Below, in pieces: positions 1-64,000 of a stretch of 64,000 bases of DNA. Location: assembly GCA_938084175.1 (NCBI GenBank), contig CALKDR010000024.1, positions 1 to 64,000 of the forward strand, given 5' to 3'. The DNA comes from an uncultured Campylobacterales bacterium. GTDB lineage: Bacteria > Campylobacterota > Campylobacteria > Campylobacterales > Arcobacteraceae. The position numbers were made by a program, and so were the translations under genes. The notes beneath the pieces were generated by a model that saw nothing but the letters and a program-made list of their open reading frames with translations, was not told where the DNA came from and made no database searches. The stretch's first letter is position 1, and each line of letters starts with the position of its first letter.

Positions 1-3
1 TAG

Positions 4-90
4 TGGTGCGAATGGTCGGAATCGAACCGACACTCCGAAACCGGAATTGGATTTTAAGTCCAACGCGTCTACCTATTCCGCCACACTCGC
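4..90 (-). tRNA. tRNA-Leu (anticodon TAA)
   Basis: Read on the minus strand this folds as a class II tRNA. The 7-bp acceptor stem pairs 84-90 with 8-14, the 3' CCA is encoded (TGG at 4-6), and the T-loop matches the GGTTCGATTCC type. The seven-base anticodon loop at 52-58 carries TAA (plus-strand 54-56), so it reads UUA leucine codons, which should be very common in this A+T-rich genome. The extra bases between anticodon and T stems form the long variable arm expected of tRNA-Leu. No integrase or attachment repeat lies next to it inside the window. Confidence 0.96.
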
Positions 91-232
91 ACTATTTATT
101 TTGGTAGAATCTAAAAAACAATGTTTCTTAAATTGGAGTGGCATTATAATAAAATTTACTTTAAAATTTATTTAAATAAATCATGAATATTGACAAATTT
201 TGAAAAAAATTAATATTTTATATAAACTAGGG

Positions 233-238
233 TATAAT
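233..238 (+). promoter_or_regulatory. -10 element (TATAAT) of rhlE
   Basis: A perfect TATAAT preceded by GGG lies about 90 bases before the rhlE start. No well-spaced -35 is visible (the TTGACA at 190-195 is too far). This is the usual look of sigma-70 promoters in Campylobacterota. It implies a leader of about 85 A+T-rich bases in which I see no clear structure. Confidence 0.6.
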
Positions 239-330
239 CATTATAATTAAAGCAATTAAATCTATACGAAAAACTATTTTTTTAATCTATCGATAATTTA
301 AAATCAATTACAATTTATAAGGTACAATAT

Positions 331-1596
331 ATGTCATTTTCAAACTTAGGATTAAGTGATCCTATTTTAAAAGCAATTAAAGAACAAGGCTACACAAGCC
401 CAACTCCTATTCAAAAGCAATCAATTCCAATTATTTTAACAAAAAAAGATGTTTTAGCTGGTGCTCAAACAGGTACAGGAAAAACAGCTGGTTTTACTCT
501 TCCATTATTACAAAGAATGACGGAGAAAAAAATAAATGGTAAACCTTACGTAAGAGCTCTAATATTAACTCCAACAAGAGAATTAGCAGCACAAGTTGGT
601 GAAAGCGTTGAAACTTATGGGAAATATCTTCCATATAAATCAGCAGTTATTTTTGGTGGTGTTGGAATTAACCCTCAAAAAGCAGCAATTAGAAAAGGTT
701 TAGATATCTTAATTGCAACTCCTGGAAGATTATTAGACTTAGTTAATCAAAACTGTTTAGATTTAAGCAGAGTAGAGTTCTTCGTTCTTGATGAAGCAGA
801 TAGAATGCTTGATATGGGATTTATTCATGATATTAAAAAAGTATTAGCACTATTGCCAAAACATAGACAAAATCTTCTTTTTTCAGCAACATTTTCTGAT
901 GATATTAAAAAACTAGCAGATAAATTATTAGACAATCCAACTTTAATTGAAGTTGCAAGAAGAAACACATCTTCAGAAGCTGTATCACAAGTTATTCATT
1001 CTGTTGATAAGGCTAGAAAAAGAGAACTTTTAGCAAGTATTATCAAAAAAGGTAAATGGAAACAAGTTCTAGTTTTTACTCGTACTAAGCACGGTGCAAA
1101 TAGATTAGCTGAACAACTTGGAAAAGATGGTATTACAGCAGCTGCAATTCATGGTGGAAAATCTCAAGGTGCAAGAACAAGAGCCTTAGCAAACTTTAAA
1201 TCTTCAGAAATTAGAGTATTAGTAGCAACTGATATTGCTGCACGTGGAATTGATATTGACCAATTACCTCATGTTGTAAATTATGAGTTACCTAATATTG
1301 CAGAAGATTATGTTCATAGAATTGGAAGAACAGGTAGAGCTGGAAATGAGGGTGAAGCTATTTCTTTAGTTTGTATTGATGAATTAGGTTTATTAAAAGA
1401 TATTGAAAAATTAATTAAAAAAACAATTAAAAATGTTCAAATAGAAGGTTTTGAAGTTGATCCTTCTATTAAAGCAGAACCAATTCAAAAGAAAAAAACA
1501 CCAAGAAACAATAACAATGGTAATAATAGAAATAGAAAACCAGAAACTAAAAAAAATAACCCAAGAAGAAACCCAAGAGCAAATACTAAAAGATAA
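331..1596 (+). CDS. rhlE: DEAD-box RNA helicase, RhlE type
   Basis: ATP-dependent RNA helicase that remodels structured RNA, for example in ribosome assembly, mRNA decay and cold adaptation. All core motifs are visible in order: the Q motif (GYTSPTPIQ, residues 20-28), Walker A (AQTGTGKT, 45-52), PTRELAAQ, the DEAD box near 154, SAT near 187, and [10 protein letters not shown] near 328. The last ~45 residues are a basic Asn/Arg/Lys-rich tail, typical of RhlE-like proteins and likely to grip RNA nonspecifically. The length of 421 residues is normal. The start has an AAGG ribosome site about 9 bases upstream. The next gene follows after 10 bases on the same strand, so the two may be co-transcribed. 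Assignment to RhlE rather than another DEAD subfamily rests on size and tail. Confidence 0.93.
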
Positions 1597-1606
1597 AGAA
1601 GTTTAG

Positions 1607-2485
1607 ATGATATATAGCATAAAAAACAGTGAAATAAAGATAGAAGTAAATTCATTAGGTGCGGAGCTTAAAAGCTTTTTTTGCCAAAAAGAAAATATTG
1701 AATATCTTTGGCAGGGCGATCCAGAGTTTTGGAATCGTTCTTCTCCTGTTTTATTTCCAATTGTTGGTAAGTTATTAGATGATTCATATGTTTATGAGCA
1801 TAAAAAATATTCAATGACTCAACATGGCTTTGCTAGAGATAAGGGTTTTTTATTAGTAGAAAAAACTAGAAATTTACTAAAGTTTTTATTAAAAGATGAC
1901 GAAGAAACTTTTAAAAATTATCCTTTTTCATTTGAACTTTACATTACTTATGAACTTAAAGATAGGAATTTAAAGATTTATTATGAACTTGTAAATAAAT
2001 CTTTAAATAAAATGTATTTTTCAATTGGAGCTCATCCTGCTTTTAATTGGCCACTTACGAATAAAAATGAAAAACAAGAAGATTATTACTTTGAATTTGA
2101 AGAATTAAAAGAAAATACTTTAGAAAGATTACCATTGTTAGAAAATGGAATATCAACAAAGTTTGAAAAAATAAGTTTAAATGAAAATAAGCTAAATATT
2201 TCAAAAGATACTTTTAAAGATGATGCAATAATTTTTAAAAATGAAAATATTAATAGTATTAAATTAAAAAACAGTGTTAATAATAAGTTTATTCAAGTAG
2301 ATTTTGAAGGATTCTCTTACTTAGGACTTTGGTCAAAACCAAGTGGAGCACCTTTTGTTTGTATTGAACCTTGGTATGGAATTGCAGATTTTACTAATCA
2401 TAATAAGAATCTAGAAGAAAAAGAGGGGATTAATATACTAGAAAAAGATGAAACTTTTTCTAGTTTTTATAGTATAAAGGTTTAA
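1607..2485 (+). CDS. Aldose 1-epimerase (mutarotase) family protein, LacX-like
   Basis: A 292-residue soluble protein of the galactose-mutarotase superfamily, LacX/YeaD-like branch. These enzymes interconvert alpha and beta anomers of sugars or sugar phosphates. Visible signs are the N-terminal GAELKSF segment, WQGDPEFW, SPVLFPIVG, QHGFARD (with a candidate active-site His) and SIGAHPAFNWP, which carries the second conserved His, plus a C-terminal CIEPWYG. Its true substrate is unknown because the LacX branch is poorly characterised. It starts 10 bases after rhlE and ends at a hairpin shared with the convergent gene. Confidence 0.85.
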   Translation: MIYSIKNSEIKIEVNSLGAELKSFFCQKENIEYLWQGDPEFWNRSSPVLFPIVGKLLDDSYVYEHKKYSMTQHGFARDKGFLLVEKTRNLLKFLLKDDEETFKNYPFSFELYITYELKDRNLKIYYELVNKSLNKMYFSIGAHPAFNWPLTNKNEKQEDYYFEFEELKENTLERLPLLENGISTKFEKISLNENKLNISKDTFKDDAIIFKNENINSIKLKNSVNNKFIQVDFEGFSYLGLWSKPSGAPFVCIEPWYGIADFTNHNKNLEEKEGINILEKDETFSSFYSIKV

Positions 2486-2510
2486 AAGAAGATAGTTTAT
2501 TTATCTTCTT
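2486..2510. terminator. Bidirectional hairpin between convergent genes
   Basis: AAGAAGATA at 2486-2494 pairs with TATCTTCTT at 2502-2510 around a 7-base loop. It sits at the meeting point of two convergent genes and overlaps the last codons of the minus-strand one, so it can serve both. Confidence 0.6.
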
Positions 2511-2823
2511 CGTTTATTTCTGTAGTTTCAGTAACTTCAGGTTTTGCTTCTCTTTTACCTGCTACACTTAATATTTCCATATAAAGCGTTTCCCAATCTT
2601 CAGCTGATGCTTGATCAATATTTTTTGTAATATCAATAAAATCAATTACTATTGCTTCTTCATTATTTTTACCAAATTTACAATTAAAATTCCAAAAATC
2701 AACACCTTCTGCTTTTGGCTTGTTTTTTTCTCTTTTAATATATTTTCTAACTTCGTGTTTGATAGATTCAATTTGTCTATCAGGATGTTTGTTTTCAACT
2801 TTTAATTTGAATGTTTTTTTCAT
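2497..2823 (-). CDS. DUF6172 family small protein
   Basis: A 108-residue soluble protein resembling the conserved family DUF6172. The diagnostic part is the first ~75 residues: KHPDR, then a basic helix (IKHEVRKYIKREK), then GVDFWNFNC. The C-terminus is acidic and variable. No catalytic motif is visible and the function is unknown. The start is supported by AAAGGA 6 bases upstream and a TATAAT at 2841-2846 just before it. It appears to be a single-gene unit, convergent with the mutarotase-like gene. Confidence 0.75.
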   Translation of the reverse strand: MKKTFKLKVENKHPDRQIESIKHEVRKYIKREKNKPKAEGVDFWNFNCKFGKNNEEAIVIDFIDITKNIDQASAEDWETLYMEILSVAGKREAKPEVTETTEINEEDK

Positions 2824-2840
2824 TATATTCCTTTGTGCGC

Positions 2841-2846
2841 ATTATA
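2841..2846 (-). promoter_or_regulatory. -10 element (TATAAT) of the DUF6172 gene
   Basis: On the minus strand TATAAT is followed by GCGC, then AAAGGA and the ATG at 2823. The leader is only about 10-15 bases. Confidence 0.55.
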
Positions 2847-2966
2847 TCTGAACATTATTTGATATCACATTTTGAAAATTTACATTTTAATAATTTATAT
2901 AACATATATATAAAATATATTAAAACTCCTACTTCAAAAACTTGGTAAAGCATTTCCATTTATGTT

Positions 2967-3230
2967 TTACTGCTCTTTAGATTCTAAATTTTCAGAAATA
3001 TAATCATAAATTCTTTGATATTCACTATCTTCAGTTTTATCTTCTTTAATAACAGCTAATACATTTTCTAATTCTACTAAAAGTGATTCCATTTCAGTCA
3101 TTGCTAATTCATCATCCTCACTTTGTTTACCTTCTGCTAAAAGAATATGTAAATCCTCAAGATATGCTTCTACTTCTGGAATCATTGCATTTGCTACTAC
3201 GTCTTTTAGTTTGTCTTTTATTTCTGACAT
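2967..3230 (-). CDS. Small acidic helical protein, paralogue of the one at 24988
   Basis: An 87-residue, strongly acidic protein with no signal peptide or membrane segment. It reads as two or three amphipathic helices. I do not recognise a named family. It aligns end to end with the 84-residue protein at 24988-25242: IPEVEAYLEDL matches LPEIEENVDEL, and both continue with a charged turn followed by an MES/MED helix. The two are therefore probably paralogues. AAAGGA precedes its ATG. A candidate promoter and a perfect hairpin lie in its leader (3324-3384). The function is unknown. Confidence 0.7.
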   Translation of the reverse strand: MSEIKDKLKDVVANAMIPEVEAYLEDLHILLAEGKQSEDDELAMTEMESLLVELENVLAVIKEDKTEDSEYQRIYDYISENLESKEQ

Positions 3231-3323
3231 TTTTTATCCTTAAATTGATGTGTAATTATATTATTATAAATATTGGTTTAGCTTAGATGTTATTATTTAG
3301 TAGAAATTAATTAAGAAATTAGA

Positions 3324-3357
3324 TTAAAAAACTAAAGTTCGCGTTTTAGTTTTTTAA
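3324..3357. terminator. Perfect 13-bp inverted repeat in a divergent intergenic region
   Basis: TTAAAAAACTAAA at 3324-3336 pairs exactly with 3345-3357 around an 8-base loop containing TTCGCG. The A-tract/T-tract arms make it look like a bidirectional intrinsic terminator, yet the flanking genes diverge from here. On the minus strand it lies within about 15 bases of a likely transcription start, so it could act as a leader attenuator or end a very short RNA. Confidence 0.55.
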
Positions 3358-3378
3358 CCAAATGTTTTCGTGTTTGAT

Positions 3379-3384
3379 ATTATA
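3379..3384 (-). promoter_or_regulatory. -10 element (TATAAT, preceded by GGG) facing the acidic-protein gene
   Basis: On the minus strand AGGGTATAAT is the same context as the rhlE promoter. Transcription from it would run through the perfect inverted repeat at 3324-3357 and then into the gene starting at 3230. Confidence 0.5.
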
Positions 3385-3459
3385 CCCTAAAAAAGTTTAT
3401 TTTCTGTAATTAATACACATAATTAAGAATTATTAAACCTGAATATGAATATATTATTA

Positions 3460-3465
3460 TATAAT
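3460..3465 (+). promoter_or_regulatory. -10 element (TATAAT) of the methyltransferase gene
   Basis: TATAAT lies 19 bases before the ATG at 3485, within a run of A/T. The leader would be short, with only a weak ribosome site. Confidence 0.45.
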
Positions 3466-3484
3466 TATTAAAAAAGATTAATAA

Positions 3485-4426
3485 ATGAAAAAAATCACAA
3501 ATCAACCTATGACTGAGATAATTGATTATTTTGAAACTACTTTAAAAGATAATAAAATTATTAGTATTGAAGTTTTAAATCCAGACCTTGGAATTGATGA
3601 TTTTTCAGGTACGGTTATTTCTTTAGATGAGAATTATATTTATCATTCTTACAAATCTTGGACAGATTTATCAGAGTTGATGTTTTGTAAAATGCTTACT
3701 CCCATTATAATTAGTGAAAATACTGTTTGTTTGAAGTTCAAAAAACTTAATAAAGATAAGTCTTTTCATAAAGATATTAATACTGAAGAAAATGAAAAAT
3801 ATGGAATAGTATCTGATTTTTCTAAAATAAACAAAAATGAAGAACCAGCATTCATTTTCCCTTATAAAAAAGCATTGATTCATACAAAAGTTTATGAAAA
3901 AAGACAAATTTTAAATTTGGGAGTTAATAAAGCAGATGAATTTGAAGTTATAAAAAATATAGTTTATCCTGAAGTTTTTGAAAAAATAAATCTTGTTGGT
4001 ATTGATTATTCTAAAAGTGCTATAAAAGAGGCAAAAGAAAGATTTCCTGAAGAAAATTTTGATTTTTATTCTCATGATATAAATAAACTTGATGAGTTGA
4101 ATTTAAAAAAATCTGATTTAATAATCTCAATTGGAACTTTACAGTCTAGTAATATTGATTTTAAATTAGTTTTTATGTCTTTAATTCAAAACTACTTAGA
4201 AGATGGCGGTTGTATTATTTTAGGATTCCCAAACTGTAGATGGATTGAATCAGATATGATTTATGGTGCAAAAAACCCAACTTATTCTTATTCTGAACAA
4301 TCTTTACTTTATAAAGATGTTTATTTTTGCAAAAAATATTTACAACAAAAGAAGTTTAAAGTTACGCTAACAGGTAAAAATTATCTATTTTTAACAGCAA
4401 CTAGTATTAAAAAAAGTCATAAATAA
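3485..4426 (+). CDS. Class I SAM-dependent methyltransferase of unknown substrate
   Basis: A 313-residue cytoplasmic protein. About 110 N-terminal residues of unassigned sequence precede a Rossmann-type methyltransferase domain. That domain shows a motif I region (ILNLGVNKADE, near 140), an acidic ribose-binding residue in VGIDYSKSAI, a motif II/III region with DLIISIGTLQ, and a strand with GGCIILGFPN. Motif I lacks the usual GxGxG spacing, so cofactor binding is inferred from the overall pattern. The substrate is unknown. The Cys- and Trp-containing stretch near the end (FPNCRWIESDM) may line the active site. It seems to be a single-gene unit. Confidence 0.72.
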   Translation: MKKITNQPMTEIIDYFETTLKDNKIISIEVLNPDLGIDDFSGTVISLDENYIYHSYKSWTDLSELMFCKMLTPIIISENTVCLKFKKLNKDKSFHKDINTEENEKYGIVSDFSKINKNEEPAFIFPYKKALIHTKVYEKRQILNLGVNKADEFEVIKNIVYPEVFEKINLVGIDYSKSAIKEAKERFPEENFDFYSHDINKLDELNLKKSDLIISIGTLQSSNIDFKLVFMSLIQNYLEDGGCIILGFPNCRWIESDMIYGAKNPTYSYSEQSLLYKDVYFCKKYLQQKKFKVTLTGKNYLFLTATSIKKSHK

Positions 4427-4450
4427 CTATTTTTAATTTTTTATTTATGA

Positions 4451-4456
4451 TACAAT
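4451..4456 (+). promoter_or_regulatory. -10 element (TACAAT)
   Basis: TGATACAAT lies about 30 bases before the ATG at 4485, followed by a good AAGGAG ribosome site. It is consistent with a promoter for the 94-residue protein. Confidence 0.45.
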
Positions 4457-4484
4457 ATTTCAACAAAAAATCAAGGAGTATATT

Positions 4485-4769
4485 ATGCCATGTAATCATA
4501 TAGAAGTAAAAACATTTAAGTTAGCTCATTCTACAAGTGACACAGTTAAAATAGAACACGTTGAAAAACCTTATGGTGAATACAGTAGTCCCGTAATAAG
4601 TATCGCTATTTATTCAAATGGAAAAACTAAAACTTCAGAAGTTGAGATACCTTATGAAAATATTGAGGTATTTTTTAAAGCATTGAATGAATCAGTTGCC
4701 CTTTGTGATTCTATTCCTAGAAGTAAAATCCATGACGAACTTAGTGGTTCAATTGGTGGTGGAGCTTAG
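4485..4769 (+). CDS. Conserved-looking small hypothetical protein
   Basis: A 94-residue soluble protein that I do not recognise. It reads as several beta strands (VKIEHVEKPYGEY, VISIAIYSNG, KTSEVEIPYENI) followed by one helix, with Cys at residues 3 and 74 and a Gly-rich tail ending in IGGGA. The start is well supported: AAGGAG lies 8 bases before the ATG and a -10 precedes it. The hairpin directly after the stop marks it as an independent gene. A small nucleic-acid-binding fold would fit the strand-then-helix layout, but that is speculation. Confidence 0.6.
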   Translation: MPCNHIEVKTFKLAHSTSDTVKIEHVEKPYGEYSSPVISIAIYSNGKTKTSEVEIPYENIEVFFKALNESVALCDSIPRSKIHDELSGSIGGGA

Positions 4770-4809
4770 AAGGTGTGATATCTCACCTTTTATAAGCTTT
4801 GCTTATAAG
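4770..4809 (+). terminator. Two tandem hairpins after the 94-residue protein gene
   Basis: The first is AAGGTG...CACCTT at 4770-4789, directly after the stop codon. The second is TTATAAGC-TTT-GCTTATAA, immediately downstream. Neither has a long T-run, but their position suggests transcript ends or 3' protection. Confidence 0.5.
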
Positions 4810-4877
4810 TTTAAAAACGCATTGAAAAAACCTACAAAAAAACTCAAAATCTAATCTAAAATATCTATAATTTCTGA

Positions 4878-4883
4878 TATAAT
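4878..4883 (+). promoter_or_regulatory. -10 element (TATAAT) of the dsbB-dsbA-like pair
   Basis: GATATAAT lies 28 bases before the TTG start at 4911, which itself follows an AGGA ribosome site. Confidence 0.5.
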
Positions 4884-4910
4884 TTTTTCAAAATTTTAAT
4901 AGGAATTATT

Positions 4911-5336
4911 TTGAACCAAACATCTACTTATGTCTTTTTGTCTTTCATAACAGCTTGTATTGCAACTTTAGGAAGTCTATTTTTCTCAGAAATTATGGAA
5001 TTTATACCTTGCTCTATGTGTTGGTATCAAAGAATATTTATGTATCCTCTTGTGATTATATTTTTAATTAATATGCTTTACCCTGATGATAAAATTGTTA
5101 AATATGCAATGCCAATAGCTTTAACAGGTTGGGCTTTTTCTGTTTATCATAACTTGTTAATGTTTGAAATAATACCTGAGAGTATTGTTCCTTGTGTTCA
5201 AGGAGTTCCATGTTCTACTGAATATATAAATTGGCTTGGTTTTATTACTATTCCTTTTCTTTCTTTTATTGCATACTCTGTTGTTTTAGTTTTATTATTA
5301 CTTATAAAAAAAGGAATCTCTTTAAATGAAAAATAA
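4911..5336 (+). CDS. DsbB/BdbC-family disulfide bond formation protein
   Basis: An inner-membrane thiol oxidase that re-oxidises a periplasmic DsbA partner and passes electrons to quinone. The protein has 141 residues and four predicted membrane helices. It carries both redox pairs of the family: C34-SM-C37 in the first periplasmic loop and C95/C101 in the second. The start is TTG at 4911 with AGGA upstream. No ATG in this frame precedes the first helix. The stop overlaps the start of the DsbA-like gene by 11 bases, so the oxidase and its thiol partner are translated together. The size fits the short BdbC-like branch rather than the classical E. coli DsbB. Confidence 0.88.
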   Translation: MNQTSTYVFLSFITACIATLGSLFFSEIMEFIPCSMCWYQRIFMYPLVIIFLINMLYPDDKIVKYAMPIALTGWAFSVYHNLLMFEIIPESIVPCVQGVPCSTEYINWLGFITIPFLSFIAYSVVLVLLLLIKKGISLNEK

Positions 5337-5976
5337 AAAAATAGTTGTTATATCTTTACTAATACTTGTTATTGGTTTTATATTTGCTGCTTATGCTTAT
5401 AAAAACAATGAAACAAAAAAAGTTGCTAATATCACTGCAAGTGAAGATGGAGCACCTTTTGTAAGAAATCATTCTCCTTCATTTGGAGAAAACAAAAAAG
5501 GTGTGGTAGTAGTTGAGTTTTTAGATCCTGAATGTGAATCATGTGCAGCATTTCATCCTATAATCAAAAAAATATATAAAGAAAACTATGAAGATATTTC
5601 TTTAGTTATAAGATACTTACCCAATCATAGGAACTCTAGATTCGTTATCAAGTTGTTAGAAGCTTCAAGATTACAAAACAAATATACAGAAGCATTAGAT
5701 GTAGTTTTTGAAACACAAGAAAAGTGGGCATCACATAATAATCCAAAACCGGAATTATTATGGACTTATTTATCAAAAATAGAAGGTTTAGATATTAAAA
5801 AAGTCGAAGCAGATATTAAAAATCCATTATTTGAACAAATGATGGATATTGACTCAAATGATGGAAGAACTTTAAGTGTTAGAGGAACACCTTCAGTCTT
5901 TGTTAATGGAAAGAGCTTAGCGGTTTTATCTTATGCAACTTTACTTGAACTTGTTGAGTCTGAATTATATAAATAG
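5326..5976 (+). CDS. DsbA/BdbD-like membrane-anchored thiol oxidoreductase
   Basis: A thioredoxin-fold protein facing the periplasm, held by an N-terminal hydrophobic segment (residues 6-24). The active site is C70-ES-C73 in FLDPECESCAAFHP, and the cis-proline loop is RGTPSVFVNG near residue 186, as in the BdbD/DsbA-like families. With the overlapping DsbB-type gene it forms a two-gene oxidation module that introduces disulfides into exported proteins. A CESC dipeptide differs from classical DsbA (CPHC), so its redox potential and clients may differ. The operon ends at a hairpin at 5999-6031. Confidence 0.87.
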   Translation: MKNKKIVVISLLILVIGFIFAAYAYKNNETKKVANITASEDGAPFVRNHSPSFGENKKGVVVVEFLDPECESCAAFHPIIKKIYKENYEDISLVIRYLPNHRNSRFVIKLLEASRLQNKYTEALDVVFETQEKWASHNNPKPELLWTYLSKIEGLDIKKVEADIKNPLFEQMMDIDSNDGRTLSVRGTPSVFVNGKSLAVLSYATLLELVESELYK

Positions 5977-5998
5977 TTTATATTTGTAGCAGATTTTT

Positions 5999-6031
5999 AA
6001 AATAGCTATTATCCAAACTTATAGCTATTTT
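5999..6031 (+). terminator. Terminator-like hairpin after the dsb pair
   Basis: AAAATAGCTAT at 5999-6009 pairs exactly with ATAGCTATTTT at 6021-6031 around an 11-base loop, 23 bases after the stop codon. Confidence 0.65.
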
Positions 6032-6106
6032 ATATAGAGAAAATATTAAGAAAAATAATGTATACTATGTCATAAACATAAAAGTAGAAGAAAAAAAGGA
6101 ACTCTA

Positions 6107-7288
6107 ATGTCATTTCTAGAAAAAGTTAATGAGTTTATATCAATTGCAAAACAATCAAATTTTGATATTGCAAAAATCTATGCTCAAGATCCAAATGGTG
6201 TATATTCTACGCTTTTAGTAGTATTATTAATTGTACTAATTATTGTATTTTTCATAAGAAGATCAATAAAAATATCCTCAGCTGTAAAGTTGGTATCAAA
6301 TATTCAAAACTCAAATGATTTTGATGAATATGATTCAAAACTAAGCAAGTTAGCAACAGAACTACCAAAAAGAGGTCCAAGATTAGCAAATAGTATTAAT
6401 GCACAGAAAAACGATCTTCTACAAAGAGAATTGAACTTGTTAAAAGATTTTAATATCAAAGACAAAATTAATAAATATAAGCAAATTTCTACACAATATG
6501 CACTTATTTCTCAAAACTCAAAAAAATACAAAATTGATGATTTAACATCATATTTTGACGAAAAATCAAAAACATTATTAGATGAAAACCTTGCACTTGA
6601 AATTAAAGAATACAGTGAAAACACAAATTTCAGCGAAAATGATGTTGAATTTGTGAATAGTATTGTTGCTTATGCAAATACTACAAATGAACCTGCAGAA
6701 CTTTTAAATCCATTAATTGAACAAATTAATAGATTCTCATATTCTTATAATTTAGATTTATTTAAATTTACAAAAGCATTAGATAAACAAAACTCAGTTC
6801 AAGTATATAAAAACTGTAGTGAGAAATTAAATGAGGCATTATCATCAGAAGAGAATAGAGTTTCAAATGTGATTTTATCTTATATGTTAGAAAATGATGA
6901 ACAAGAAGTAGTGTATTCTTATATTACAAATTTAAAATCTGATATTTATTTACAAGATTTATATTTTAATTTCTTTGCTAAAACAGAAGATATTAATGTT
7001 GACTTAGCATTTGTAGCAAATGAAACGAAAATAGCATCTGATTATTCAAATCATATTGATTGTAAAATCACTGATAATTGGAGAGATTTAACATATATTA
7101 ATCATATTATAAAATCACCAAGAGTTCTTGAAATAATTGGACATATTTCTTATAGAAATGTATTAGAAAGAATAGAAAGACTAGAAAAAGATGAAGAAAC
7201 GAACAAAGCAATTACAGAAGCACTTCAAATAGCAAGAAGAGCCGAAGTTATTGCAAATGAAGCTAAAGAAATAGCAAGACAAAAATAA
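6107..7288 (+). CDS. Membrane-anchored helical protein of unknown function
   Basis: A 393-residue protein I cannot name. The first ~33 residues are followed by a single strong membrane helix (about 34-50, then RR), with the rest predicted helical and cytoplasmic by the positive-inside rule. The C-terminal 60 residues are a charged coiled coil (ERIERLEKDEETNKAITEA, then an Ala/Glu-rich repeat). There are no catalytic motifs. AAAGGA precedes the ATG, and a TATACT -10 lies at about 6061. A perfect palindrome follows the stop. The next gene also encodes a one-helix anchored coiled-coil protein, so the two may work together. Confidence 0.75.
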   Translation: MSFLEKVNEFISIAKQSNFDIAKIYAQDPNGVYSTLLVVLLIVLIIVFFIRRSIKISSAVKLVSNIQNSNDFDEYDSKLSKLATELPKRGPRLANSINAQKNDLLQRELNLLKDFNIKDKINKYKQISTQYALISQNSKKYKIDDLTSYFDEKSKTLLDENLALEIKEYSENTNFSENDVEFVNSIVAYANTTNEPAELLNPLIEQINRFSYSYNLDLFKFTKALDKQNSVQVYKNCSEKLNEALSSEENRVSNVILSYMLENDEQEVVYSYITNLKSDIYLQDLYFNFFAKTEDINVDLAFVANETKIASDYSNHIDCKITDNWRDLTYINHIIKSPRVLEIIGHISYRNVLERIERLEKDEETNKAITEALQIARRAEVIANEAKEIARQK

Positions 7289-7292
7289 ATAA

Positions 7293-7316
7293 AAGGTGTA
7301 TTTTAAAATACACCTT
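7293..7316. terminator. Perfect 24-base palindrome between two same-strand genes
   Basis: AAGGTGTATTTT is followed at once by its exact complement AAAATACACCTT. In RNA the inner A/T pairs would open as a loop, leaving an AAGGTGTA stem. No T-run follows, so it may be a weak terminator, a processing signal or a binding site. Confidence 0.5.
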
Positions 7317-7336
7317 CTATAAGAAAAGATGAACCT

Positions 7337-7630
7337 ATGGACACACTAACACTTATTTTAATATTCCTTATATTTTTCGCATTTTTTTTATTTTTAACGG
7401 CTAAGAAAAAAAACAATATCAAAGCTCCTGCTGTTAAAAAAGAAGAATTAATTCAGAATTACAAAAAACAAATGATTGAACTTTTAAAAAAATATGAGAA
7501 TGATAAAGAGACACAAACTAAGCAAAAAATAAAACTTCTAAAGCAAATTAATCAAGAACTATCTATGAATCTTTTTTTCGAAAAAGTAGAAGCTCGAAAA
7601 CTATTACAAGAACTTTCAAACCTATCTTAA
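7337..7630 (+). CDS. Small membrane-anchored coiled-coil protein
   Basis: A 97-residue protein with one N-terminal hydrophobic helix (residues 4-22, very Phe/Leu-rich) followed by a Lys-rich stop-transfer segment and about 60 residues of predicted coiled coil. I do not recognise a family. Its layout (anchor then cytoplasmic helix) repeats that of the larger protein immediately upstream, 48 bases away. The stop is followed by an A/T-rich spacer and the TlpA-like gene. The function is unknown. Confidence 0.65.
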   Translation: MDTLTLILIFLIFFAFFLFLTAKKKNNIKAPAVKKEELIQNYKKQMIELLKKYENDKETQTKQKIKLLKQINQELSMNLFFEKVEARKLLQELSNLS

Positions 7631-7701
7631 TATCATTTATGATTTATTAACTTATTTTTACTATAATTTCAAATAATAAATATAAATAATATAGGATAAT
7701 T

Positions 7702-8289
7702 ATGAATACAAAATATTACTTCGCTGCTTTAATAACGGCAGTTTTCTTATTTACAGGATGCGATTCAAAATCTGAATTTGATGAAAGTTTAGTTGCAAAC
7801 GCAAAAAACAATAATCCAATTATAAAAGAATTTGTTTCCAGAACATTTAAATTAACTACAACTGATGGTAAAATTATAGAATTAACTACTACAAAAGAAG
7901 GTATAGATTTTAAAGACTACAAGGGTAAAAAAGCTATTTTAGTTGATGTTTTTGCAACTTGGTGTCCTCCTTGTATCAAAGGTATTCCAGTTTTAAAGCA
8001 GTTACGAGAAAAGTATAAAGATGATTTTGAAATAGTTTCGGTATTATTTGAAACACAAGCAGATAAACCAAAAGCGGAAGTTTTAGAGTTTATTGAAAAA
8101 TATGAAATAACTTATCCTATAACAATTGGTGATGAAAACTTTAGATTTGCAAAAGATTTAGATGATGTACAAAGAATACCAGAACTATTTTTATTTTCAA
8201 AAGATGGAAAGTTTGTTAAAAAGTTCCTAGGCGAAAGTGATATTGAAACTTATGAAAAATATCTTGATATTGCAATTGGAAAGAAATAA
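7702..8289 (+). CDS. TlpA/ResA-like thioredoxin-fold lipoprotein
   Basis: A periplasmic thiol-disulfide reductase carried on a lipid anchor. The signal peptide ends in the lipobox FTGC with Cys20 as the lipidated residue. The active site C88-PP-C91 lies in ATWCPPCIKGIP, the signature of the TlpA/ResA/CcmG group that reduces apocytochromes or other oxidised proteins. The cis-Pro region RIPELFLF is at about residue 157. The length of 195 is normal. It has its own ATG after AGGATAATT, and only 2 bases separate it from the downstream aminotransferase. It probably opposes the oxidising Dsb pair upstream. Confidence 0.88.
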   Translation: MNTKYYFAALITAVFLFTGCDSKSEFDESLVANAKNNNPIIKEFVSRTFKLTTTDGKIIELTTTKEGIDFKDYKGKKAILVDVFATWCPPCIKGIPVLKQLREKYKDDFEIVSVLFETQADKPKAEVLEFIEKYEITYPITIGDENFRFAKDLDDVQRIPELFLFSKDGKFVKKFLGESDIETYEKYLDIAIGKK

Positions 8290-8291
8290 AC

Positions 8292-9404
8292 TTGAGATAT
8301 GAAAATGTTACTTCCTTTATCGTAATGGATATTGTAAGAGAAGCACAGAAATATGAAGATACGATACATTTTGAAATAGGACAACCTGATTTAAAACCAA
8401 GTCCAAAAGTTAAAAAGGCCTTACAAAAAGCAGTTGAAAATGATGAATTTTCTTATACAGAAAGTTTAGGTTTATTAGAACTTCGAGAAAAAATATCTAC
8501 TATGTATAAAGAAAACTACAATGTAGATATTGATAGTTCAAGAATAATTTTAACTCCAGGAACTTCAGGTGCTTTTTTAATTGCTTACACATTAACATTA
8601 AAATATAAAGATAATTTAGGGCTTAGTGATCCTTCATATCCTTGTTATAAAAACTTTGCAAATATGCTGGATATCAATCCTTGTTTTATGGATATTGATA
8701 AATCTACTAATTATGAACTAACTGTAAATCATTTGAAAAAAGAAGATATCCAAGCACTTCAAATTTCTTCACCCTCAAATCCTACGGGAAATTTATACGC
8801 AAAAGATAATTTAAAAGAGTTAGTTACATATTGTAAAAATAAAAATATATCATTTATTTCAGATGAGTTATATCATGGATTAACATATGAAGATAATGCA
8901 CACACCGCCTTAGAGTTTAGTGATGATGTATTTGTTATAAATGGCTTTTCTAAATATTATTGTATGCCAGGAATGAGATTAGGGTGGATTATTGTTCCTA
9001 AAGAACTTTCAAGAGAAGCTGAAAAGATTGCTCAAAATATTTTTATTTCAGCTCCGACACTTTCTCAATACGCTGCTTTAGAAGCATTTGATGAAGAATA
9101 CTTAAGTAGTATCAAAAAGATTTTTAAACAACGTAGGGACTATTTATATGATGAATTAAGTAGTATCTTTGAAATAGATGCAAAACCCGATGGTGCATTT
9201 TATCTTTGGGCAAATATTTCAAAATATAGTGATGATAGTTTTGCATTTTCAAAAGAGCTTTTAGAGAATATACATATAGCAACTACACCTGGTGTTGATT
9301 TTGGTTCTAATAAAACAAATCAATATATTCGTTTTGCATATACAAGAGATATTGAGCATATGAAAGAGGGAATTAAAAGGTTAAAAAAGTATTTACTTAA
9401 GTGA
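8292..9404 (+). CDS. PLP-dependent aminotransferase, class I/II
   Basis: A 370-residue fold-type I aminotransferase of the aspartate-aminotransferase superfamily. The pyridoxal-phosphate lysine is K221 in NGFSKYYCMPGMRLGW. Other family marks are PSNPTGN, the DELYHGLTY cofactor-contact segment, and an Arg near the C-terminus in QYIRFAYTRD that would bind the substrate carboxylate. The substrate cannot be told from sequence. The start is TTG at 8292, only 2 bases after the TlpA-like stop, so translation is probably coupled. The next in-frame Met (FIVMDIV) is too far in. No biosynthetic partner genes are adjacent. Confidence 0.88.
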   Translation: MRYENVTSFIVMDIVREAQKYEDTIHFEIGQPDLKPSPKVKKALQKAVENDEFSYTESLGLLELREKISTMYKENYNVDIDSSRIILTPGTSGAFLIAYTLTLKYKDNLGLSDPSYPCYKNFANMLDINPCFMDIDKSTNYELTVNHLKKEDIQALQISSPSNPTGNLYAKDNLKELVTYCKNKNISFISDELYHGLTYEDNAHTALEFSDDVFVINGFSKYYCMPGMRLGWIIVPKELSREAEKIAQNIFISAPTLSQYAALEAFDEEYLSSIKKIFKQRRDYLYDELSSIFEIDAKPDGAFYLWANISKYSDDSFAFSKELLENIHIATTPGVDFGSNKTNQYIRFAYTRDIEHMKEGIKRLKKYLLK

Positions 9405-9480
9405 AAAAACTCACCTTATTTAGTAATTGTTAGAAGCTACTATTATAATAGCTTGATTAAAAAGAATTAAGTAATATTCT

Positions 9481-9891
9481 TTAATCTGTAGCTATTATAA
9501 ATCCATGGTTTTCTTCATCTTGAAAACATCCAATTTGACATTTTGTTACTTTCAAATCACTATTTTTGATTGTTGAGCCAATTTTATTTAGAGATTGACC
9601 TTTTTCTTGTGCTATTTTCCAAGCTACCTGACATTCTATTTTAGAATCTTTGCTATTTGTCTTTAACATATTATAAATTTCATCATTCATATCTGTAAAT
9701 TTTAAATCTCCAAATACACCTAGTTCACAATTTGTAATTTTTATATTCATATTACTTGTGATTTCTGCAATATTCTTAGGCTCCATGCCTATTAGCTTAG
9801 CAACTTTAAAAGCTTTTATACAAGATAGTGTACCATTTTCATCTAAATTTGTTAAAACTAAATCTGTTTGTATTGAATCTAACTTATTCAT
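9481..9891 (-). CDS. Two-repeat Cys-pair protein (C-x30-C twice), function unknown
   Basis: A 136-residue soluble protein made of an internal duplication with a period of 63 residues. Repeat 1 (about 19-64) and repeat 2 (about 82-127) share the pattern C..A.K.A...G.....I.......(I/L)K(I/V)T.C..G.F.D. Each holds two cysteines 31 positions apart: C24/C55 and C87/C118. Repeat 2 has one more Cys (C122). The conserved cysteines suggest metal or sulfur-ligand binding, or a disulfide. The helical AFKVAKLIGMEPKNIAEI segment looks helix-turn-helix-like. A TATAAT at 9921-9926 and an AAAGGT site support the start. I do not know its role. Confidence 0.72.
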   Translation of the reverse strand: MNKLDSIQTDLVLTNLDENGTLSCIKAFKVAKLIGMEPKNIAEITSNMNIKITNCELGVFGDLKFTDMNDEIYNMLKTNSKDSKIECQVAWKIAQEKGQSLNKIGSTIKNSDLKVTKCQIGCFQDEENHGFIIATD

Positions 9892-9920
9892 TTATTATCT
9901 TTACCTTTTTACTTTAGATT

Positions 9921-9926
9921 ATTATA
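9921..9926 (-). promoter_or_regulatory. -10 element (TATAAT) of the two-repeat protein gene
   Basis: Minus-strand TATAAT lies 30 bases before the ATG, with an AAAGGT ribosome site between them. Confidence 0.5.
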
Positions 9927-10023
9927 AAGTTTTAACCTTATAATTACTTTATATTATAGATTATTTATTAAAAAATATTATATTTTAAGTATTGAAAAAT
10001 CTTATAATTTGAGTTGAATAAAA

Positions 10024-10054
10024 AAATAGAGTGAAAGGAGAAGACACTCTATTT
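10024..10054 (-). terminator. Intrinsic terminator of the mla-RND operon
   Basis: Read on the minus strand, a perfect 10-bp stem (AAATAGAGTG with CACTCTATTT, 11-base loop) runs straight into a T-run. It lies about 160 bases past the RND transporter stop codon. Confidence 0.75.
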
Positions 10055-10214
10055 ATTAACCTGCATATTTGTAGGAGAATTCAAGTTTTGTATTTCGTTT
10101 ATTTATTAGGATCGTGTAACCTAACTCATGCAATAATAATAAGAAGTTTGTATTAACATTATTTAAATGTATAGTTAACCATTAGTAAATAGAATAAATT
10201 ATCCTATTTACTTT

Positions 10215-12698
10215 TTAATTAAAAGGTTTTAATATTATGATTAGTCTTGGAAGAAGAAGTAGTGCTGATGCTAAAATTGTGGCCATTACAACTACTGTTA
10301 ATAAACCAAAATAAATAGTTGGTATAAGATTTGATAAAAGAAGAATAGAAAAACCTACGACTACAACTAAAGAAGTGTAATACATAGCATATCCAATACT
10401 CTCATGAGACCTTTTCATAGCTTGTAGGTAGTTATGATCGAATTTATACTCTTCTTTATATCTATGGATATAATGGATAGTATCATCAACACCAATTCCT
10501 ATTGAAATAGCTGCAATTGTAATTGTCATAATATCTAAAGGAATACCAAACCATCCCATAATTCCAAAAATTGCTGAAATAGGAATAATATTTGCAATTA
10601 ATGCAATAAGTGCAATTTTAATAGACCTAAATAGAATTAAAAACATTACAAAAAGAATAATCAACACAAAACCTAAGGTAGAAATTTGTGAATCAAATAA
10701 TGATTGAAGCATATTATTATATAAAACCATTAGGTTTGATAGTTTATATGTAGTTTCTTTGTTTTCAATTATATCTCTTAAGTCTTTATTGATTTTATTT
10801 AATAAGTCATTTCTTCTTAAGTCTGGATTTGAATCAACTATTCTCATACTAATTCTTGCTTCATTATTTTCAATATTAATATATGGCGCTAAAATTAAAT
10901 CTTTATATCTAGGAGGAAGTTTACTATATAATAGTGCCAATGTAATTCCATCAAGTTCCTTATCATTATTTAAAAGTTTTCCTACTTTTAAAATTGAAGC
11001 CAAAGATTGAACCTTCCCAACTTCATCTAAAGAGTCTAAATAGTTATGAACTTTTAAAATTGTTTTCATTTTATCTTGTGAGAACCAATACTGTTCATCA
11101 TTTTCACTCTCTTTGTATTCATCTTCAAAATCATCAAAGAAATCATCAGAAGGTATAGTTTCAAGAGCTTTTTTCTTTACTTCTTTTACTTCATCTTTAA
11201 ACTTTATTATTACATCCAAAGGAGTTGTTCCGCCTAGATTTTCATCTATTACTTTCATTCCTTTGTAAATATCAGTACTTTGTTTAAAGTAGTTAATAAA
11301 ACTGTTCTCTACGATTAATTGTGAAGCACCTGTAAGAGAAAATACAACTACAAGTAAAGAACTTAGTAAAATAGATTTATTTTTATGTTCAACTATATAC
11401 GCTGCTTTTGTAATTAAAGAAAAATTAGAATTCTTTTTTCTTTCATGTTCATCTTTCTTCTTTACAAGAATTAAAATAATAGGAAAAACTAAAAAAGCAA
11501 TGATTAAAGAAATTGCAATTCCAGCACTCATCATTAGCCCAAGGTTTTTAACAGGCTGAATACTTGATAAGACTAAAGATGCAAAACCTGTAATAGTTGT
11601 GATAATTGCAAAAAATGAAGGATTCATTTTTGATAAAACTGTATTTATTACTAGTTTATACTGGCTTGCATTTTTATATTTTACATTTAATTCTCTATAT
11701 CGAACAATTAAGTGAAGAACTATTGAAATTGTGATAATCAATTGTAAAGCAATAAAGTTTGATGAAATTACAGTAACTTCCCAGTTAAATAAACCAAGTA
11801 CCCCAGCTGTTGAAACAACAGATAATAAACAAATAGCAATTGGAAGTATTATCCATCTAGGATGTCTAAAAATAAGCCATAAAATAAAGATAAGTAAAAA
11901 TACTAAAGTCGAACCATAAATCATTAAATCACTTCTAACAAAACCTACAATATCATTTGCAATCATATTTATTCCACCAAGGAAAATACTTGCTTGATTA
12001 TCATATTTACTGATTATTGTTCTAATGTTTTTTATATCATTTGTTTCTTCTTCTCTTAGAATATCTCTATATTCTTTGAAACCTATAATAGTTTTATTTA
12101 AAAGATTTGTTTCTTCTTCTGTAATATTATTTGCTCTTTTTTTAGCTAATAAATCATTTCTTTTTTCTAGAAGTTCAAAATATTTTTTGTCATCTTTTAA
12201 ATGAAGTATTAATGCTGTTGTTTTAAAATCAGGACTAACTAAATTATTTGAGTAAAGTTCAGAGTTTAGAAGTTCTTTTTTTACTAAAGCTAAATCATAT
12301 TTCTTTGAACTTAATGTTTCAACACCTTCTACTAAATCAGAAATCGGACGAATAGGAGATTGAACTAAAGGTACATTTAAAATAGAAGTAGTACTTTGGA
12401 TATTTTTAAGTTCTAATAAATCATCTGTAAGTTTTTTTAATCTATCTAAGCTTTCTTTTGAAAGCAAATCTTCATTTGGAGAGTAAGTAATAACTAAAAA
12501 GTTTGGGTTGTAGTATCTTTTGTTTACTTCTCTAGAAAATTTTAAATCTTTATCATCATCAAGAAGTAATGTCTCAGCAGAAGCATCAATTTCAAGTTTT
12601 GTAGCATAGTATCCTAAAACAGTAATACTTGTTAATAAGACAAATAGTACTGCAATTGGAAATTTTAAAATCACATTATCATATATGTTTTTTATCAT
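10215..12698 (-). CDS. RND/MMPL-superfamily lipid transporter
   Basis: An 827-residue inner-membrane transporter with the duplicated RND plan. There is a first membrane helix at about 14-34, a large periplasmic loop, a five-helix block, then the same arrangement again. The second block contains GIGVDDTIHYIHRY, the acidic proton-relay signature of MMPL/HpnN-like proteins, while the matching place in the first block reads SIVLHLIVRYRE without the acids. It follows mlaC directly (the stop and start are adjacent) and mlaA. It therefore probably powers phospholipid exchange across the periplasm in place of an MlaFEDB ABC complex. The same three-gene order is known in Campylobacter jejuni. The direction of transport is not shown by sequence. 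Confidence 0.87.
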   Translation of the reverse strand: MIKNIYDNVILKFPIAVLFVLLTSITVLGYYATKLEIDASAETLLLDDDKDLKFSREVNKRYYNPNFLVITYSPNEDLLSKESLDRLKKLTDDLLELKNIQSTTSILNVPLVQSPIRPISDLVEGVETLSSKKYDLALVKKELLNSELYSNNLVSPDFKTTALILHLKDDKKYFELLEKRNDLLAKKRANNITEEETNLLNKTIIGFKEYRDILREEETNDIKNIRTIISKYDNQASIFLGGINMIANDIVGFVRSDLMIYGSTLVFLLIFILWLIFRHPRWIILPIAICLLSVVSTAGVLGLFNWEVTVISSNFIALQLIITISIVLHLIVRYRELNVKYKNASQYKLVINTVLSKMNPSFFAIITTITGFASLVLSSIQPVKNLGLMMSAGIAISLIIAFLVFPIILILVKKKDEHERKKNSNFSLITKAAYIVEHKNKSILLSSLLVVVFSLTGASQLIVENSFINYFKQSTDIYKGMKVIDENLGGTTPLDVIIKFKDEVKEVKKKALETIPSDDFFDDFEDEYKESENDEQYWFSQDKMKTILKVHNYLDSLDEVGKVQSLASILKVGKLLNNDKELDGITLALLYSKLPPRYKDLILAPYINIENNEARISMRIVDSNPDLRRNDLLNKINKDLRDIIENKETTYKLSNLMVLYNNMLQSLFDSQISTLGFVLIILFVMFLILFRSIKIALIALIANIIPISAIFGIMGWFGIPLDIMTITIAAISIGIGVDDTIHYIHRYKEEYKFDHNYLQAMKRSHESIGYAMYYTSLVVVVGFSILLLSNLIPTIYFGLLTVVVMATILASALLLLPRLIIILKPFN

Positions 12699-13298
12699 CT
12701 ATATCTTTTCGTTTGCTTCTTTCAGTGTAAGCAGCATTTCATCAAAAGTTTTTTCTTTTAATAAACCAGAAAATTGTTTTCTATATGTTTGGATAATACT
12801 AACACCAACTAAATCTACATCATAAATTAACCATTCGCTAGCTGCTCTATTTTTATAGAAGTTATAATTTATTTTATAAGTATCATCATTTCCAACTAAT
12901 TGCGAAACTAACTGTAATCTAGTTTTTTTATAAGGAAGTAGTTCTATTATTTCTACTTTTTGGTTTGTATATAATTCAAGTTTTCTAATATAAGAGCTTT
13001 TTAATTTCTTTTCAAAAACTTTTACGAACTCTTCTCTTTTTTCTTTTGATATTGAGTTCCAAGTTTTTTTACCTAAGGCAATTTTAGACATAGTATTATA
13101 ATCAAATACTGAATCTATAATTTCAATAATTTTTTGACCTTTTTGCTCTTGTTTTAAACTTTCATCTTTTAATACAAGTAAAATTGTATTAATTTTACTT
13201 TCCATTTCATTTTTTAATGTTTCTTTTTTTAAGGCACTTGCAGATGTAATTGCAAAGGTAATTAATAATAAAATTTTAAATAAATTTTTTACTTTCAT
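12699..13298 (-). CDS. MlaC-like periplasmic phospholipid-binding protein
   Basis: A 199-residue exported protein of the Ttg2D/MlaC family, which carries a phospholipid through the periplasm. A Sec signal peptide covers about residues 1-22 (ending SASA). Family features include FDYNTMSKIALGKKTWNSIS (beginning near 68), a segment typical of this family, and YDVDLVGVSIIQTYRKQF near the end. It lies between mlaA (2-base gap) and the RND transporter (no gap), so the three are one operon. It should shuttle lipids between the outer-membrane MlaA lipoprotein and the inner-membrane RND protein. Confidence 0.88.
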   Translation of the reverse strand: MKVKNLFKILLLITFAITSASALKKETLKNEMESKINTILLVLKDESLKQEQKGQKIIEIIDSVFDYNTMSKIALGKKTWNSISKEKREEFVKVFEKKLKSSYIRKLELYTNQKVEIIELLPYKKTRLQLVSQLVGNDDTYKINYNFYKNRAASEWLIYDVDLVGVSIIQTYRKQFSGLLKEKTFDEMLLTLKEANEKI

Positions 13299-13300
13299 TT

Positions 13301-14128
13301 TTATTCCTCTATTTGTTTTTTTCTAGATTGGCTATAAATATCTCTTAAAAATGGATATAAGTCTAATGCATCTTCTTTTATACTTTCGTATTGTCCTAAT
13401 CTTAATGATGTAGAATTTATTGTATTTGTAGCTGTTATTCCAATGTTTTCTAATGTATTATTAGGAATCTTATACTGAAGATCACTAGAGCCTGTAGTTG
13501 ATAAAGGACTTGTATACGAATCTGCAACTAATCCTATCATATCTCTTAAGTTAGATGGTCCTAATAAAGGTAATACAACTGGAAAACCTTCACCAACTCC
13601 ATAAAACCCTAATGTTTGACCAAAGTCTTCATCATGCTCTTGCCAATCAAATTCAGTTTTAGCAGGATCCATAAATCCAACAATACCAAAGGTACTATTA
13701 ATTAAAAACCTACCTAGTTCTTCTACTGAGTTTTGAAACTTTAGTTGTAATAAATTATTTACAAATCTAAGTGGAAATTGTAAGTTTGTAAAAAAATTAG
13801 AAACTCCAACTCTTACTGTTTGAGGAAGAATATATGTATATCCAGATGCAATTGGATTTAATGCATGTATATAAACTTTATCATTAAATGAAGTCATAAG
13901 TCTATTATATCCGCTTAATGGATCAAATACTTCAGCTTTAATATCTTGAAATTCATCTTCGAATTCGTCATTAAACTCATCATCATCTAATGAAATAGAT
14001 TCATCTATAAGTTTAATTTCTAAGTTATTTTGATTCTTTGCATTTGTAGCTTCTTTTATTGCACATGCATTAAAAGCAAAAGCTATTAAAATGATTAAAA
14101 TAATATTTTTCAAATGTACCCTTATCAA
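13301..14128 (-). CDS. mlaA: MlaA/VacJ-family outer-membrane lipoprotein
   Basis: A 275-residue lipoprotein that keeps outer-membrane lipid asymmetry by removing surface-exposed phospholipids. The signal peptide ends in FNAC with lipidated Cys22. An acidic linker follows. The family core starts at DPLSGYNRLMTSFND and includes RFLINSTFGIVGFMDPA and EDFGQTLGFYGVGEG-type segments. The start is TTG at 14128. No ATG is available upstream in frame. A TATAAT at 14140-14145 sits very close to that start, so the leader is nearly absent. It is the first gene of the mlaA-mlaC-RND operon. Confidence 0.9.
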   Translation of the reverse strand: MIRVHLKNIILIILIAFAFNACAIKEATNAKNQNNLEIKLIDESISLDDDEFNDEFEDEFQDIKAEVFDPLSGYNRLMTSFNDKVYIHALNPIASGYTYILPQTVRVGVSNFFTNLQFPLRFVNNLLQLKFQNSVEELGRFLINSTFGIVGFMDPAKTEFDWQEHDEDFGQTLGFYGVGEGFPVVLPLLGPSNLRDMIGLVADSYTSPLSTTGSSDLQYKIPNNTLENIGITATNTINSTSLRLGQYESIKEDALDLYPFLRDIYSQSRKKQIEE

Positions 14129-14139
14129 TAATTTTTTGT

Positions 14140-14145
14140 ATTATA
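14140..14145 (-). promoter_or_regulatory. -10 element (TATAAT) of the mla operon
   Basis: Minus-strand CTATATAAT lies 11 bases before the TTG start of mlaA. No Shine-Dalgarno sequence fits between them, which suggests a leaderless or nearly leaderless message. Confidence 0.45.
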
Positions 14146-14247
14146 TAGAAAAAATGTGTAGATAATGTTTAAACAATAATTTATTTGTGTTTCTAGCTTA
14201 TTAATATGCTTAATTATTAATTTATTTATCTATTATTACAAAGTAGG

Positions 14248-14253
14248 TATAAT
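14248..14253 (+). promoter_or_regulatory. -10 element (TATAAT) of yebC
   Basis: TAGGTATAATCATC lies 35 bases before the ATG, followed by a GGAG ribosome site 5 bases from the start codon. Confidence 0.6.
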
Positions 14254-14288
14254 CATCAAAAATTACAAAACAAACTATTGGAGTTATA

Positions 14289-14999
14289 ATGGGTAGAGCC
14301 TTTGAATATAGAAAAGCGTCAAAATTAAAAAGATGGGGAGCAATGTCAAGATTGTTTCCTAAATTAGCAAAGGCTATTGAAATGGCAGCAAAAGCTGGAG
14401 TTCCAGATCCTGAAATGAACTCAGCGCTTAGAACTGCAATTATAAATGCAAAAGCTGAAAATATGCCAAAAACAAATATTGAAGCTGCTATTAAAAGAGC
14501 TAGTGGAAAAGATTCTGCAAACTATACAGATGTTAACTTTGAGGGAAAGGGTCCTTTTGGTTCATTGATTTTTGTTGAAACTGCAACTGATAATAATACA
14601 AGAACAGTTGCAAATGTTAAAATGTATTTTAACAAAAATGGTGGTTCTTTAGCACCAACTGGTTCATTAGAATTTATGTTTGATAGAAAAGCATTATTTG
14701 AATTTAATAAAACTGAAGATATGGATATTGAAGAATTAGAGTTAGAACTAATAGATGCTGGTCTTGAAGAGATTGAAGAAGAAGATGGTATTGTTTTAGT
14801 AACTGCAAACTATACTGATTTTGGTACTTTAAATAGTGCATTTGAAGAAATGGGAATAGAACTTACAAAAGCTAAGTTAGAAAGAATTTCTAATAATCCT
14901 CAAGAATTTACAGAAGAACAAGAAGAAGAAATTGGAAAGTTATTAGAAAAACTTGAAGATGATGATGATGTTCAAGCTGTTTATACAAATATGGCATAA
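14289..14999 (+). CDS. yebC: YebC/PmpR family protein
   Basis: A 236-residue cytoplasmic protein of the TACO1/YebC family. Known members have been described as DNA-binding regulators and, more recently, as ribosome-associated factors that ease stalling at proline-rich stretches. Sequence marks are [20 protein letters not shown] at the start, [21 protein letters not shown]-type helices, and [19 protein letters not shown]. The length is normal. GGAG precedes the ATG, and a TATAAT lies upstream. It is a single gene ending at a strong hairpin shared with the convergent peptidase gene. Confidence 0.95.
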
Positions 15000-15008
15000 A
15001 AATCTTTA

Positions 15009-15035
15009 GTTGAAATCAATTTATTTGATTTCAAC
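15009..15035. terminator. Bidirectional terminator between yebC and the M48 gene
   Basis: GTTGAAATCAA at 15009-15019 pairs perfectly with 15025-15035 around a 5-base loop, midway between the two convergent stop codons. Confidence 0.75.
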
Positions 15036-15047
15036 TCTCTTTTAAAT

Positions 15048-15806
15048 TTACCTTCTAGTAATTTTCGCAATTGTATTTTTAATATCTTTAATTCTTGTAT
15101 TTGAACTTGGATGAGTTGAGAAAAATTCATTTTGCGCTTTTTTACCATTACTCATGTTTTTCCAAAAATTTAAAGCTTCATAAGGATTATATCCAGCTTT
15201 AACCATTAAATAAATACCAATTTCATCAGCTTCACTTTCTTGTAATCTACCATAAGGAAGCATTACTCCTAATTGTGAACCAATTCCATATGCTTGATTA
15301 AAGGCGTTTGTATAACCAGGTGCAGTAGCTGTTAATACTACATTTCCAATTAACTGAATACCTTGCTGTACTTTTGCAGAACTCATTCTTTCTACTCCAT
15401 GACGAGCAAGTGTATGTGCAACTTCATGCGACATTACAGTTGCAAGTTGATCATCATTTTTAGCAGCTTTTAAAATACCTGTACAAACAACAACTTTTCC
15501 ACCAGGTAAACAAAATGAATTCATACCATCATTTTTAACTAGATTAAATTCCCATTTAAAATCAGCTCTATTTGCAGCAGTTGCTATTTTTGCTCCAATT
15601 GCTTTTACCCTTCTTGCATCATAGCTATTATTTATTACTTCTGATTTTGCTAGGGTTTGTTTGTATGAAGACTCACCTAAAGCTAGTTCTTCTTTTTGTG
15701 ACATAAAAATCATTTGTGATCTATTTGTATATGGTGTTTTATGAGTACATCCTATGATTATTAATACTGTTATACCTACTAAAATAAAATTTCTTAATAG
15801 TTTCAT
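15048..15806 (-). CDS. M48-family metallopeptidase lipoprotein
   Basis: A 252-residue zinc peptidase anchored in the envelope. The signal peptide ends in the lipobox IIGC (Cys20). The zinc site H127-EVA-H131 lies in VMSHEVAHTLARHG, and the third ligand is E192 in QESEADEIG. This matches the Oma1/LoiP/BepA-like branch of M48, which acts in outer-membrane protein quality control. It lacks the TPR extension of BepA, so it is closer to LoiP or YcaL. A TATAAT at 15841-15846 and a GGAAAA stretch support the start. It is convergent with yebC and separated from it by a terminator. Confidence 0.9.
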   Translation of the reverse strand: MKLLRNFILVGITVLIIIGCTHKTPYTNRSQMIFMSQKEELALGESSYKQTLAKSEVINNSYDARRVKAIGAKIATAANRADFKWEFNLVKNDGMNSFCLPGGKVVVCTGILKAAKNDDQLATVMSHEVAHTLARHGVERMSSAKVQQGIQLIGNVVLTATAPGYTNAFNQAYGIGSQLGVMLPYGRLQESEADEIGIYLMVKAGYNPYEALNFWKNMSNGKKAQNEFFSTHPSSNTRIKDIKNTIAKITRR

Positions 15807-15840
15807 AACTTTTCCTTTTTATTATCTTGTAATTTTAATT

Positions 15841-15846
15841 ATTATA
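15841..15846 (-). promoter_or_regulatory. -10 element (TATAAT) of the M48 peptidase gene
   Basis: Minus-strand GCTATAAT lies 35 bases before the ATG at 15806. Confidence 0.5.
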
Positions 15847-15877
15847 GCAAAAGAATATTATCTAATAATGACATTAA

Positions 15878-16960
15878 TTATAATAATCTTAGAAATGCTA
15901 ATATTTCTTTTTTATTTATCTTCTTATTTTCACTTTTGTAAATATTAGCTTCTAAATCTTCTATAATATTTTGAAGCTCTATTTTATTACTATAAGGCAA
16001 GAGTAATTTATACAAATCTTTATTTGTTCTTGCATTTTTTACTTTTATACATAAAGTTTTCTTTTTTTGTATATTTTTTCTATAAACAGTAATTTTATAA
16101 ATTACCAAAGTTAAAATTATACCTAGACATATTCCAAGAAATAAGAATAAAAACAAATTAAGTAATGAATAATTCTTATTTGTTATACTTGTTTTTTTAT
16201 CTATAATTTTTACTTTATACTCTTTTGTTTTGAGGGTTTTTATTTTTTTTTCATCTCTATTGAAATATTTAAATTCAATTGCAGGTATTTTATAATCATT
16301 ATTAGCCAATATTGCAAAGCTTTGACTTAACTCTCCTTGATTTTTATTATCTACATATTCTACTTTTTGTATTAATTCTGATTTATATACTAATTGATTT
16401 TTAAGTTTTAAGTCAAAACTTTTTATATCTTCGAAGTTTCCATAGCCTTTGATTTTTATTTTAAAATTAAGTGCTTTATTCTCTTTTACTTCAGGTTTAA
16501 AATCAATCACTTCAATAGTAAAATTTCCTTGAATTTTTGTGTCTTTTGGCAAAGGCAGTACGTTAATTGATTTTTTGTTTGTAAAATAATCATTCCATTT
16601 AGTAAAGTTTGTTTTATCTTCCCTTTTAGCAACTCTTAATTTTTGTTCTAAAATTGTTAATTTTCCACTTTTTTGTGGTGTAATTATAAATTCATATAAT
16701 AAAAAAGTAAAAGTATCACCATTTCTAATTATTTTAGACTGAAGTTCTTTTATCCAAAAATCATCTGCTATGAATTCTTCAAAATCATGATTAATTATTT
16801 TATCTTCTTTTGAATATTGTAAAGTCACTTTAGCTTTTAATGATTCACCTACATATACTTCTGTTTTAGATAATTCTAGTTTTAAACTAGGACTTGCGTA
16901 TAAAATACAAGGTAAATACATAAGAAGAAGTATTTTACCAAGGTTTTGTAATGTCTTCAT
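15878..16960 (-). CDS. BatD-like exported protein
   Basis: The last gene of the Bat operon. This 360-residue protein has a signal peptide (about 1-22), a long periplasmic beta-rich region starting SLKLELSKTEVYVGESL (the BatD/'oxygen tolerance' type N-terminus), a second similar beta domain, one membrane helix near residues 265-285 and a short basic cytoplasmic tail. Bat proteins are thought to form an inner-membrane complex needed for stress or oxygen tolerance. Chaperone-like assembly by the MoxR ATPase is proposed. It overlaps the end of batC by 26 bases. Confidence 0.8.
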   Translation of the reverse strand: MKTLQNLGKILLLMYLPCILYASPSLKLELSKTEVYVGESLKAKVTLQYSKEDKIINHDFEEFIADDFWIKELQSKIIRNGDTFTFLLYEFIITPQKSGKLTILEQKLRVAKREDKTNFTKWNDYFTNKKSINVLPLPKDTKIQGNFTIEVIDFKPEVKENKALNFKIKIKGYGNFEDIKSFDLKLKNQLVYKSELIQKVEYVDNKNQGELSQSFAILANNDYKIPAIEFKYFNRDEKKIKTLKTKEYKVKIIDKKTSITNKNYSLLNLFLFLFLGICLGIILTLVIYKITVYRKNIQKKKTLCIKVKNARTNKDLYKLLLPYSNKIELQNIIEDLEANIYKSENKKINKKEILAFLRLL

Positions 16961-17699
16961 ATACTTCTCCTTTGATATCTAGTGGTATTAATAAAGTGTT
17001 CATTTTTCTTTTTTTTAGAATATTATCCCATTTTCTCTCTTCTAATTGCGAAAAGTAACTAGTACTATTTTGCTTTGTATTTTGTGTTTGATTATTTGCA
17101 TCTTTAAATTTTTTTAACTGTATATTTTCTATTAAATTTTTTGATAAAAATAAATCGCCACTTCTGTTTTTTATTAGTGTATTTACATTATTATCGTCAT
17201 TTCCTTCTTTACTTACAGGATTAGTATTGCTTAATTCTATTTGTCCTTCATTTGAAGTTCCTGATATAAACTTGTTCTTTTTTTTAGCTAAAGCTAAAAG
17301 AAGCATTTTATTAGCAATGTGAAGATTTTTTATTGTGCTTGGATGTTTCTTAATTTTTAATGCCTTTTGATAATAGTTTTTTGCTTTTTTAATATTATTA
17401 ATTTTCATATAGGCATTAGCCATATTATGAAATTTTTTATGATTTATCTTTTTAGACTTTTCATATTTCATATTTTCATAGTATTTTATTGCTTGTGAAT
17501 AATTTTCTAGTTTATATGATATATTCCCCATATTATAATAAATCTTTGATGATTTATTTTCTATTTTTTTATAATAAGCAATTGACTTTTCGAATTGATT
17601 TTTTGTGTAGTTTTTTTGAGCTTGAAATATATAGTATTCATCTAGAATACTTGCTTTTAAACTTAGAATGAAAATTAAAGAAATTATTATAACTTTCAT
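16935..17699 (-). CDS. BatC-like TPR protein
   Basis: A 254-residue protein with a signal peptide or anchor (residues 1-16) followed by tetratricopeptide repeats from about 28 to 130. Repeats such as KIYYNMGNISYKLENYSQAI and HNMANAYMKINNIKKAKNYY show the TPR A-type spacing. The last 110 residues are low-complexity and polar. BatC proteins sit in the periplasm and offer a scaffold to the BatA/BatB VWA proteins. The gene overlaps batB by 4 bases (ATGA) and batD by 26 bases, which signals tight translational coupling. Confidence 0.8.
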   Translation of the reverse strand: MKVIIISLIFILSLKASILDEYYIFQAQKNYTKNQFEKSIAYYKKIENKSSKIYYNMGNISYKLENYSQAIKYYENMKYEKSKKINHKKFHNMANAYMKINNIKKAKNYYQKALKIKKHPSTIKNLHIANKMLLLALAKKKNKFISGTSNEGQIELSNTNPVSKEGNDDNNVNTLIKNRSGDLFLSKNLIENIQLKKFKDANNQTQNTKQNSTSYFSQLEERKWDNILKKRKMNTLLIPLDIKGEVYEDITKPW

Positions 17700-18667
17700 A
17701 ATTTAATTCTTTTAATTTTTATTAAGGAAAGTAAATAAAATAAAATGGCAATACTCAAAGGAATAAAAAACAATTCTTTTTGATTTGCATCTTTATTTTT
17801 TTCTATATATTCTTTTTTTAATACTTCATTTATCGGATTTAATAAAGTTTTTATATCATTTTTTATAAGACTGAATTCTTTATATTTTCCATTTGTTTGT
17901 TTTGCCAGACTTTGAATATTATTGTTTAAACTTGTTATTACGATGTTGCCATTTGTATCTTTTAAAATTTTTTGTTTTTTTGTAAGATTTATACCTTTAT
18001 TTGTTGCTGTAGCATAAATATAAACTCTTATATTTTTGCTTTTTGCATACTTTATTTCTTCAGAGAAATCACTTTTTTCTGTACCATCTGTAAAAATTAA
18101 AATCACTTTTTGATCATTTGTATTTAAAAACTGAGGTACTTTTTTTAAAGCCTTTAACAAATTACTTCCATTTACATCAATATTATCAAGATTGAGATTT
18201 TTAACTTTATATTTTAAACTTTCATAATCACTAGTAATTGCAGATAATAAATAAACTTCATGAGTAAAAGCCAAAATTCCTAACTCTTGCCTTGTTAAAT
18301 TTTCTAATAATATATTAAATTTATTTTTAACAAAGTCAATTCTTGAAGGATAAATATCCTTTGCTTGCATTGAAGCTGAAATATCAAATAAAACTAAAAA
18401 CTTTCCATTATCTTTTAAATCATTGGCTTTTTCATTTATAATAATAGGTCTTGCAATACTTATTATTATAAAAATATAAGACATAAGTAAAAATAAATAT
18501 GATATTTTAGAGGATTCTTTTTTCACAAATATTTGATTATACATATCATCACTGAAGTGTTTTTTATAATTTGCTTGAGACTTATCTTTTTTAAACAAGT
18601 TTAAAAACAATAAAATAAGTGCTAATAATAAATAAAAAGCAGAATAGTTTAAAAAATCTATATTCAT
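17696..18667 (-). CDS. BatB-like VWA-domain membrane protein
   Basis: A 323-residue protein with two N-terminal membrane helices (about 5-22 and 57-76), a von Willebrand factor A domain facing the periplasm or cytoplasm, and a C-terminal helix (about 300-318). The metal-ion-dependent adhesion site begins with a standard DISAS (in LFDISASMQ), but the second motif has Ser rather than Thr (NGSNLL). The third is FTDGTEKS. It pairs with the neighbouring VWA gene (4-base overlap). The MoxR-DUF58-VWA-VWA-TPR order is the diagnostic context. Confidence 0.85.
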   Translation of the reverse strand: MNIDFLNYSAFYLLLALILLFLNLFKKDKSQANYKKHFSDDMYNQIFVKKESSKISYLFLLMSYIFIIISIARPIIINEKANDLKDNGKFLVLFDISASMQAKDIYPSRIDFVKNKFNILLENLTRQELGILAFTHEVYLLSAITSDYESLKYKVKNLNLDNIDVNGSNLLKALKKVPQFLNTNDQKVILIFTDGTEKSDFSEEIKYAKSKNIRVYIYATATNKGINLTKKQKILKDTNGNIVITSLNNNIQSLAKQTNGKYKEFSLIKNDIKTLLNPINEVLKKEYIEKNKDANQKELFFIPLSIAILFYLLSLIKIKRIKL

Positions 18668-19566
18668 ATCTTATTTCTTTTATTAAATAATTGAATAAAA
18701 AGTAAAAATAAGGCTACATATAAAAAGTACATGTAAAAATACTTATAATGAATATCTTCTTCTGTTTTAATATCACTTTTTTCTAAGCTATCTATTTCAT
18801 CATAAATAGAAGCTAATTCTTCTATATCTTTTACTTTATAGTATTTTCCTTTACTTTGTTTGGCTATTACTTCTAAATCATTTTTTGAAGTATTATCATC
18901 TTTAATACCAATACCAATTGCATATACTTTTATACCATATTTTATTAATTTATCTATTGATGTTTCAAGTGAAACTGTATTTACAGTATTTAATCCATCT
19001 GTTATAATTATAATTATTTTATTTTCTGATTTGCTATTTTTAAATATATCTGAACCTAAATATAAAGCTTCATAAAGTGCGGTGTCTCTATATCCTGCAA
19101 CTCCTATTTGTATATATTTCAAAGTATCAAGTAGACTTTTTTTATCATAGCTTAAAGGTACTGCTACATAAGCAAAATTTGCAAATACACTTAATGCTAA
19201 TCTATCATTTTTTCTTTTTTGTATAAATTCTTTTACAATTTTTTTTGTGACAATAAATTTTTTATCATCTTGCATTCCAGCACTAACATCAACTATTAGT
19301 GATATCTCGTGACCTTTAATATTATCTATAATTGTTTTTTCTTTTTTCACAGGTGATGCTAATGCAATAATCAAGCAAGTAAATGCTAAAAACTTAATCA
19401 TTTCTTGTAAATAATTTTGATTTGAAGAATTTTTTTCTAATAATTTCATATTAGAAAAATAGACTTTTTCATTTTTTTGTTTAAAAAACTTTATTAAAAT
19501 AATGTAAACTAATATTAAAACCAAAATATATGGATATGAAAAAGAAATATTATCAAACAAGTTCAT
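18664..19566 (-). CDS. BatA-like VWA-domain membrane protein
   Basis: A 300-residue protein with membrane helices near residues 11-26 and 58-74, a VWA domain, and a final helix near 275-293. The first adhesion-site motif is DVSAG (in LIVDVSAGMQ), lacking the last Ser of DxSxS. The second, GYRDTALYEAL, and third, ITDGLNTV, are standard. Metal binding may therefore be altered. It overlaps batB by 4 bases and the DUF4381-like gene by 14 bases. It is expected to interact with BatB and the MoxR ATPase. Confidence 0.84.
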   Translation of the reverse strand: MNLFDNISFSYPYILVLILVYIILIKFFKQKNEKVYFSNMKLLEKNSSNQNYLQEMIKFLAFTCLIIALASPVKKEKTIIDNIKGHEISLIVDVSAGMQDDKKFIVTKKIVKEFIQKRKNDRLALSVFANFAYVAVPLSYDKKSLLDTLKYIQIGVAGYRDTALYEALYLGSDIFKNSKSENKIIIIITDGLNTVNTVSLETSIDKLIKYGIKVYAIGIGIKDDNTSKNDLEVIAKQSKGKYYKVKDIEELASIYDEIDSLEKSDIKTEEDIHYKYFYMYFLYVALFLLFIQLFNKRNKI

Positions 19567-19954
19567 ATGAACCTAACTTTTGAATATATTCTTCCATTTG
19601 TGAAATTGTAAGTTTATCTATTTTTATACAGTCTGTTTGATATTTATATTTTTCTATATTTTCTAAAATTAAATAGAACTCGTCTTTTAATTCATTAACT
19701 TGACAAGTTTTTCCTAAAGTCGTAAAGTCATAAAGAATTTTTTTATAATCATTATTATTTAGATTGATTGCTTTTAATTTCTTATAGTTTTCTTGCTTTT
19801 TTGTAAGTATTACTTGAGAACTTTTTTTATTTCCTAATATCAGCTTAAAAATAAGTATAACAGTAAGAATAAAAATACATGCAAAAACACAAATATATAT
19901 TATGAAATTTGTATGTATTATTTCAGCTTCTAGTATACTTGCTAAATTTTCCAT
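19553..19954 (-). CDS. DUF4381-like small membrane protein of the Bat operon
   Basis: A 133-residue protein with one membrane helix (about 17-39) and a cytoplasmic helical tail. A protein of this size and layout, often annotated DUF4381, occupies the slot between the DUF58 and VWA genes in many MoxR/Bat operons, and that position is the main basis for the call. No catalytic motif is visible. There is a 1-base gap to the upstream DUF58 gene and a 14-base overlap with batA. Confidence 0.65.
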   Translation of the reverse strand: MENLASILEAEIIHTNFIIYICVFACIFILTVILIFKLILGNKKSSQVILTKKQENYKKLKAINLNNNDYKKILYDFTTLGKTCQVNELKDEFYLILENIEKYKYQTDCIKIDKLTISQMEEYIQKLGSYELV

Positions 19955-19955
19955 T

Positions 19956-20792
19956 TTATTTTTTCACCAAGGCTTTAACGCCATCAACACTATTTAAATG
20001 TGTATATATTTTTTGATATTTTATTTTACTATTATTTAGGTATTTAAATAAACTATCATCATATTCTTTCATTGCTTTATTATATTTTTTTATTGAATTT
20101 TTATCTAAACTTATTGATTTACTTATATTTGTATTTGTATCTATAAAATCGAATTCTCCAAGCATACTTAAGTTTTCTTCCATTTTATCGCGTACAATCG
20201 CACAATAAATTTCATGTTTATACGATACTTTTGAAAGAAAAGAGTTTTCATCAAAATCTAAAAAATCTCCAATTAAAAATATCAAAGATTTTTTTTTGAT
20301 TTTATGTAATAAATAGTTTGTAAGACTATTATAATCAATTTCATTTTTAAGTGTTTTAATATTATTAATAGTTTCTAAGTTTATATCTACTATTGATTTA
20401 TCTTTTGTAGCTTTATAAAATATATCAACATCCTTAGAAAAAAATATACTAGTTAATAAGTCTTTATTTAAAACTACTGCTTCACTTAATGAGATTAAGA
20501 TTTCAGAAGCAGTAGTTTTTTTACTTTTTTTTGTTCCAAAATACAAACTTCCACTATTTAAATATACTAAAACAATATCAAGTTGTCTACTTTCCTCAAA
20601 TATATTCACACTAGGTTCTAAACTTTTTGAAGTTTTTTTCCAATTTATATGTCTGATATCATCATTTGTAGTATATTGTCTTAACTGTTTGAACTCTAAA
20701 CCACTTCCACTAAAAATACTATTATGTTCACCTGTTAATGTAGAGAACAACTTTTTTTTTGTTTGTAAAAGTATGGATTTTTTATCAATCAT
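19956..20792 (-). CDS. DUF58 domain protein of the Bat operon
   Basis: A 278-residue soluble protein. The DUF58 signature is clear: SGSGLEFKQLRQYTTNDDIRHINWKKTSK spans about residues 28-58 and holds the family's conserved tract (quoted here only for identification of GLEFKQLR and DDIRHINWK). Downstream, LDIVLVYL and IFLIGDFLDF resemble a degenerate VWA fold. DUF58 proteins accompany MoxR ATPases and are probably their direct substrate or adaptor. It lies 15 bases after moxR and 1 base before the DUF4381-like gene. Confidence 0.88.
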   Translation of the reverse strand: MIDKKSILLQTKKKLFSTLTGEHNSIFSGSGLEFKQLRQYTTNDDIRHINWKKTSKSLEPSVNIFEESRQLDIVLVYLNSGSLYFGTKKSKKTTASEILISLSEAVVLNKDLLTSIFFSKDVDIFYKATKDKSIVDINLETINNIKTLKNEIDYNSLTNYLLHKIKKKSLIFLIGDFLDFDENSFLSKVSYKHEIYCAIVRDKMEENLSMLGEFDFIDTNTNISKSISLDKNSIKKYNKAMKEYDDSLFKYLNNSKIKYQKIYTHLNSVDGVKALVKK

Positions 20793-20807
20793 TTTATTTA
20801 AGTTTTC

Positions 20808-21746
20808 TTATGGTGCAGGTATTATTTCTAGAATTTTTTTAATAATATCATCAGCAGAAATCTCATCAATTGTTGCATTATAGTTTAAAATAATACGATG
20901 TCTTAAAACGCTATATGCAGTTTTAGCAATATCAGAAGGAGTTACAAACTCTTTTCCATTTAAAAAAGCACTAGCTTTGCAAGCTTTATATAAATCAATA
21001 CTTCCTCTGGGACTTACACCAAAATCAATATATTTTTTTATTTCTTCTAGTTCGTAATTTTCTGGTTCACGCGTTGCAAAAACTATTTTTAAGATATATT
21101 TTGTAAGTTCATCATCAATATGAATATCTTTTACCTTCTGTTTTAAACTTTCTAACTCTTGTTTATTTAAAACGGCATTTATAGTTTCAAAACCTTTTTT
21201 TGCAACTCTTTGTATTATTTCAAACTCTTCATCAAAACTATTGTAATTAACATTAACTTTTAACATAAATCTATCAAGACTTGCTTCAGGTAGATTATAT
21301 GTTCCTTCTTGATCTAAGGGATTTGAAGTGGCTAAAACCATAAAAGGAGTATCGAGTTTAAATGTATCTTCTCCAATAGTCACTTGCTTCTCAGCCATTG
21401 CTTCTAAGAGAGCCGATTGTACTTTTGCACCAGCTCTATTTATTTCATCAGCTAAAAGTAAGTTTGTAAAAATGGGACCATGTTTAATTTTAAAAATATT
21501 TTCTTTTAAATCTAGAATCTCATTTCCAGTTATATCTGAAGGTAAAAGATCAGGTGTAAACTGTATTCGTTTAAAATCAAGTCCAAAACATTGTGCCATT
21601 GAATTTACTGCTGTTGTTTTTGCAATTCCAGGAACTCCTTCAAGTAGAATATGTCCATTACTTAAAATTGCAATAAGCATACTATCTATTAGTTCATCTT
21701 GTCCAACAACAACTTTTTTAATTTCTTTTTTAATTTCTGTAATCAT
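20808..21746 (-). CDS. MoxR-family AAA+ ATPase
   Basis: A 312-residue AAA+ ATPase, first gene of the Bat operon. It shows Walker A GVPGIAKTT (residues 37-45), Walker B LLADEINR near 100, sensor 1 in LATSNPLDQEGTY, and an Arg-bearing sensor 2 region in FGVSPRGS. MoxR proteins act as chaperones that help assemble or activate metal-dependent VWA proteins, which fits the two VWA genes downstream. A TATAAT at 21774-21779 is the probable operon promoter. The ribosome site is a weak AAAGAA. Confidence 0.92.
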   Translation of the reverse strand: MITEIKKEIKKVVVGQDELIDSMLIAILSNGHILLEGVPGIAKTTAVNSMAQCFGLDFKRIQFTPDLLPSDITGNEILDLKENIFKIKHGPIFTNLLLADEINRAGAKVQSALLEAMAEKQVTIGEDTFKLDTPFMVLATSNPLDQEGTYNLPEASLDRFMLKVNVNYNSFDEEFEIIQRVAKKGFETINAVLNKQELESLKQKVKDIHIDDELTKYILKIVFATREPENYELEEIKKYIDFGVSPRGSIDLYKACKASAFLNGKEFVTPSDIAKTAYSVLRHRIILNYNATIDEISADDIIKKILEIIPAP

Positions 21747-21773
21747 AAGTATTCTTTATTTAGTAGTAAATTT

Positions 21774-21779
21774 ATTATA
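21774..21779 (-). promoter_or_regulatory. -10 element (TATAAT) of the moxR-bat operon
   Basis: Minus-strand GATATAAT lies about 30 bases before the moxR ATG. No other promoter-like stretch is obvious until the operon end, because the genes overlap or nearly touch. Confidence 0.5.
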
Positions 21780-21864
21780 TCGAAAAAAATTAATTTTCTT
21801 GCGATGAAATGAATCTATGCTAATAAATATAGTATACTTACAAAAATTATTATAAAGAATAAAT

Positions 21865-22173
21865 ATGAAATGTCCACACTGTGAAGCTAATGTTGAATTA
21901 GATACAAAAATGTATTTTAAAAGTTTTATTGGAAAATATAAATGTTCAAGTTGTACAAGAAAATTTAAATTGCAAAGAGGTATAAAATACTATGCTTGGA
22001 TTGCTGTTGCACTTTTTATAGCTGTTATTGATTCTTATTTTGTAATTAAGTTTGCAAAAGACACAACATTTAGTTCTGTAATTTATACCTCATGGTTAGT
22101 TATATTATTTTTTACTTATTGTCACTTTGATAGGAAAATAGAAAACAAAATGCCAACAATCAAGATTAATTAG
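21865..22173 (+). CDS. Zinc-ribbon membrane protein
   Basis: A 102-residue protein with a cytoplasmic zinc ribbon made of C3-PH-C6 and C27-SS-C30, followed by two membrane helices (about 43-62 and 70-88) and a short basic tail. No enzyme motif is visible. Such proteins are often uncharacterised membrane adaptors. Its stop codon shares one base with the GTG start of the EamA exporter, so the two are translated together. A TATACT at about 21833 may be the promoter. Confidence 0.7.
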   Translation: MKCPHCEANVELDTKMYFKSFIGKYKCSSCTRKFKLQRGIKYYAWIAVALFIAVIDSYFVIKFAKDTTFSSVIYTSWLVILFFTYCHFDRKIENKMPTIKIN

Positions 22174-23072
22174 TGCAAGTAAAAAAAGGAAATATTTATG
22201 GTGTTTTTACCATTTTATTATACTCTTCACTGGCACTTTTTTCAATATTTACAAGTAGAATTCCTGCCTTTGAATTAACATCATTATCCTTTATAATTGC
22301 GTCTTTTGTAGGCTTGGTTTTTTTAAAAAAACAAAAAGTACATATCTCTAAACTCTTTGAAATTCCTATAAAAGTTTGGCTTATAGGAATTGGTGGTTTA
22401 TTTGGCTATCACTTTTTTTACTTTTTAGCTATTAAAAATGCTCCTGCTGTTGAAGCAAACTTGATAAACTATTTATGGCCATTATTAATAGTGATATTTT
22501 CATCTTTTTTACCAAATGAAAAACTAAAATGGTTTCATATTTTAGGAACAGTTTTTGGTTTAATTGGAGCTTTTTTCTTAGTTTCTAAAGGTGGAAGTTT
22601 CTCTTTTGAAACACAATATACTTCTGGATATATTTTCGCAATAATCGCAGCTTTAATATGGTCATCGTATTCTGTAATTTCTAGAACATTAACACATATC
22701 CCTACTTATGCAGTTACTGGCTTTTGTATGGCAACTGCAATATTATCAGGTATTTGTCACTTTATATTTGAAACTACTGTTATTCCAAATACTATAGAGT
22801 TATTTGGAATATTGATGTTAGGATTAGGACCTGTTGGAGGTGCTTTTTATTTATGGGATTATGCAGTTAAAAACGCTGATATAAAACTACTTGGCTCAAT
22901 TTCATATTTTACGCCATTGCTTTCAACGCTTATACTAGTTGTTTTAGGATATGCACAATTTACAACAGCTATTACCTTAGCTTGTATTTTTATTATTCTA
23001 GGGTCCTTTATAAGTTCAGCTCAATATTTAAAATCAATAAAAAACTTCTTCTTTAAGAAACAAGGAAAATAA
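22173..23072 (+). CDS. EamA/DMT-family exporter
   Basis: A 299-residue inner-membrane transporter with ten predicted helices in two EamA repeats. The N-terminal part (NIYGVFTILLYSSLALFSIF) and the NAPAVEANLINYLWPLLIV segment resemble the YddG-like aromatic amino acid exporters, so an amino acid or similar metabolite is the likely cargo. This is inferred, not shown. The start is GTG at 22173, overlapping the previous stop by one base. A single base separates its stop from the next ATG. Confidence 0.85.
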   Translation: MQVKKGNIYGVFTILLYSSLALFSIFTSRIPAFELTSLSFIIASFVGLVFLKKQKVHISKLFEIPIKVWLIGIGGLFGYHFFYFLAIKNAPAVEANLINYLWPLLIVIFSSFLPNEKLKWFHILGTVFGLIGAFFLVSKGGSFSFETQYTSGYIFAIIAALIWSSYSVISRTLTHIPTYAVTGFCMATAILSGICHFIFETTVIPNTIELFGILMLGLGPVGGAFYLWDYAVKNADIKLLGSISYFTPLLSTLILVVLGYAQFTTAITLACIFIILGSFISSAQYLKSIKNFFFKKQGK

Positions 23073-23073
23073 A

Positions 23074-23856
23074 ATGTTAAACAAAACACAAAATATACTA
23101 ACTATTAGCGATATAAACGACCCAAGAATAAAAGAGTTTATCTCTTTGAGAAAATCACAAGTTGAAGAAAACCAAGTAGTTGTTGAAAGTAAAAATGTAT
23201 TTAAAAAACTCTTTTCAACAAATATTAAAATACATAAAGTTTTTACAACTATTGAACATCTAGATTTTTTAGAACAAAATTGTAAAAATATAGATTTTCC
23301 TATATATACTGCAAATAATGAACTAATGAAAGATATAGTAGGGCATAAAATACATCAAGGAATGCTTGCTCTTATTGATAAACCCAAGTATATCTCTTTT
23401 GATGAAATAAAAGGTAATTTAGTAGTTTTAAACGGACTTACATCTCCTGAAAACGTAGGCTCAATTGTACGCTCTTGTGCAGCTTTTAATATTAGCACTT
23501 TAATAATAGATGAAAAAACTTGCTCACCATTTATAAGAAGATGTATTAGAGTTTCAACTGGAAACTTGTTTAATATAAAAGTATATAAAACAAATAAATT
23601 AAAAGATGATTTAATAAAACTACAATCTTTGGATTATAAAGTATTAACAACTGCAAATCATGAAACAGCAGTAAGTTTACACGAGTTTACTTTTCCTTCT
23701 AAATCAGCTGTTGTAATAGGAAGCGAAGGATTTGGAGCACAACAAGAAATTATTGATTTATCTGATAATATTTTACGAATTGATATAAGTGAGGAAGTTA
23801 CAAGTTTAAATGCTGCTATTGCTGCTTCTATTGTGTTTTTTCATATGGGTAAGTAA
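23074..23856 (+). CDS. TrmH/SpoU-family RNA 2'-O-methyltransferase
   Basis: A 260-residue RNA methyltransferase of the SPOUT superfamily. It has an N-terminal substrate-binding part (about 1-95) and then the knotted catalytic domain. Motif 1 is NGLTSPENVGSIVRSC, motif 2 is VVIGSEGFGA and motif 3 is EVTSLNAAIAASIVF. It uses SAM to methylate a ribose 2'-OH in rRNA or tRNA. The exact site (for example RlmB-like versus TrmH-like) cannot be told. It is last in a three-gene unit and ends at a strong hairpin shared with the convergent gene. Confidence 0.88.
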   Translation: MLNKTQNILTISDINDPRIKEFISLRKSQVEENQVVVESKNVFKKLFSTNIKIHKVFTTIEHLDFLEQNCKNIDFPIYTANNELMKDIVGHKIHQGMLALIDKPKYISFDEIKGNLVVLNGLTSPENVGSIVRSCAAFNISTLIIDEKTCSPFIRRCIRVSTGNLFNIKVYKTNKLKDDLIKLQSLDYKVLTTANHETAVSLHEFTFPSKSAVVIGSEGFGAQQEIIDLSDNILRIDISEEVTSLNAAIAASIVFFHMGK

Positions 23857-23885
23857 TTTATTGGAAAATAATAGTTTGTGATAAT

Positions 23886-23908
23886 AAAAGGCGTTTAAAA
23901 CGCCTTTT
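23886..23908. terminator. Bidirectional terminator at convergent genes
   Basis: AAAAGGCG pairs with CGCCTTTT with up to 11 bp possible. It overlaps the stop codon of the minus-strand YeeE gene and has A and T tracts on both sides, so it can work in both directions. Confidence 0.75.
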
Positions 23909-24986
23909 AAATCTGATAATCGTTGTTATTATCTTGCCAGTCAAAGATAAAACACATAGGTAGTTTATTTTTTTTGTTTAATAAAATTGCAGTTATAGTT
24001 CCTGAAACCATAATAGTAACAATTGCTAAAGCAGAAGCAAAAGCAAGAGTTGAAAGTCCTGTTAAACCTTGTCCAACTGTACAACCAATTGATAACACTC
24101 CACCTGTTCCCATAAGTGCTCCACCAATCATATTGTATTTTGTTCTATTAATATTTTGTGCCGCTGTACAACCAAAACTATATTTTTTATTTATAAAAGA
24201 CATTATAAATGTTCCTAGTAAAACACCAATTACTATTGAAATAGCAAATGATAATTCATTTACTTGATAGAACATAAATAACTCTAAAGATTTTGCAGTT
24301 GGATAAACAAATGTAATACCTGTTAAATCTACAACTCTTTCCATACTTTCAGCACCAACAACACCTGTAATATACCATGCAAAAGAGATTAAAATACCAA
24401 TAACAACTCCATCCCATAATGTTAATATTCTTTTTACTTTTTTAACTAAAAATAATAGTAAAGCTACTAAAATAGCTAATACTACAAATATATTCATTTG
24501 AACATTTTGAATAAATGATGATAAGTATATTAGGGTTTCATTATTTATTAAAGGTTCTAAAACACCATAAAGAATACCTTTAGTTGTTGCATATGCAAAA
24601 ATACCAATAAATATAATTGTAATTAATGAATTAGAATCACCTTGTGCAAATTTGATTAATTGTCTATTTCCACAACCATCAGCAAGCATCATTCCAATTC
24701 CAAATAACGCTGCTCCAAACATAATGATAAAGTAATTAATATCTTCTTTAAAAAATACAGTTTCTCTTAAGTCTATTTCAAAGTAAGCTGAAATTAAAGA
24801 TGTTGAAATGATTGCAACTATCATTGCCATAATTACAGAAGAACCTCTTCTTGTTGATTTTGTAAGAATATAATCTTTTACCGATCCACTAAAACAAAAC
24901 TGTTGTTTTTGGGCTACCATTCCAAATACAGTTCCAAGAACTAATGCTAATATATTTACAGTTTCAAATATTTCTAATTCAAACAT
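23907..24986 (-). CDS. YeeE/YedE-family (TsuA-like) sulfur transporter
   Basis: A 359-residue inner-membrane protein with about nine helices. The conserved cysteines of the family are present: FCFSG with C31, ADGCGNR, FGCTAAQ and SIGCTVGQGLTG. Members such as TsuA import thiosulfate through a relay of cysteine contacts. The gene is 1 base downstream of a small acidic protein and close to a DsrE-like gene, both on its 5' side, so a sulfur uptake or relay role is likely. Confidence 0.88.
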   Translation of the reverse strand: MFELEIFETVNILALVLGTVFGMVAQKQQFCFSGSVKDYILTKSTRRGSSVIMAMIVAIISTSLISAYFEIDLRETVFFKEDINYFIIMFGAALFGIGMMLADGCGNRQLIKFAQGDSNSLITIIFIGIFAYATTKGILYGVLEPLINNETLIYLSSFIQNVQMNIFVVLAILVALLLFLVKKVKRILTLWDGVVIGILISFAWYITGVVGAESMERVVDLTGITFVYPTAKSLELFMFYQVNELSFAISIVIGVLLGTFIMSFINKKYSFGCTAAQNINRTKYNMIGGALMGTGGVLSIGCTVGQGLTGLSTLAFASALAIVTIMVSGTITAILLNKKNKLPMCFIFDWQDNNNDYQI

Positions 24987-24987
24987 A

Positions 24988-25242
24988 TTATTTATCTAAT
25001 CTCATTTCTTCTAAAACTTCTAATATTTCAATAGCATCTTCATCTTTTAAATTATTGTTCTCAATATCTAAAATTACTTCATCAAAATATAATTTTATAT
25101 CTTCCATATATTTTAGCTCATCTTTGTCTTCTTTTGTACTCTTTTTTCCATCAACGATATCCATAAGTTCATCTACATTTTCTTCAATTTCAGGTAGTAC
25201 ATCTTCTTTTAACAGTTTTTCAAGCTCTTGAATTTTAGTCAT
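24988..25242 (-). CDS. Small acidic helical protein upstream of the YeeE/YedE gene
   Basis: An 84-residue, very acidic, all-helical protein without cysteine or membrane segment. I know no family for it. It is homologous over its length to the 87-residue protein at 2967-3230, with shared (I/L)PE(V/I)E, a charged turn, and an M-E-D/S helix. Only one base separates it from the YeeE/YedE transporter, so it is probably made in equal amounts and may bind or regulate it. The unlinked paralogue suggests a wider role. Confidence 0.7.
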   Translation of the reverse strand: MTKIQELEKLLKEDVLPEIEENVDELMDIVDGKKSTKEDKDELKYMEDIKLYFDEVILDIENNNLKDEDAIEILEVLEEMRLDK

Positions 25243-25428
25243 TATTGTTCCTATATAGTAATATTTTTTGAAAGTATATCAAAATTAGAGGTTAAATATC
25301 TACTTATTAAGAAGAAAATAAAAGCTTTATAATTAATATATAAATATTAATTATAATTAATTATAAGAACTTTTAATAAAAGAAAAAAATAAATAACAAA
25401 TAATCCCCAATAAAGGCTATTTTAGGAC

Positions 25429-25457
25429 TTGACATTAGTAAATCATGTAGATAATAT
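25429..25457 (+). promoter_or_regulatory. Promoter with both -35 (TTGACA) and -10 (TAATAT)
   Basis: A perfect TTGACA at 25429-25434 is followed after 17 bases by TAATAT, with an overlapping TATACT at 25455-25460. This is the only gene start in the window where I see a standard -35. It precedes the DsrE-like gene, which has a strong AAAGGA ribosome site. Confidence 0.6.
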
Positions 25458-25475
25458 ACTAAAAAAGGAAAAAAA

Positions 25476-25955
25476 ATGAAGAAGAATTTAAAAATAATAT
25501 TAATGTTATTACTTGTGCCTTTTGCATTCTCACAAGCAGAAGAAAAGAATGCTTATAAAAAACAAAAAGTTGTTTATCATATTAATTATGACAATAAAAA
25601 ACAACAAAAAGGTGCTTTAGGAAATATCCAAAATCATATAAATGCAGTTGGAGCAGATAACTTAGAAGTAAGAGTTGTTTTACATGGAAATGGTTTATCT
25701 TTATTAGTATTACCAGAAGCTTTAGAAAAGTTAACAAAGTTTAAATCTGCAAATGCTGATGATAATTTTACAGCTAGAATTGATAACTTGAAAAATCAAG
25801 GTGTAGCATTTGATGTTTGTAATAATACAGTAGTAGGAAGAAAAGTTAATATAGATGATGATTTGTATGATGTTTCAGAATCTAATATAGTTCCAAGTGG
25901 AGTTGCTGAATTAGTAAAACTTCAATCAGAAGGTTTTGCTTATATTAAACCATAA
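25476..25955 (+). CDS. Exported DsrE-like protein
   Basis: A 159-residue protein with a Sec signal peptide (about 1-21, ending FSQA) and a DsrE/DsrF-like alpha/beta fold: VVYHINYDNK, then helix, then VRVVLHGNGLSLLV. The conserved cysteine lies at C115 in FDVCNNTV. Cytoplasmic DsrE-like proteins pass persulfide sulfur. This exported type is common in sulfur-oxidising proteobacteria, where its role is less clear. It is divergent from the acidic protein-YeeE pair, so the three genes probably form a sulfur-linked locus. Confidence 0.82.
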   Translation: MKKNLKIILMLLLVPFAFSQAEEKNAYKKQKVVYHINYDNKKQQKGALGNIQNHINAVGADNLEVRVVLHGNGLSLLVLPEALEKLTKFKSANADDNFTARIDNLKNQGVAFDVCNNTVVGRKVNIDDDLYDVSESNIVPSGVAELVKLQSEGFAYIKP

Positions 25956-25971
25956 GTTTTAATCAATAAAT

Positions 25972-25997
25972 AAAAAAGTGGTTTTTACTACTTTTTT
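25972..25997. terminator. Bidirectional terminator
   Basis: AAAAAAGTGGT pairs with ACTACTTTTTT (one G-T wobble) around a 4-base loop, between the convergent DsrE-like and thioesterase genes. It has A and T tracts on both sides. Confidence 0.75.
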
Positions 25998-26428
25998 ATT
26001 ACATAAACTCCATTAAACTGAACACATGTCTCTTTATTCTGAATAATTTTTGATTCAATTTTAATTGATGCACTCTCTTTTCTTTCTAACTTTTTTTTTA
26101 ATATTGATATTTCTTCCTCGCTAGGCTTTTTTGTAAAACATTCTATATCATTTGTTACAGGTTTTAAATATGAATTTTCATTTTTTATAACAACAATATT
26201 CTTACTATCAATATTAAGCTCTTTTACAAGTAACCAACACATACTCCATGCTGAAATAATAGTTATAGTACTTAAACTTCCACCAAATGCAGTTCCTTTA
26301 TCATTTACATTTATATTTAAAGGTGCGGTAGTTTGTAGGTTTTTATTATCATACTTTTTTATTTTTAATTGCATTAATTTAGTCATTGGTATTTCATTGT
26401 GTAATTTTTCTTGTAGTTCTAGAATCAA
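25988..26428 (-). CDS. YiiD C-terminal-type hotdog thioesterase
   Basis: A 146-residue protein matching the putative thioesterase domain found at the C-terminus of YiiD. It has a hotdog-fold pattern: the long helix in GTAFGGSLSTITIISAWSMCW after the strand LQTTAPLNINVNDK, then VIKNENSYLKPV. It probably hydrolyses an acyl-CoA or acyl-carrier thioester, but the substrate is unknown. It stands alone. The start is not backed by a strong ribosome site (AAAAAAGGATTATC is the nearest). Confidence 0.78.
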   Translation of the reverse strand: MILELQEKLHNEIPMTKLMQLKIKKYDNKNLQTTAPLNINVNDKGTAFGGSLSTITIISAWSMCWLLVKELNIDSKNIVVIKNENSYLKPVTNDIECFTKKPSEEEISILKKKLERKESASIKIESKIIQNKETCVQFNGVYVIKK

Positions 26429-26772
26429 GATAATCCTTTTTTATATTGTTGACAAATTATAATCATAAAGTCTTAAAATTATGCATAGATGAAAGAACAA
26501 AAATTGTACAGTAAGTTTAAAATAAATGAGATTTAATGAAGTGAAAATAAAAGTGTGTATAAAAGTAGCTATTATTAAGTGAATACAATAATCTTATAAA
26601 GCACCTAATAATCAATGTTTGTTAAGGGTTTTATAGTTTAAATTATTTGTGAATGTAACTTTTATTTACAAAATAAAGAACTTGTACATGTGTTTACAAT
26701 AATTGTACATATATATTTTATGCTTTATGATATAATTTGTGCAATAAAATTAAATCAAATAGGAGACAATAT
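26429..26772. other. 344-base upstream region of acnB with TGTACA repeats
   Basis: No gene is seen here. It holds the acnB promoter and three copies of TTGTACA: at 26504-26510, 26682-26688 and 26703-26709. The last two are 21 bases apart, that is two helical turns on the same DNA face, and the closest lies where a -35 element would be. A regulator binding site is likely, but the regulator is unknown. Confidence 0.55.
26731..26736 (+). promoter_or_regulatory. -10 element (TATAAT) of acnB
   Basis: TATGATATAATTTGTGC gives a start of transcription near 26743. That fixes the protein start downstream, at 26773. Confidence 0.65.
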
Positions 26773-29346
26773 ATGAGTTTATTAGTAGATTACAAAGCAC
26801 ATGCACAAGAAAGAGAAAATGAAGGTGGATTACCTCCATTAGCATTAACTCCTGAGCAAGTTGCTGATTTAGTAGAATTATTAAAAGCTGATACAGTTGC
26901 TGAATCTGAGTATGTATTAGATTTATTCAACAACAAAATTAACCCAGGTGTTGATGACGCTGCTTATGTTAAAGCTGCATTCTTAAATGATGTAGTTCAA
27001 GGTAATACAGCATGTTCAGTAATTTCAAAAGTTCAAGCTGTTGAAATTTTAGGAACAATGATGGGTGGATTTAATGTTACTCCATTAATCGAAGCACTTA
27101 AAATTGATGAAGTAGCAGATGCTGCTGCAACTCAATTAAAAAATACAATTTTAGTATATGATTCATTTAATGATGTTAAAGATTTAATGGATGCTGGAAA
27201 CGCACATGCAAAATCAGTTATCGAATCTTGGGCAAATGCTGAATGGTTTACAAATAAACCAGCTTTAGATGAAGAAATGACTCTTACTGTTTATAAAATT
27301 CCTGGTGAAACAAATACAGATGATTTATCTCCTGCAACTGTTGCATTTACTAGATCTGATATTCCATTACATGCAACTGCAATGTTACAATCTAGAATGG
27401 AAGATCCATTAAACAAAATGATTGAACTTAAAGAAAAAGGTCATCCTTTAGCATACGTTGGTGATGTTGTTGGTACTGGTTCTTCAAGAAAATCTGGAAT
27501 TAACTCAGTTCAATGGCACATGGGTAGAGATATTCCAGGTGTTCCTAATAAAAGAACAGGTGGTGTTGTAATTGGTTCTATTATTGCTCCAATTTTCTTC
27601 AATACTGCAGAAGATTCAGGATGTTTACCAATTGAAGCTCCTGTTGATGCTTTAGAAACTGGTGATGTTATTACAGTTAAACCATACGCTGGTGTAATTG
27701 AAAAAGACGGTGTTGTTGTTTCTGAATTTGATTTAGCTCCAAACACATTAACTGATGAAATGAGAGCAGGTGGAAGAATTCCATTAATTATTGGTAAAGG
27801 TCTTACTGTAAAAGCTAGAGAAGCTTTAGGTTTAGATGCAAGTGATGCATTTATTGCTCCTTCTCAACCTGCTGATAACGGTAAAGGATTTACTCAAGCA
27901 CAAAAAATGGTTGGACGTGCTTGTGGTATTGAAGGTGTTAAACCTGGTATGTACGTTGAGCCAATTGCAACAACTGTTGGATCTCAAGATACAACTGGAC
28001 CAATGACTAGAGATGAGATTAAAGAACTTGCAGCGCTTTCTTTTGGTGCTGATATGGTTATGCAATCATTCTGTCATACAGCTGCTTACCCAAAACCAGC
28101 AGATATTAAATTAAGACATACTTTACCTGAGTTTATTTCTTCAAGAGGTGGAGTTACATTAAGACCAGGTGATGGTGTTATTCACTCATGGTTAAATAGA
28201 TTATGTTTACCAGATACTGTTGGTACTGGTGGAGATTCTCATACTAGATTCCCAATTGGTATTTCATTCCCAGCTGGTTCTGGACTAATTGCATTTGCTG
28301 GTGTTACTGGTTCTATGCCTTTAACTATGCCTGAGTCTGTACTTGTTAAATTCAAAGGTGAAATGCAACCTGGAATTACTTTAAGAGATTTAGTTAACGC
28401 TATTCCTTACCAAGCTATTCAAGATGGTTTATTAACTGTTGAGAAAAAAGGTAAGAAAAATGTATTCGCTGGAACAATTATTGAAATTACTGGATTACCA
28501 GACTTAAAAGTTGAGCAAGCATTCGAATTATCAGATTCTGCAGCAGAAAGATCAGCAGCAGCTTGTTCTGTTCAATTAGATAAAGAACCAATCATTGAGT
28601 ACTTATCTTCAAACATCGCTTTAATTGAAAAGATGATCGAAGAAGGTTACGAAGATGCTAGAACTTTACAAAGAAGAGCAGATAAAATGAGAGAATGGAT
28701 TGCTAATCCAGAGTTATTAACTCCAGATGCAGATGCGCAATATGCACAAGTAATCGAAATTGATTTAAATACAATTACAGAACCAATCTTAGCTTGTCCA
28801 AATGATCCAGATGATGTTGATACATTAACTAACATTTTAGCTGACGATAAAAGAATCAAGAATATTGATGAAGTATTCGTAGGTTCTTGTATGACTAATA
28901 TTGGATTATTTAGAGCACTTGGTGAAGTACTTAAAGGTGAAGGTGAAGTTCCAACTAAATTATGGGTTGCACCACCAACAAAAATGGATAAAGAACAATT
29001 AACTGAAGAAGGGTACTACTCAATCTTCGCAGCTGCGGGTGCAAGATTAGAAATTCCTGGATGTTCATTATGTATGGGTAACCAAGCGGCAGTATCTGAA
29101 GGTGCAGCTGTATTCTCTACATCTACAAGAAACTTTGATAATAGATTAGGAAAAGGTTCTCAAGTTTATCTTGGATCTGCTGAAGTTGCTGCAGTTGCTG
29201 CATTATTAGGAAGACTTCCAACAAAAGCTGAGTACATGGAAATTGTACCTAAGAAAATTACAGAACAAAACAAAGAGGGTGTTTATAAATACTTAAACTT
29301 CCACGAAGTTACTTCTGATCAATTAACAAACTTAGTTCACTCTTAA
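26773..29346 (+). CDS. acnB: Aconitate hydratase B (bifunctional with 2-methylisocitrate dehydratase)
   Basis: A TCA-cycle enzyme interconverting citrate and isocitrate through a [4Fe-4S] cluster. The protein is 857 residues, the normal size. The AcnB layout is clear: an N-terminal HEAT-like region, then the swivelling domain ([31 protein letters not shown]), then the catalytic part with [11 protein letters not shown] and cluster cysteines in GSCMTNIG and [11 protein letters not shown] chose the ATG at 26773 because AGGAG lies 7-8 bases before it. The TTG further upstream in frame (26737) touches the -10 element and cannot be translated from this promoter. Codon use is noticeably optimised. 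A perfect hairpin follows. Confidence 0.97.
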
Positions 29347-29356
29347 GAACTATTTA

Positions 29357-29382
29357 ATCAAGCTAGGAACTCCTAGCTTGAT
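29357..29382 (+). terminator. acnB terminator hairpin
   Basis: ATCAAGCTAGG pairs exactly with CCTAGCTTGAT around AACT, 10 bases after the acnB stop codon. Confidence 0.75.
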
Positions 29383-29486
29383 ATTTACTCCAAAATCACA
29401 CTTTTTAAAATATACTAGCACTAACAAAGATCATTAATAAGATTATTAAAATAGCTTATACTATAATGTAAGTCTTAAAGTATTAA

Positions 29487-30915
29487 CATAAATGTATAAA
29501 AATATCTATTTTATTACCCAATGAAGATTGATCAATTACAAGTAAAAATTATGCTATTTCAAAAGATTTAAATGAAGCAATTGATGATGCTTTCAACCCA
29601 AAACTTTTAAGTAAAATTGACATTTTAAAATGTAATGAGTATATTGCTTTAAATCGTATTTCAATTGGTGATATGCATGGAATGAACAGATTAGATTATA
29701 ATAATCTTAAAAACATTATATTTAGAAGTTATAATTTAACTACTTCAAAAGATTATTCAATAAAAACATCAGTCTCTGGAATTACTATTCTTGAGCATTC
29801 TTCTATTTCAAATCAAGAATCAGCCATTAGAGATGAATTATCTATCCATTTAGGTAGAACTCTTCTTGATATTGTTAAAAATGATGAGAATAAAGTAGAA
29901 GAGAAAGATTTAATAAAGTTAAATTCTTTACCAAAAGCTGAAGTTAGTAGTATATTAATTGGTGGCAAACTACCTGTATTTAAAAAAGCAAGTGATGAGG
30001 ATTTTAAAGATTTATTAGTAAGTTTAAAAGAGAGTGCTAGTTTTTCTTATACTTATTTAACTTTAATGATTATAAGTACATTATTAGCTACTACAGGACT
30101 TTTTGCAAACTCATCACCTGTAATTCATAGGTGCTATGATTTTAGCTCCTTTAATGGCTCCTATAATATCTTTATCAATGGGAGTTGTTCGTGCAGATGC
30201 TTTTTTATTAAGTAAGAGTGCTAAAACATTAATTTTTGGTATTTTTATGGCTTTACTCTTTTCTAGTATTTTTACTATGTTTATTCCCTTGGAGCAAATA
30301 ACTTCAGAAATGCAAGGAAGATTAAATCCTAATTTATTAGATTTAATGGTTGCAATATTTTCAGGAATAGCAGGTGCTTATGCTACTTCAAAAGAAGAGG
30401 TTAGTAAATCACTTGCAGGTGTTGCAATTGCTGTTGCTTTAGTACCACCTTTAAGTGTTACAGGAATAGGAATTGGACTTGCAAATTTTGATGTAATATA
30501 TGGTTCTTTTTTATTGTTTATAACAAACTTAGTTGGAATTACATTAAGTGCAGCTTTTACTTTTATGGTATTAGGATTTGCTCCTATTAAAAGAGCTAAA
30601 AAAGGTATTTTTTATACTTCAATTTTAATGGCTTTAATTGCAATTCCATTAGTACTATCTTTTATGCAAGTTGTACAAAAAAATGACTACTTTAATAAAC
30701 TAAATAACATTAAATATTTAGAAATCAATAAAGAAAAAATAGAATTAAATATTCAATCTTTAGAAAATAAAAAGACTGCGATTTTTATAAATATAGAAGT
30801 AGTTTCAAATAAGCATCTATCATTAGAAGATTACAATTTTATTAAAGAAAAATTAGAAGAAACAGTTAATAAAAAAACAGTTTTAAAAATTATACCAATA
30901 ATAGAAATAGACTAA
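29487..30915 (+). pseudogene. DUF389 (TIGR00341-type) membrane protein, broken
   Basis: The region encodes a DUF389 integral membrane protein in two frames. The first half (29532-30125) gives a soluble N-terminal domain and the first helix, ending LFANSSPV. The frame then shifts, and the second half continues IIGAMILAPLMAPIISLSMG and the remaining helices to 30915. One extra base, the C at 30126, accounts for the shift: removing it restores PVIIGAMI. Upstream, the same frame holds a TGA at 29529-29531 (in NED-stop-SITSKNYA, probably once TGG) and no usable start codon. Two separate lesions argue for a real pseudogene, although a sequence error could explain either one alone. Confidence 0.8.
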
Positions 30916-31294
30916 AAACTATTAGTAGGGCAGGGTATATTGATGAATTTTATTTCATATATCAGCTCTTTACTAAAAAATTACAAATCCTAAATAAATC
31001 ATTGAAAAATCAAAATATAAAATATATACATAATGTTAATAATATAAATACCTATTAGATATTTATGTTATGTACATATTTACTCTACAGATACCTAAAA
31101 TAAGGTTCTACAGAAAAAATAATTTTTTGAAAAAATTGAAAAAATAAAAAGATCAATTAAGCTTCTTTATTTATACTAAAAGTATAACATATTGTATAAA
31201 TATTAACTTTATTAAAATTTATACTTATTTCATATGAAAAGAAATATAAAATCTCAATATGCTAGAATGTAAAAAACTAAGGTAGGTTAAAATT
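30916..31294. other. 379-base A+T-rich spacer
   Basis: I see no gene, tRNA or convincing terminator here. Imperfect inverted A/T stretches occur near 30938-30963. Close to the right end, TAGAAT at 31263-31268 is a plausible -10 for the next gene, which has an AAGGTAGG ribosome site. Confidence 0.5.
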
Positions 31295-31711
31295 ATGATT
31301 AAAACAACTCATGAAATCTCAAATGAAGATGGATATATTAAATACAACTATTTTGAAATTCATCCAGATTTAGAGGCAATAATTGCAGATGATTATTATA
31401 CTTATGCAACAAAAGATTTTAAAAAACAAGAACATTGTGAGGCTTTATATAAGAAGAATTTTTATGATAAGTATGACAAGGTAACACAGCAAATAGTTTT
31501 TGAAAAGTATATAGATAACGAAGATTTTAAAGCTAAAGCTATGTTTATTTATTCAATAATTGATGCTAATAAATACAAAGAATTTGTAGAGTTAAATCAA
31601 GAGATTAATAATCCAAATGAGCTTACTTTAACTTATAGTGTTTTAGATAGTTCTGGAGTTAAAATTGCTATTTATAATTTAACTATAGTTGATATTTCTT
31701 TTGTTTTTTAA
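31295..31711 (+). CDS. Hypothetical acidic soluble protein
   Basis: A 138-residue protein that I do not recognise. It is rich in Tyr, Asp and Lys, with an alternating strand pattern at both ends (YIKYNYFEIHPDLEAII and LTYSVLDSSGVKIAIYNLT) and a helical middle. It has no membrane segment, signal peptide or catalytic motif. The start is supported by AAGGTAGG 8 bases upstream and a TAGAAT -10. It ends 80 bases before thiI, which has its own promoter. Confidence 0.6.
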   Translation: MIKTTHEISNEDGYIKYNYFEIHPDLEAIIADDYYTYATKDFKKQEHCEALYKKNFYDKYDKVTQQIVFEKYIDNEDFKAKAMFIYSIIDANKYKEFVELNQEINNPNELTLTYSVLDSSGVKIAIYNLTIVDISFVF

Positions 31712-31753
31712 CAAAGTATTTATTTAATACTTATTGATTTAAATCTCTTATGC

Positions 31754-31759
31754 TATAAT
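31754..31759 (+). promoter_or_regulatory. -10 element (TATAAT) of thiI
   Basis: GCTATAATTGCG lies 33 bases before the ATG. The same TATAATTGCG context occurs before the gene at 41714. Confidence 0.6.
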
Positions 31760-31791
31760 TGCGATTATATAAAAGATAAGGTAAATATATT

Positions 31792-33252
31792 ATGGAAAAA
31801 CCAGAAGTAGAAACACAGAAATTTATAGTGAAATTTTTCCCAGAAATTATGATTAAAGGTTCAACTGCAAAAAGACAGATGATTAACCAACTTTACAATA
31901 ATCTTAAAAAGATTTTAACTAGAATTAATGAAGAGATTTCAATAAAAAAGTTTTTTGATAAAATTGAAGTTGTGTGTCCTATTGATGTAGTTACTGAAGT
32001 TAGATTATCATTATTACAAACACCTGGTGTTCAAATTCTTCTTGAGGCATTGCAGTTTACAAAAATAACTACACTAGATCAAATAAAAGTTATAGTAAAT
32101 GAAAATACTCGTAATCAAATAATTGGTAAGTCTTTTGTTGTTAGAGTTAAGCGTTCAGGAACACATGACTTTAAATCTGTTGATGTAGAAAAAACTGTTG
32201 GCGGATATATGCTTGCTAATAATGATACAAAAGGTGTTAGTTTAAAAAATGCAGAAGCTGTTATTAACATTGAACTTTTTGATAATCAATTAAATATCAT
32301 TACATTAAAACATAAAGGTTTAGGTGGATTTCCAATAGGAACACAAGGTGAAGTTTTATCTTTAATGTCAGGTGGTTTTGACTCTACAGTTGCTTCTTAT
32401 CTTACTATGAAAAGAGGAATAAAAACACACTTTATTTTCTTTAACTTAGGTGGTGTTGCACATGAAATTGGTGTAAAACAAGTAGCTTTATATCTTTGGA
32501 ACAAATTTGGATCTTCACATAATATAACATTTGTATCTGTTCCTTTTGATGATGTAATTACAGAGTTATTCAGATCAACAGTCGATTCATATATGGGAAT
32601 TACATTAAAAAGATTAATGGTTAAAGCTTCTGAAAAAATTGCTGATGATATGGGAATTGATTCTTTATTAACAGGTGAAAGCATTGGTCAAGTTGCTAGT
32701 CAAACATTGAGAAACTTAGCTTTGATTGATCAATTTACTAATAAACTGATTTTAAGACCATTGTCTGTTATGCATAAAACTGAAATTATGGATATTGCAA
32801 ATGATATTGGTACTAGAAGATTTGCTGAAACTATGCCAGAATATTGTGGCGTTATTTCAAAAAATCCTAATATCCACGGTTCTTTTAAGAGAATGGAAGA
32901 AGAATCAAGAAAGTTTGATTATAAAGTTTTAGATAAAGCAGTTGAAAATGCGCTTAGCTTACGAATTCATGAGATTGAAAATGATATTTCACAAATTGCA
33001 GAAATAGAAACAGTTAGTGATTTAAGTAGTGGTGATTATACTATTATTGATATTAGACAAGGTGATGAAAAACTTGAAGTTGAATGTGAAACTATAAAAA
33101 TTCCATTTTTTAAACTAAAAAGTGAATTTAAAAAACTGCCGCAAGACAAAGAATATTTATTCTACTGTGATAAAGGTATTTTAAGCCAGTTAAATGCCCA
33201 ATACTTAAAAGATGCAGAGAACTTTACAAATATAAGAGTTTATAGACCATAA
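31792..33252 (+). CDS. thiI: tRNA 4-thiouridine synthetase / thiamine sulfur-transfer protein ThiI
   Basis: Makes s4U at position 8 of tRNA and can supply sulfur for the thiamine thiazole ring. The 486-residue protein has the full three-part layout. A ferredoxin-like/THUMP region occupies about 1-165. The PP-loop ATPase carries SGGFDST at residue 193, and CysC352 lies in PEYCGVIS. A C-terminal rhodanese domain carries the persulfide cysteine C459 in EYLFYCDKG. C352 and C459 correspond to the two redox-active cysteines of the E. coli enzyme. A 14-bp terminator hairpin follows directly. Confidence 0.96.
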   Translation: MEKPEVETQKFIVKFFPEIMIKGSTAKRQMINQLYNNLKKILTRINEEISIKKFFDKIEVVCPIDVVTEVRLSLLQTPGVQILLEALQFTKITTLDQIKVIVNENTRNQIIGKSFVVRVKRSGTHDFKSVDVEKTVGGYMLANNDTKGVSLKNAEAVINIELFDNQLNIITLKHKGLGGFPIGTQGEVLSLMSGGFDSTVASYLTMKRGIKTHFIFFNLGGVAHEIGVKQVALYLWNKFGSSHNITFVSVPFDDVITELFRSTVDSYMGITLKRLMVKASEKIADDMGIDSLLTGESIGQVASQTLRNLALIDQFTNKLILRPLSVMHKTEIMDIANDIGTRRFAETMPEYCGVISKNPNIHGSFKRMEEESRKFDYKVLDKAVENALSLRIHEIENDISQIAEIETVSDLSSGDYTIIDIRQGDEKLEVECETIKIPFFKLKSEFKKLPQDKEYLFYCDKGILSQLNAQYLKDAENFTNIRVYRP

Positions 33253-33259
33253 CTCTTAT

Positions 33260-33290
33260 TTCTAAGATGTAAAAAGTTTACATCTTAGAA
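33260..33290 (+). terminator. thiI terminator hairpin
   Basis: TTCTAAGATGTAAA at 33260-33273 pairs perfectly over 14 bp with 33277-33290 around a 3-base loop, 7 bases after the stop codon. Confidence 0.75.
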
Positions 33291-33362
33291 TATGAATAAA
33301 AATAGATAAATACAAACTCCCATAAATGAACTAAGAGTTAAGCCTTGATTAAAAAGCACTTA

Positions 33363-33659
33363 CTAATCTTTGTTTTGTTTTTTTATTGCATTTTCAATTA
33401 TAATAAAACCAAATGGTATTAATGAATATACAAATAATTGAAAGCCTAAACCTTTATTCCACTTGCATTTAAGCATTACATGAAATAAAGCCATACAAAA
33501 CAGTATAAATAGTATACCATGTCCCATTCCCACAAGTTTTACAGGATAAGGGTTATCTCCTAAGTATTTAATAGGCATTGCTATAAATACTAATAATAAA
33601 TATGAAAGACCTTCTATAATCGAAATAAGTCTAAATCGTTTGAATGCTGTGTTTAACAT
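33363..33659 (-). CDS. DUF3817 family membrane protein
   Basis: A 98-residue inner-membrane protein with three predicted helices (about 11-29, 44-63, 73-90). The DUF3817 pattern is visible: RLISIIEGLSYLLLVFIAMP, then KYLGDNPYPVKLVGMGHGILF. The function of the family is unknown. It has AAAGGA before the ATG and a TATAAT at 33686-33691. It lies in a patch of tiny membrane protein genes. Confidence 0.82.
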   Translation of the reverse strand: MLNTAFKRFRLISIIEGLSYLLLVFIAMPIKYLGDNPYPVKLVGMGHGILFILFCMALFHVMLKCKWNKGLGFQLFVYSLIPFGFIIIENAIKKQNKD

Positions 33660-33685
33660 TTTATTCCTTTAAATTTTTGAATTTG

Positions 33686-33691
33686 ATTATA
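33686..33691 (-). promoter_or_regulatory. -10 element (TATAAT) of the DUF3817 gene
   Basis: Minus-strand CATATAAT lies 27 bases before the ATG at 33659. Confidence 0.45.
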
Positions 33692-33761
33692 TGAAAAAAT
33701 AGTTAATGATTAACTAAATATTAGGGTTTAAGTATATACAATTATAGAAAAGAGTTAATCT

Positions 33762-33839
33762 ATGAATTCAAGCAAAATTGTCTTTGCCTTATTAGTGTTA
33801 TATATTTTAGCAGATATTTTAAAAACATATTTCTTTTAA
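33762..33839 (+). CDS. 25-residue single-helix membrane protein
   Basis: A very short reading frame: MNSSKIVFALLVLYILAD followed by ILKTYFF. It has polar residues at the start, one hydrophobic helix (about 6-20) containing one Asp, and a Lys near the end, typical of bacterial membrane microproteins. Support comes from an AAAGAG ribosome site about 8 bases upstream, a TACAAT -10 a little earlier, and a hairpin that begins at its stop codon. It lies between two other small membrane protein genes. No homologue is known to me. Without conservation data the call stays moderate. Confidence 0.5.
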   Translation: MNSSKIVFALLVLYILADILKTYFF

Positions 33840-33876
33840 AAAAGAAAGAAGAACTAGTCTTCTTACTTTTTTAAAT
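33836..33876. terminator. Bidirectional terminator between the 25-residue ORF and the DUF2892 gene
   Basis: AAAAAAG(A)AAGAAGA pairs with TCTTCTT(A)CTTTTTT around a short loop containing CTAG. It has A/T tracts on both sides and meets both convergent stop codons. Confidence 0.65.
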
Positions 33877-34051
33877 CACATTTCTTTGAGATTATACAAG
33901 CCGGGCAAAAGTTAGTTAATCCTGCAACTAATGGAATTAATCCTAAATAAAACCACACATTTCCTGTATAAAAGCCAATTGCAATTAATACAAGTCCTAA
34001 TATAATTCTTAATGGTCTACATACCATTCTCATCTTTTCGAAAATATTCAT
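33863..34051 (-). CDS. DUF2892 / YgaP-like small membrane protein
   Basis: A 62-residue protein with two closely spaced membrane helices (about 14-28 and 30-46) and the DUF2892 pattern: RPLRIILGLVLIAIGF, then GLIPLVAGLTNFCPAC. The CPAC pair and a further Cys near the C-terminus match the membrane part of rhodanese YgaP, here without the rhodanese domain. It may bind thiol or sulfur species at the membrane, but this is not established. An AAGGAAAA ribosome site precedes the ATG. Confidence 0.8.
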   Translation of the reverse strand: MNIFEKMRMVCRPLRIILGLVLIAIGFYTGNVWFYLGLIPLVAGLTNFCPACIISKKCDLKK

Positions 34052-34174
34052 AAGTTTTCCTTATCATTTAGTTAATTTTTTTATAATTATATCTTATGAA
34101 ACTTAATAAGACTTATACTTATTAAAAAGTCTAATATATAGACATGAATCAAGTACTTATATTTTTTTAAGTGA

Positions 34175-34180
34175 TATAAT
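34175..34180 (+). promoter_or_regulatory. -10 element (TATAAT) of the ClC gene
   Basis: GTGATATAAT lies 33 bases before the ATG at 34213. Confidence 0.45.
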
Positions 34181-34212
34181 AAACAAATATTATATAAATC
34201 AAAAGTTTTATC

Positions 34213-35619
34213 ATGAAAAAACACTTTCTCGAACAATCAATTATTTTCTTTTCTGTTAGTAAATGGCTTATTATTTCAACGATTATAGGTATTGTAATTG
34301 GTGCTGTAGTTACTTTTTTTGTAAATATCTTACAATATGCAGAAGATTCAAGAGATTTGCTAGGTTTTAAATACTACTATTTATTACCCTTTGCTTTAAT
34401 GCTTACTATTTGGCTTACAAAAACTTTTGCACCAAATGCCAAAGGACATGGAACTGAAAAGGTAATTGAATCTATTCATAAGAAATATGGAAAAATTGAT
34501 GTTTTAATAATACCTGTAAAATTAATAGCAACAGTAGTTACAATTTTTGCAGGTGGGTCTGTAGGAAAGGAAGGACCTGCTGCGCAAATAGGAGCTGGGG
34601 CTGCATCTTTTATTGCTGATTTATTTAGATTTTCAAAAGAGCATAGAAAAAAGATTGTAATTTGTGGAATAAGTGCTGGTTTTGCAGCTGTTTTTGGAAC
34701 ACCAATATCAGGTGCTATTTTTGGAGTTGAAGTATTAATTGTTGGAATTATTATGTATGATGTTTTACTTCCTTCTTTTATTGCAGGCTTTGCAGCTTTT
34801 ACAACGGCACAATTTTTAGGATTAAACTATACATATTTTGATATGAGATTTTCACAAGCTATTCCTTTAGATATTACTTTAATAGGGCAGGTTGTACTTG
34901 CTGGAATATTTTTTGGAATTATCGCAGATTTCTTTATCACTTTTTTAAAATCATCAGAAAAGTCTATTAAATCAATTAAATTAAACGTATATTTAAAAGC
35001 TTTTATTGGTGGAATTTTTTTGATTGTCTTGTCTTTTTTCTTTGGTGAACAGTATTTTGGATTAGGATTAGATACAGTTAATGATGCTTTCTTTTCAGAT
35101 AAAAGTTTAGCTAGTGAAATACCTTGGTATGCATTTGTTTTAAAAACACTATTTACTTCAATTACTTTAGGAACAGGTGGAAGTGGTGGAGTTTTAACTC
35201 CTATCTTTTTTGTAGGTGCTACAAGTGGTAATTTATTTGGTACTTTAATGGGTGATCATATAGCATTCTTTTCTGCTATTGGTTTTGTAAGTTTATTAGC
35301 AGGTGCTACAAATGCTCCTATTGCAGCGATTATTATGGCTGTTGAACTATTTGGACTAGAAATCGCTCCTTATGCAGCAGTTTCAGTTGTGATTACTTTT
35401 TTAATTACAGGACATAGAAGCGTATTTCCATCACAGATATTAAAAATGAAAAAAAGTGAAATGTTAGATATTTCTATGGGTGAAGATATGGATCACTCAT
35501 CTATAGATGTAAGAGCAGAAGATAAACAAAAATTTAAAGAATTAAAGCAAAGACTAAGATCTAAAAATAAAACTGTAACTAGACGTATACCTAAAGAAAA
35601 AGAAGATAAACTACAATAA
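34213..35619 (+). CDS. ClC-family chloride channel/transporter
   Basis: A 468-residue membrane protein with the ClC fold. The anion-selectivity motifs are visible: GGSVGKEGPAAQ (the GKEGP loop, where the Glu acts as gate), GTPISGAIFGVEV, and LGTGGSGGVLTPIFFVG. The first motif reads GGSVG where many members have GSxGP. Some ClC proteins are Cl-/H+ exchangers. The proton-glutamate position is not certain by eye, so channel versus exchanger is open. A 40-residue charged cytoplasmic tail replaces CBS domains. A DsrE-family gene follows after 12 bases. Confidence 0.9.
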   Translation: MKKHFLEQSIIFFSVSKWLIISTIIGIVIGAVVTFFVNILQYAEDSRDLLGFKYYYLLPFALMLTIWLTKTFAPNAKGHGTEKVIESIHKKYGKIDVLIIPVKLIATVVTIFAGGSVGKEGPAAQIGAGAASFIADLFRFSKEHRKKIVICGISAGFAAVFGTPISGAIFGVEVLIVGIIMYDVLLPSFIAGFAAFTTAQFLGLNYTYFDMRFSQAIPLDITLIGQVVLAGIFFGIIADFFITFLKSSEKSIKSIKLNVYLKAFIGGIFLIVLSFFFGEQYFGLGLDTVNDAFFSDKSLASEIPWYAFVLKTLFTSITLGTGGSGGVLTPIFFVGATSGNLFGTLMGDHIAFFSAIGFVSLLAGATNAPIAAIIMAVELFGLEIAPYAAVSVVITFLITGHRSVFPSQILKMKKSEMLDISMGEDMDHSSIDVRAEDKQKFKELKQRLRSKNKTVTRRIPKEKEDKLQ

Positions 35620-35631
35620 AAGGATTAATAT

Positions 35632-35982
35632 ATGTCAAATACAGAACAAAATACTGCAAGAATTTTATGGACAAGTGATAATAAAGATACATCTATGAAT
35701 ATGATATGTTTATACGCACACAATGCAAAACTTAAAGGCTGGATTGAAAATGTAACGATTTTAATCTGGGGAGCTTCTCAAACTCTTATAAGCCAAGATA
35801 AAGAATTACAAGACAAAATCAAGGAAATGGTAAAAGATGGTGTTGAAATTGTAGCTTGTAAGAAATGTGCTCAAGAATTAGGTGTAGTTGATACTCTAGA
35901 AACTTGTGATATTAACCTTTACTTTACGGGTGAACTATTAAGTTCATGGGTAAAAGAAGGTAGTAGTATTATTTCTGTATAA
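35632..35982 (+). CDS. Cytoplasmic DsrE-family protein
   Basis: A 116-residue protein with the DsrE alpha/beta pattern: ARILWTSDN, the helix MNMICLYAHNAKLKGW, VTILIWGASQTLI, then VEIVACKKCAQELGV. C76 and C79 form a CKKC pair at the position of the family's sulfur-relay cysteine. A third cysteine follows in LETCDIN. It has no signal peptide, unlike the DsrE-like protein at 25476. It is cotranscribed with the ClC gene (12-base gap, own AAAGGA site). Its partner is unknown. Confidence 0.82.
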   Translation: MSNTEQNTARILWTSDNKDTSMNMICLYAHNAKLKGWIENVTILIWGASQTLISQDKELQDKIKEMVKDGVEIVACKKCAQELGVVDTLETCDINLYFTGELLSSWVKEGSSIISV

Positions 35983-36004
35983 ATATAAAATTATAAAAAC
36001 ATAG

Positions 36005-36106
36005 GAAAAAATAGTAATAATACTTAAAAAAACTCCAATTAGTGTAGAAATCTTTGAAGGTGAAAAAGATACTATTAATAGAGTTAAAGGTGTACTAAAA
36101 CTTTAA
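36005..36106 (+). pseudogene. Possible gene remnant without a start codon
   Basis: A frame of about 33 codons reading KIVIILKKTPISVEIFEGEK, then a short tail ending VKGVLKL. It looks protein-like in its strand-then-charged pattern, but there is no ATG, GTG or TTG, only ATA codons after an AGGA. Its stop lies inside a hairpin (36092-36120). It could be the tail of a lost gene. The evidence is thin. Confidence 0.3.
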
Positions 36107-36120
36107 TTAGTTTTTTGTAC
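36092..36120 (+). terminator. Terminator hairpin downstream of the DsrE gene and remnant
   Basis: GTACTAAAACT pairs with AGTTTTTTGTAC (one bulge) around TTAATT. Confidence 0.55.
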
Positions 36121-36130
36121 TTACTTTCTT

Positions 36131-36160
36131 GATTAGAGTTTAAAGTTTTAAATTCTAATC
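36131..36160 (-). terminator. msrA terminator hairpin
   Basis: GATTAGAGTTTAA at 36131 on pairs with the stretch ending TTCTAATC at 36160, with one G-T wobble. It contains the msrA stop codon. Confidence 0.55.
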
Positions 36161-36751
36161 AAAGATTTTTTTATAAACATGACAATATGGAGTCTTTCCT
36201 GTTCTTAGGTAATAGTTTTGATGATAAGCCTCAGCTGCATAAAAAGGTTTATTTTCTTTGCTCTTAAGAGTAGTTGCTGCATTTATACCTTTAGTCTTTA
36301 AAATCTTAATTAAATTTTCAGTTATTATCTTTTCTTCTTTATTTTTATAAAATACTACAGAAAGGTATTGACTTCCTATATCTGGACCTTGACCATCTTC
36401 TTGCGTTGAATCATGTATTTCAAAAAACAGCTTTGCTAATTTCTCATAAGATATTTCACTAGGATTATATATAACTTCTACAGTTTCAACATGTCCTGTA
36501 TCACCTTTTATTACACCATAATAATCAGGGTTTTCTTTATGTCCACCCATATAACCACTAATCACATCTTTAACACCTGCTTGTTTTTCAAACAAATGCT
36601 CAACACCCCAAAAACAACCACCTGCAAAGTGTGCTTTTTTAGTATTTGTATAATCAATGTTTTTATTTTGTGGTACTACAACTTCTTTGCTAAAGTTTGT
36701 AGAGATAAAGGCAAGTAATCCTACAGCTATAATTATTATATATTTATTCAT
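36155..36751 (-). CDS. msrA: Peptide methionine sulfoxide reductase MsrA, membrane-anchored
   Basis: Repairs oxidised methionine (S-sulfoxide) in proteins. The MsrA catalytic motif GCFWGVEH is present, along with GYMGGHKENPDYYGVI, GHVETVEVIYNP and YHQNYYLRTGK. A hydrophobic N-terminal segment (MNKYIIIIAVGLLAFIS) places the enzyme in the periplasm, so it belongs with the thiol-redox proteins elsewhere in the window. I chose the ATG at 36751 because AAAGGA lies 7 bases before it. An earlier ATG at 36775 would add eight residues and overlap that ribosome site. A distal pair of resolving cysteines is not obvious, apart from the C-terminal PYCHVY. Confidence 0.93.
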   Translation of the reverse strand: MNKYIIIIAVGLLAFISTNFSKEVVVPQNKNIDYTNTKKAHFAGGCFWGVEHLFEKQAGVKDVISGYMGGHKENPDYYGVIKGDTGHVETVEVIYNPSEISYEKLAKLFFEIHDSTQEDGQGPDIGSQYLSVVFYKNKEEKIITENLIKILKTKGINAATTLKSKENKPFYAAEAYHQNYYLRTGKTPYCHVYKKIFD

Positions 36752-36984
36752 GTTTATATCCTTTGTAAATTTCATATTTTATATACTAGTATAATCTTGT
36801 GTAGTATTTGTTAAATGATATAAATCACAAACAATTATAAAAGATTGCTGAGGTAGTGTATATATAATAATCACTTTTGTGAATAAAATTTGTAACTTTT
36901 GTATATATTATATAAATAAATAAGCTAAATTTACAGATTATTTACATAGAATATATCAAATTGTTAAAAAACAAAGGAGATTCA

Positions 36985-38100
36985 ATGAAGAAAGTTTTAA
37001 GTATTGCACTTGCATCTGCATTAACTTGTGGTGTTGTAATGGCAAAAGAGATCAAAGTAGGGGCTGTTATGCCAATGTCTGGACCATTAGCAGCTTATGG
37101 TCAAGTTACTAACTTAGGTTTAGAACTTGCAAATAAATTACAACCAACTCTAAAAAATGGTGATACAATTAAGATTGTATTATTAGATAATAAAGGTGAT
37201 AAAGTTGAAACTGCAAATGCTACAACTAGACTTATCTCTTCTGATAAAGTTGTTGCTATTTTAGGAGCTTTAACTTCTACAAATACTGCACAAACAATTG
37301 CAATGGCTGATAAGAAAAAAATTCCAGTTATCGCTTCAGTTGCTACAAATGATAAGTTAACTGCAAAAAGAACTTTTGCAAATAGAGTTTGTTTTACAGA
37401 TAGTTTCCAAGGAGAAGTTGTTGCAAACTTTGCAATTGAATCAGGTTATAAAACTGCTGTAGTTGTAATTGACCAAGCACAAGTTTATTCATTAGGTCTT
37501 TCAAAAGCATTCCAAAAAGCTTTTAAAGCTAAAGGTGGAAAAATTATTAAGAAAATCAAAGTTACTTCAGGTGATAAAGACTTTAAAGCTGTAGTTTCTC
37601 AAATTAAGAAAATTAATCCAGACTTTATGTTTATGCCTTTATACCACCCAGAAGCTTCAATGATTGCAAGACAATCTAAACAATTAGGTTTAGATAAACC
37701 AATGTTCTCAGGTGACGGTGTTGCTAATCAAACATTTATTGATTTAGGTGGAGAATCTGTTAATGGTTATATGTTTACAGACTTCTTTGATTATTCAAAT
37801 CCTCCATCAAAAACTTCTGCTGATTTCGTAGCTTTCCATGAAAAAGAAACTGGAAATGCAGAAATGAATTCATTTACAGCATTAGGTGCAGATACTTATA
37901 ATGTATTAATTGCAGCAATGAACAGATGTGAAGATCCTACAAACTCAATTTGTATTAACAACGAAATCAAAAAAACTACTGATTTTGATGGTGTTTCAGG
38001 AAAAATTTCTATCAATAGTGAAGGTAACGCAACAAGATCTGCTGTTATCAAAGAAATTAAAAATGGAAAAGCTACTTTCAAAGCTACAGTTAGTCCATAA
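36985..38100 (+). CDS. Branched-chain amino acid ABC transporter, substrate-binding protein
   Basis: A 371-residue periplasmic binding protein of the LivJ/LivK type. The signal peptide is MKKVLSIALASALTCGVVMA, followed directly by KEIKVGAVMPMSGPLAAYGQ, the classic start of the Leu/Ile/Val-binding fold. I set the start at 36985 because AAAGGAG lies 7 bases before it. The TTG at 36961 in the same frame would put the ribosome site inside the gene. A strong terminator follows before livH, so this gene should be expressed well above the permease genes. The exact ligand cannot be read from the sequence. Confidence 0.94.
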   Translation: MKKVLSIALASALTCGVVMAKEIKVGAVMPMSGPLAAYGQVTNLGLELANKLQPTLKNGDTIKIVLLDNKGDKVETANATTRLISSDKVVAILGALTSTNTAQTIAMADKKKIPVIASVATNDKLTAKRTFANRVCFTDSFQGEVVANFAIESGYKTAVVVIDQAQVYSLGLSKAFQKAFKAKGGKIIKKIKVTSGDKDFKAVVSQIKKINPDFMFMPLYHPEASMIARQSKQLGLDKPMFSGDGVANQTFIDLGGESVNGYMFTDFFDYSNPPSKTSADFVAFHEKETGNAEMNSFTALGADTYNVLIAAMNRCEDPTNSICINNEIKKTTDFDGVSGKISINSEGNATRSAVIKEIKNGKATFKATVSP

Positions 38101-38120
38101 TCAAAACAAATATATAGAAA

Positions 38121-38154
38121 AAATCTAGCAAAATTACTTGCTAGATTTTTTTTT
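38121..38154 (+). terminator. Strong intrinsic terminator between the livJ-like gene and livH
   Basis: AAATCTAGCAA pairs with TTGCTAGATTT around a 6-base loop and runs into a T-tract of at least eight. It is the best intrinsic terminator in the window. It probably lets most transcripts stop after the binding-protein gene. Confidence 0.85.
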
Positions 38155-38223
38155 GTAATAGTAAAAGTAATTATGTTGCTTTTAGTATTACAAAAGAAGC
38201 TTTTAAAAAAATCAGGAGAATGA

Positions 38224-39120
38224 ATGGACTTATTGACATTTATGCAACAAATGGTAAACGGTTTCAGTTTAGGTTCAATGTACGCCTTAATTGCAATTGG
38301 ATATACAATGGTATATGGAGTGCTAAGGCTTATTAACTTTGCACATGGTGATATTATGATGGTTGGTGCCTTCTTAGGTTATGCTTTCATGGCAATATTT
38401 GAATTATCTTTTCCTGTGACAATGCTTTTATCAGTTACAATAGCTGCACTTTTAGGAGTGCTTATGGATAAAATCGCATATAAACCATTAAGAGAAGCTC
38501 CAAAAATTTCTTTATTAATTACTGCAATTGGTATATCTTTCTTTTTAGAAAATGCATTTACAGTATTTGGTGGAGGAACTCCAAGAGCTTTCCCTGTGCC
38601 TGATTATATGGAGCAAATATTTGATGTATCAGGTGTTGTTTTCTCTGTTGCATCTATTACAGTACCAATTGTTACTTTAATATTATTATTAGGAATTCTT
38701 TATGTTTTATATAAAACTAAATACGGAATGGCTATTCGTGCTTTATCATTTGATATTAAAACAGTAAATTTAATGGGTATTGATGCAAATGGAATTATTG
38801 CAATTGTATTTGGTTTAGGATCAGCACTTGCTGCTGTTGGTGGACTATTTTGGGCTATTAATTATCCAAGTGTTGAACCTATGATGGGAGTTTTAGTTGG
38901 ACTTAAAGCTTTTGCTGCTGCTGTTGTTGGTGGAATTGGTTCAGTTACAGGTGCTGTTTTAGGTGGATTTATTATTGGATTTACGGAAGTAGTAGTTATT
39001 GCTTTTTTCCCTGAAATGGGTGGATATAAAGATGCTTTTGCATTTATTTTCTTAATTTTAGTATTGTTATTTAAACCTACTGGAATTATGGGTGAAGATT
39101 TAGAAAAGAGTAGGTTCTAA
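38224..39120 (+). CDS. livH: Branched-chain amino acid ABC transporter permease LivH
   Basis: A 298-residue inner-membrane permease with about eight helices. Family marks are the N-terminal QQMVNGFSLGSMYALIAIGY, YGVLRLINFAHGDIMMVGAF, AIRALSFD and VVGGIGSVTGAVLGGFIIG. It pairs with LivM to form the channel through which the LIV-type substrate enters. The ribosome site CAGGAG lies just before the ATG. Two bases of gap lead into livM. Confidence 0.95.
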   Translation: MDLLTFMQQMVNGFSLGSMYALIAIGYTMVYGVLRLINFAHGDIMMVGAFLGYAFMAIFELSFPVTMLLSVTIAALLGVLMDKIAYKPLREAPKISLLITAIGISFFLENAFTVFGGGTPRAFPVPDYMEQIFDVSGVVFSVASITVPIVTLILLLGILYVLYKTKYGMAIRALSFDIKTVNLMGIDANGIIAIVFGLGSALAAVGGLFWAINYPSVEPMMGVLVGLKAFAAAVVGGIGSVTGAVLGGFIIGFTEVVVIAFFPEMGGYKDAFAFIFLILVLLFKPTGIMGEDLEKSRF

Positions 39121-39121
39121 T

Positions 39122-40171
39122 ATGATTGAAGAAAGAATATTTACTAATCAAAGATTAATTAATTTAGCAATTATTATAACTGCAATTTGGTTCACATGGT
39201 TTGCACAAAACACTTTTGATGAATATACAATAAGAATTATAAACAATGTTGCAATTTTTATTATTCTAGCAGTTTCATACAATCTTATTAATGGAGTAAC
39301 TGGTCAGTTCTCATTAGAACCAAACGGTTTTGTTGCAATTGGTGCTTATGTTGTTGCTATTTTAACAGTTGATGCAGAAACTATGCTTTACCAATATGAT
39401 ATTGAAGATCCTTCAGCTTGGGTTCTTGCTATGCAAGCTGATTTTGCATGGGCTTTATTATTTGCAGGTATTATTTCTGCTTTAGTTGCCTTATCTTTAT
39501 CTTTTCCTGTATTTAGAGTACGTGGAGATTATCTTGCTATTGTTACTTTAGGTTTTGGTTTTATAATTAAAATTTTAGCTATTAACAATCCACAGATTAC
39601 AAATGGTTCTTTAGGAATTAACGATATTCCTAATTATTCAAACCTTTACTGGACAGGTGGTATTGCTATTATTACTGTTCTAGCTATTTTAAATATCATT
39701 TACTCAAAATATGGTCGTGCTATGAAAGCTGTACGTGATGATGAAGATGCCGCAACTGCAATGGGTGTTAATACATTTAAAATCAAAACTTATGCCTTTA
39801 CTACTTCGGCATTTTTTGAAGGTGTTGGTGGAGGTTTATTAGCTTCTTTACTTACATCAATTTCGCCAGATTTATTTACATTCTTCTTAACATTCCAATT
39901 ACTAATCATTATTGTATTAGGTGGATTAGGAAGTACAACGGGTGCAATACTTGGAACTATTTTTGTAATGGCTGGTTTAGAATATATGAGATTCTTAGAC
40001 GAACCTATGAATATCTTTGGAATGCAAACAGATGCAATGCCAGGTATGAGAATGGTTGTATTCTCATTAATCCTAATAGCAGTAATGTTATTTGCAAGAG
40101 AAGGATTAACAGGTAAAAAAGAATTATTTGACTTCAAGTGGGTTAAGAAGTTAAAAGGAGGTAAAAAATGA
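39122..40171 (+). CDS. livM: Branched-chain amino acid ABC transporter permease LivM
   Basis: A 349-residue permease partner of LivH with about ten helices. Family marks are AVSYNLINGVTGQFSLEPNGFVAIGAY near residue 50 (the GQxSLG-type region), VRGDYLAIVTLGF, AMKAVRDDEDAATAMGVN and IIVLGGLGSTTGAILG. One base separates its start from livH's stop, and its stop overlaps the livG start by 4 bases (ATGA). It is the normal partner in the livHMGF unit. Confidence 0.94.
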   Translation: MIEERIFTNQRLINLAIIITAIWFTWFAQNTFDEYTIRIINNVAIFIILAVSYNLINGVTGQFSLEPNGFVAIGAYVVAILTVDAETMLYQYDIEDPSAWVLAMQADFAWALLFAGIISALVALSLSFPVFRVRGDYLAIVTLGFGFIIKILAINNPQITNGSLGINDIPNYSNLYWTGGIAIITVLAILNIIYSKYGRAMKAVRDDEDAATAMGVNTFKIKTYAFTTSAFFEGVGGGLLASLLTSISPDLFTFFLTFQLLIIIVLGGLGSTTGAILGTIFVMAGLEYMRFLDEPMNIFGMQTDAMPGMRMVVFSLILIAVMLFAREGLTGKKELFDFKWVKKLKGGKK

Positions 40172-40935
40172 TTTTAGAAGTATGCAATGTAACTAAAAAA
40201 TTTGGTGGTGTTACTGCTATTAAAGATACCTCTTTCCATGTAAATTCAAAAGAAATTTACGGTCTTATTGGTCCAAATGGAGCTGGTAAGACAACTATGT
40301 TTAATATTATTACAGGAAATTATGAGCCAACGGAAGGTGCAATTAAACTTCATGGACAAAAAATTGATGGTATAAAACCACATAAAATTGTTCATAGAGG
40401 AATAGCAAGAACATTCCAAAATATTAGACTTTTTAATTCAATGTCAGTTTTAGACAATATTTTAATTGGCTTTGATTATCAAGCTACTTATACATATTTT
40501 GAAGCAATTTTTAGATTACCTAGATTTTTTAAAGAAGAGCGAAGAGTAAAAGTAAGAGCTTATGAGATTATGGAAGTTTTAGGAATTGCTCAATTTGCAA
40601 ATGAATTAGCAACTTCACTTTCTTATGGGCAGCAAAGAAAAGTTGAAATAGCTCGAGCTCTTGCAGCTAACCCTCAGCTGTTACTTTTAGATGAACCAGC
40701 TGCTGGAATGAATCCACAAGAAACACATGAGTTAGCTGAACTATTTTTTAAAATTAGAGATGAGTTTGATGTAACAATTTTACTAATAGAACATGATATG
40801 AAATTTGTAAATAAACTATGTGATAGAGTTATGGTTTTAGATTATGGTAAAACTATTTTTGAAGGTGATATCAAAGATGCTATTAAAGATGAAGAAGTAA
40901 TAAAAGCCTACCTTGGAGATTTCAAACATGCTTAA
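40168..40935 (+). CDS. livG: Branched-chain amino acid ABC transporter ATPase LivG
   Basis: A 255-residue ABC ATPase. It has Walker A GPNGAGKTT (about 36-44), a Q-loop in IARTFQNIRLF, the ABC signature LSYGQQRKVEIARAL, Walker B LLLLDEPAAGMNP and the H-loop in LLIEHDM. The C-terminal YGKTIFEGD and VIKAYLGD segments are typical of LivG. It overlaps both neighbours: 4 bases with livM, and 8 bases with livF when the livF ATG start is used. Confidence 0.95.
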   Translation: MILEVCNVTKKFGGVTAIKDTSFHVNSKEIYGLIGPNGAGKTTMFNIITGNYEPTEGAIKLHGQKIDGIKPHKIVHRGIARTFQNIRLFNSMSVLDNILIGFDYQATYTYFEAIFRLPRFFKEERRVKVRAYEIMEVLGIAQFANELATSLSYGQQRKVEIARALAANPQLLLLDEPAAGMNPQETHELAELFFKIRDEFDVTILLIEHDMKFVNKLCDRVMVLDYGKTIFEGDIKDAIKDEEVIKAYLGDFKHA

Positions 40936-41623
40936 AGTTAAAAATTTAGAAGTATTTTACGGACTTATAAAAGGTGTTAAAAACGTAAACTTTGAAGTTA
41001 GTGAAGGTCAAATAGTATCTTTAATTGGCTCAAACGGTGCAGGTAAAACTTCAACATTACAATCAATTGTAAATGATGTTAAAAAAACTGGTGAAATTAT
41101 ATTTAGAGATGAAGATATTTCAACAATGAAAACTCATACTATTATTCAAAATGATATTGCACTTGTTCCTGAAGGAAGAAGATGTTTTCAGAATTTAACA
41201 ATTGAAGAAAACCTTAGAATGGGTGCTTTTAACAACGATGATAAATATGAAGAACTTCAAGAAGAGATGTTTAAACTTTTTCCAAGGCTAGTTGCAAAAA
41301 AAGGTCAATTAGCTGGAACTATGAGTGGAGGGGAACAACAAATGCTTGCAATTGCAAGAGCTTTAATGTCAAGCCCAAAACTTTTAATGCTAGATGAACC
41401 ATCACTAGGACTTGCTCCTAAGATTATTGGTGAACTTTTTGAAACTATTGTAAGATTAAAAGATGAAGGTATTACTATTCTTTTAGTTGAACAAAATGCC
41501 TTTGCAGCACTTGAAATTTCTGATTATGCTTATGTATTAGAAAATGGTGTTGTTGCACTTGAAGGACCTGGGTCTGAATTGGCTAAATCTGATGAAATCA
41601 GAGAAAAGTACTTAGGCGCTTAA
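40928..41623 (+). CDS. livF: Branched-chain amino acid ABC transporter ATPase LivF
   Basis: A 231-residue ABC ATPase, second motor subunit of the Liv system. It shows Walker A GSNGAGKTS, the signature MSGGEQQMLAIARAL, Walker B LLMLDEPSLGLAP, and ILLVEQNAFAALEISD, which carries Gln-Asn in the H-loop region as LivF proteins do. I chose the ATG at 40928, with GGAG 10 bases before it. A TTG at 40913 in frame would place that GGAG inside the coding region. A hairpin covers its stop codon and ends the operon. Confidence 0.94.
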   Translation: MLKVKNLEVFYGLIKGVKNVNFEVSEGQIVSLIGSNGAGKTSTLQSIVNDVKKTGEIIFRDEDISTMKTHTIIQNDIALVPEGRRCFQNLTIEENLRMGAFNNDDKYEELQEEMFKLFPRLVAKKGQLAGTMSGGEQQMLAIARALMSSPKLLMLDEPSLGLAPKIIGELFETIVRLKDEGITILLVEQNAFAALEISDYAYVLENGVVALEGPGSELAKSDEIREKYLGA

Positions 41624-41629
41624 GTACTT
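41606..41629 (+). terminator. Hairpin over the livF stop codon
   Basis: AAGTACTTA pairs with TAAGTACTT around GGCGCT, with the TAA stop inside the 3' arm. It probably ends the liv operon. Confidence 0.6.
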
Positions 41630-41667
41630 ATTCCTTTTCAATTTATAATTGATTAATTTTTTTTAAT

Positions 41668-41673
41668 TATAAT
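41668..41673 (+). promoter_or_regulatory. -10 element (TATAAT) before the TerB-like gene
   Basis: AATTATAATTGCGC lies 41 bases before the ATG at 41714, in the same TATAATTGCG context as the thiI promoter. Confidence 0.5.
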
Positions 41674-41713
41674 TGCGCAGAAAAAATTTAAAAATTAAAT
41701 AGGATTAAAACAT

Positions 41714-42121
41714 ATGTTATTAATGCAATTAGAAGCAAGAGAAAAGTTTTCATTTTTACAATTAGCGCATTACTTAGCTAGGATTGATAAAAGCTATGGG
41801 AAAAGAGAAGAAGATATAATTCTTACTTATTGTACGGAAATGGGAATTGAAAATATTGATTCTTTTGACTTTGATGCGTTTTGTTTAGAAGAAAACTTAA
41901 ATAATTACAAAACAACTAGAAGTCAAAGAATTATACTTCTAGAATTAATGATTTTAATTCATATAGACAATAATTTTCACTTGAATGAAAAAGATTTAAT
42001 AAAAAAGATTACAGAGAAGTTTGGTTTTGATCTAAAAGATGTTGATGATTATTCTCAATGGGGAAAATCAGTTGCAATGCTTTATCAAGTTGCAAATATC
42101 TTTATAAATGAAGAAAGTTAG
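41714..42121 (+). CDS. TerB-like helical protein
   Basis: A 135-residue soluble, all-helical protein. The repeated pattern of hydrophobic positions with acids (FLQLAHYLARIDKSYGKRE, then LLELMILIHIDNNFHLNEKD) resembles the TerB/DjlA-N fold, in which two copies of an LxxLAxxDG..xxE-like unit bind a metal. The second copy retains Asp-Asn-Asn and Glu in that loop. TerB-fold proteins are linked to membrane stress, but this one has no ter neighbours. The assignment is from pattern only. Confidence 0.55.
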   Translation: MLLMQLEAREKFSFLQLAHYLARIDKSYGKREEDIILTYCTEMGIENIDSFDFDAFCLEENLNNYKTTRSQRIILLELMILIHIDNNFHLNEKDLIKKITEKFGFDLKDVDDYSQWGKSVAMLYQVANIFINEES

Positions 42122-42175
42122 CAAAACAATAAATATATAAATTTTTTACTAGGAAAATTTAGATAGAATACGATT

Positions 42176-42376
42176 ATGGAAATAATAGAAACATTAAATA
42201 ATAAAATTGATAAACTATTACATGATTATGAAAGATTAAAACTTGAAAATCAATCATTAAAGCAAGAGTTAGACTCAATGCAAAATGACAATGATGAATT
42301 ATCAAGAAATAATCAAGATATGTTTCTAATAATAGATAGCACATTAACTCTAATAAAGGCTCAAAAAGGTGAATAA
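42176..42376 (+). CDS. Small coiled-coil protein (ZapB-like in shape)
   Basis: A 66-residue protein that is almost entirely a coiled coil (LNNKIDKLLHDYERLKLENQ and onward), with heptad leucines and a polar end. Its size and build are like ZapB-type division factors, and its stop overlaps a ZapA-like gene by 8 bases. Sequence similarity alone would not prove it. The TAGAAT at 42164-42169 sits only 6 bases before the ATG, so the message may be leaderless. No ribosome site is visible. Confidence 0.55.
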   Translation: MEIIETLNNKIDKLLHDYERLKLENQSLKQELDSMQNDNDELSRNNQDMFLIIDSTLTLIKAQKGE

Positions 42377-42578
42377 AGATATCACTTTCCATATCAATAA
42401 TATGGCATATACTATTAATGTTGACCCTCAAATGGAAAAAGAGCTTACAAAGTTTTTAGACTTAGATAAAAACAATGATACGAAAGATTTACTAGCGGCA
42501 TATATTAGAATTACTCAAGAATATTCAACATTTAAAGATGATATAAATAAGCTTTCAAATAAATTAGCAAGATTTTAA
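42369..42578 (+). CDS. ZapA-like small protein
   Basis: A 69-residue protein whose start, ITFHINNMAYTINVDPQMEK, resembles the N-terminal beta-hairpin and helix of ZapA. ZapA binds FtsZ and promotes Z-ring bundling. The C-terminal half is a helix (YIRITQEYSTFKDDINKLSN), shorter than the usual ZapA coiled coil. It overlaps the coiled-coil gene upstream by 8 bases, and its stop shares a base with the ATG of the pseudopilin gene (TAATG). The role in division is inferred from this resemblance. Confidence 0.5.
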   Translation: MNKDITFHINNMAYTINVDPQMEKELTKFLDLDKNNDTKDLLAAYIRITQEYSTFKDDINKLSNKLARF

Positions 42579-43012
42579 TGATAAAAGCCTTTTCATTATT
42601 AGAAATCTTACTTGTAATTGCAGGTATTTCAATTATTTTGACATTTGCAATCCCTAAGTTCAACAATATATTAAATAATTCAAAGATAACAGAATTAAAA
42701 TCAAATATTGCAATTATTAGGAATAATATTTCTAAGTTAAAAACTAAGCAAATTTTACTAAACGAAAGTGTAAATATTGATAGTTTAGATAGTGCAATAA
42801 TTGATAAAGAAGAAGAACTTCTATTTAACAAAATTATAGATTTTCCTATAGTTTCTACAAACTCTTCAAAAAATGAAATTGGTAAATGGTTAAAAGTGTC
42901 AAATAATTCATATAAATATATATTATCTTCAAGTAAAAATATCATATTTTTACTTGAAGATAATATTTTTCAGTGTAAAAGCTCTTTAGAATTATGTAAG
43001 GAAGTTGAATAG
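42578..43012 (+). CDS. Type IV pilin-like / pseudopilin protein
   Basis: A 144-residue protein beginning MIKAFSLLEILLVIAGISII. This is a class III signal: short leader MIKA, cleavage before Phe, then the hydrophobic N-terminal helix with Glu at mature position 5. The residue before the cut is Ala rather than the usual Gly. The body is a polar alpha/beta head with one Cys near the C-terminus (FQCKSSLELCKE has two). No other pilus or type II secretion gene is nearby. It is coupled by TAATG to the ZapA-like gene, and its TAG overlaps the GTG of priA. Confidence 0.75.
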   Translation: MIKAFSLLEILLVIAGISIILTFAIPKFNNILNNSKITELKSNIAIIRNNISKLKTKQILLNESVNIDSLDSAIIDKEEELLFNKIIDFPIVSTNSSKNEIGKWLKVSNNSYKYILSSSKNIIFLLEDNIFQCKSSLELCKEVE

Positions 43013-44859
43013 TGTTTTATTATGAAATTGCATTACTAAAATCTCCACTAAATAATCTTACATATAAAAGTGAAAATGAGATAGAAATAGGAACAAAAGT
43101 AGCTGTAAAACTTCAAAGAAGAAAAGTTTTAAGTTTGGGTATTGTAATAAAAAAAGTTGAAGAACCTAAGTTTAAATGTGTAGAAATTTCTGAAGTAACA
43201 AATGAATACTATGATAAAAAAATGCTTGAAGTATCACACTTCGTTTCTCAATATTATGTATGTTCTTTAGGTGAAGCTTTAAGTGTATATATTCCTTTTT
43301 CATCTGATATTACAGATTTAAAACAAGAAAAAAGTTTTAACTGTGAAATAAATTTATCGAATGAACAAACAAAAGCCTTTGATTTTTTAAATGAAAAAAA
43401 ACAAGCCTTACTATTTGCAAATACAGGTTCTGGAAAAACAGAAATTTATATAAAAATTATTGAAAAACACTTAAATGAAAATAAACAAGCAATTTTATTA
43501 ATGCCCGAAATCTCACTTACTCCTCAAATGCAAAAAAGACTTGAAAAAGTATTTGATTCAAGTGTTGCTATTTGGCACTCTAAAATTACAAAAAAGAAAA
43601 AACAAGAAATACTTCAAGGCCTACAAGATGGAAGTATTAAACTAATAGCAGGTGCAAGGTCTGCTTTATTTTTGCCTTATTCTAATTTAGGTGTAATAGT
43701 TGTTGATGAAGAGCATGATGAATCTTATAAAAGTGATTCAAAGCCTAGGTTTCATACTAAAGATTTAAGTATATATATTGCTAAAAAATTTGATATACAA
43801 CTTGTTCTTGGAAGCGCAACTGTATCAACTAGTTCGTTTTATAAAATTCCATTTATAAGACTTAGCCAAACATATCATGACACAAGTAAAAAATATAGTT
43901 TTGATAATACTGATGATAGTTTATCAGTTAAGGTTTTAAATCAAATTTCAAAAACACTTGAATCAAAGAATCAAGTAATTATATTTTTACCAACAAGAGC
44001 AAACTTTAAATATCAAATTTGTACAACTTGTGGTAAATCAGTAGAGTGTCCATACTGCTCTGTTTCTATGAGTTTACATAAAAATGATTTAGCACTAAAG
44101 TGTCATTATTGTGGATATGCACAACAAATCCCTGAATTTTGTCCTTCTTGTAATACTGGAATTATTAAAAACTTAAGAGTTGGAACAGCACAAATTGAAG
44201 AAGAGTTAAATGAGATTTTTAAAGATAAAGTAATAAAAAGATTTGATAGAGATAAGGTAAAAACAAATAAGCAATTAAAGACCATATTAAATGAATTTAA
44301 TAAGGGTGAAATTGATATCTTAGTTGGAACTCAAATGCTTTCAAAAGGTCATGATTATCATAATGTTAAATTAGCAGTTGTACTTGGAATTGATTCATTA
44401 TTAAATATGAATTCATATAAAGCAAGAGAGAGAGCTTTATCTTTACTTATTCAAATATCAGGACGAAGTGGAAGAAAAGGTCAGGGTGAAGTAATAATTC
44501 AGACAAAAAATGAAGAGTTTTTTGAACACTATTTAAATGAATCAAATTATGAAGAGTTTTTAGAAACAGAATTAGAGTTTAGAGAAGATTTATATCCACC
44601 TTATTTAAAAATGGCAAAAGTTGTTTTTGCACATACAAATGGACTTAAAGTAAAAGATGAACTTGATAAATATGTGAGTTTTTTAAAACAGAACAAAGAT
44701 ATTGAAGTCGTAGGTTTTGGACAATGTGCGATCTTTAAAATGGCTAATAAATACAGATATGAAATAATACTACGTTCTTCAAATGTGAAAGCACTGCTAA
44801 CTTCACTACATTCAATAACGTCCCCTATGGCTTCTATTGATATGGATACAATATACTAG
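43012..44859 (+). CDS. priA: Primosomal replication protein N' (PriA helicase)
   Basis: Restarts stalled replication forks as a 3'-5' helicase. The 615-residue protein is shorter than E. coli PriA, as is usual in this phylum. It shows an N-terminal DNA-binding region, Walker A NTGSGKTEIY near 138, DEEHD at 232-236, LGSATVS, the zinc-binding cysteines from about 337 (CTTCGKSVECPYC, CHYCG, FCPSC), and SGRSGRKGQGEV. The start is GTG at 43012, overlapping the pilin stop by one base. Its TAG stop lies in a CTAG shared with the stop of the convergent small ORF. Confidence 0.94.
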   Translation: MFYYEIALLKSPLNNLTYKSENEIEIGTKVAVKLQRRKVLSLGIVIKKVEEPKFKCVEISEVTNEYYDKKMLEVSHFVSQYYVCSLGEALSVYIPFSSDITDLKQEKSFNCEINLSNEQTKAFDFLNEKKQALLFANTGSGKTEIYIKIIEKHLNENKQAILLMPEISLTPQMQKRLEKVFDSSVAIWHSKITKKKKQEILQGLQDGSIKLIAGARSALFLPYSNLGVIVVDEEHDESYKSDSKPRFHTKDLSIYIAKKFDIQLVLGSATVSTSSFYKIPFIRLSQTYHDTSKKYSFDNTDDSLSVKVLNQISKTLESKNQVIIFLPTRANFKYQICTTCGKSVECPYCSVSMSLHKNDLALKCHYCGYAQQIPEFCPSCNTGIIKNLRVGTAQIEEELNEIFKDKVIKRFDRDKVKTNKQLKTILNEFNKGEIDILVGTQMLSKGHDYHNVKLAVVLGIDSLLNMNSYKARERALSLLIQISGRSGRKGQGEVIIQTKNEEFFEHYLNESNYEEFLETELEFREDLYPPYLKMAKVVFAHTNGLKVKDELDKYVSFLKQNKDIEVVGFGQCAIFKMANKYRYEIILRSSNVKALLTSLHSITSPMASIDMDTIY

Positions 44860-45116
44860 CTTTTATTTAAACCAATTATTAGCTCTTTTGTTCTATTTTT
44901 AATATAAAAACATATTTTTTCTCTTTCATCATCGGATAATAGAAAATTTATTAATATCTTATCTTTATCATTTGAAGATGTAATTTTCTTTATAATAGCA
45001 ACTTTTAGTATGCGAAAATTGTTATTGAGCAAATTTTTGTCATAATAAGATAAATCAATCTTCAACTCAGACCCTAAAGTAAAATTATTTAGAATTTTTG
45101 GAATAGTAATTAGCAT
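44856..45116 (-). CDS. Small protein, possible C-terminal part of a split PilZ domain
   Basis: An 86-residue frame. The end (KILINFLLSDDEREKICFYI) resembles the last strand and helix of PilZ domains, where a GxxF.dLs.ed...I..yI pattern is common. It lies 5 bases downstream of another small minus-strand frame that carries an RxxxR motif, in a different reading frame. The two open frames overlap in sequence. They may be one c-di-GMP-binding gene split by a single-base shift, or two coupled genes. No ribosome site is clear. Its stop shares CTAG with the priA stop. Confidence 0.45.
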   Translation of the reverse strand: MLITIPKILNNFTLGSELKIDLSYYDKNLLNNNFRILKVAIIKKITSSNDKDKILINFLLSDDEREKICFYIKNRTKELIIGLNKS

Positions 45117-45121
45117 ATAAT

Positions 45122-45334
45122 TTAGTTTAATATCTCTATATTTTGATGTCTTTTATCAAAGTCATAAAGAAGTCTTAATTTTTCACAAGGCTCAATTCTT
45201 AGTGTTTTCCTATTTTGAATAAAAGAATCAACAAAATATCCCTTTGTAAGTACCGCACTATTATTACTTTCATTAATTTCAAGTAATTCTAAATGTATAT
45301 CAGAAAATGAATTAATAAGATTTTTAATTGACAA
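45122..45334 (-). CDS. Small protein, possible N-terminal part of a split PilZ domain
   Basis: A 70-residue frame from a TTG start with no good ribosome site. It contains RKTLR (residues 42-46 by count), matching the RxxxR c-di-GMP-binding motif that opens PilZ domains, followed by a strand (EKLRLLYDF). The rest of a PilZ domain is not in this frame but is plausibly supplied by the adjacent downstream frame. The DxSxxG motif is not recognisable in either, so binding would be weak or lost. Confidence 0.4.
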   Translation of the reverse strand: MSIKNLINSFSDIHLELLEINESNNSAVLTKGYFVDSFIQNRKTLRIEPCEKLRLLYDFDKRHQNIEILN

Positions 45335-45398
45335 ATATTTACTTTAATTATTTTAAAACATGTAAATAGAGTTAAACTAAATTTACTTTTTTTTATAG

Positions 45399-45404
45399 TA
45401 TAAT
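45399..45404 (+). promoter_or_regulatory. -10 element (TATAAT) of dapD
   Basis: TAGTATAATCTGCG lies 25 bases before the dapD ATG. The predicted message starts about 17 bases before that ATG. Confidence 0.6.
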
Positions 45405-45428
45405 CTGCGAAAAATTATGGAGTTTTTA

Positions 45429-46616
45429 ATGGCTAACACTAAAGAAGAATTTAAACAATTAATACAAGATGTACAATCACAAGATTGGTATAGAAACCCA
45501 ATTGGTTTTGGTATTGCAAGAATAGATAGAGGCCAATTAGACTCATCTAAAGTATTACAAGCAACTTACCCAATCATTAACTGGAATGAAAACTTTGGAA
45601 GTGCAGCTGTTTTATTAAATGCACTTAAAATTGCTGGTGAAAATGTAGATACAACAGGTTCTGAGCTTGTTTGTAATATTTCTGATGTATTTTTAGAAGA
45701 GTGTATTAAAGCATTTAATCCTTACATTGCAGAAGCTAAAGGTGATGATCATAAAAATGTACAAGTAATTTCAACACTTGCATCTTTACCAATTGATTCA
45801 GGATTTACTGCTGATGATTACAAAGTTGTATTTATTTTTGAAGATGAAAATGCACAATCAGTTGAAGCTTCATACTTAAAACTATATGCTTTATCAACAG
45901 GAAAAGCTGCTTTAAGATCATTAAACTTAAATGGTATTTTTGGTCAATTACATAATGTTGCATGGACTGGTAGTACACCAATTGAATTAGATTGGTTAAG
46001 AGCAAATGAAATTACATTAAAATTATCTGGTAAATATCCTACTATTGATATGGTAGATAAATTCCCAAGATTCTTATCTCATGTAATTCCTGCAGATAAC
46101 ACAAGAATTTTAGAAACTTCTAAAGTAAGAATGGGTGCTCAATTAGCTGGAGGAACTACTGTAATGCCTGGTGCTTCATATATTAACTTTAATGCAGGAA
46201 CTGAAGGTTCTGTAATGGTTGAGGGAAGAATTTCTTCTTCTGCTATTGTTGGTGCTGGTTCTGATGTTGGTGGAGGAGCTTCTATTTTAGGTGTTCTTTC
46301 AGGAACTGATGGAGTTCCAGTTTCAATTGGTGAAAATACATTATTAGGTGCAAACTCTTGTACTGGTACTGCTATTGGTGATTCTTGTATTTTAGATGCA
46401 GGTGTAACTATCTTACCTGGAACAAAAATTACTTTATCTGAAAAAGCAGTTGCTGCAATTGCACAAGCTAATCCTGAAAAAGAAATTAAAGCACTTATGA
46501 GAGGTATGGATTTCTTAGGTGTTAATGGTGTTCACTTTAGACAAAATTCTGTAAATGGTCAAATTATTGCAATGAGATCAACAAGAGAAGTTAAATTAAA
46601 CGCTGACTTACACTAG
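45429..46616 (+). CDS. dapD: 2,3,4,5-Tetrahydropyridine-2,6-dicarboxylate N-succinyltransferase (long form)
   Basis: A step of the succinylase route to meso-diaminopimelate and lysine, feeding the peptidoglycan crosslink. The 395-residue form is the longer type found in Campylobacterota, with an N-terminal domain (FGIARIDRGQLDSSKVLQAT) and a left-handed beta-helix in the C-terminal half (repeating hexapeptides around VMPGASYINFNAGTEG and GENTLLGANSCTGTAIG). I chose the ATG at 45429 because the GGAG at 45419-45422 is its ribosome site. An ATG at 45417 would swallow that site. A 14-bp hairpin follows and also touches the next gene. Confidence 0.95.
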   Translation: MANTKEEFKQLIQDVQSQDWYRNPIGFGIARIDRGQLDSSKVLQATYPIINWNENFGSAAVLLNALKIAGENVDTTGSELVCNISDVFLEECIKAFNPYIAEAKGDDHKNVQVISTLASLPIDSGFTADDYKVVFIFEDENAQSVEASYLKLYALSTGKAALRSLNLNGIFGQLHNVAWTGSTPIELDWLRANEITLKLSGKYPTIDMVDKFPRFLSHVIPADNTRILETSKVRMGAQLAGGTTVMPGASYINFNAGTEGSVMVEGRISSSAIVGAGSDVGGGASILGVLSGTDGVPVSIGENTLLGANSCTGTAIGDSCILDAGVTILPGTKITLSEKAVAAIAQANPEKEIKALMRGMDFLGVNGVHFRQNSVNGQIIAMRSTREVKLNADLH

Positions 46617-46640
46617 TTATTAACAAACACTAAACGTAGT

Positions 46641-46672
46641 TATCCTAATATATATGATTATATATTAGGATA
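46641..46672 (+). promoter_or_regulatory. 14-bp hairpin hiding the ribosome site of the DUF255 gene
   Basis: TATCCTAATATATA at 46641-46654 pairs perfectly with 46659-46672 around TGAT. The AGGA ribosome site of the next gene (ATG at 46678) lies inside the 3' arm. It could end dapD transcripts, block translation, or melt on warming. No T-run follows, which makes a pure terminator role less likely. Confidence 0.55.
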
Positions 46673-46677
46673 TTACT

Positions 46678-48714
46678 ATGAAAGCAAAACTTCTAACACT
46701 TACAATTTTTTATGTTATTGTCTTTTTAAATTTTAATTTAAATGCACAACAAATACATACAAATTCACTTATAAATGAAGATTCTCCTTATTTGAAACAA
46801 CATAGTACTAATCCTGTAAATTGGTATGCATGGAATGAAATAGCTTTTAAAAAAGCTAAAAAAGAAAATAAAGCAATATTTCTTTCAATTGGTTACAGTA
46901 CTTGCCATTGGTGTCATGTAATGGAAGAAGAGTCTTTTGAAAATAAAGAAGTTGCTAATATTTTAAATGAAAACTATATATCAATAAAAATTGATAGAGA
47001 AGAAATGCCACATATAGATAAATATTATCAAAATGTTCATAGTTTATTAAATAATAGAAGTGGAGGTTGGCCACTTACTGTTATTTTAACTCCTTCAAAA
47101 AAAGCTTTTTATGCTAATACTTATATTCCTTTTGATGCTAGAAATGGGAGTATAGGAATAAGAGCAGTTTTAAAAAATACTAATAATACATTTAAAAAAG
47201 AGAATAAAAAGATTCGACAACGAGCAGAGGAAATTGAAGCTGTATTAGAAGAGTATGATAAACAAAGCATGAAACCCACTAAAATTGATATAAAAATTAT
47301 GGATAAGTTCTTAGAACAAGTTGAAAATAGTTTTGATAAAGAAAATTATGGTTTTAGCTTAAGACCAAAATTTCCCCAAGCTTCAAAAATTGAAACACTT
47401 TTAGATATTTATACTCTTAGCAAAAATAAAAAATCATTAGAATTAGCAACAAAAACATTAAAAAATATGGCTTATGGTGGTATTTATGATCAAATAGAAG
47501 GTGGCTTTTATAGGTATAGTGTTGATAAAAAATGGATGATTCCTCATTTTGAAAAAATGCTTTATACAAATGCTGAACTTTTAAGTGCTTATGTAAAAGC
47601 ATATAAAATTACAAATGATAAATTTTATAAAAATATTGCAGAAGGAATTATAGGTTTTGTAGATAAAAGATTTGAAGTAAACAATCTTTTCTATAGTGCA
47701 AGTGATGCTGATAGTTTATTTAATAATAAAAAAGAAGAGGGTGTTTATTTTGTATTTATTTATGATGAAGTAGAGGAGTTTTTAAAGAAAAAAAACTATT
47801 CTGAAAAACAAATAGAAATTATCTTAGAATATTTTAATATAGTTGATGAAGGAAATTTTGAGTATCACTACAATAATACATATTTAAGTAAAAAGTCTTT
47901 AAAAAACATCCCAAATAATTTAAACATTGTTAAACAAGATTTAGTAGAATTACGGGAAAAGAAAGAATATCCATTTATTGATAATAAAATTTTAACATCT
48001 TGGAATTCTATGTATATTTCTGCACTCTTTGAAGCTGGCAAAATAGATAAGAAATATAGTGTAAATGCTCTTTTATCTTTAGATACATTGATAAAAAAAC
48101 TATATATAAATAACACTTTATATCATCAAGTAATAATAAATAAGAAAGCAAAAGTTAAAGCCTTACTTGAAGACTATTCTTTTTTAATATCAGCACTTTT
48201 AAAAGCTTATGATTATTCCTTACAAACTCATTATCTAACATTTGCAAAAAAATTAACTAATGAAGCTATAAATAAATTTTACAAAGATAAAAAATGGAAT
48301 ATGAGTGATGATGATTTTATTTTAAAAACTGATGCCTATGATAGTGCATATAAAAGTTCATTATCTATTATGATAGATAATATTCTAAAAGTTGCGGTTT
48401 TAAGTGATGATTTAGATATGCAAGATATTGCAAAGCAATCTTTTGATTTTACTTCTTCTTTATTGTCAAAAAATCCAAGCTCTGCATCTTGGTTATTAAG
48501 ATCACATTTAGCCTATAAAAATGGATATATAGTTTTAAAAGCAAGAAAAGATATGTTAAAAGATAAAGAAATACCAAATATTCCTTTTTTAATTAAAAAA
48601 GTAAATACAGATGAAAAATACCTAGCTTGTAAAATTGCTGTTTGTTTTTCTTATAGTGATAGCTTTGAAGAAATAATTAAAAAGATAAAAAAAGAGGCTA
48701 ATTATCTTAAATAA
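46678..48714 (+). CDS. DUF255 / YyaL-like thioredoxin-domain protein, exported
   Basis: A 678-residue protein of the YyaL/spermatogenesis-associated protein 20 family. After a signal peptide (about 1-24, ending LNAQQ), the DUF255 thioredoxin-like domain begins with [17 protein letters not shown] and holds the C76-HW-C79 pair in [14 protein letters not shown]. The rest is an alpha/alpha-barrel domain like that of glycosyl hydrolases and epimerases ([33 protein letters not shown]). The substrate is unknown. Most relatives are cytoplasmic, so an apparent export signal is of interest. The ribosome site is sequestered in a perfect hairpin. Confidence 0.88.
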
Positions 48715-48749
48715 TACAGCTATTAATTATTTTTTATTATTAAAAGTTA

Positions 48750-48755
48750 TATAAT
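48750..48755 (+). promoter_or_regulatory. -10 element (TATAAT) of the STAS-like gene
   Basis: TTATATAAT lies 18 bases before the ATG, with AAAGGA in between. Confidence 0.45.
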
Positions 48756-48773
48756 AAAAGAAAAGGATATCAA

Positions 48774-49517
48774 ATGTTAAAAGTTTATCTAAATGAATTA
48801 GAATCAATCGTTATCTTTGAACCTTCTGGTGAACTTTGTTCTGAAGACTTTAAAAAAGCTAGTGAAATAGTTGATTCATATCTTTGTAAAAATGAAAAGT
48901 TAAATGGTCTTATTATTCATGTGAAGTCTTTTCCTTTTTGGGATAGTTTTTCTTCATTACTTGATCATTTAAAGTTTGTAAATAATCACCATAAAAAAAT
49001 AACTCATTTAGCCTTTGTTACAGATTCTTTAATAGGCTCATTCGCACAAAATTTTATGGACTATTTTATTAGTGCAAAAATAAAAACCTTTGCCTTTGAC
49101 GACTTAGTAAAAGCAAAAAATTGGATACTTGAACCTCTTATTCTAAGACATGGAATTACTGTTGGTATGGAAAGGTTTGATAATGATTTTGTTTTAACAT
49201 TTAAAGTTAGTGGAAAATTAACTCATGAAGATTATGAAAAAATTACTCCATTAATTGACTTATCTCTTGAAGGTGTAAGAGAGCCTAAAATAAATGTTCT
49301 AGCTGATATAGAAGAATTAGAAGGTTGGGAGTTAGAAGCTGCTTGGGATGATTTAAAAATTGGATTAAGATATGGCTCAAGTTTTAATAAAATAGCTATT
49401 TATGGTAAACAAAATTACCTAGATTATGGAATAAAAGTCTCTTCTTGGTTTATAAGTGGTGAAATAAAACACTTTGATAATATTGCTGATGCAATTATTT
49501 GGATTAACGAAAAATAA
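48774..49517 (+). CDS. Tandem SpoIIAA/STAS-like domain protein
   Basis: A 247-residue cytoplasmic protein made of two copies of a SpoIIAA-like (SEC14/STAS-type) domain, about residues 1-118 and 125-247. Each copy has the order strand, G.L..EDF/DY, helix, a central strand (LIIHV / VLADI), F.DS/W, helix, then a final strand and an A.(N/I)WI end: VKAKNWI in copy 1 and ADAIIWI in copy 2. Related single-domain proteins have been linked to small-molecule or lipid binding, but the role here is unknown. It has AAAGGA before the ATG and its own -10. Confidence 0.75.
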   Translation: MLKVYLNELESIVIFEPSGELCSEDFKKASEIVDSYLCKNEKLNGLIIHVKSFPFWDSFSSLLDHLKFVNNHHKKITHLAFVTDSLIGSFAQNFMDYFISAKIKTFAFDDLVKAKNWILEPLILRHGITVGMERFDNDFVLTFKVSGKLTHEDYEKITPLIDLSLEGVREPKINVLADIEELEGWELEAAWDDLKIGLRYGSSFNKIAIYGKQNYLDYGIKVSSWFISGEIKHFDNIADAIIWINEK

Positions 49518-49588
49518 CAGATACTTTAATTAGTATATAACAGAGTATTGCCTATAATCCAAAACTTAAATAAATAAAAAAGAGTAAT

Positions 49589-51418
49589 ATGATAGAACTT
49601 TCAAATATTTCAAAATCTTATGGATTCAAAGAGTTGTTTACAAACTTAAATTTCAGATTAAATTCTGGTAATAAATTAGGGTTTGTAGGAAGAAATGGTA
49701 GTGGTAAATCTACACTATTTAAACTAATACTAGGTGAAGAACATCAAGATGATGGAACAATAACTATACCAAAAGGTTATAAAATTGGTGCACTTAAGCA
49801 GCATCTTGTATTTACAGAAAAGACTGTAAGAGAAGAAGGTGCATTAGCTTTAAGTGAAGATGACCAATATAGCGTTTATAAAGTTGAAAAAATTTTATTT
49901 GGACTTGGATTTACATTAGAAGATTTAGATAAAGATCCTTTAAGTTTTTCAGGTGGATATCAAATTAGAATAAATCTTGCTAAGTTATTAGTTACTGAAC
50001 CAAATTTACTTTTACTAGATGAGCCTACAAACTACCTTGATATTTTATCTCTAAGATGGTTAAGTGCCTTTTTAAAGACTTTCCCTGGTGAAGTTATAAT
50101 TATCACACATGACAGAAACTTTATGGATTCTGTAACTACTCACACAATGGGATTAGTAAGAAGAACTTTAGAAATAATTCCTGGAAGTACTCATAAATTT
50201 TATGCTCAATTAGCAAGTAATGATGAGCATTTTGAAAAACAAAAGATATCTCAAGATAAAAAAAGAAAAGAATTAGAAGAATTTATTGCTAAAAATAAAG
50301 CCAGAGCATCAACAGCAGCACAAGCACAATCAAAACAAAAAGAGCTTGATAAAATGGAAGATATGAGTGCTTTAAAAAATGATAGTGATTTATCTTTTGA
50401 TTTTAATTTTAAAGCTACTCCTGCAAAAGTTTTACTTGATATTAAAGATGTAAGCTTTGGATATAGCAGTGATAATGTTCTTTTTAAAGATATTTCATTT
50501 ACTTTGGAAAAAGGTGAAACTTTAGGAATTATTGGGAAAAATGGTAAAGGTAAATCAACTTTATTAAATGTAATTGCAGGTGAGCTAAAACAATTAAGTG
50601 GAAAAATTGAATACAACAGTAGTAGTACTTTTGGACACTTTGGGCAAACTAATATTGATCATTTAAATCCTGATAATACTATTATGGATGAAGTTTATGT
50701 TGGAAATCCAAGACTTGCTGAATCTTCTATTAGAGGAATATCTGCTTCTATGATGTTTACAGGTGAAGATATTAAAAAGAAAGTAGGTGTTCTTTCAGGT
50801 GGAGAAAAATCTAGAGTAATGCTTGGTAAAATATTAGCAAAAGATGTTAATATTCTTTTCCTTGATGAGCCTACAAATCACCTTGATATGCAATCTATCG
50901 ACTCGCTTACAAAAGCAATTGAAAAATTTGATGGTTCTTGTATTGTTGTAACGCATAGTGAAGAACTATTAAGACGTGTTTGTGATAGATTAATTATCTT
51001 CTCAAAAGGTGGCGCTGATTATTTTGATGGTGGATATGATGACTTCTTAGAGAGAATTGGTTGGGAAGAAGAAGAGACTGAAGTAAAAGTCAAAAAAGCT
51101 CCAAAAATGAATAAAAAAGATGCAAAAAAACTAAGAACTTCATTATTAGCTGAACGAAATAAATTAAGAGCTCCTTTAAAGAAAAAAGTTGATGCCTTAG
51201 AAGCTGAAATTGAAAAAATTGAAGATGTTATTGAATCTGAAAAGCATGAGCTTATTCAAGCATCAAATTCAGGTGATAATAAAAAAGTAAGTGAAATCTC
51301 AAAACTTATTGCAGAACAAGAACAAAAAGCTGAAGGTAAATTTGCACAATTAGAAGTTCTTCAATTAGAAGTTGATGAGATTACAGAAGAGTATGACAAA
51401 AAATTAGAAAACATTTAA
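49589..51418 (+). CDS. ABC-F family ATPase (Uup-like)
   Basis: A soluble 609-residue protein with two ABC ATPase domains and no membrane part, the ABC-F plan for ribosome-acting factors. Domain 1 has GRNGSGKST (about 35-43), FSGGYQIR and LLLLDEPTNYLD. Domain 2 has GKNGKGKST, LSGGEKSR and ILFLDEPTNHLD. Between them is the charged linker helix. A C-terminal ~95-residue coiled coil (LLAERNKLRAPLKKKVDALE) suggests the Uup branch, although EttA- or YheS-like roles cannot be ruled out. It is 11 bases upstream of the RidA-family gene and probably cotranscribed. Confidence 0.92.
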   Translation: MIELSNISKSYGFKELFTNLNFRLNSGNKLGFVGRNGSGKSTLFKLILGEEHQDDGTITIPKGYKIGALKQHLVFTEKTVREEGALALSEDDQYSVYKVEKILFGLGFTLEDLDKDPLSFSGGYQIRINLAKLLVTEPNLLLLDEPTNYLDILSLRWLSAFLKTFPGEVIIITHDRNFMDSVTTHTMGLVRRTLEIIPGSTHKFYAQLASNDEHFEKQKISQDKKRKELEEFIAKNKARASTAAQAQSKQKELDKMEDMSALKNDSDLSFDFNFKATPAKVLLDIKDVSFGYSSDNVLFKDISFTLEKGETLGIIGKNGKGKSTLLNVIAGELKQLSGKIEYNSSSTFGHFGQTNIDHLNPDNTIMDEVYVGNPRLAESSIRGISASMMFTGEDIKKKVGVLSGGEKSRVMLGKILAKDVNILFLDEPTNHLDMQSIDSLTKAIEKFDGSCIVVTHSEELLRRVCDRLIIFSKGGADYFDGGYDDFLERIGWEEEETEVKVKKAPKMNKKDAKKLRTSLLAERNKLRAPLKKKVDALEAEIEKIEDVIESEKHELIQASNSGDNKKVSEISKLIAEQEQKAEGKFAQLEVLQLEVDEITEEYDKKLENI

Positions 51419-51429
51419 AAGGAATTATT

Positions 51430-51780
51430 ATGGTTATAAGAAAAGACGTAAGTGCACGAATGAGTAGAGTTGTAGAGCATAATGGCACTGTTTATCTAGC
51501 AGGAATTGTATCTGATGACAAAACAGCAGATATTAAAGTTCAAGCTGCAAGAGTTCTTGAAATTGCTGAAAAAAAACTAGCAATGGCTGATGTAACTAAG
51601 CATGATATTTTAAGAGTTGAAATTTTTGTAAAAGATATTGCAAGTGATTTTACAGGATTTAATGAAATTTGGGACGAATGGGTTTCAAAAGAAAATCCTC
51701 CAGCTCGTGCTTGTATTGAAGGTAATATGGCAACTGCTACAACATTAGTTGAGATTATTGTAACTGCTGCTAAGTCTTAA
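51430..51780 (+). CDS. RidA (YjgF/YER057c) family protein
   Basis: A 116-residue protein of the Rid superfamily. RidA hydrolyses reactive enamine/imine intermediates such as 2-aminoacrylate. It shows VVEHNGTVYLAGIVSDD, a helix with AARVLEIAEKKLAMAD, and PPARACIEG, which carries the Arg and Glu that bind the substrate carboxylate. The residues fit an Rid-type active site, but the archetype's Tyr and Asn positions differ, so it may be an Rid2/Rid3-type member. AAAGGA precedes the ATG. The terminator at 51793-51828 follows. Confidence 0.86.
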   Translation: MVIRKDVSARMSRVVEHNGTVYLAGIVSDDKTADIKVQAARVLEIAEKKLAMADVTKHDILRVEIFVKDIASDFTGFNEIWDEWVSKENPPARACIEGNMATATTLVEIIVTAAKS

Positions 51781-51792
51781 TTTTAGTAAAAC

Positions 51793-51828
51793 TTATAAAA
51801 GAAGAATTATATAGTTCTTCTTTTATAA
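51793..51828. terminator. Bidirectional terminator after the RidA gene
   Basis: TTATAAAAGAAGAA at 51793-51806 pairs over 14 bp with 51815-51828 around an 8-base loop. It also overlaps the end of a broken minus-strand small ORF. Confidence 0.75.
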
Positions 51829-51971
51829 AATAGTAGTAATATATATGAAAATATAATTGTAGCAACTGTTCTAATTACAACTACCATTGTAAAATCAGCT
51901 CCAAAGATTAGAATCAAAAATGTAGCTATCTAAAAGATAGTATCTTTACTAACTTTTTCTTTGAATCTCAA
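51807..51971 (-). pseudogene. Small membrane protein ORF broken by an amber codon
   Basis: Read from a TTG at 51971, the frame begins LRFKEKVSKDTIF, meets TAG at 51930-51932, then continues IATFLILIFGADFTMVVVIR and a second helix ending FYKRRTI. The stretch after the stop is a convincing two-helix membrane sequence with a basic stop-transfer end. If the TAG were TGG or CAG, it would be a normal ~54-residue protein. It could be a real pseudogene, a sequencing error, or a chance frame. It lies just downstream of the FkbM gene. Confidence 0.4.
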
Positions 51972-51978
51972 TAAACTT

Positions 51979-53046
51979 TTATTTTTTTGGAATAAAATAC
52001 ATAACAGTTTCGTAAATACCTTCCATGTAGTGTCGTAAATATACCTTATAATCACTTCTAATATCTAATACCATCTTTGGCACTTTATACCAATCTTCTG
52101 CTTTATGATAGATACAAATAGCTAGTATAGGGTGATGCTTTTTTATTGTTTTACTTGCACCTTCAATTGCATCTTGTTCTGCACCTTCAATATCCATTTT
52201 AATAAAATCAACTTTTTCTTTTATTAAGTTATCTAAGGTATTAATATCTTCTGCTTGGTAATCGTGGTAGCAATTATCTTTTATTTCTTGTTCTTTTGTT
52301 GCTTGTACTTTTTTATTTCCTAATCCACAATTTATAAACTCAATATCTCTTTGAGTAGGGAAGTTTTTTTTAGCAATTCCTATATGAAGGTTATTAGGTT
52401 CAATACAATATATTTTATTATAATCTGGAAACTCTTTTATAATTTGAGGAAGTGTATCACCTATATAAGATCCGCCATCTACAAAATTGATATTTGGAAT
52501 ATTAGGAATTATATCTTTATCAAAATATTGTTCTTCATGATTATTTGTAAAGCCTTCCATAAAATCTAAATCAAAAGTTATTTTAAAATTTATTACTTTT
52601 GTAAATATCTCTTTTGATTTTTTATCCTCTAATAAATCATATGTTTCTTTATATTTTGATTCATTATTTATATAGTCTTCTTTAAAATCCATAATAAAAG
52701 GAGGGTGAAGTAAAGGAAGATTTGAATATCTAATAAGTGCAAGATAGTTAAAGTGTGTATATCCTAAATCATCTAATTTATTTTTAACTTCAAGTGGACT
52801 TCCTGATGCAGTTACAAGTATGATAGAGTCAAGTGGAACTTGTTCAATTTGAAGAATAGTTTTTTTTCTTGATGTGTGTATTCTTGAAAAATCATCAATA
52901 ATTCCATCAACTTCAATCTGTTTTGCTACACATTTACCTAGTTTATTAATTCCTAGAATATATTTCTTTATTTTTGAATCAAAGATAAAAAGTTCAACTA
53001 ACTTTTTATCTTTTTCATTTACATAATCAAGTCCAAGTAAATTCAT
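51979..53046 (-). CDS. FkbM-family methyltransferase
   Basis: A 355-residue protein. The C-terminal 180 residues are the FkbM SAM-dependent methyltransferase domain: NFVDGGSYIGDTLPQI (SAM-binding motif I), IYCIEPNN, FINCGLGNK and DFIKMDIEGAEQDAIEGA. The N-terminal part (about 1-150) includes a Rossmann-like strand (DSIILVTASGSPLEV) and may bind a nucleotide or carrier. FkbM enzymes usually methylate hydroxyls in polysaccharide or polyketide building blocks, so a surface-sugar target is likely but unproven. It follows the DUF234 gene by 3 bases. Confidence 0.86.
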   Translation of the reverse strand: MNLLGLDYVNEKDKKLVELFIFDSKIKKYILGINKLGKCVAKQIEVDGIIDDFSRIHTSRKKTILQIEQVPLDSIILVTASGSPLEVKNKLDDLGYTHFNYLALIRYSNLPLLHPPFIMDFKEDYINNESKYKETYDLLEDKKSKEIFTKVINFKITFDLDFMEGFTNNHEEQYFDKDIIPNIPNINFVDGGSYIGDTLPQIIKEFPDYNKIYCIEPNNLHIGIAKKNFPTQRDIEFINCGLGNKKVQATKEQEIKDNCYHDYQAEDINTLDNLIKEKVDFIKMDIEGAEQDAIEGASKTIKKHHPILAICIYHKAEDWYKVPKMVLDIRSDYKVYLRHYMEGIYETVMYFIPKK

Positions 53047-53049
53047 ATA

Positions 53050-53931
53050 TTAATCTTTAAGTAAAGTTTTAAAACTTTTTTCTGTATAAAGTTTTAAGTT
53101 ATCACCTTTTAAAGATTTTAATTCATTTGAAAAACCATTATTTGTAAATAGTACAAAAATATCAGGTTCAAATCCAATTTCTTTACAAGTGTTTTTTAGG
53201 TTTGTTAGTTCACTTTTTTTCATTTTTGAACTTATATATTTACATGATGCTGCTATTAATTTTCCTGATGTTGTTTTTGCTATTAAATCAATATTGTTTT
53301 TCTCGTCCCAATATTTTCCGCTATTTTTTAGTTTATCTTCTTTATAAAGATCTGTTAATAATTCTAGGGATAACTCTTCAAAAACAAAACTTGTAAATTC
53401 AGCTTTTCTATTTTCAAAGTTTTTATAAAACTCATCATATTTCCCCTCTTTAATTCCTTTATAAATAGGAGATACAAAAGCATACCAAAATCTTAAAAAA
53501 GGAGTTGTAAAAAGAAGTTTTTTAGATACTTTACTATCACCTCTTTGTTTTGTAATAAAGTGCTGTGAGCTTTCAACTTCAATAATTCCACGATCACTTA
53601 GCTTTTCAACACATTTCATACCTTCTTCAAAAGTAATAAAAGCTCTTTTAAAAGATGAGTTTGTTCTTCTATCACCTAAAGCAATACCACTTAATAATGC
53701 TTGGTCAACACTATACCCACCTGTAAATAATGTAATTTCATTTCTTAAATAAGAGTATTTATTTAGAATTTCTTTTTCAATTAACTCTTTAAGTGGAACT
53801 GTTGTATCTATATTGATATCAAGCCCACCAAAAATTGTAAAGTACTTAATTGCAGTTTCCATATCTTTTGGATTGTTTTTTTTACAGAACTTCTTAAATT
53901 GTGTTTTAGTTGCATCGTCTATTAGTATGAT
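53050..53931 (-). CDS. Stand-alone DUF234 protein with nuclease-like core; non-ATG start proposed
   Basis: A DUF234 protein. This domain is normally the C-terminal part of prokaryotic P-loop ATPases but stands alone here, as in other Campylobacterota. The core has a PD-(D/E)xK nuclease-like order: IDLIAKTTSGKLIAASCKY supplies an acidic residue, a hairpin and a lysine. The first ATG (53862) would start inside the conserved AIKYFTIFGG region. In the same frame, protein-like sequence (IILIDDATKTQFKKFCKK) continues upstream to 53931. There, an ATC codon sits 6 bases after a perfect AAAGGA (53938-53943). I therefore propose ATC as the start (about 293 residues), or an ATG lost by mutation. A TATAAT-like stretch lies just upstream. 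Confidence 0.75.
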   Translation of the reverse strand: MILIDDATKTQFKKFCKKNNPKDMETAIKYFTIFGGLDINIDTTVPLKELIEKEILNKYSYLRNEITLFTGGYSVDQALLSGIALGDRRTNSSFKRAFITFEEGMKCVEKLSDRGIIEVESSQHFITKQRGDSKVSKKLLFTTPFLRFWYAFVSPIYKGIKEGKYDEFYKNFENRKAEFTSFVFEELSLELLTDLYKEDKLKNSGKYWDEKNNIDLIAKTTSGKLIAASCKYISSKMKKSELTNLKNTCKEIGFEPDIFVLFTNNGFSNELKSLKGDNLKLYTEKSFKTLLKD

Positions 53932-53947
53932 GGTAAATCCTTTGTAT

Positions 53948-53958
53948 TATATTATATT
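53948..53958 (-). promoter_or_regulatory. Overlapping TATAAT -10 elements of the DUF234-FkbM unit
   Basis: Minus-strand TATAATATAATAC contains two overlapping -10-like hexamers directly before the AAAGGA ribosome site, which implies a leader of only about 10-15 bases. Confidence 0.45.
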
Positions 53959-53961
53959 TTA

Positions 53962-54408
53962 CTAGTTATATTTTTGCAAAAAACTATTTAATGAGTTTGC
54001 AAATTGCTGTGAATCTTTAATCCCAAAAGCAGCTGGGCCTTTTGTTACTTCACCACTATCTCTTATTTCTTGCATAAGATTTCTATATGCTAGATACTGT
54101 TTTATATTGTCTTGTGTATACATAGCACCTCTATGATCAATTGCATGAGCATTTTTTGATATAACTCTATCAGCTAATGGAATATCAGCAGTTATTACTA
54201 AATCATTCTCGTGAAGAAGTTCTACTATTTTATTATCAGCTTCATCAGCACCTGCTTCAACAATCATATATTTTACATATTGTGATTTTCCTATATTTAT
54301 TTTTTTATTTGCTATAACAATTGTATCAAGTTTTAGTCTTTCAATTGCTCTTAAAACAATAGGTTTTAATAAATTTGGAAAGGCATCACCATCTATATAT
54401 AATATCAT
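53962..54408 (-). CDS. YaiI/YqxD family (DUF188) protein
   Basis: A 148-residue soluble protein of the DUF188 family, with a PIN/NYN-like nuclease-type fold. The family pattern is clear: ILYIDGDAFPNLLKPIV at the N-terminus (conserved Asp pair), EAGADEADNKIVELLHENDLVITADIPLADRVI (with more acidic residues that could hold metal), and AIDHRGAMYTQDNI. The enzymatic role is unproven. It overlaps the upstream broken membrane gene by 4 bases and is the last gene of a long minus-strand operon. Confidence 0.9.
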   Translation of the reverse strand: MILYIDGDAFPNLLKPIVLRAIERLKLDTIVIANKKINIGKSQYVKYMIVEAGADEADNKIVELLHENDLVITADIPLADRVISKNAHAIDHRGAMYTQDNIKQYLAYRNLMQEIRDSGEVTKGPAAFGIKDSQQFANSLNSFLQKYN

Positions 54409-55142
54409 ATTTTTTCTCTTTTTATTTTTTGTAAATTACGTAATTTTTTCCATTGTATTTTATTTAACTGTTTATAAATAAGTAAGCAGCCAATATCAAA
54501 TCCAAAATAAAATACACTAATACCACTTGGTGGATTTGAACTTGAAATAAGAGTAATTTCATTAAACCAAATTTCAGGCCAATACCAACATTGATAATAT
54601 GTTCCTAAAAGTTCTAAATACACAATCATAAAGAACATTATTAAAAAAAACATTCTTGTATGAGGTTTTTTACTAATAATTAGAATAATCCCTAACATAC
54701 ATAAAAAACCAAATACATCATTATCAAAAATCAACCAAAGTGTTGAATAAAGTATCATTGATAAGAAAAGTATTTTAATTACTAATTCTTTATGCTTTTT
54801 TATTGCAGGCTCTTTAGAAAAATAAAAAACTGCAGCATAAATAATACTATGACCAAAAGGAACATACAAAGGAAGATTTTCTAATCTGTATGTATACATT
54901 CCAAGAATTAATGTAAATAAAGCTTCACCTAAAACAGCTAATATAATACCATAAAGCATCAGTTCTTTGATTTTAGTTGATACTTTTTAATAAACCCAAA
55001 TAAATGTGCAAATAGTAATAATATTAGTAAAATACTGACTATTTATAAATTCATTTGAAACTGCTTTACTATTAATAAAAAGACCAATCCAAAGTGTTAT
55101 AAAAACTGGAATATAAATATGTAAATACTTATAACTAGGCAT
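54405..55142 (-). pseudogene. Multi-pass membrane protein interrupted by an in-frame TAA
   Basis: The frame starts with ATG at 55142 (its A is shared with the TAA of the EnvC-like gene, so TAATG coupling) and reads MPSYKYLHIYIPVFITLWIG and onward to FIWVY. It then meets TAA at 54987-54989 and continues in the same frame through KVSTKIKELMLYGIILAVLG to the true end. Without the TAA it would be one 245-residue protein with about seven membrane helices. The downstream part alone (from ATG at 54959, 184 residues) could still be made by reinitiation. I do not recognise the family. The intact overlap with the genes on both sides argues that the frame was functional until recently, or that the stop is a sequence error. 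Confidence 0.7.
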
Positions 55143-56467
55143 TAAATTCTAAATAAATCTTTTGGATTAATATGTGCAGAATTCTTTGTTGCTTGAAATG
55201 TAAGGTTCTTATTTACTCGACCTACTACATAACCTTTTTTTATCCATTTACCAACTTTTAATGTAGGAGCTATTTCATCTAAATGTGAGTAAATAGTATG
55301 AAGTCCATTTTGATGTTGTATAATAACTACATTTTGAAGCATTCCTGAATTCTTTTTTGCATAAACAACTTTGCCATTTAGTACTGAAACAACTTTTGCT
55401 TTTGTCTTTTTTGTTTTTAAAACAATTGATTCATTAAAAAGTTTAATTTTATAAATTGGATCATAATAAGTACCAAACTTTTTTATAACTTTAAAAGACT
55501 TTAAAGGTGCAATAGTTTTTTTACCTCTATATCTAACTACTTTAACTCCCGATGTAGAAGAACCAATTTTTTTTACATCTAAATTTAGATTTTTTGCATA
55601 TTTTTGATTTCTTACTTCTGCTGTTTGTATAGTTTCTTTTTTTGCTTTTGTTTTATTCTGTTTTCTTTTTTTTGCTTCTTGTTTCTTTTTCTTTAAAGCA
55701 AGTAGTCTTTGAATTTTAACTTTTCTAATTCTTTCTTTTCTAATTTCGGCTTCTTTCAAAATATTAAGGTTTGATAAAAGTTTTTTTAAAGATTCTTGTT
55801 GTTCAACTACTTTTTTTAACTCTTTTTGATAAGATTTATGTTGTCCTTCTAGATTAACTAAAGATTTAGAGTGCTTGTTTTTTAAGGTGTTTAATGTGTT
55901 TTTTGTTTTTCTTCTTTTTTCAATATAAGTAGAAATCTTTTGTATTTTCTTTTTATTCATTTTTGTATTATTAGTTAATAAATCATAACTATTATCAAGT
56001 TTTAGAATTTGATCCTTAGAGTTTTCAGAAAGTAGTGTATATATTTCACTATCAATTAATTCTCCAAGCGTATTTTTTGAAGCTAACTTAAGGGCAATAG
56101 AAGTAGAAAAATCTTCAATAATAGTATCAACTATTTGTTCTTCATTCCCTTTTTTTTCTTTTATAAGGCTTGAAGATTTTTTTCTTAATTGAGATAATTT
56201 TACTTTTGATTCTTCTAAAAGCATTTCATGTTCATTAATATCTGAATTTACTTTTTTTATATTTTTTTCTAGCTTTATAATATTTTTGTTTTGTGATTCT
56301 ATTTTACTAGCTAAAGACTTCACTTTTTGTGATGTTTGTTTCTTTTTTGAAACACTTTTATTCAAGTTTTTTTTATTACTTTTAATTTTGTTATCTATTA
56401 CTTTTGTTGAAGAAAAAGCAATGCTAGTAAAAGTGAATAAAAATAAAAATATTAGTTTATTCATCAT
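55142..56467 (-). CDS. EnvC-like murein hydrolase activator (degenerate LytM/M23)
   Basis: An exported 441-residue protein. It has a signal peptide (about 1-20), a long coiled coil (about 24-130 and 165-290), and a C-terminal LytM-type domain (about 320-441). The LytM domain has lost catalytic residues. IYSHLDEIAPTLKVG keeps one His, but the second zinc-binding site reads LTFQATKNSAHINP instead of the usual HLHFE. As in E. coli EnvC, this fits an activator of amidases rather than a peptidase. It follows ftsE and ftsX, overlapping ftsX by 11 bases, which is the usual partner set for septal wall splitting. Confidence 0.88.
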   Translation of the reverse strand: MMNKLIFLFLFTFTSIAFSSTKVIDNKIKSNKKNLNKSVSKKKQTSQKVKSLASKIESQNKNIIKLEKNIKKVNSDINEHEMLLEESKVKLSQLRKKSSSLIKEKKGNEEQIVDTIIEDFSTSIALKLASKNTLGELIDSEIYTLLSENSKDQILKLDNSYDLLTNNTKMNKKKIQKISTYIEKRRKTKNTLNTLKNKHSKSLVNLEGQHKSYQKELKKVVEQQESLKKLLSNLNILKEAEIRKERIRKVKIQRLLALKKKKQEAKKRKQNKTKAKKETIQTAEVRNQKYAKNLNLDVKKIGSSTSGVKVVRYRGKKTIAPLKSFKVIKKFGTYYDPIYKIKLFNESIVLKTKKTKAKVVSVLNGKVVYAKKNSGMLQNVVIIQHQNGLHTIYSHLDEIAPTLKVGKWIKKGYVVGRVNKNLTFQATKNSAHINPKDLFRI

Positions 56468-57275
56468 TTATTTTATACTTTAATAATACACCAAGTATTG
56501 TAAAAATAGAAATTGTAAATGAAAGTATAAACAATTTAAATAGTTCATAGTTTAAATCAACTTCCACATTAATTATTTCATGTAATTCAATAGGAAAGAG
56601 TAAAGTCATATTATTAGAAATATAATATAAAAAACCACCCACTATTATGAATGCTAATAAAGAACTAACAATCGCATAATTTAATACTGTAGAAGCACTA
56701 TATAAAACAGATGCTCCATGTAGTCTTAAAATAGCTATTCTAGTACTGTGTTCGTGAAACCATAGTTTGATTTGCTTAGCAATTATTATGATTGCAAAAA
56801 TTGTAATTATAAAAAATAGTATAAAAGAAATCGTACTTAATAATAGTAAAAGTAAATATGTTTGATTATGATTTTTATAAAACACTTCAACATTTCTAAC
56901 ATTTTTGTTTTGTAACAAAGTTTCTTTTATTGTCTCAAGTTCACTTGTTGTAGGGAATACTTTTAGGTATATTTGATAGAAATTTGGAAGTTTCTTTTTA
57001 AGTAGTGCTATTGAAGATGTTGATAAATTTGATTTTATATCATTAATTATTTTATCTTTAGGTAAAGTTTGAATTCTTTCAACTTTTATACCTGCTAACT
57101 CATCAATATTTTCTTTTATTAAAGGCGTATTTGTAACTATTACAATAGAGTAGTCTCTTGATATTTTTTTCTTATAGTTATTCACAACATTATCAATTAA
57201 CAAATATAATGAAAATGTTAAAAGCATTGAGCATAATGGAATTAAGAAAGCAAAAATATTTTTAAGAAACTTCAT
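56457..57275 (-). CDS. ftsX: FtsX-like permease subunit
   Basis: A 272-residue inner-membrane protein with the FtsX layout: a first helix (about 8-28), a periplasmic domain of about 110 residues (VIVTNTPLIKENIDELAGIK), then three helices (about 142-168, 196-218, 246-265). The segment WFHEHSTRIAILRLHGAS between helices two and three matches the FtsX cytoplasmic loop. With FtsE it transmits ATP hydrolysis across the membrane to the EnvC-like activator. It overlaps ftsE by 14 bases and the EnvC-like gene by 11. Confidence 0.9.
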   Translation of the reverse strand: MKFLKNIFAFLIPLCSMLLTFSLYLLIDNVVNNYKKKISRDYSIVIVTNTPLIKENIDELAGIKVERIQTLPKDKIINDIKSNLSTSSIALLKKKLPNFYQIYLKVFPTTSELETIKETLLQNKNVRNVEVFYKNHNQTYLLLLLLSTISFILFFIITIFAIIIIAKQIKLWFHEHSTRIAILRLHGASVLYSASTVLNYAIVSSLLAFIIVGGFLYYISNNMTLLFPIELHEIINVEVDLNYELFKLFILSFTISIFTILGVLLKYKINDE

Positions 57276-57924
57276 ATATTATACCATCCTCTAAAGACAA
57301 CTGTCTAAATTTAATTCCTAAATTTTTTGGAACTCTATGTGTTACTACAACAATTGTAATTCCTAATTGTTCATTAGCACCTTTTAATAAATTCCATACA
57401 ACTTCAGCTGAATAATCATCAAGGTTTCCCGTTGGTTCATCTGCTATTATAATTTTTGGATTATGTGCAAGTGCCCTAGCAACTGCAACTCTTTGCTGCT
57501 CCCCACCACTTAATTCATTTGGGTAATATCCAGCTCTATGAGAAAGTTTTACATGTGATAATAGTTTCTTTGCTTGATCTTTAGATATCTCGCTTGAATA
57601 GCCATTGATTTTTAAAGGAATCATAATGTTTTCTTCAATAGTATATTCGTTAACAAGTTTATAATCTTGAAATATTACTCCAATATCTTTTCTTAAAACT
57701 CTAAGTTTTTTTCCTTTTATTCCAAAAACTTCTACACCATCAATCTTTAAACTACCATGTTTTAAAGGTATTTCTCCATAAAAAGATTTTAATAAAGTTG
57801 ATTTTCCACTTCCTGAGTTTCCACCTATGAAGATGAATTCTTTAGGTTTAATAGAAAAATTTCCTTTTTTTATAATATATTTATTATCATCATATGATAG
57901 GTATATATTTTTGGCTTCGAGCAT
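57262..57924 (-). CDS. ftsE: Cell division ABC ATPase FtsE
   Basis: A 220-residue ABC ATPase. It shows Walker [11 protein letters not shown] (about 34-43), a Q-loop in [18 protein letters not shown] (the sequence typical of FtsE/LolD-like proteins), the signature [15 protein letters not shown], Walker [13 protein letters not shown], and the H-loop in VVVTHR. Identity as FtsE rather than LolD rests on the FtsX-like gene and EnvC-like gene directly downstream. It starts on the last base of the trmB stop. Confidence 0.92.
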
Positions 57925-59114
57925 TATTTAAGAATCTCTTTTAATTTATTATGAGCTTTTATATTTGAACTTGTTGGAATAGGAGTACCTTGATAATAGT
58001 CAAATTTCCCATTTCTAATGATTACATATTTACTTACTGGTCTATCAAAATTACCCATTGTAAGTTGTATTAAACCAGAGTTTTTTTCATTTTCAATTGT
58101 AAATAAATCTTCAATATGAACAAAAAAATCTTTTTCTACTATAGATTTAGTTGTAATTTTTCCTATTCTTTCTTCAAAGTTTATATCAAAATCAAAAGAA
58201 AAATCTTTTTGTATTACTAAAGCTTCATCTATAGTATGTGATTGTAAAACAACATCATAAATATTTTTACCTTGTTTTTTCCATCTATCTTCATATTTAC
58301 TTGATACTGCTAAATCTTTATTAATATCGATTGTGATTTTACCTTTTGGTAAATTAGTCAATAATTCTGTACAATAATCAAAATATTTTCTACTATCAGT
58401 TCTAAGTTCTAAGGTACCATCAAGTTTTAAAACTCTAAGTGCTTCATTTATAAATTCATTTGAATAAATTCGTCTATGTGGTTTTTTATCCCAAGGAACA
58501 GGAAAGTGAACAAATATTTTTCCTACTTTATTAGAATCAATAAATTCCATAAATAATCTTGCATCATAATTTACAATTAATACATTTGTAATATCTTGAA
58601 GTTTCATTTGTTTTAAGGCTTGTTCAATTGATGGAGTATGAATCTCTAATCCAATAAATTGAACATCAGGATTGTTTTTCGCTTGATGTAAAAGATGTCT
58701 TCCACTACCAAAACCAACCTCTATTTGAATCTCTTTATTTGTTTCAAATTCATCTACAAAATAGTTTATATCTTTTAAATATTCTTTTAAAGGTTCTGCT
58801 TTTTGATTAATTGTATTTGTATTTGAAAATACTACTGTTGGATTAATTGAAGCTACATAAGAATTTAAAGCGTCTTTAACTATAGTAATAGGAGCTACTC
58901 TTGTAATCTTATCACTTTTAATCATTTGATTATCGTCTTTATCTTTTATTGTTAATAAAAATTCTTTGTTTTCATTTTCAACAGCAATTTTATATTCTGT
59001 ACTTCTTTCATAAGATGTAAAGTTGTATGATTTTGCAATAAATTTAAAGTCAACACCATCTTTTGAAGATGGCGTACTAATTAAGTCTGTTTTGTTAAAT
59101 ACTATATGAGGCAT
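57924..59114 (-). CDS. trmB: tRNA (guanine-N7)-methyltransferase, long form
   Basis: Methylates G46 in the tRNA variable loop. At 396 residues it is nearly twice the usual TrmB. The extra ~125 N-terminal residues and ~100 C-terminal residues are a feature of Campylobacter/Helicobacter-group TrmB. The catalytic core has QIEVGFGSGRHLLHQA (SAM-binding), FIGLEIHTPSIEQALKQM, and the substrate motif FVHFPVPWDKKPHRR followed by RTDSRKYFDYC. It is fourth from the end of the stable-RNA/division part of the operon and starts 9 bases after the FN3 lipoprotein gene. Confidence 0.92.
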   Translation of the reverse strand: MPHIVFNKTDLISTPSSKDGVDFKFIAKSYNFTSYERSTEYKIAVENENKEFLLTIKDKDDNQMIKSDKITRVAPITIVKDALNSYVASINPTVVFSNTNTINQKAEPLKEYLKDINYFVDEFETNKEIQIEVGFGSGRHLLHQAKNNPDVQFIGLEIHTPSIEQALKQMKLQDITNVLIVNYDARLFMEFIDSNKVGKIFVHFPVPWDKKPHRRIYSNEFINEALRVLKLDGTLELRTDSRKYFDYCTELLTNLPKGKITIDINKDLAVSSKYEDRWKKQGKNIYDVVLQSHTIDEALVIQKDFSFDFDINFEERIGKITTKSIVEKDFFVHIEDLFTIENEKNSGLIQLTMGNFDRPVSKYVIIRNGKFDYYQGTPIPTSSNIKAHNKLKEILK

Positions 59115-59123
59115 GTTTTAGAA

Positions 59124-60407
59124 CTACTTTTTTACAGGAATTTTTGGAAGAATTAATGATGCATCTTCAGTTTTTTTTGACATTAATCCATAAGTGTCAT
59201 TTGCTTGAATTGAATATTTGTATTCAATTCCTGTGATTATATTATTGTCTTCGAATCTTAAATCTTTTATATCAGTAAATTTTTCTGTTTTTGATTCAAA
59301 GAAATTTAACATTGTTTTTTTGTAAACATTGTACGAAATCGCTCTATCATCTGAAGGTAACCAATTTAAAATAGCTTTAGAACCTTGTATCTGAGCTAAA
59401 GTTATTGTTGGTTTTGATGGTTTATTTAGAGTTGCACCTTTAACTGCATCAACTTTTGATGAACTTTTTAGACTATCTTTGTCTATTGATATAACTTTAT
59501 AAAAATATTCTTTTCCATCTTCATTTATTTCATCTGTATAAGCAAAAGTATTTTTATTAACAACTTTTAATTTTGAGAAACCAAATGATTTAATAGAACT
59601 TCTTAAAATTTCATACTTAATCACATCAGGTGTAACAGATGCTTCCCATCCTACAAGTATTTTTTTAGGTTCGTTATTTGTAGCTCTTAATTGTTGAACA
59701 CCCATTGGTAGTGCTTTAGTTTTTGCAGTAACAGCAGAACTTGGGTTAGTTGCTATATCTTCAAATGTATAAGCAGTAATTCTATATTTGAAAGACTCAT
59801 CATTATCTAAATTTGTATCAATATATTCAGATTGAAGTCTTCCTTTTATTTTTTTTTCTGTATTCCACTCGTTTAATGTTGAATTGAACTTTTCAATTTT
59901 ATAATATTCAACTCTTAAATCAGGATGTGGTCTCCAAACGATTTTGATTCTATTTGGTAAATCTGATAATGCTTGAACAAAACTAACAGGAACTATTCTA
60001 GGTAGAGTTTGTGTTACATATGCATTAGTTGTATTTGATTCAATGCCATTTGCAGCTTTTGAAGAAATTTGATAAACATATTTTGTATTTGGTTCAAGCT
60101 TCGTATCTACAAAGTGTGTAGAGTATTTATTTTTTACAGAATCAATAAGCTTAAGTCTTCTTCCGTCTTTATGCATATTAGCTCTATAAAAATTGTAACC
60201 TATAACTCTTGGATCTTCTACCTTTTTCCATTCAAATGCTATAGCTGTCATATCTGAAATTGATTTTAAAGATGTATTATCTACAACTTCAAGAGTTTCA
60301 TCAATTTTAGGTTTTTGGGGTGTGTTTAAATTATTATTTAAATTGTTACAACCACTAAGTAAAAGAAGTAAAGCTGTCAATGATGTTGTTTGCATCAATT
60401 TTGTCAT
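59124..60407 (-). CDS. Lipoprotein with four fibronectin type III repeats
   Basis: A 427-residue envelope protein. The lipobox is LLSGC with Cys20. The mature part is four FN3-like repeats of about 90-100 residues. Their second-strand tryptophans line up: IAFEWKKVEDPRVIGYNFYR, IVWRPHPDLRVEYYKIEK, ILVGWEASVTPDVIKYEILR and ILNWLPSDDRAISYNVYK. FN3 lipoproteins usually bind polymers or other proteins, and this one may act on the wall or outer membrane. Its place between rluD-like and trmB-ftsEX-envC genes suggests a link to division. Its 5' end overlaps the pseudouridine synthase by 53 bases. Confidence 0.85.
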   Translation of the reverse strand: MTKLMQTTSLTALLLLLSGCNNLNNNLNTPQKPKIDETLEVVDNTSLKSISDMTAIAFEWKKVEDPRVIGYNFYRANMHKDGRRLKLIDSVKNKYSTHFVDTKLEPNTKYVYQISSKAANGIESNTTNAYVTQTLPRIVPVSFVQALSDLPNRIKIVWRPHPDLRVEYYKIEKFNSTLNEWNTEKKIKGRLQSEYIDTNLDNDESFKYRITAYTFEDIATNPSSAVTAKTKALPMGVQQLRATNNEPKKILVGWEASVTPDVIKYEILRSSIKSFGFSKLKVVNKNTFAYTDEINEDGKEYFYKVISIDKDSLKSSSKVDAVKGATLNKPSKPTITLAQIQGSKAILNWLPSDDRAISYNVYKKTMLNFFESKTEKFTDIKDLRFEDNNIITGIEYKYSIQANDTYGLMSKKTEDASLILPKIPVKK

Positions 60408-61341
60408 GTATATTCTCCATTTGAAAATGTTTATTTAAGAATTCATTCATGTCATCGGGTAAATCTGCCTTAAATGTCATTAATTCATTAGTTTTTGGAT
60501 GAATTAAATACAGATTATATGCATGTAAATAAAATCTATTTATTTTATTTAAATCGCCCTTAAAACCATATAAATTATCTCCTAGTATGTGCCTATTCAT
60601 CGAACTTAAGTGAACTCTTATCTGATGAGTTCTACCTGTGAATAATTTTGCTGCAACTAATTCAAAAGTTTCATTTTTACTCAGATCAATTTTTTTAAAT
60701 GCTGACTTTGCATTTCTTCCTGTTTCTTGTATAGACATTTTTAATCTATTATTTGGATTTCTAGCAATTGCTTTATCAACTATTACATCATCTTTTAAGG
60801 GTAAATCAGTAATTGCTAGGTAATATCTACCCATTGTTTTATCTTGCAACTGTTCCGATAAACAAGCGTGTGCTTGATTAGTTTTAGCAACAACCATTAC
60901 TCCTGTTGTACCTTTGTCTAACCTATGAACTATTCCATGACGTTCTTCACCTGAAATTGTTGAAAGTGATATTTTTTGAAGTTTTAACCAATCAACTAAA
61001 GTCGCATCTTTTACACTTGGTGCATCATGAATTGTTAAGTTTGCAGGTTTATTAAGAACAAGTATATGTTCATCTTCAAAAATTATTTTTACATCTTTAC
61101 CTTCTAAAGATTTTTTAATAAAATCTTCATTCTTGATTGTTTGTATTTCTGCTTCAGGAAAACAAACTTCAATTTCTTGATTTTCTTTTAGTTTTAAACC
61201 TGATTTTGCTACGGTTTTACCATCTACTTTTACGAACTCTTTTTTAATAAGTTGTTCTATTTGATTTCTTGAAGCATCAATTTGTGATGCTAAGAATTTA
61301 TCTAATCTATTTGTTTCTTGAACAATAAAATTTTTATACAT
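60355..61341 (-). CDS. RluA-family 23S rRNA pseudouridine synthase, RluD-like
   Basis: Isomerises uridines in rRNA to pseudouridine. It has an N-terminal S4-like RNA-binding region (RLDKFLASQIDASRNQIEQLI, VKVDGKTVAKSGLKLKENQ) and a catalytic domain with ILVLNKPANLTIHDAP and HRLDKGTTGVMVVAK, in which the Asp is catalytic, then FTGRTHQIRVHL. The C-terminal ~20 residues overlap the lipoprotein gene by 53 bases. I prefer the ATG at 61341 (328 residues), which has AAAGAG 10 bases upstream. A GTG at 61359 would leave one base between this gene and the divergent rodA start. RluD versus RluC is not settled. Confidence 0.9.
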   Translation of the reverse strand: MYKNFIVQETNRLDKFLASQIDASRNQIEQLIKKEFVKVDGKTVAKSGLKLKENQEIEVCFPEAEIQTIKNEDFIKKSLEGKDVKIIFEDEHILVLNKPANLTIHDAPSVKDATLVDWLKLQKISLSTISGEERHGIVHRLDKGTTGVMVVAKTNQAHACLSEQLQDKTMGRYYLAITDLPLKDDVIVDKAIARNPNNRLKMSIQETGRNAKSAFKKIDLSKNETFELVAAKLFTGRTHQIRVHLSSMNRHILGDNLYGFKGDLNKINRFYLHAYNLYLIHPKTNELMTFKADLPDDMNEFLNKHFQMENIHDKIDANNIIDSFTSFT

Positions 61342-61360
61342 TTTTAGATACTCTTTCACT

Positions 61361-62467
61361 ATGCGTTTATTTGATAAGAGAATTATTTCCCATTTTGACT
61401 ATTTGTTAATACTATTTGTTTTACCTTTGATATTTTTATCATATCATCTTATAAGTGAAACTAATGAAATATTAGCGAATAAACAATTAATATACTTTAC
61501 ACTTTCATTTTTTGCTTTTATAATAGTTTTCATATTGCCAATTAGAAAAAAGTTAAGATGGATACCTTTTCTTTATTGGTTAGGTATTTTACTTTTATTA
61601 GCTGTAGAATTTTGGGGTGTTACTAAATTAGGTGCCAAAAGATGGCTTCCTTTACCTGTTTTAAATACAACAATGCAGCCCTCAGAGCTTATAAAACCTA
61701 TTTATATTTTAATGCTTGGATATTTAATTCATAACAGGCCACCACCTAAAAAAGGTTATGGTTTTACTGATTTCGCTTATTTTTCTTTTTATATTTTATT
61801 ACCTTTTGTTTTAATAGCTAAAGAGCCTGATTTAGGTACGGCTTTAGTATTATTACTTGTTGGTTATGGAATTTTATTTATTGTTGGTGTAAATTGGAAA
61901 ATATGGACATCAATACTTTTAGTTATTGGTATTTCTTCTCCTTTTATTTATACATATTTAATAAAAGATTATCAAAAGAAAAGAATAAAAGATTTTATTT
62001 CAGAAAAACCTAGTTACCACGTGCAACAATCTATCATTGCAATTGGTTCAGGTGGATTAATCGGAAAGTTAAGTGATGAAGCTACTCAAACACAATTAAA
62101 ATTTCTTCCAATTGCAACTAGTGATTTTATTTTTGCATATTTCGTAGAAAGATATGGTTTTTTAGGTGCTTTTGGATTAATTTTTATATATGGTTTATTA
62201 ATTGCACATTTACTAAGCTTAAACTATTATTTTAAAGATGATTACGTCATCCGGGCATTTGCCTCAGGATTGGGGCTTTTACTGTTTTTTAATATGAGTG
62301 TGAACATACTAATGGTTATAGGTTTTGCACCCGTTGTTGGACTTCCTTTACCTCTATTTTCTTATGGTGGAAGTTCTTTTATAAATTTTATTGTAATTTT
62401 TGCAATTTTAGAGAATTTATTAGCATTTAGATATATGGATTTATACAATTATGAAAGGAAACTATAA
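61361..62467 (+). CDS. rodA: Rod shape-determining protein RodA (SEDS glycosyltransferase)
   Basis: A SEDS-family membrane enzyme that polymerises lipid II glycan strands during cell elongation. The 368-residue protein has about ten helices and the RodA start MRLFDKRIISHFDYLL. Conserved spots are GAKRWLPLP, PSELIKPIYI, AKEPDLGTALVLLLVGYGI, and VPVVGLPLPLFSYGGSSF-type sequence (seen here as VVGLPLPLFSYGGSS). The ATG at 61361 has no ribosome site and sits at or next to the divergent gene's start, so the message may be leaderless. It ends beside an agmatinase remnant. Confidence 0.93.
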   Translation: MRLFDKRIISHFDYLLILFVLPLIFLSYHLISETNEILANKQLIYFTLSFFAFIIVFILPIRKKLRWIPFLYWLGILLLLAVEFWGVTKLGAKRWLPLPVLNTTMQPSELIKPIYILMLGYLIHNRPPPKKGYGFTDFAYFSFYILLPFVLIAKEPDLGTALVLLLVGYGILFIVGVNWKIWTSILLVIGISSPFIYTYLIKDYQKKRIKDFISEKPSYHVQQSIIAIGSGGLIGKLSDEATQTQLKFLPIATSDFIFAYFVERYGFLGAFGLIFIYGLLIAHLLSLNYYFKDDYVIRAFASGLGLLLFFNMSVNILMVIGFAPVVGLPLPLFSYGGSSFINFIVIFAILENLLAFRYMDLYNYERKL

Positions 62468-62471
62468 AAAT

Positions 62472-62787
62472 CAAAGCATAAAATAATTGTTTTAAGTGAC
62501 AGAGTTGATATTCTTATTAATAAACCTGTTTATATTACAATTGATTTAGATGTATTTGATCCTTCTGTTTTCCTGGAACTGGTACTCCTGAACCTGGTGG
62601 AATAGATTTTCATGATATGCAAAAGATTATTCAAACTTTATCAAGATTAAAAAATGTTGTGGGAATGGATGTTGTTGAACTTTCTCCAAAATATGATGCA
62701 AGTGGTATTTCTACAGCAGTTGCTTGTAAAACTCTACGAGAACTAGTTTTAGCCACTATAAATAAAAAAGTAAAAAGTCTTGTTTAG
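62472..62787 (+). pseudogene. Agmatinase/ureohydrolase C-terminal remnant
   Basis: The last third of a SpeB-type agmatinase. The frame reads KIIVLSDRVDILINKPVYIT, then IDLDVFDPSV, where a base is missing. The next frame continues PGTGTPEPGGIDFHDMQKII and then a VVGMDVVELSPKYD segment to a TAG at 62785-62787. The ureohydrolase metal-binding motif IDLDVFDPS is present, but the upstream two thirds of the enzyme, with the other metal ligands, are missing, replaced by rodA. One T appears to be lost between GTTTTC and CCTGG (about 62571). The gene's terminator is intact. This is a truncated, frameshifted relic. Confidence 0.85.
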
Positions 62788-62797
62788 ACTTTTTACT
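62769..62797. terminator. Bidirectional terminator over the agmatinase relic stop
   Basis: AGTAAAAAGTCT at 62769-62780 pairs exactly over 12 bp with 62786-62797 around TGTTT. It also touches the stop codon of the convergent minus-strand gene. Confidence 0.75.
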
Positions 62798-63239
62798 AAT
62801 TTATTATTTCAATTATTCTTTCAATTCTTTGTACATTAGCTTCATAAACATAATCATCTTTATTCTCTTTTAAAGCATTTTGATTAAAAATCAATAACTC
62901 TTCTAGTTTTCTTTTGATTTGTAATTCTTTTTCATTTATATTTTTTGTTTCAAAAGCTTTTTCAAGTTTATAATTAAGATTTGTATTAACTTCAAGTAAA
63001 AAACTTAAACTGTATTCTACTTCTTCACCTTCGTAATAAGATCTATTAATTATAAAATGACCAGAGGAGAAGCTTATATCTTCCATTTCTCTTGAAAGAT
63101 AAGCCATTTTTACTAAACCTTTAATATTGTGGATTAAATCTACTTCTATGTAGTTTTCATCTAATTTATCCAAAAGTTCCATAACTTTTTTTAAATCAAA
63201 GTTTTCAATTAATTCTTTCTGTATTTCTTCTAAATTCAT
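62796..63239 (-). CDS. Hypothetical helical acidic protein
   Basis: A 147-residue soluble protein, rich in Glu, Lys, Leu and Asn and mostly helical, with a short strand-like middle (DISFSSGHFIINRSYYEGEE). I do not recognise a family, catalytic motif or metal site. It starts 13 bases downstream of the membrane protein at 63253 and is probably cotranscribed with it. An immunity or partner protein would fit such a pairing, but nothing in the sequence shows this. Confidence 0.6.
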   Translation of the reverse strand: MNLEEIQKELIENFDLKKVMELLDKLDENYIEVDLIHNIKGLVKMAYLSREMEDISFSSGHFIINRSYYEGEEVEYSLSFLLEVNTNLNYKLEKAFETKNINEKELQIKRKLEELLIFNQNALKENKDDYVYEANVQRIERIIEIIN

Positions 63240-63252
63240 TTGTCTATGCCTT

Positions 63253-63966
63253 TTATTCTTCTTGTCTAAGTATTTCTCTAAGTATTTCTAAATCATAAAT
63301 ATTTTTGCCGCAACTTAATTTGTTTGTAATAACATTTGTAAATTTTTCTTCGTTTTTATTTATATATGTATAATCTAAAACATAATCTTTTTTCAAAAGT
63401 TTTAAAGTGCTGTCATCTTCACATAATGATTCTTGAATACCTGATTTAAACTTATTTAAATTATATTTTGAATGACTATCAATATTTTTTAACTGATAAG
63501 TATAATAAATATTTTTTTCTTTAATATCAACATTTATTAAATAACTAAAAGAATCAACTTTTAAAGGAAGTTTACTTTTGAAACTATTTATCTCACTTTT
63601 TATAGCATAGTCTTCAAATAAATAAACTTTTACTAAATCATAAGCTGAATATAAAGAGAAAAAAAGATTTATAGAAATAATAACCTTTGCTAAGAACGAC
63701 CAAAATTTATTCCCTGAATAATTATTCGCACTTCTTTGAACAGAAATAAAAATTAATATGGAATAAACAAAAGTTAATAAATAAATTAACAAACTAAAAT
63801 AATGATCATAATTTGTTCTTTGGAAATCTACTTGGCTAAAACTGTTATCTAAAAAAATATTTATGCAAAGACTTAAAAAAACAAAGTACAACCAAAAAGT
63901 TATAGTAAGACTAATTTGTCCTTTCAATAGTTTTTTCAAATATGATTGTTTTTGTTCTTTATTCAT
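63253..63966 (-). CDS. Hypothetical membrane protein with a soluble C-terminal domain
   Basis: A 237-residue protein with three predicted membrane helices (about 20-37, 56-74, 88-110). A ~115-residue polar C-terminal domain follows and may be periplasmic. It carries two Cys (ESLCEDD and KLSCGKN) that could form a disulfide. I do not recognise the family. AAAGGA lies 5 bases before the ATG, so the start is firm. It is followed after 13 bases by the helical protein at 62796 on the same strand. Confidence 0.6.
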   Translation of the reverse strand: MNKEQKQSYLKKLLKGQISLTITFWLYFVFLSLCINIFLDNSFSQVDFQRTNYDHYFSLLIYLLTFVYSILIFISVQRSANNYSGNKFWSFLAKVIISINLFFSLYSAYDLVKVYLFEDYAIKSEINSFKSKLPLKVDSFSYLINVDIKEKNIYYTYQLKNIDSHSKYNLNKFKSGIQESLCEDDSTLKLLKKDYVLDYTYINKNEEKFTNVITNKLSCGKNIYDLEILREILRQEE

Positions 63967-64000
63967 TCACTTCCTTTTAATATAATTTATATCGAACATT

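Follow-up and report, generated by a model that had tools for sequence, protein, structure and literature searches.

A single in-frame stop in a membrane-protein gene after ftsEX-envC probably records recent gene loss in a relative of Poseidonibacter ostreae

Recent pseudogenes with a single nonsense lesion are familiar from reducing bacterial genomes. In such cases, one stop interrupts an accessory gene that has intact orthologues, the frame is otherwise kept, decayed genes lie nearby and the gene is missing in relatives. The locus described here resembles them in all these respects, with the difference that here we infer both the base and the loss of the product. A second point of comparison is the orthologue of P. 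ostreae SJOD-M-5, which occupies the same place after envC, has the same length and shares 73% identity over the whole frame, but has no internal stop and retains two residues, D24 and R233. More distant relatives form an unnamed family found in Campylobacterota, Zetaproteobacteria and Flavobacteriaceae. They share the length and the invariant motifs, whereas in other genomes the gene stands in other neighbourhoods and occurs twice in some Polaribacter. In the library searched, we found no paper on Poseidonibacter pseudogenes, nor on ftsEX-envC in Arcobacter.

The window (the whole stretch of 64,000 nucleotides analysed) lies on contig C24 of a genome belonging to the genus of P. ostreae. On its minus strand lie an ftsE-like ABC ATPase gene (57262-57924), an ftsX-like gene (56457-57275; Pfam FtsX at 17.3 bits, under the curated cut-off), an envC-like gene (55142-56467; Peptidase_M23), the interrupted gene (54405-55142) and a yaiI/yqxD-family gene (DUF188; 53962-54408). 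The interrupted gene would encode a polytopic membrane protein of about 245 residues, for whose family neither Pfam nor NCBIfam has a model. Its frame comprises 245 codons and a final stop, from the ATG at 55142 to the TGA at 54407-54405. When re-read, it was in phase throughout with exactly one internal stop, a TAA at 54989-54987 (codon 52), as the earlier note had reported. The overlaps with both neighbours are likewise kept, the envC stop and the membrane-gene ATG sharing TAATG, and the membrane-gene TGA and the yaiI ATG (54408) sharing ATGA. The TAA removes everything past predicted helix 2 of the 245-residue protein, and invariant columns lie on both sides of it. The next in-frame ATG, at 54959 (codon 62), is found 28 nt past the TAA and opens the longest ORF left, of 184 amino acids (54405-54959).

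The proposal that the TAA splits one gene was supported by comparison with the sister genomes, which yielded intact 245-codon orthologues. The downstream protein was matched in seven of the 10 genomes of the genus, namely the window genome and six of its nine sisters. In each of the six gene-bearing sisters the 245-codon gene lies within a 247-codon open frame free of interruptions, all six keep the order envC, membrane gene, yaiI, and their orthologues are 70-73% identical to our frame over its whole length. The protein of one of them (G006, locus L004) is identical to that of P. ostreae SJOD-M-5 (L009). Six sisters have uninterrupted 245-codon genes in this position, and since our frame matches them with no gap, its continuation on both sides of the TAA is not due to chance. 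A frameshift with a TGATG overlap, proposed by eye from a +1 reading near the stop, was rejected since, either side of the stop, the sisters align gap-free in the original frame.

We then asked where the gene begins, using 87 loci with homologues (L002-L088, which include three identical pairs). A start is possible at least 75 codons ahead of the MYTYRLEN-like motif in 83 of the 87, and 73 codons ahead in the two Sulfurovum loci (L011, L012), which carry a short deletion. In two Polaribacter loci (L066, L088), around positions 2700-3550, the family homologues appear frameshift-broken from a by-eye reading of three frames. The earlier note had considered that homologues might begin at the downstream ATG and bear no relation to the upstream codons; we looked for such homologues among the 87 loci and found none built in this way. 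The upstream 51 codons (54990-55142) hold the homologue-invariant columns D24 and Q36. They also cover predicted helices 1 and 2 (residues 7-23 and 35-53) of the P. ostreae protein, modelled from 25 sequences with a mean pLDDT of 87.8 and a pTM of 0.83. In this model the ATG of codon 62 sits inside helix 3 (56-78). The upstream 51 codons are part of the gene.

Our best reading of the locus, which we consider probable, is a recent nonsense loss of a dispensable accessory membrane-protein gene. The gene product would be a dispensable multi-helix membrane protein, its gene having been gained or retained behind envC in this genus and in a related one. A single nonsense substitution at codon 52 would recently have inactivated it in the window lineage. 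Translation from the envC-coupled ATG would stop past two transmembrane helices and the remainder would be unable to make the conserved protein. The inactivation would belong to an ongoing loss of genes: at 1.74 Mb (85% complete) the genome is smaller than most of its sisters, eight of the nine measuring 2.5-3.6 Mb. We infer that the TAA is a real base and that functional protein is probably not made from the interrupted gene, whose loss would have been neutral or nearly so. The case is an ordinary event.

We regard the membrane gene as dispensable because it is absent from three sisters and scarce beyond the genus. In the small sister genome G005 (1.5 Mb, 88% complete), envC adjoins yaiI with nothing between (L107:10174-10193). 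In G008 and G009, no homologue of the membrane gene was found and yaiI is present in another setting. Among other genera of the same family the gene occurs in one of 27 genomes (G026, again after envC), and in other families of the order none of 23 genomes matched it. A search of GTDB contigs found 83 loci, of which 80 were kept. They fall in Campylobacterota, in Zetaproteobacteria and in numerous Flavobacteriaceae, and some genomes hold two copies. The case mainly documents a recent loss, and it identifies the dispensable member of the ftsEX-envC-yaiI run for this genus. Were the stop real, translation of yaiI, coupled through the ATGA, could also suffer.

To assess the age of the stop, a codon model was fitted to seven genus sequences; since synonymous sites are almost saturated (branch about 3), its omega figures are rough. 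Omega was 0.090 on the window branch and 0.103 elsewhere (p 0.73), another estimate being 0.091 against 0.101, and omega = 1 was rejected on the window branch (2 delta lnL 26.8). Upstream of the stop, omega was 0.126 on the window branch against 0.173 in the background, and downstream 0.081 against 0.084, omega = 1 being rejected in both parts. The bound near 95% for the window branch was 0.17-0.19 under either of two topologies, so that, by our own conversion, unconstrained evolution could fill no more than about a tenth of the branch. As the window branch is as constrained as the sisters, the stop would be young. The constraint is what a young stop or an error would leave, and it argues against a truncation that has long been tolerated.

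The same data supply what can be held against a recent loss: omega is not raised on the window branch, both halves behave alike, the stop is single, there is no frameshift and both gene overlaps are intact. The genome is moreover a draft, presumably a metagenome assembly, in which one wrong base would look identical. The main rival reading is a sequencing or assembly error: the organism's 245-codon gene would be intact, and a single wrong base in the draft would have produced the TAA. An error would account for there being exactly one lesion and for both halves being constrained as in the sisters, and the assembly of 1.74 Mb lies in 74 contigs and is 85% complete. Nevertheless, we consider this explanation unlikely. 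Substitutions are rare as consensus errors, unlike homopolymer indels, and two further changes at invariant columns would require coincidence or additional errors. These changes are D24 to Asn and R233 to Lys (codon 233, 54444-54446), both residues being invariant in all 82 other rows of the alignment, from which L009, L010 and L025 (duplicates) and L066 and L088 (broken) had been left out. Over the full-length alignment, 35 of the 37 near-invariant family columns are retained in the window gene, D24 and R233 being the two that changed. When each row was left out in turn, at 98% conservation, 74 of the 83 rows showed no departure, seven showed one, and only the window gene and L006 showed two. 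The two substitutions would point to relaxed constraint.

The error explanation was also weighed against the state of other genes in the draft. A reference-free search for split genes by codon usage returned noise and even missed the membrane gene, and comparison with the ORFs of the sister genome G003 was used instead, on a sample covering 284 kb of the window genome and 1.22 Mb of G003. Among the 88 G003 ORFs covered, 79 were uninterrupted in the window genome. Of the nine flagged, five had their stops confined to a start extension, two were apparent antisense shadow frames and two were real, namely the membrane gene and a DUF389 gene. In the reverse comparison, 84 of 87 covered ORFs were uninterrupted and the other three had a stop only in the last residues. 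In the sampled G003 comparison the TAA was the sole isolated internal stop, a point against the error explanation. The DUF389 membrane-protein gene (about 29478-30915, plus strand) is interrupted by two in-frame stops, has lost internal segments and shifts frame near 30126, a set of lesions that is not one error. As this gene is decayed, the window genome does carry decayed genes. The two interrupted genes share one pattern of occurrence, both being intact in six of the nine sisters (G001-G004, G006, G007), absent from G005, G008 and G009 and broken in the window genome; this may reflect shared descent only.

Another explanation could be reinitiation at the ATG at 54959, which would yield a truncated but functional 184-residue protein, acting by itself or with the 51-residue fragment. 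This ATG lies close behind the stop, 75 of 82 rows have Met at the codon-62 column, and the part after the TAA is constrained (omega 0.081). However, the conserved Met is internal to predicted helix 3, and the short form would be without helices 1 and 2 and without the invariant D24 and Q36. None of the 87 homologues has this architecture, and the constraint on the upstream part, similar to the background (0.126 vs 0.173), is not what the short-form idea predicts for an old stop. The Shine-Dalgarno match at 54959 is weak (-1.1 kcal/mol; over 958 ATGs on the strand the median is 0.1 and the best quarter is at -2.2 or lower). By itself it decides little, since the match at the envC-coupled ATG is weak too (-0.8 kcal/mol). 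Altogether, we regard reinitiation as quite improbable. A related possibility is a split protein, in which a two-helix, envC-coupled N-terminal piece and a six-helix piece reinitiated at 54959 would still assemble and work; constraint would therefore persist on both halves, and yet we give this arrangement a very slim chance. Finally, readthrough or a suppressor tRNA restoring the full-length protein is the least credible, for although the codon-52 column is variable (nine different residues in 82 homologue rows), so that many residues could be tolerated there, and both flanks of the TAA remain constrained, no stop occurs at codon 52 in any of the seven orthologues of the codon-model set, TAA is as a rule read through less than the other stops and the neighbouring operon genes end normally. 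Thus, among the four outcomes listed in the earlier note, decay fits best and error remains the main rival, while reinitiation and readthrough found no support.

The recent loss, our preferred reading, draws attention to a family of membrane proteins that is unnamed yet well conserved and common to distant marine lineages. Its invariant motifs are a MYTYRLEN-like sequence and WP...NPPSG. No family in Pfam or NCBIfam scored above cut-off for the protein, a PDB profile search gave no match, and Foldseek returned no match with E <= 0.001 for the predicted fold. On a second look, weak fold matches were obtained with MvINS (Insig-like; Z 5.1, 141 aligned, rmsd 4.4) and with the CAAX protease Rce1 (Z 4.8, 126 aligned, rmsd 3.9), Z values of a size that helical models often give. 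None of this shows that the fold is new. The family may bear some resemblance to carotenoid enzymes.

The position after ftsEX-envC had been read as a hint of a division-linked membrane protein, and this part of the earlier note fared less well. The association with ftsEX-envC appears not to be conserved across the gene-bearing lineages, being seen in the six sisters and G026. In G005 envC adjoins yaiI without the gene, and no ftsEX-envC neighbourhood was seen beside the homologues in 15 distant loci, which were read by eye over the first 70 residues of their neighbours, two neighbours being scanned. A division role, which local gene order suggests, is unsupported though conceivable. In the Sulfurovum loci L011 and L012 (58-2788), genes encoding AnmK (by Pfam), an APH-family kinase and a presumably MurU-like protein stand opposite the homologue, a context that would point to peptidoglycan recycling.
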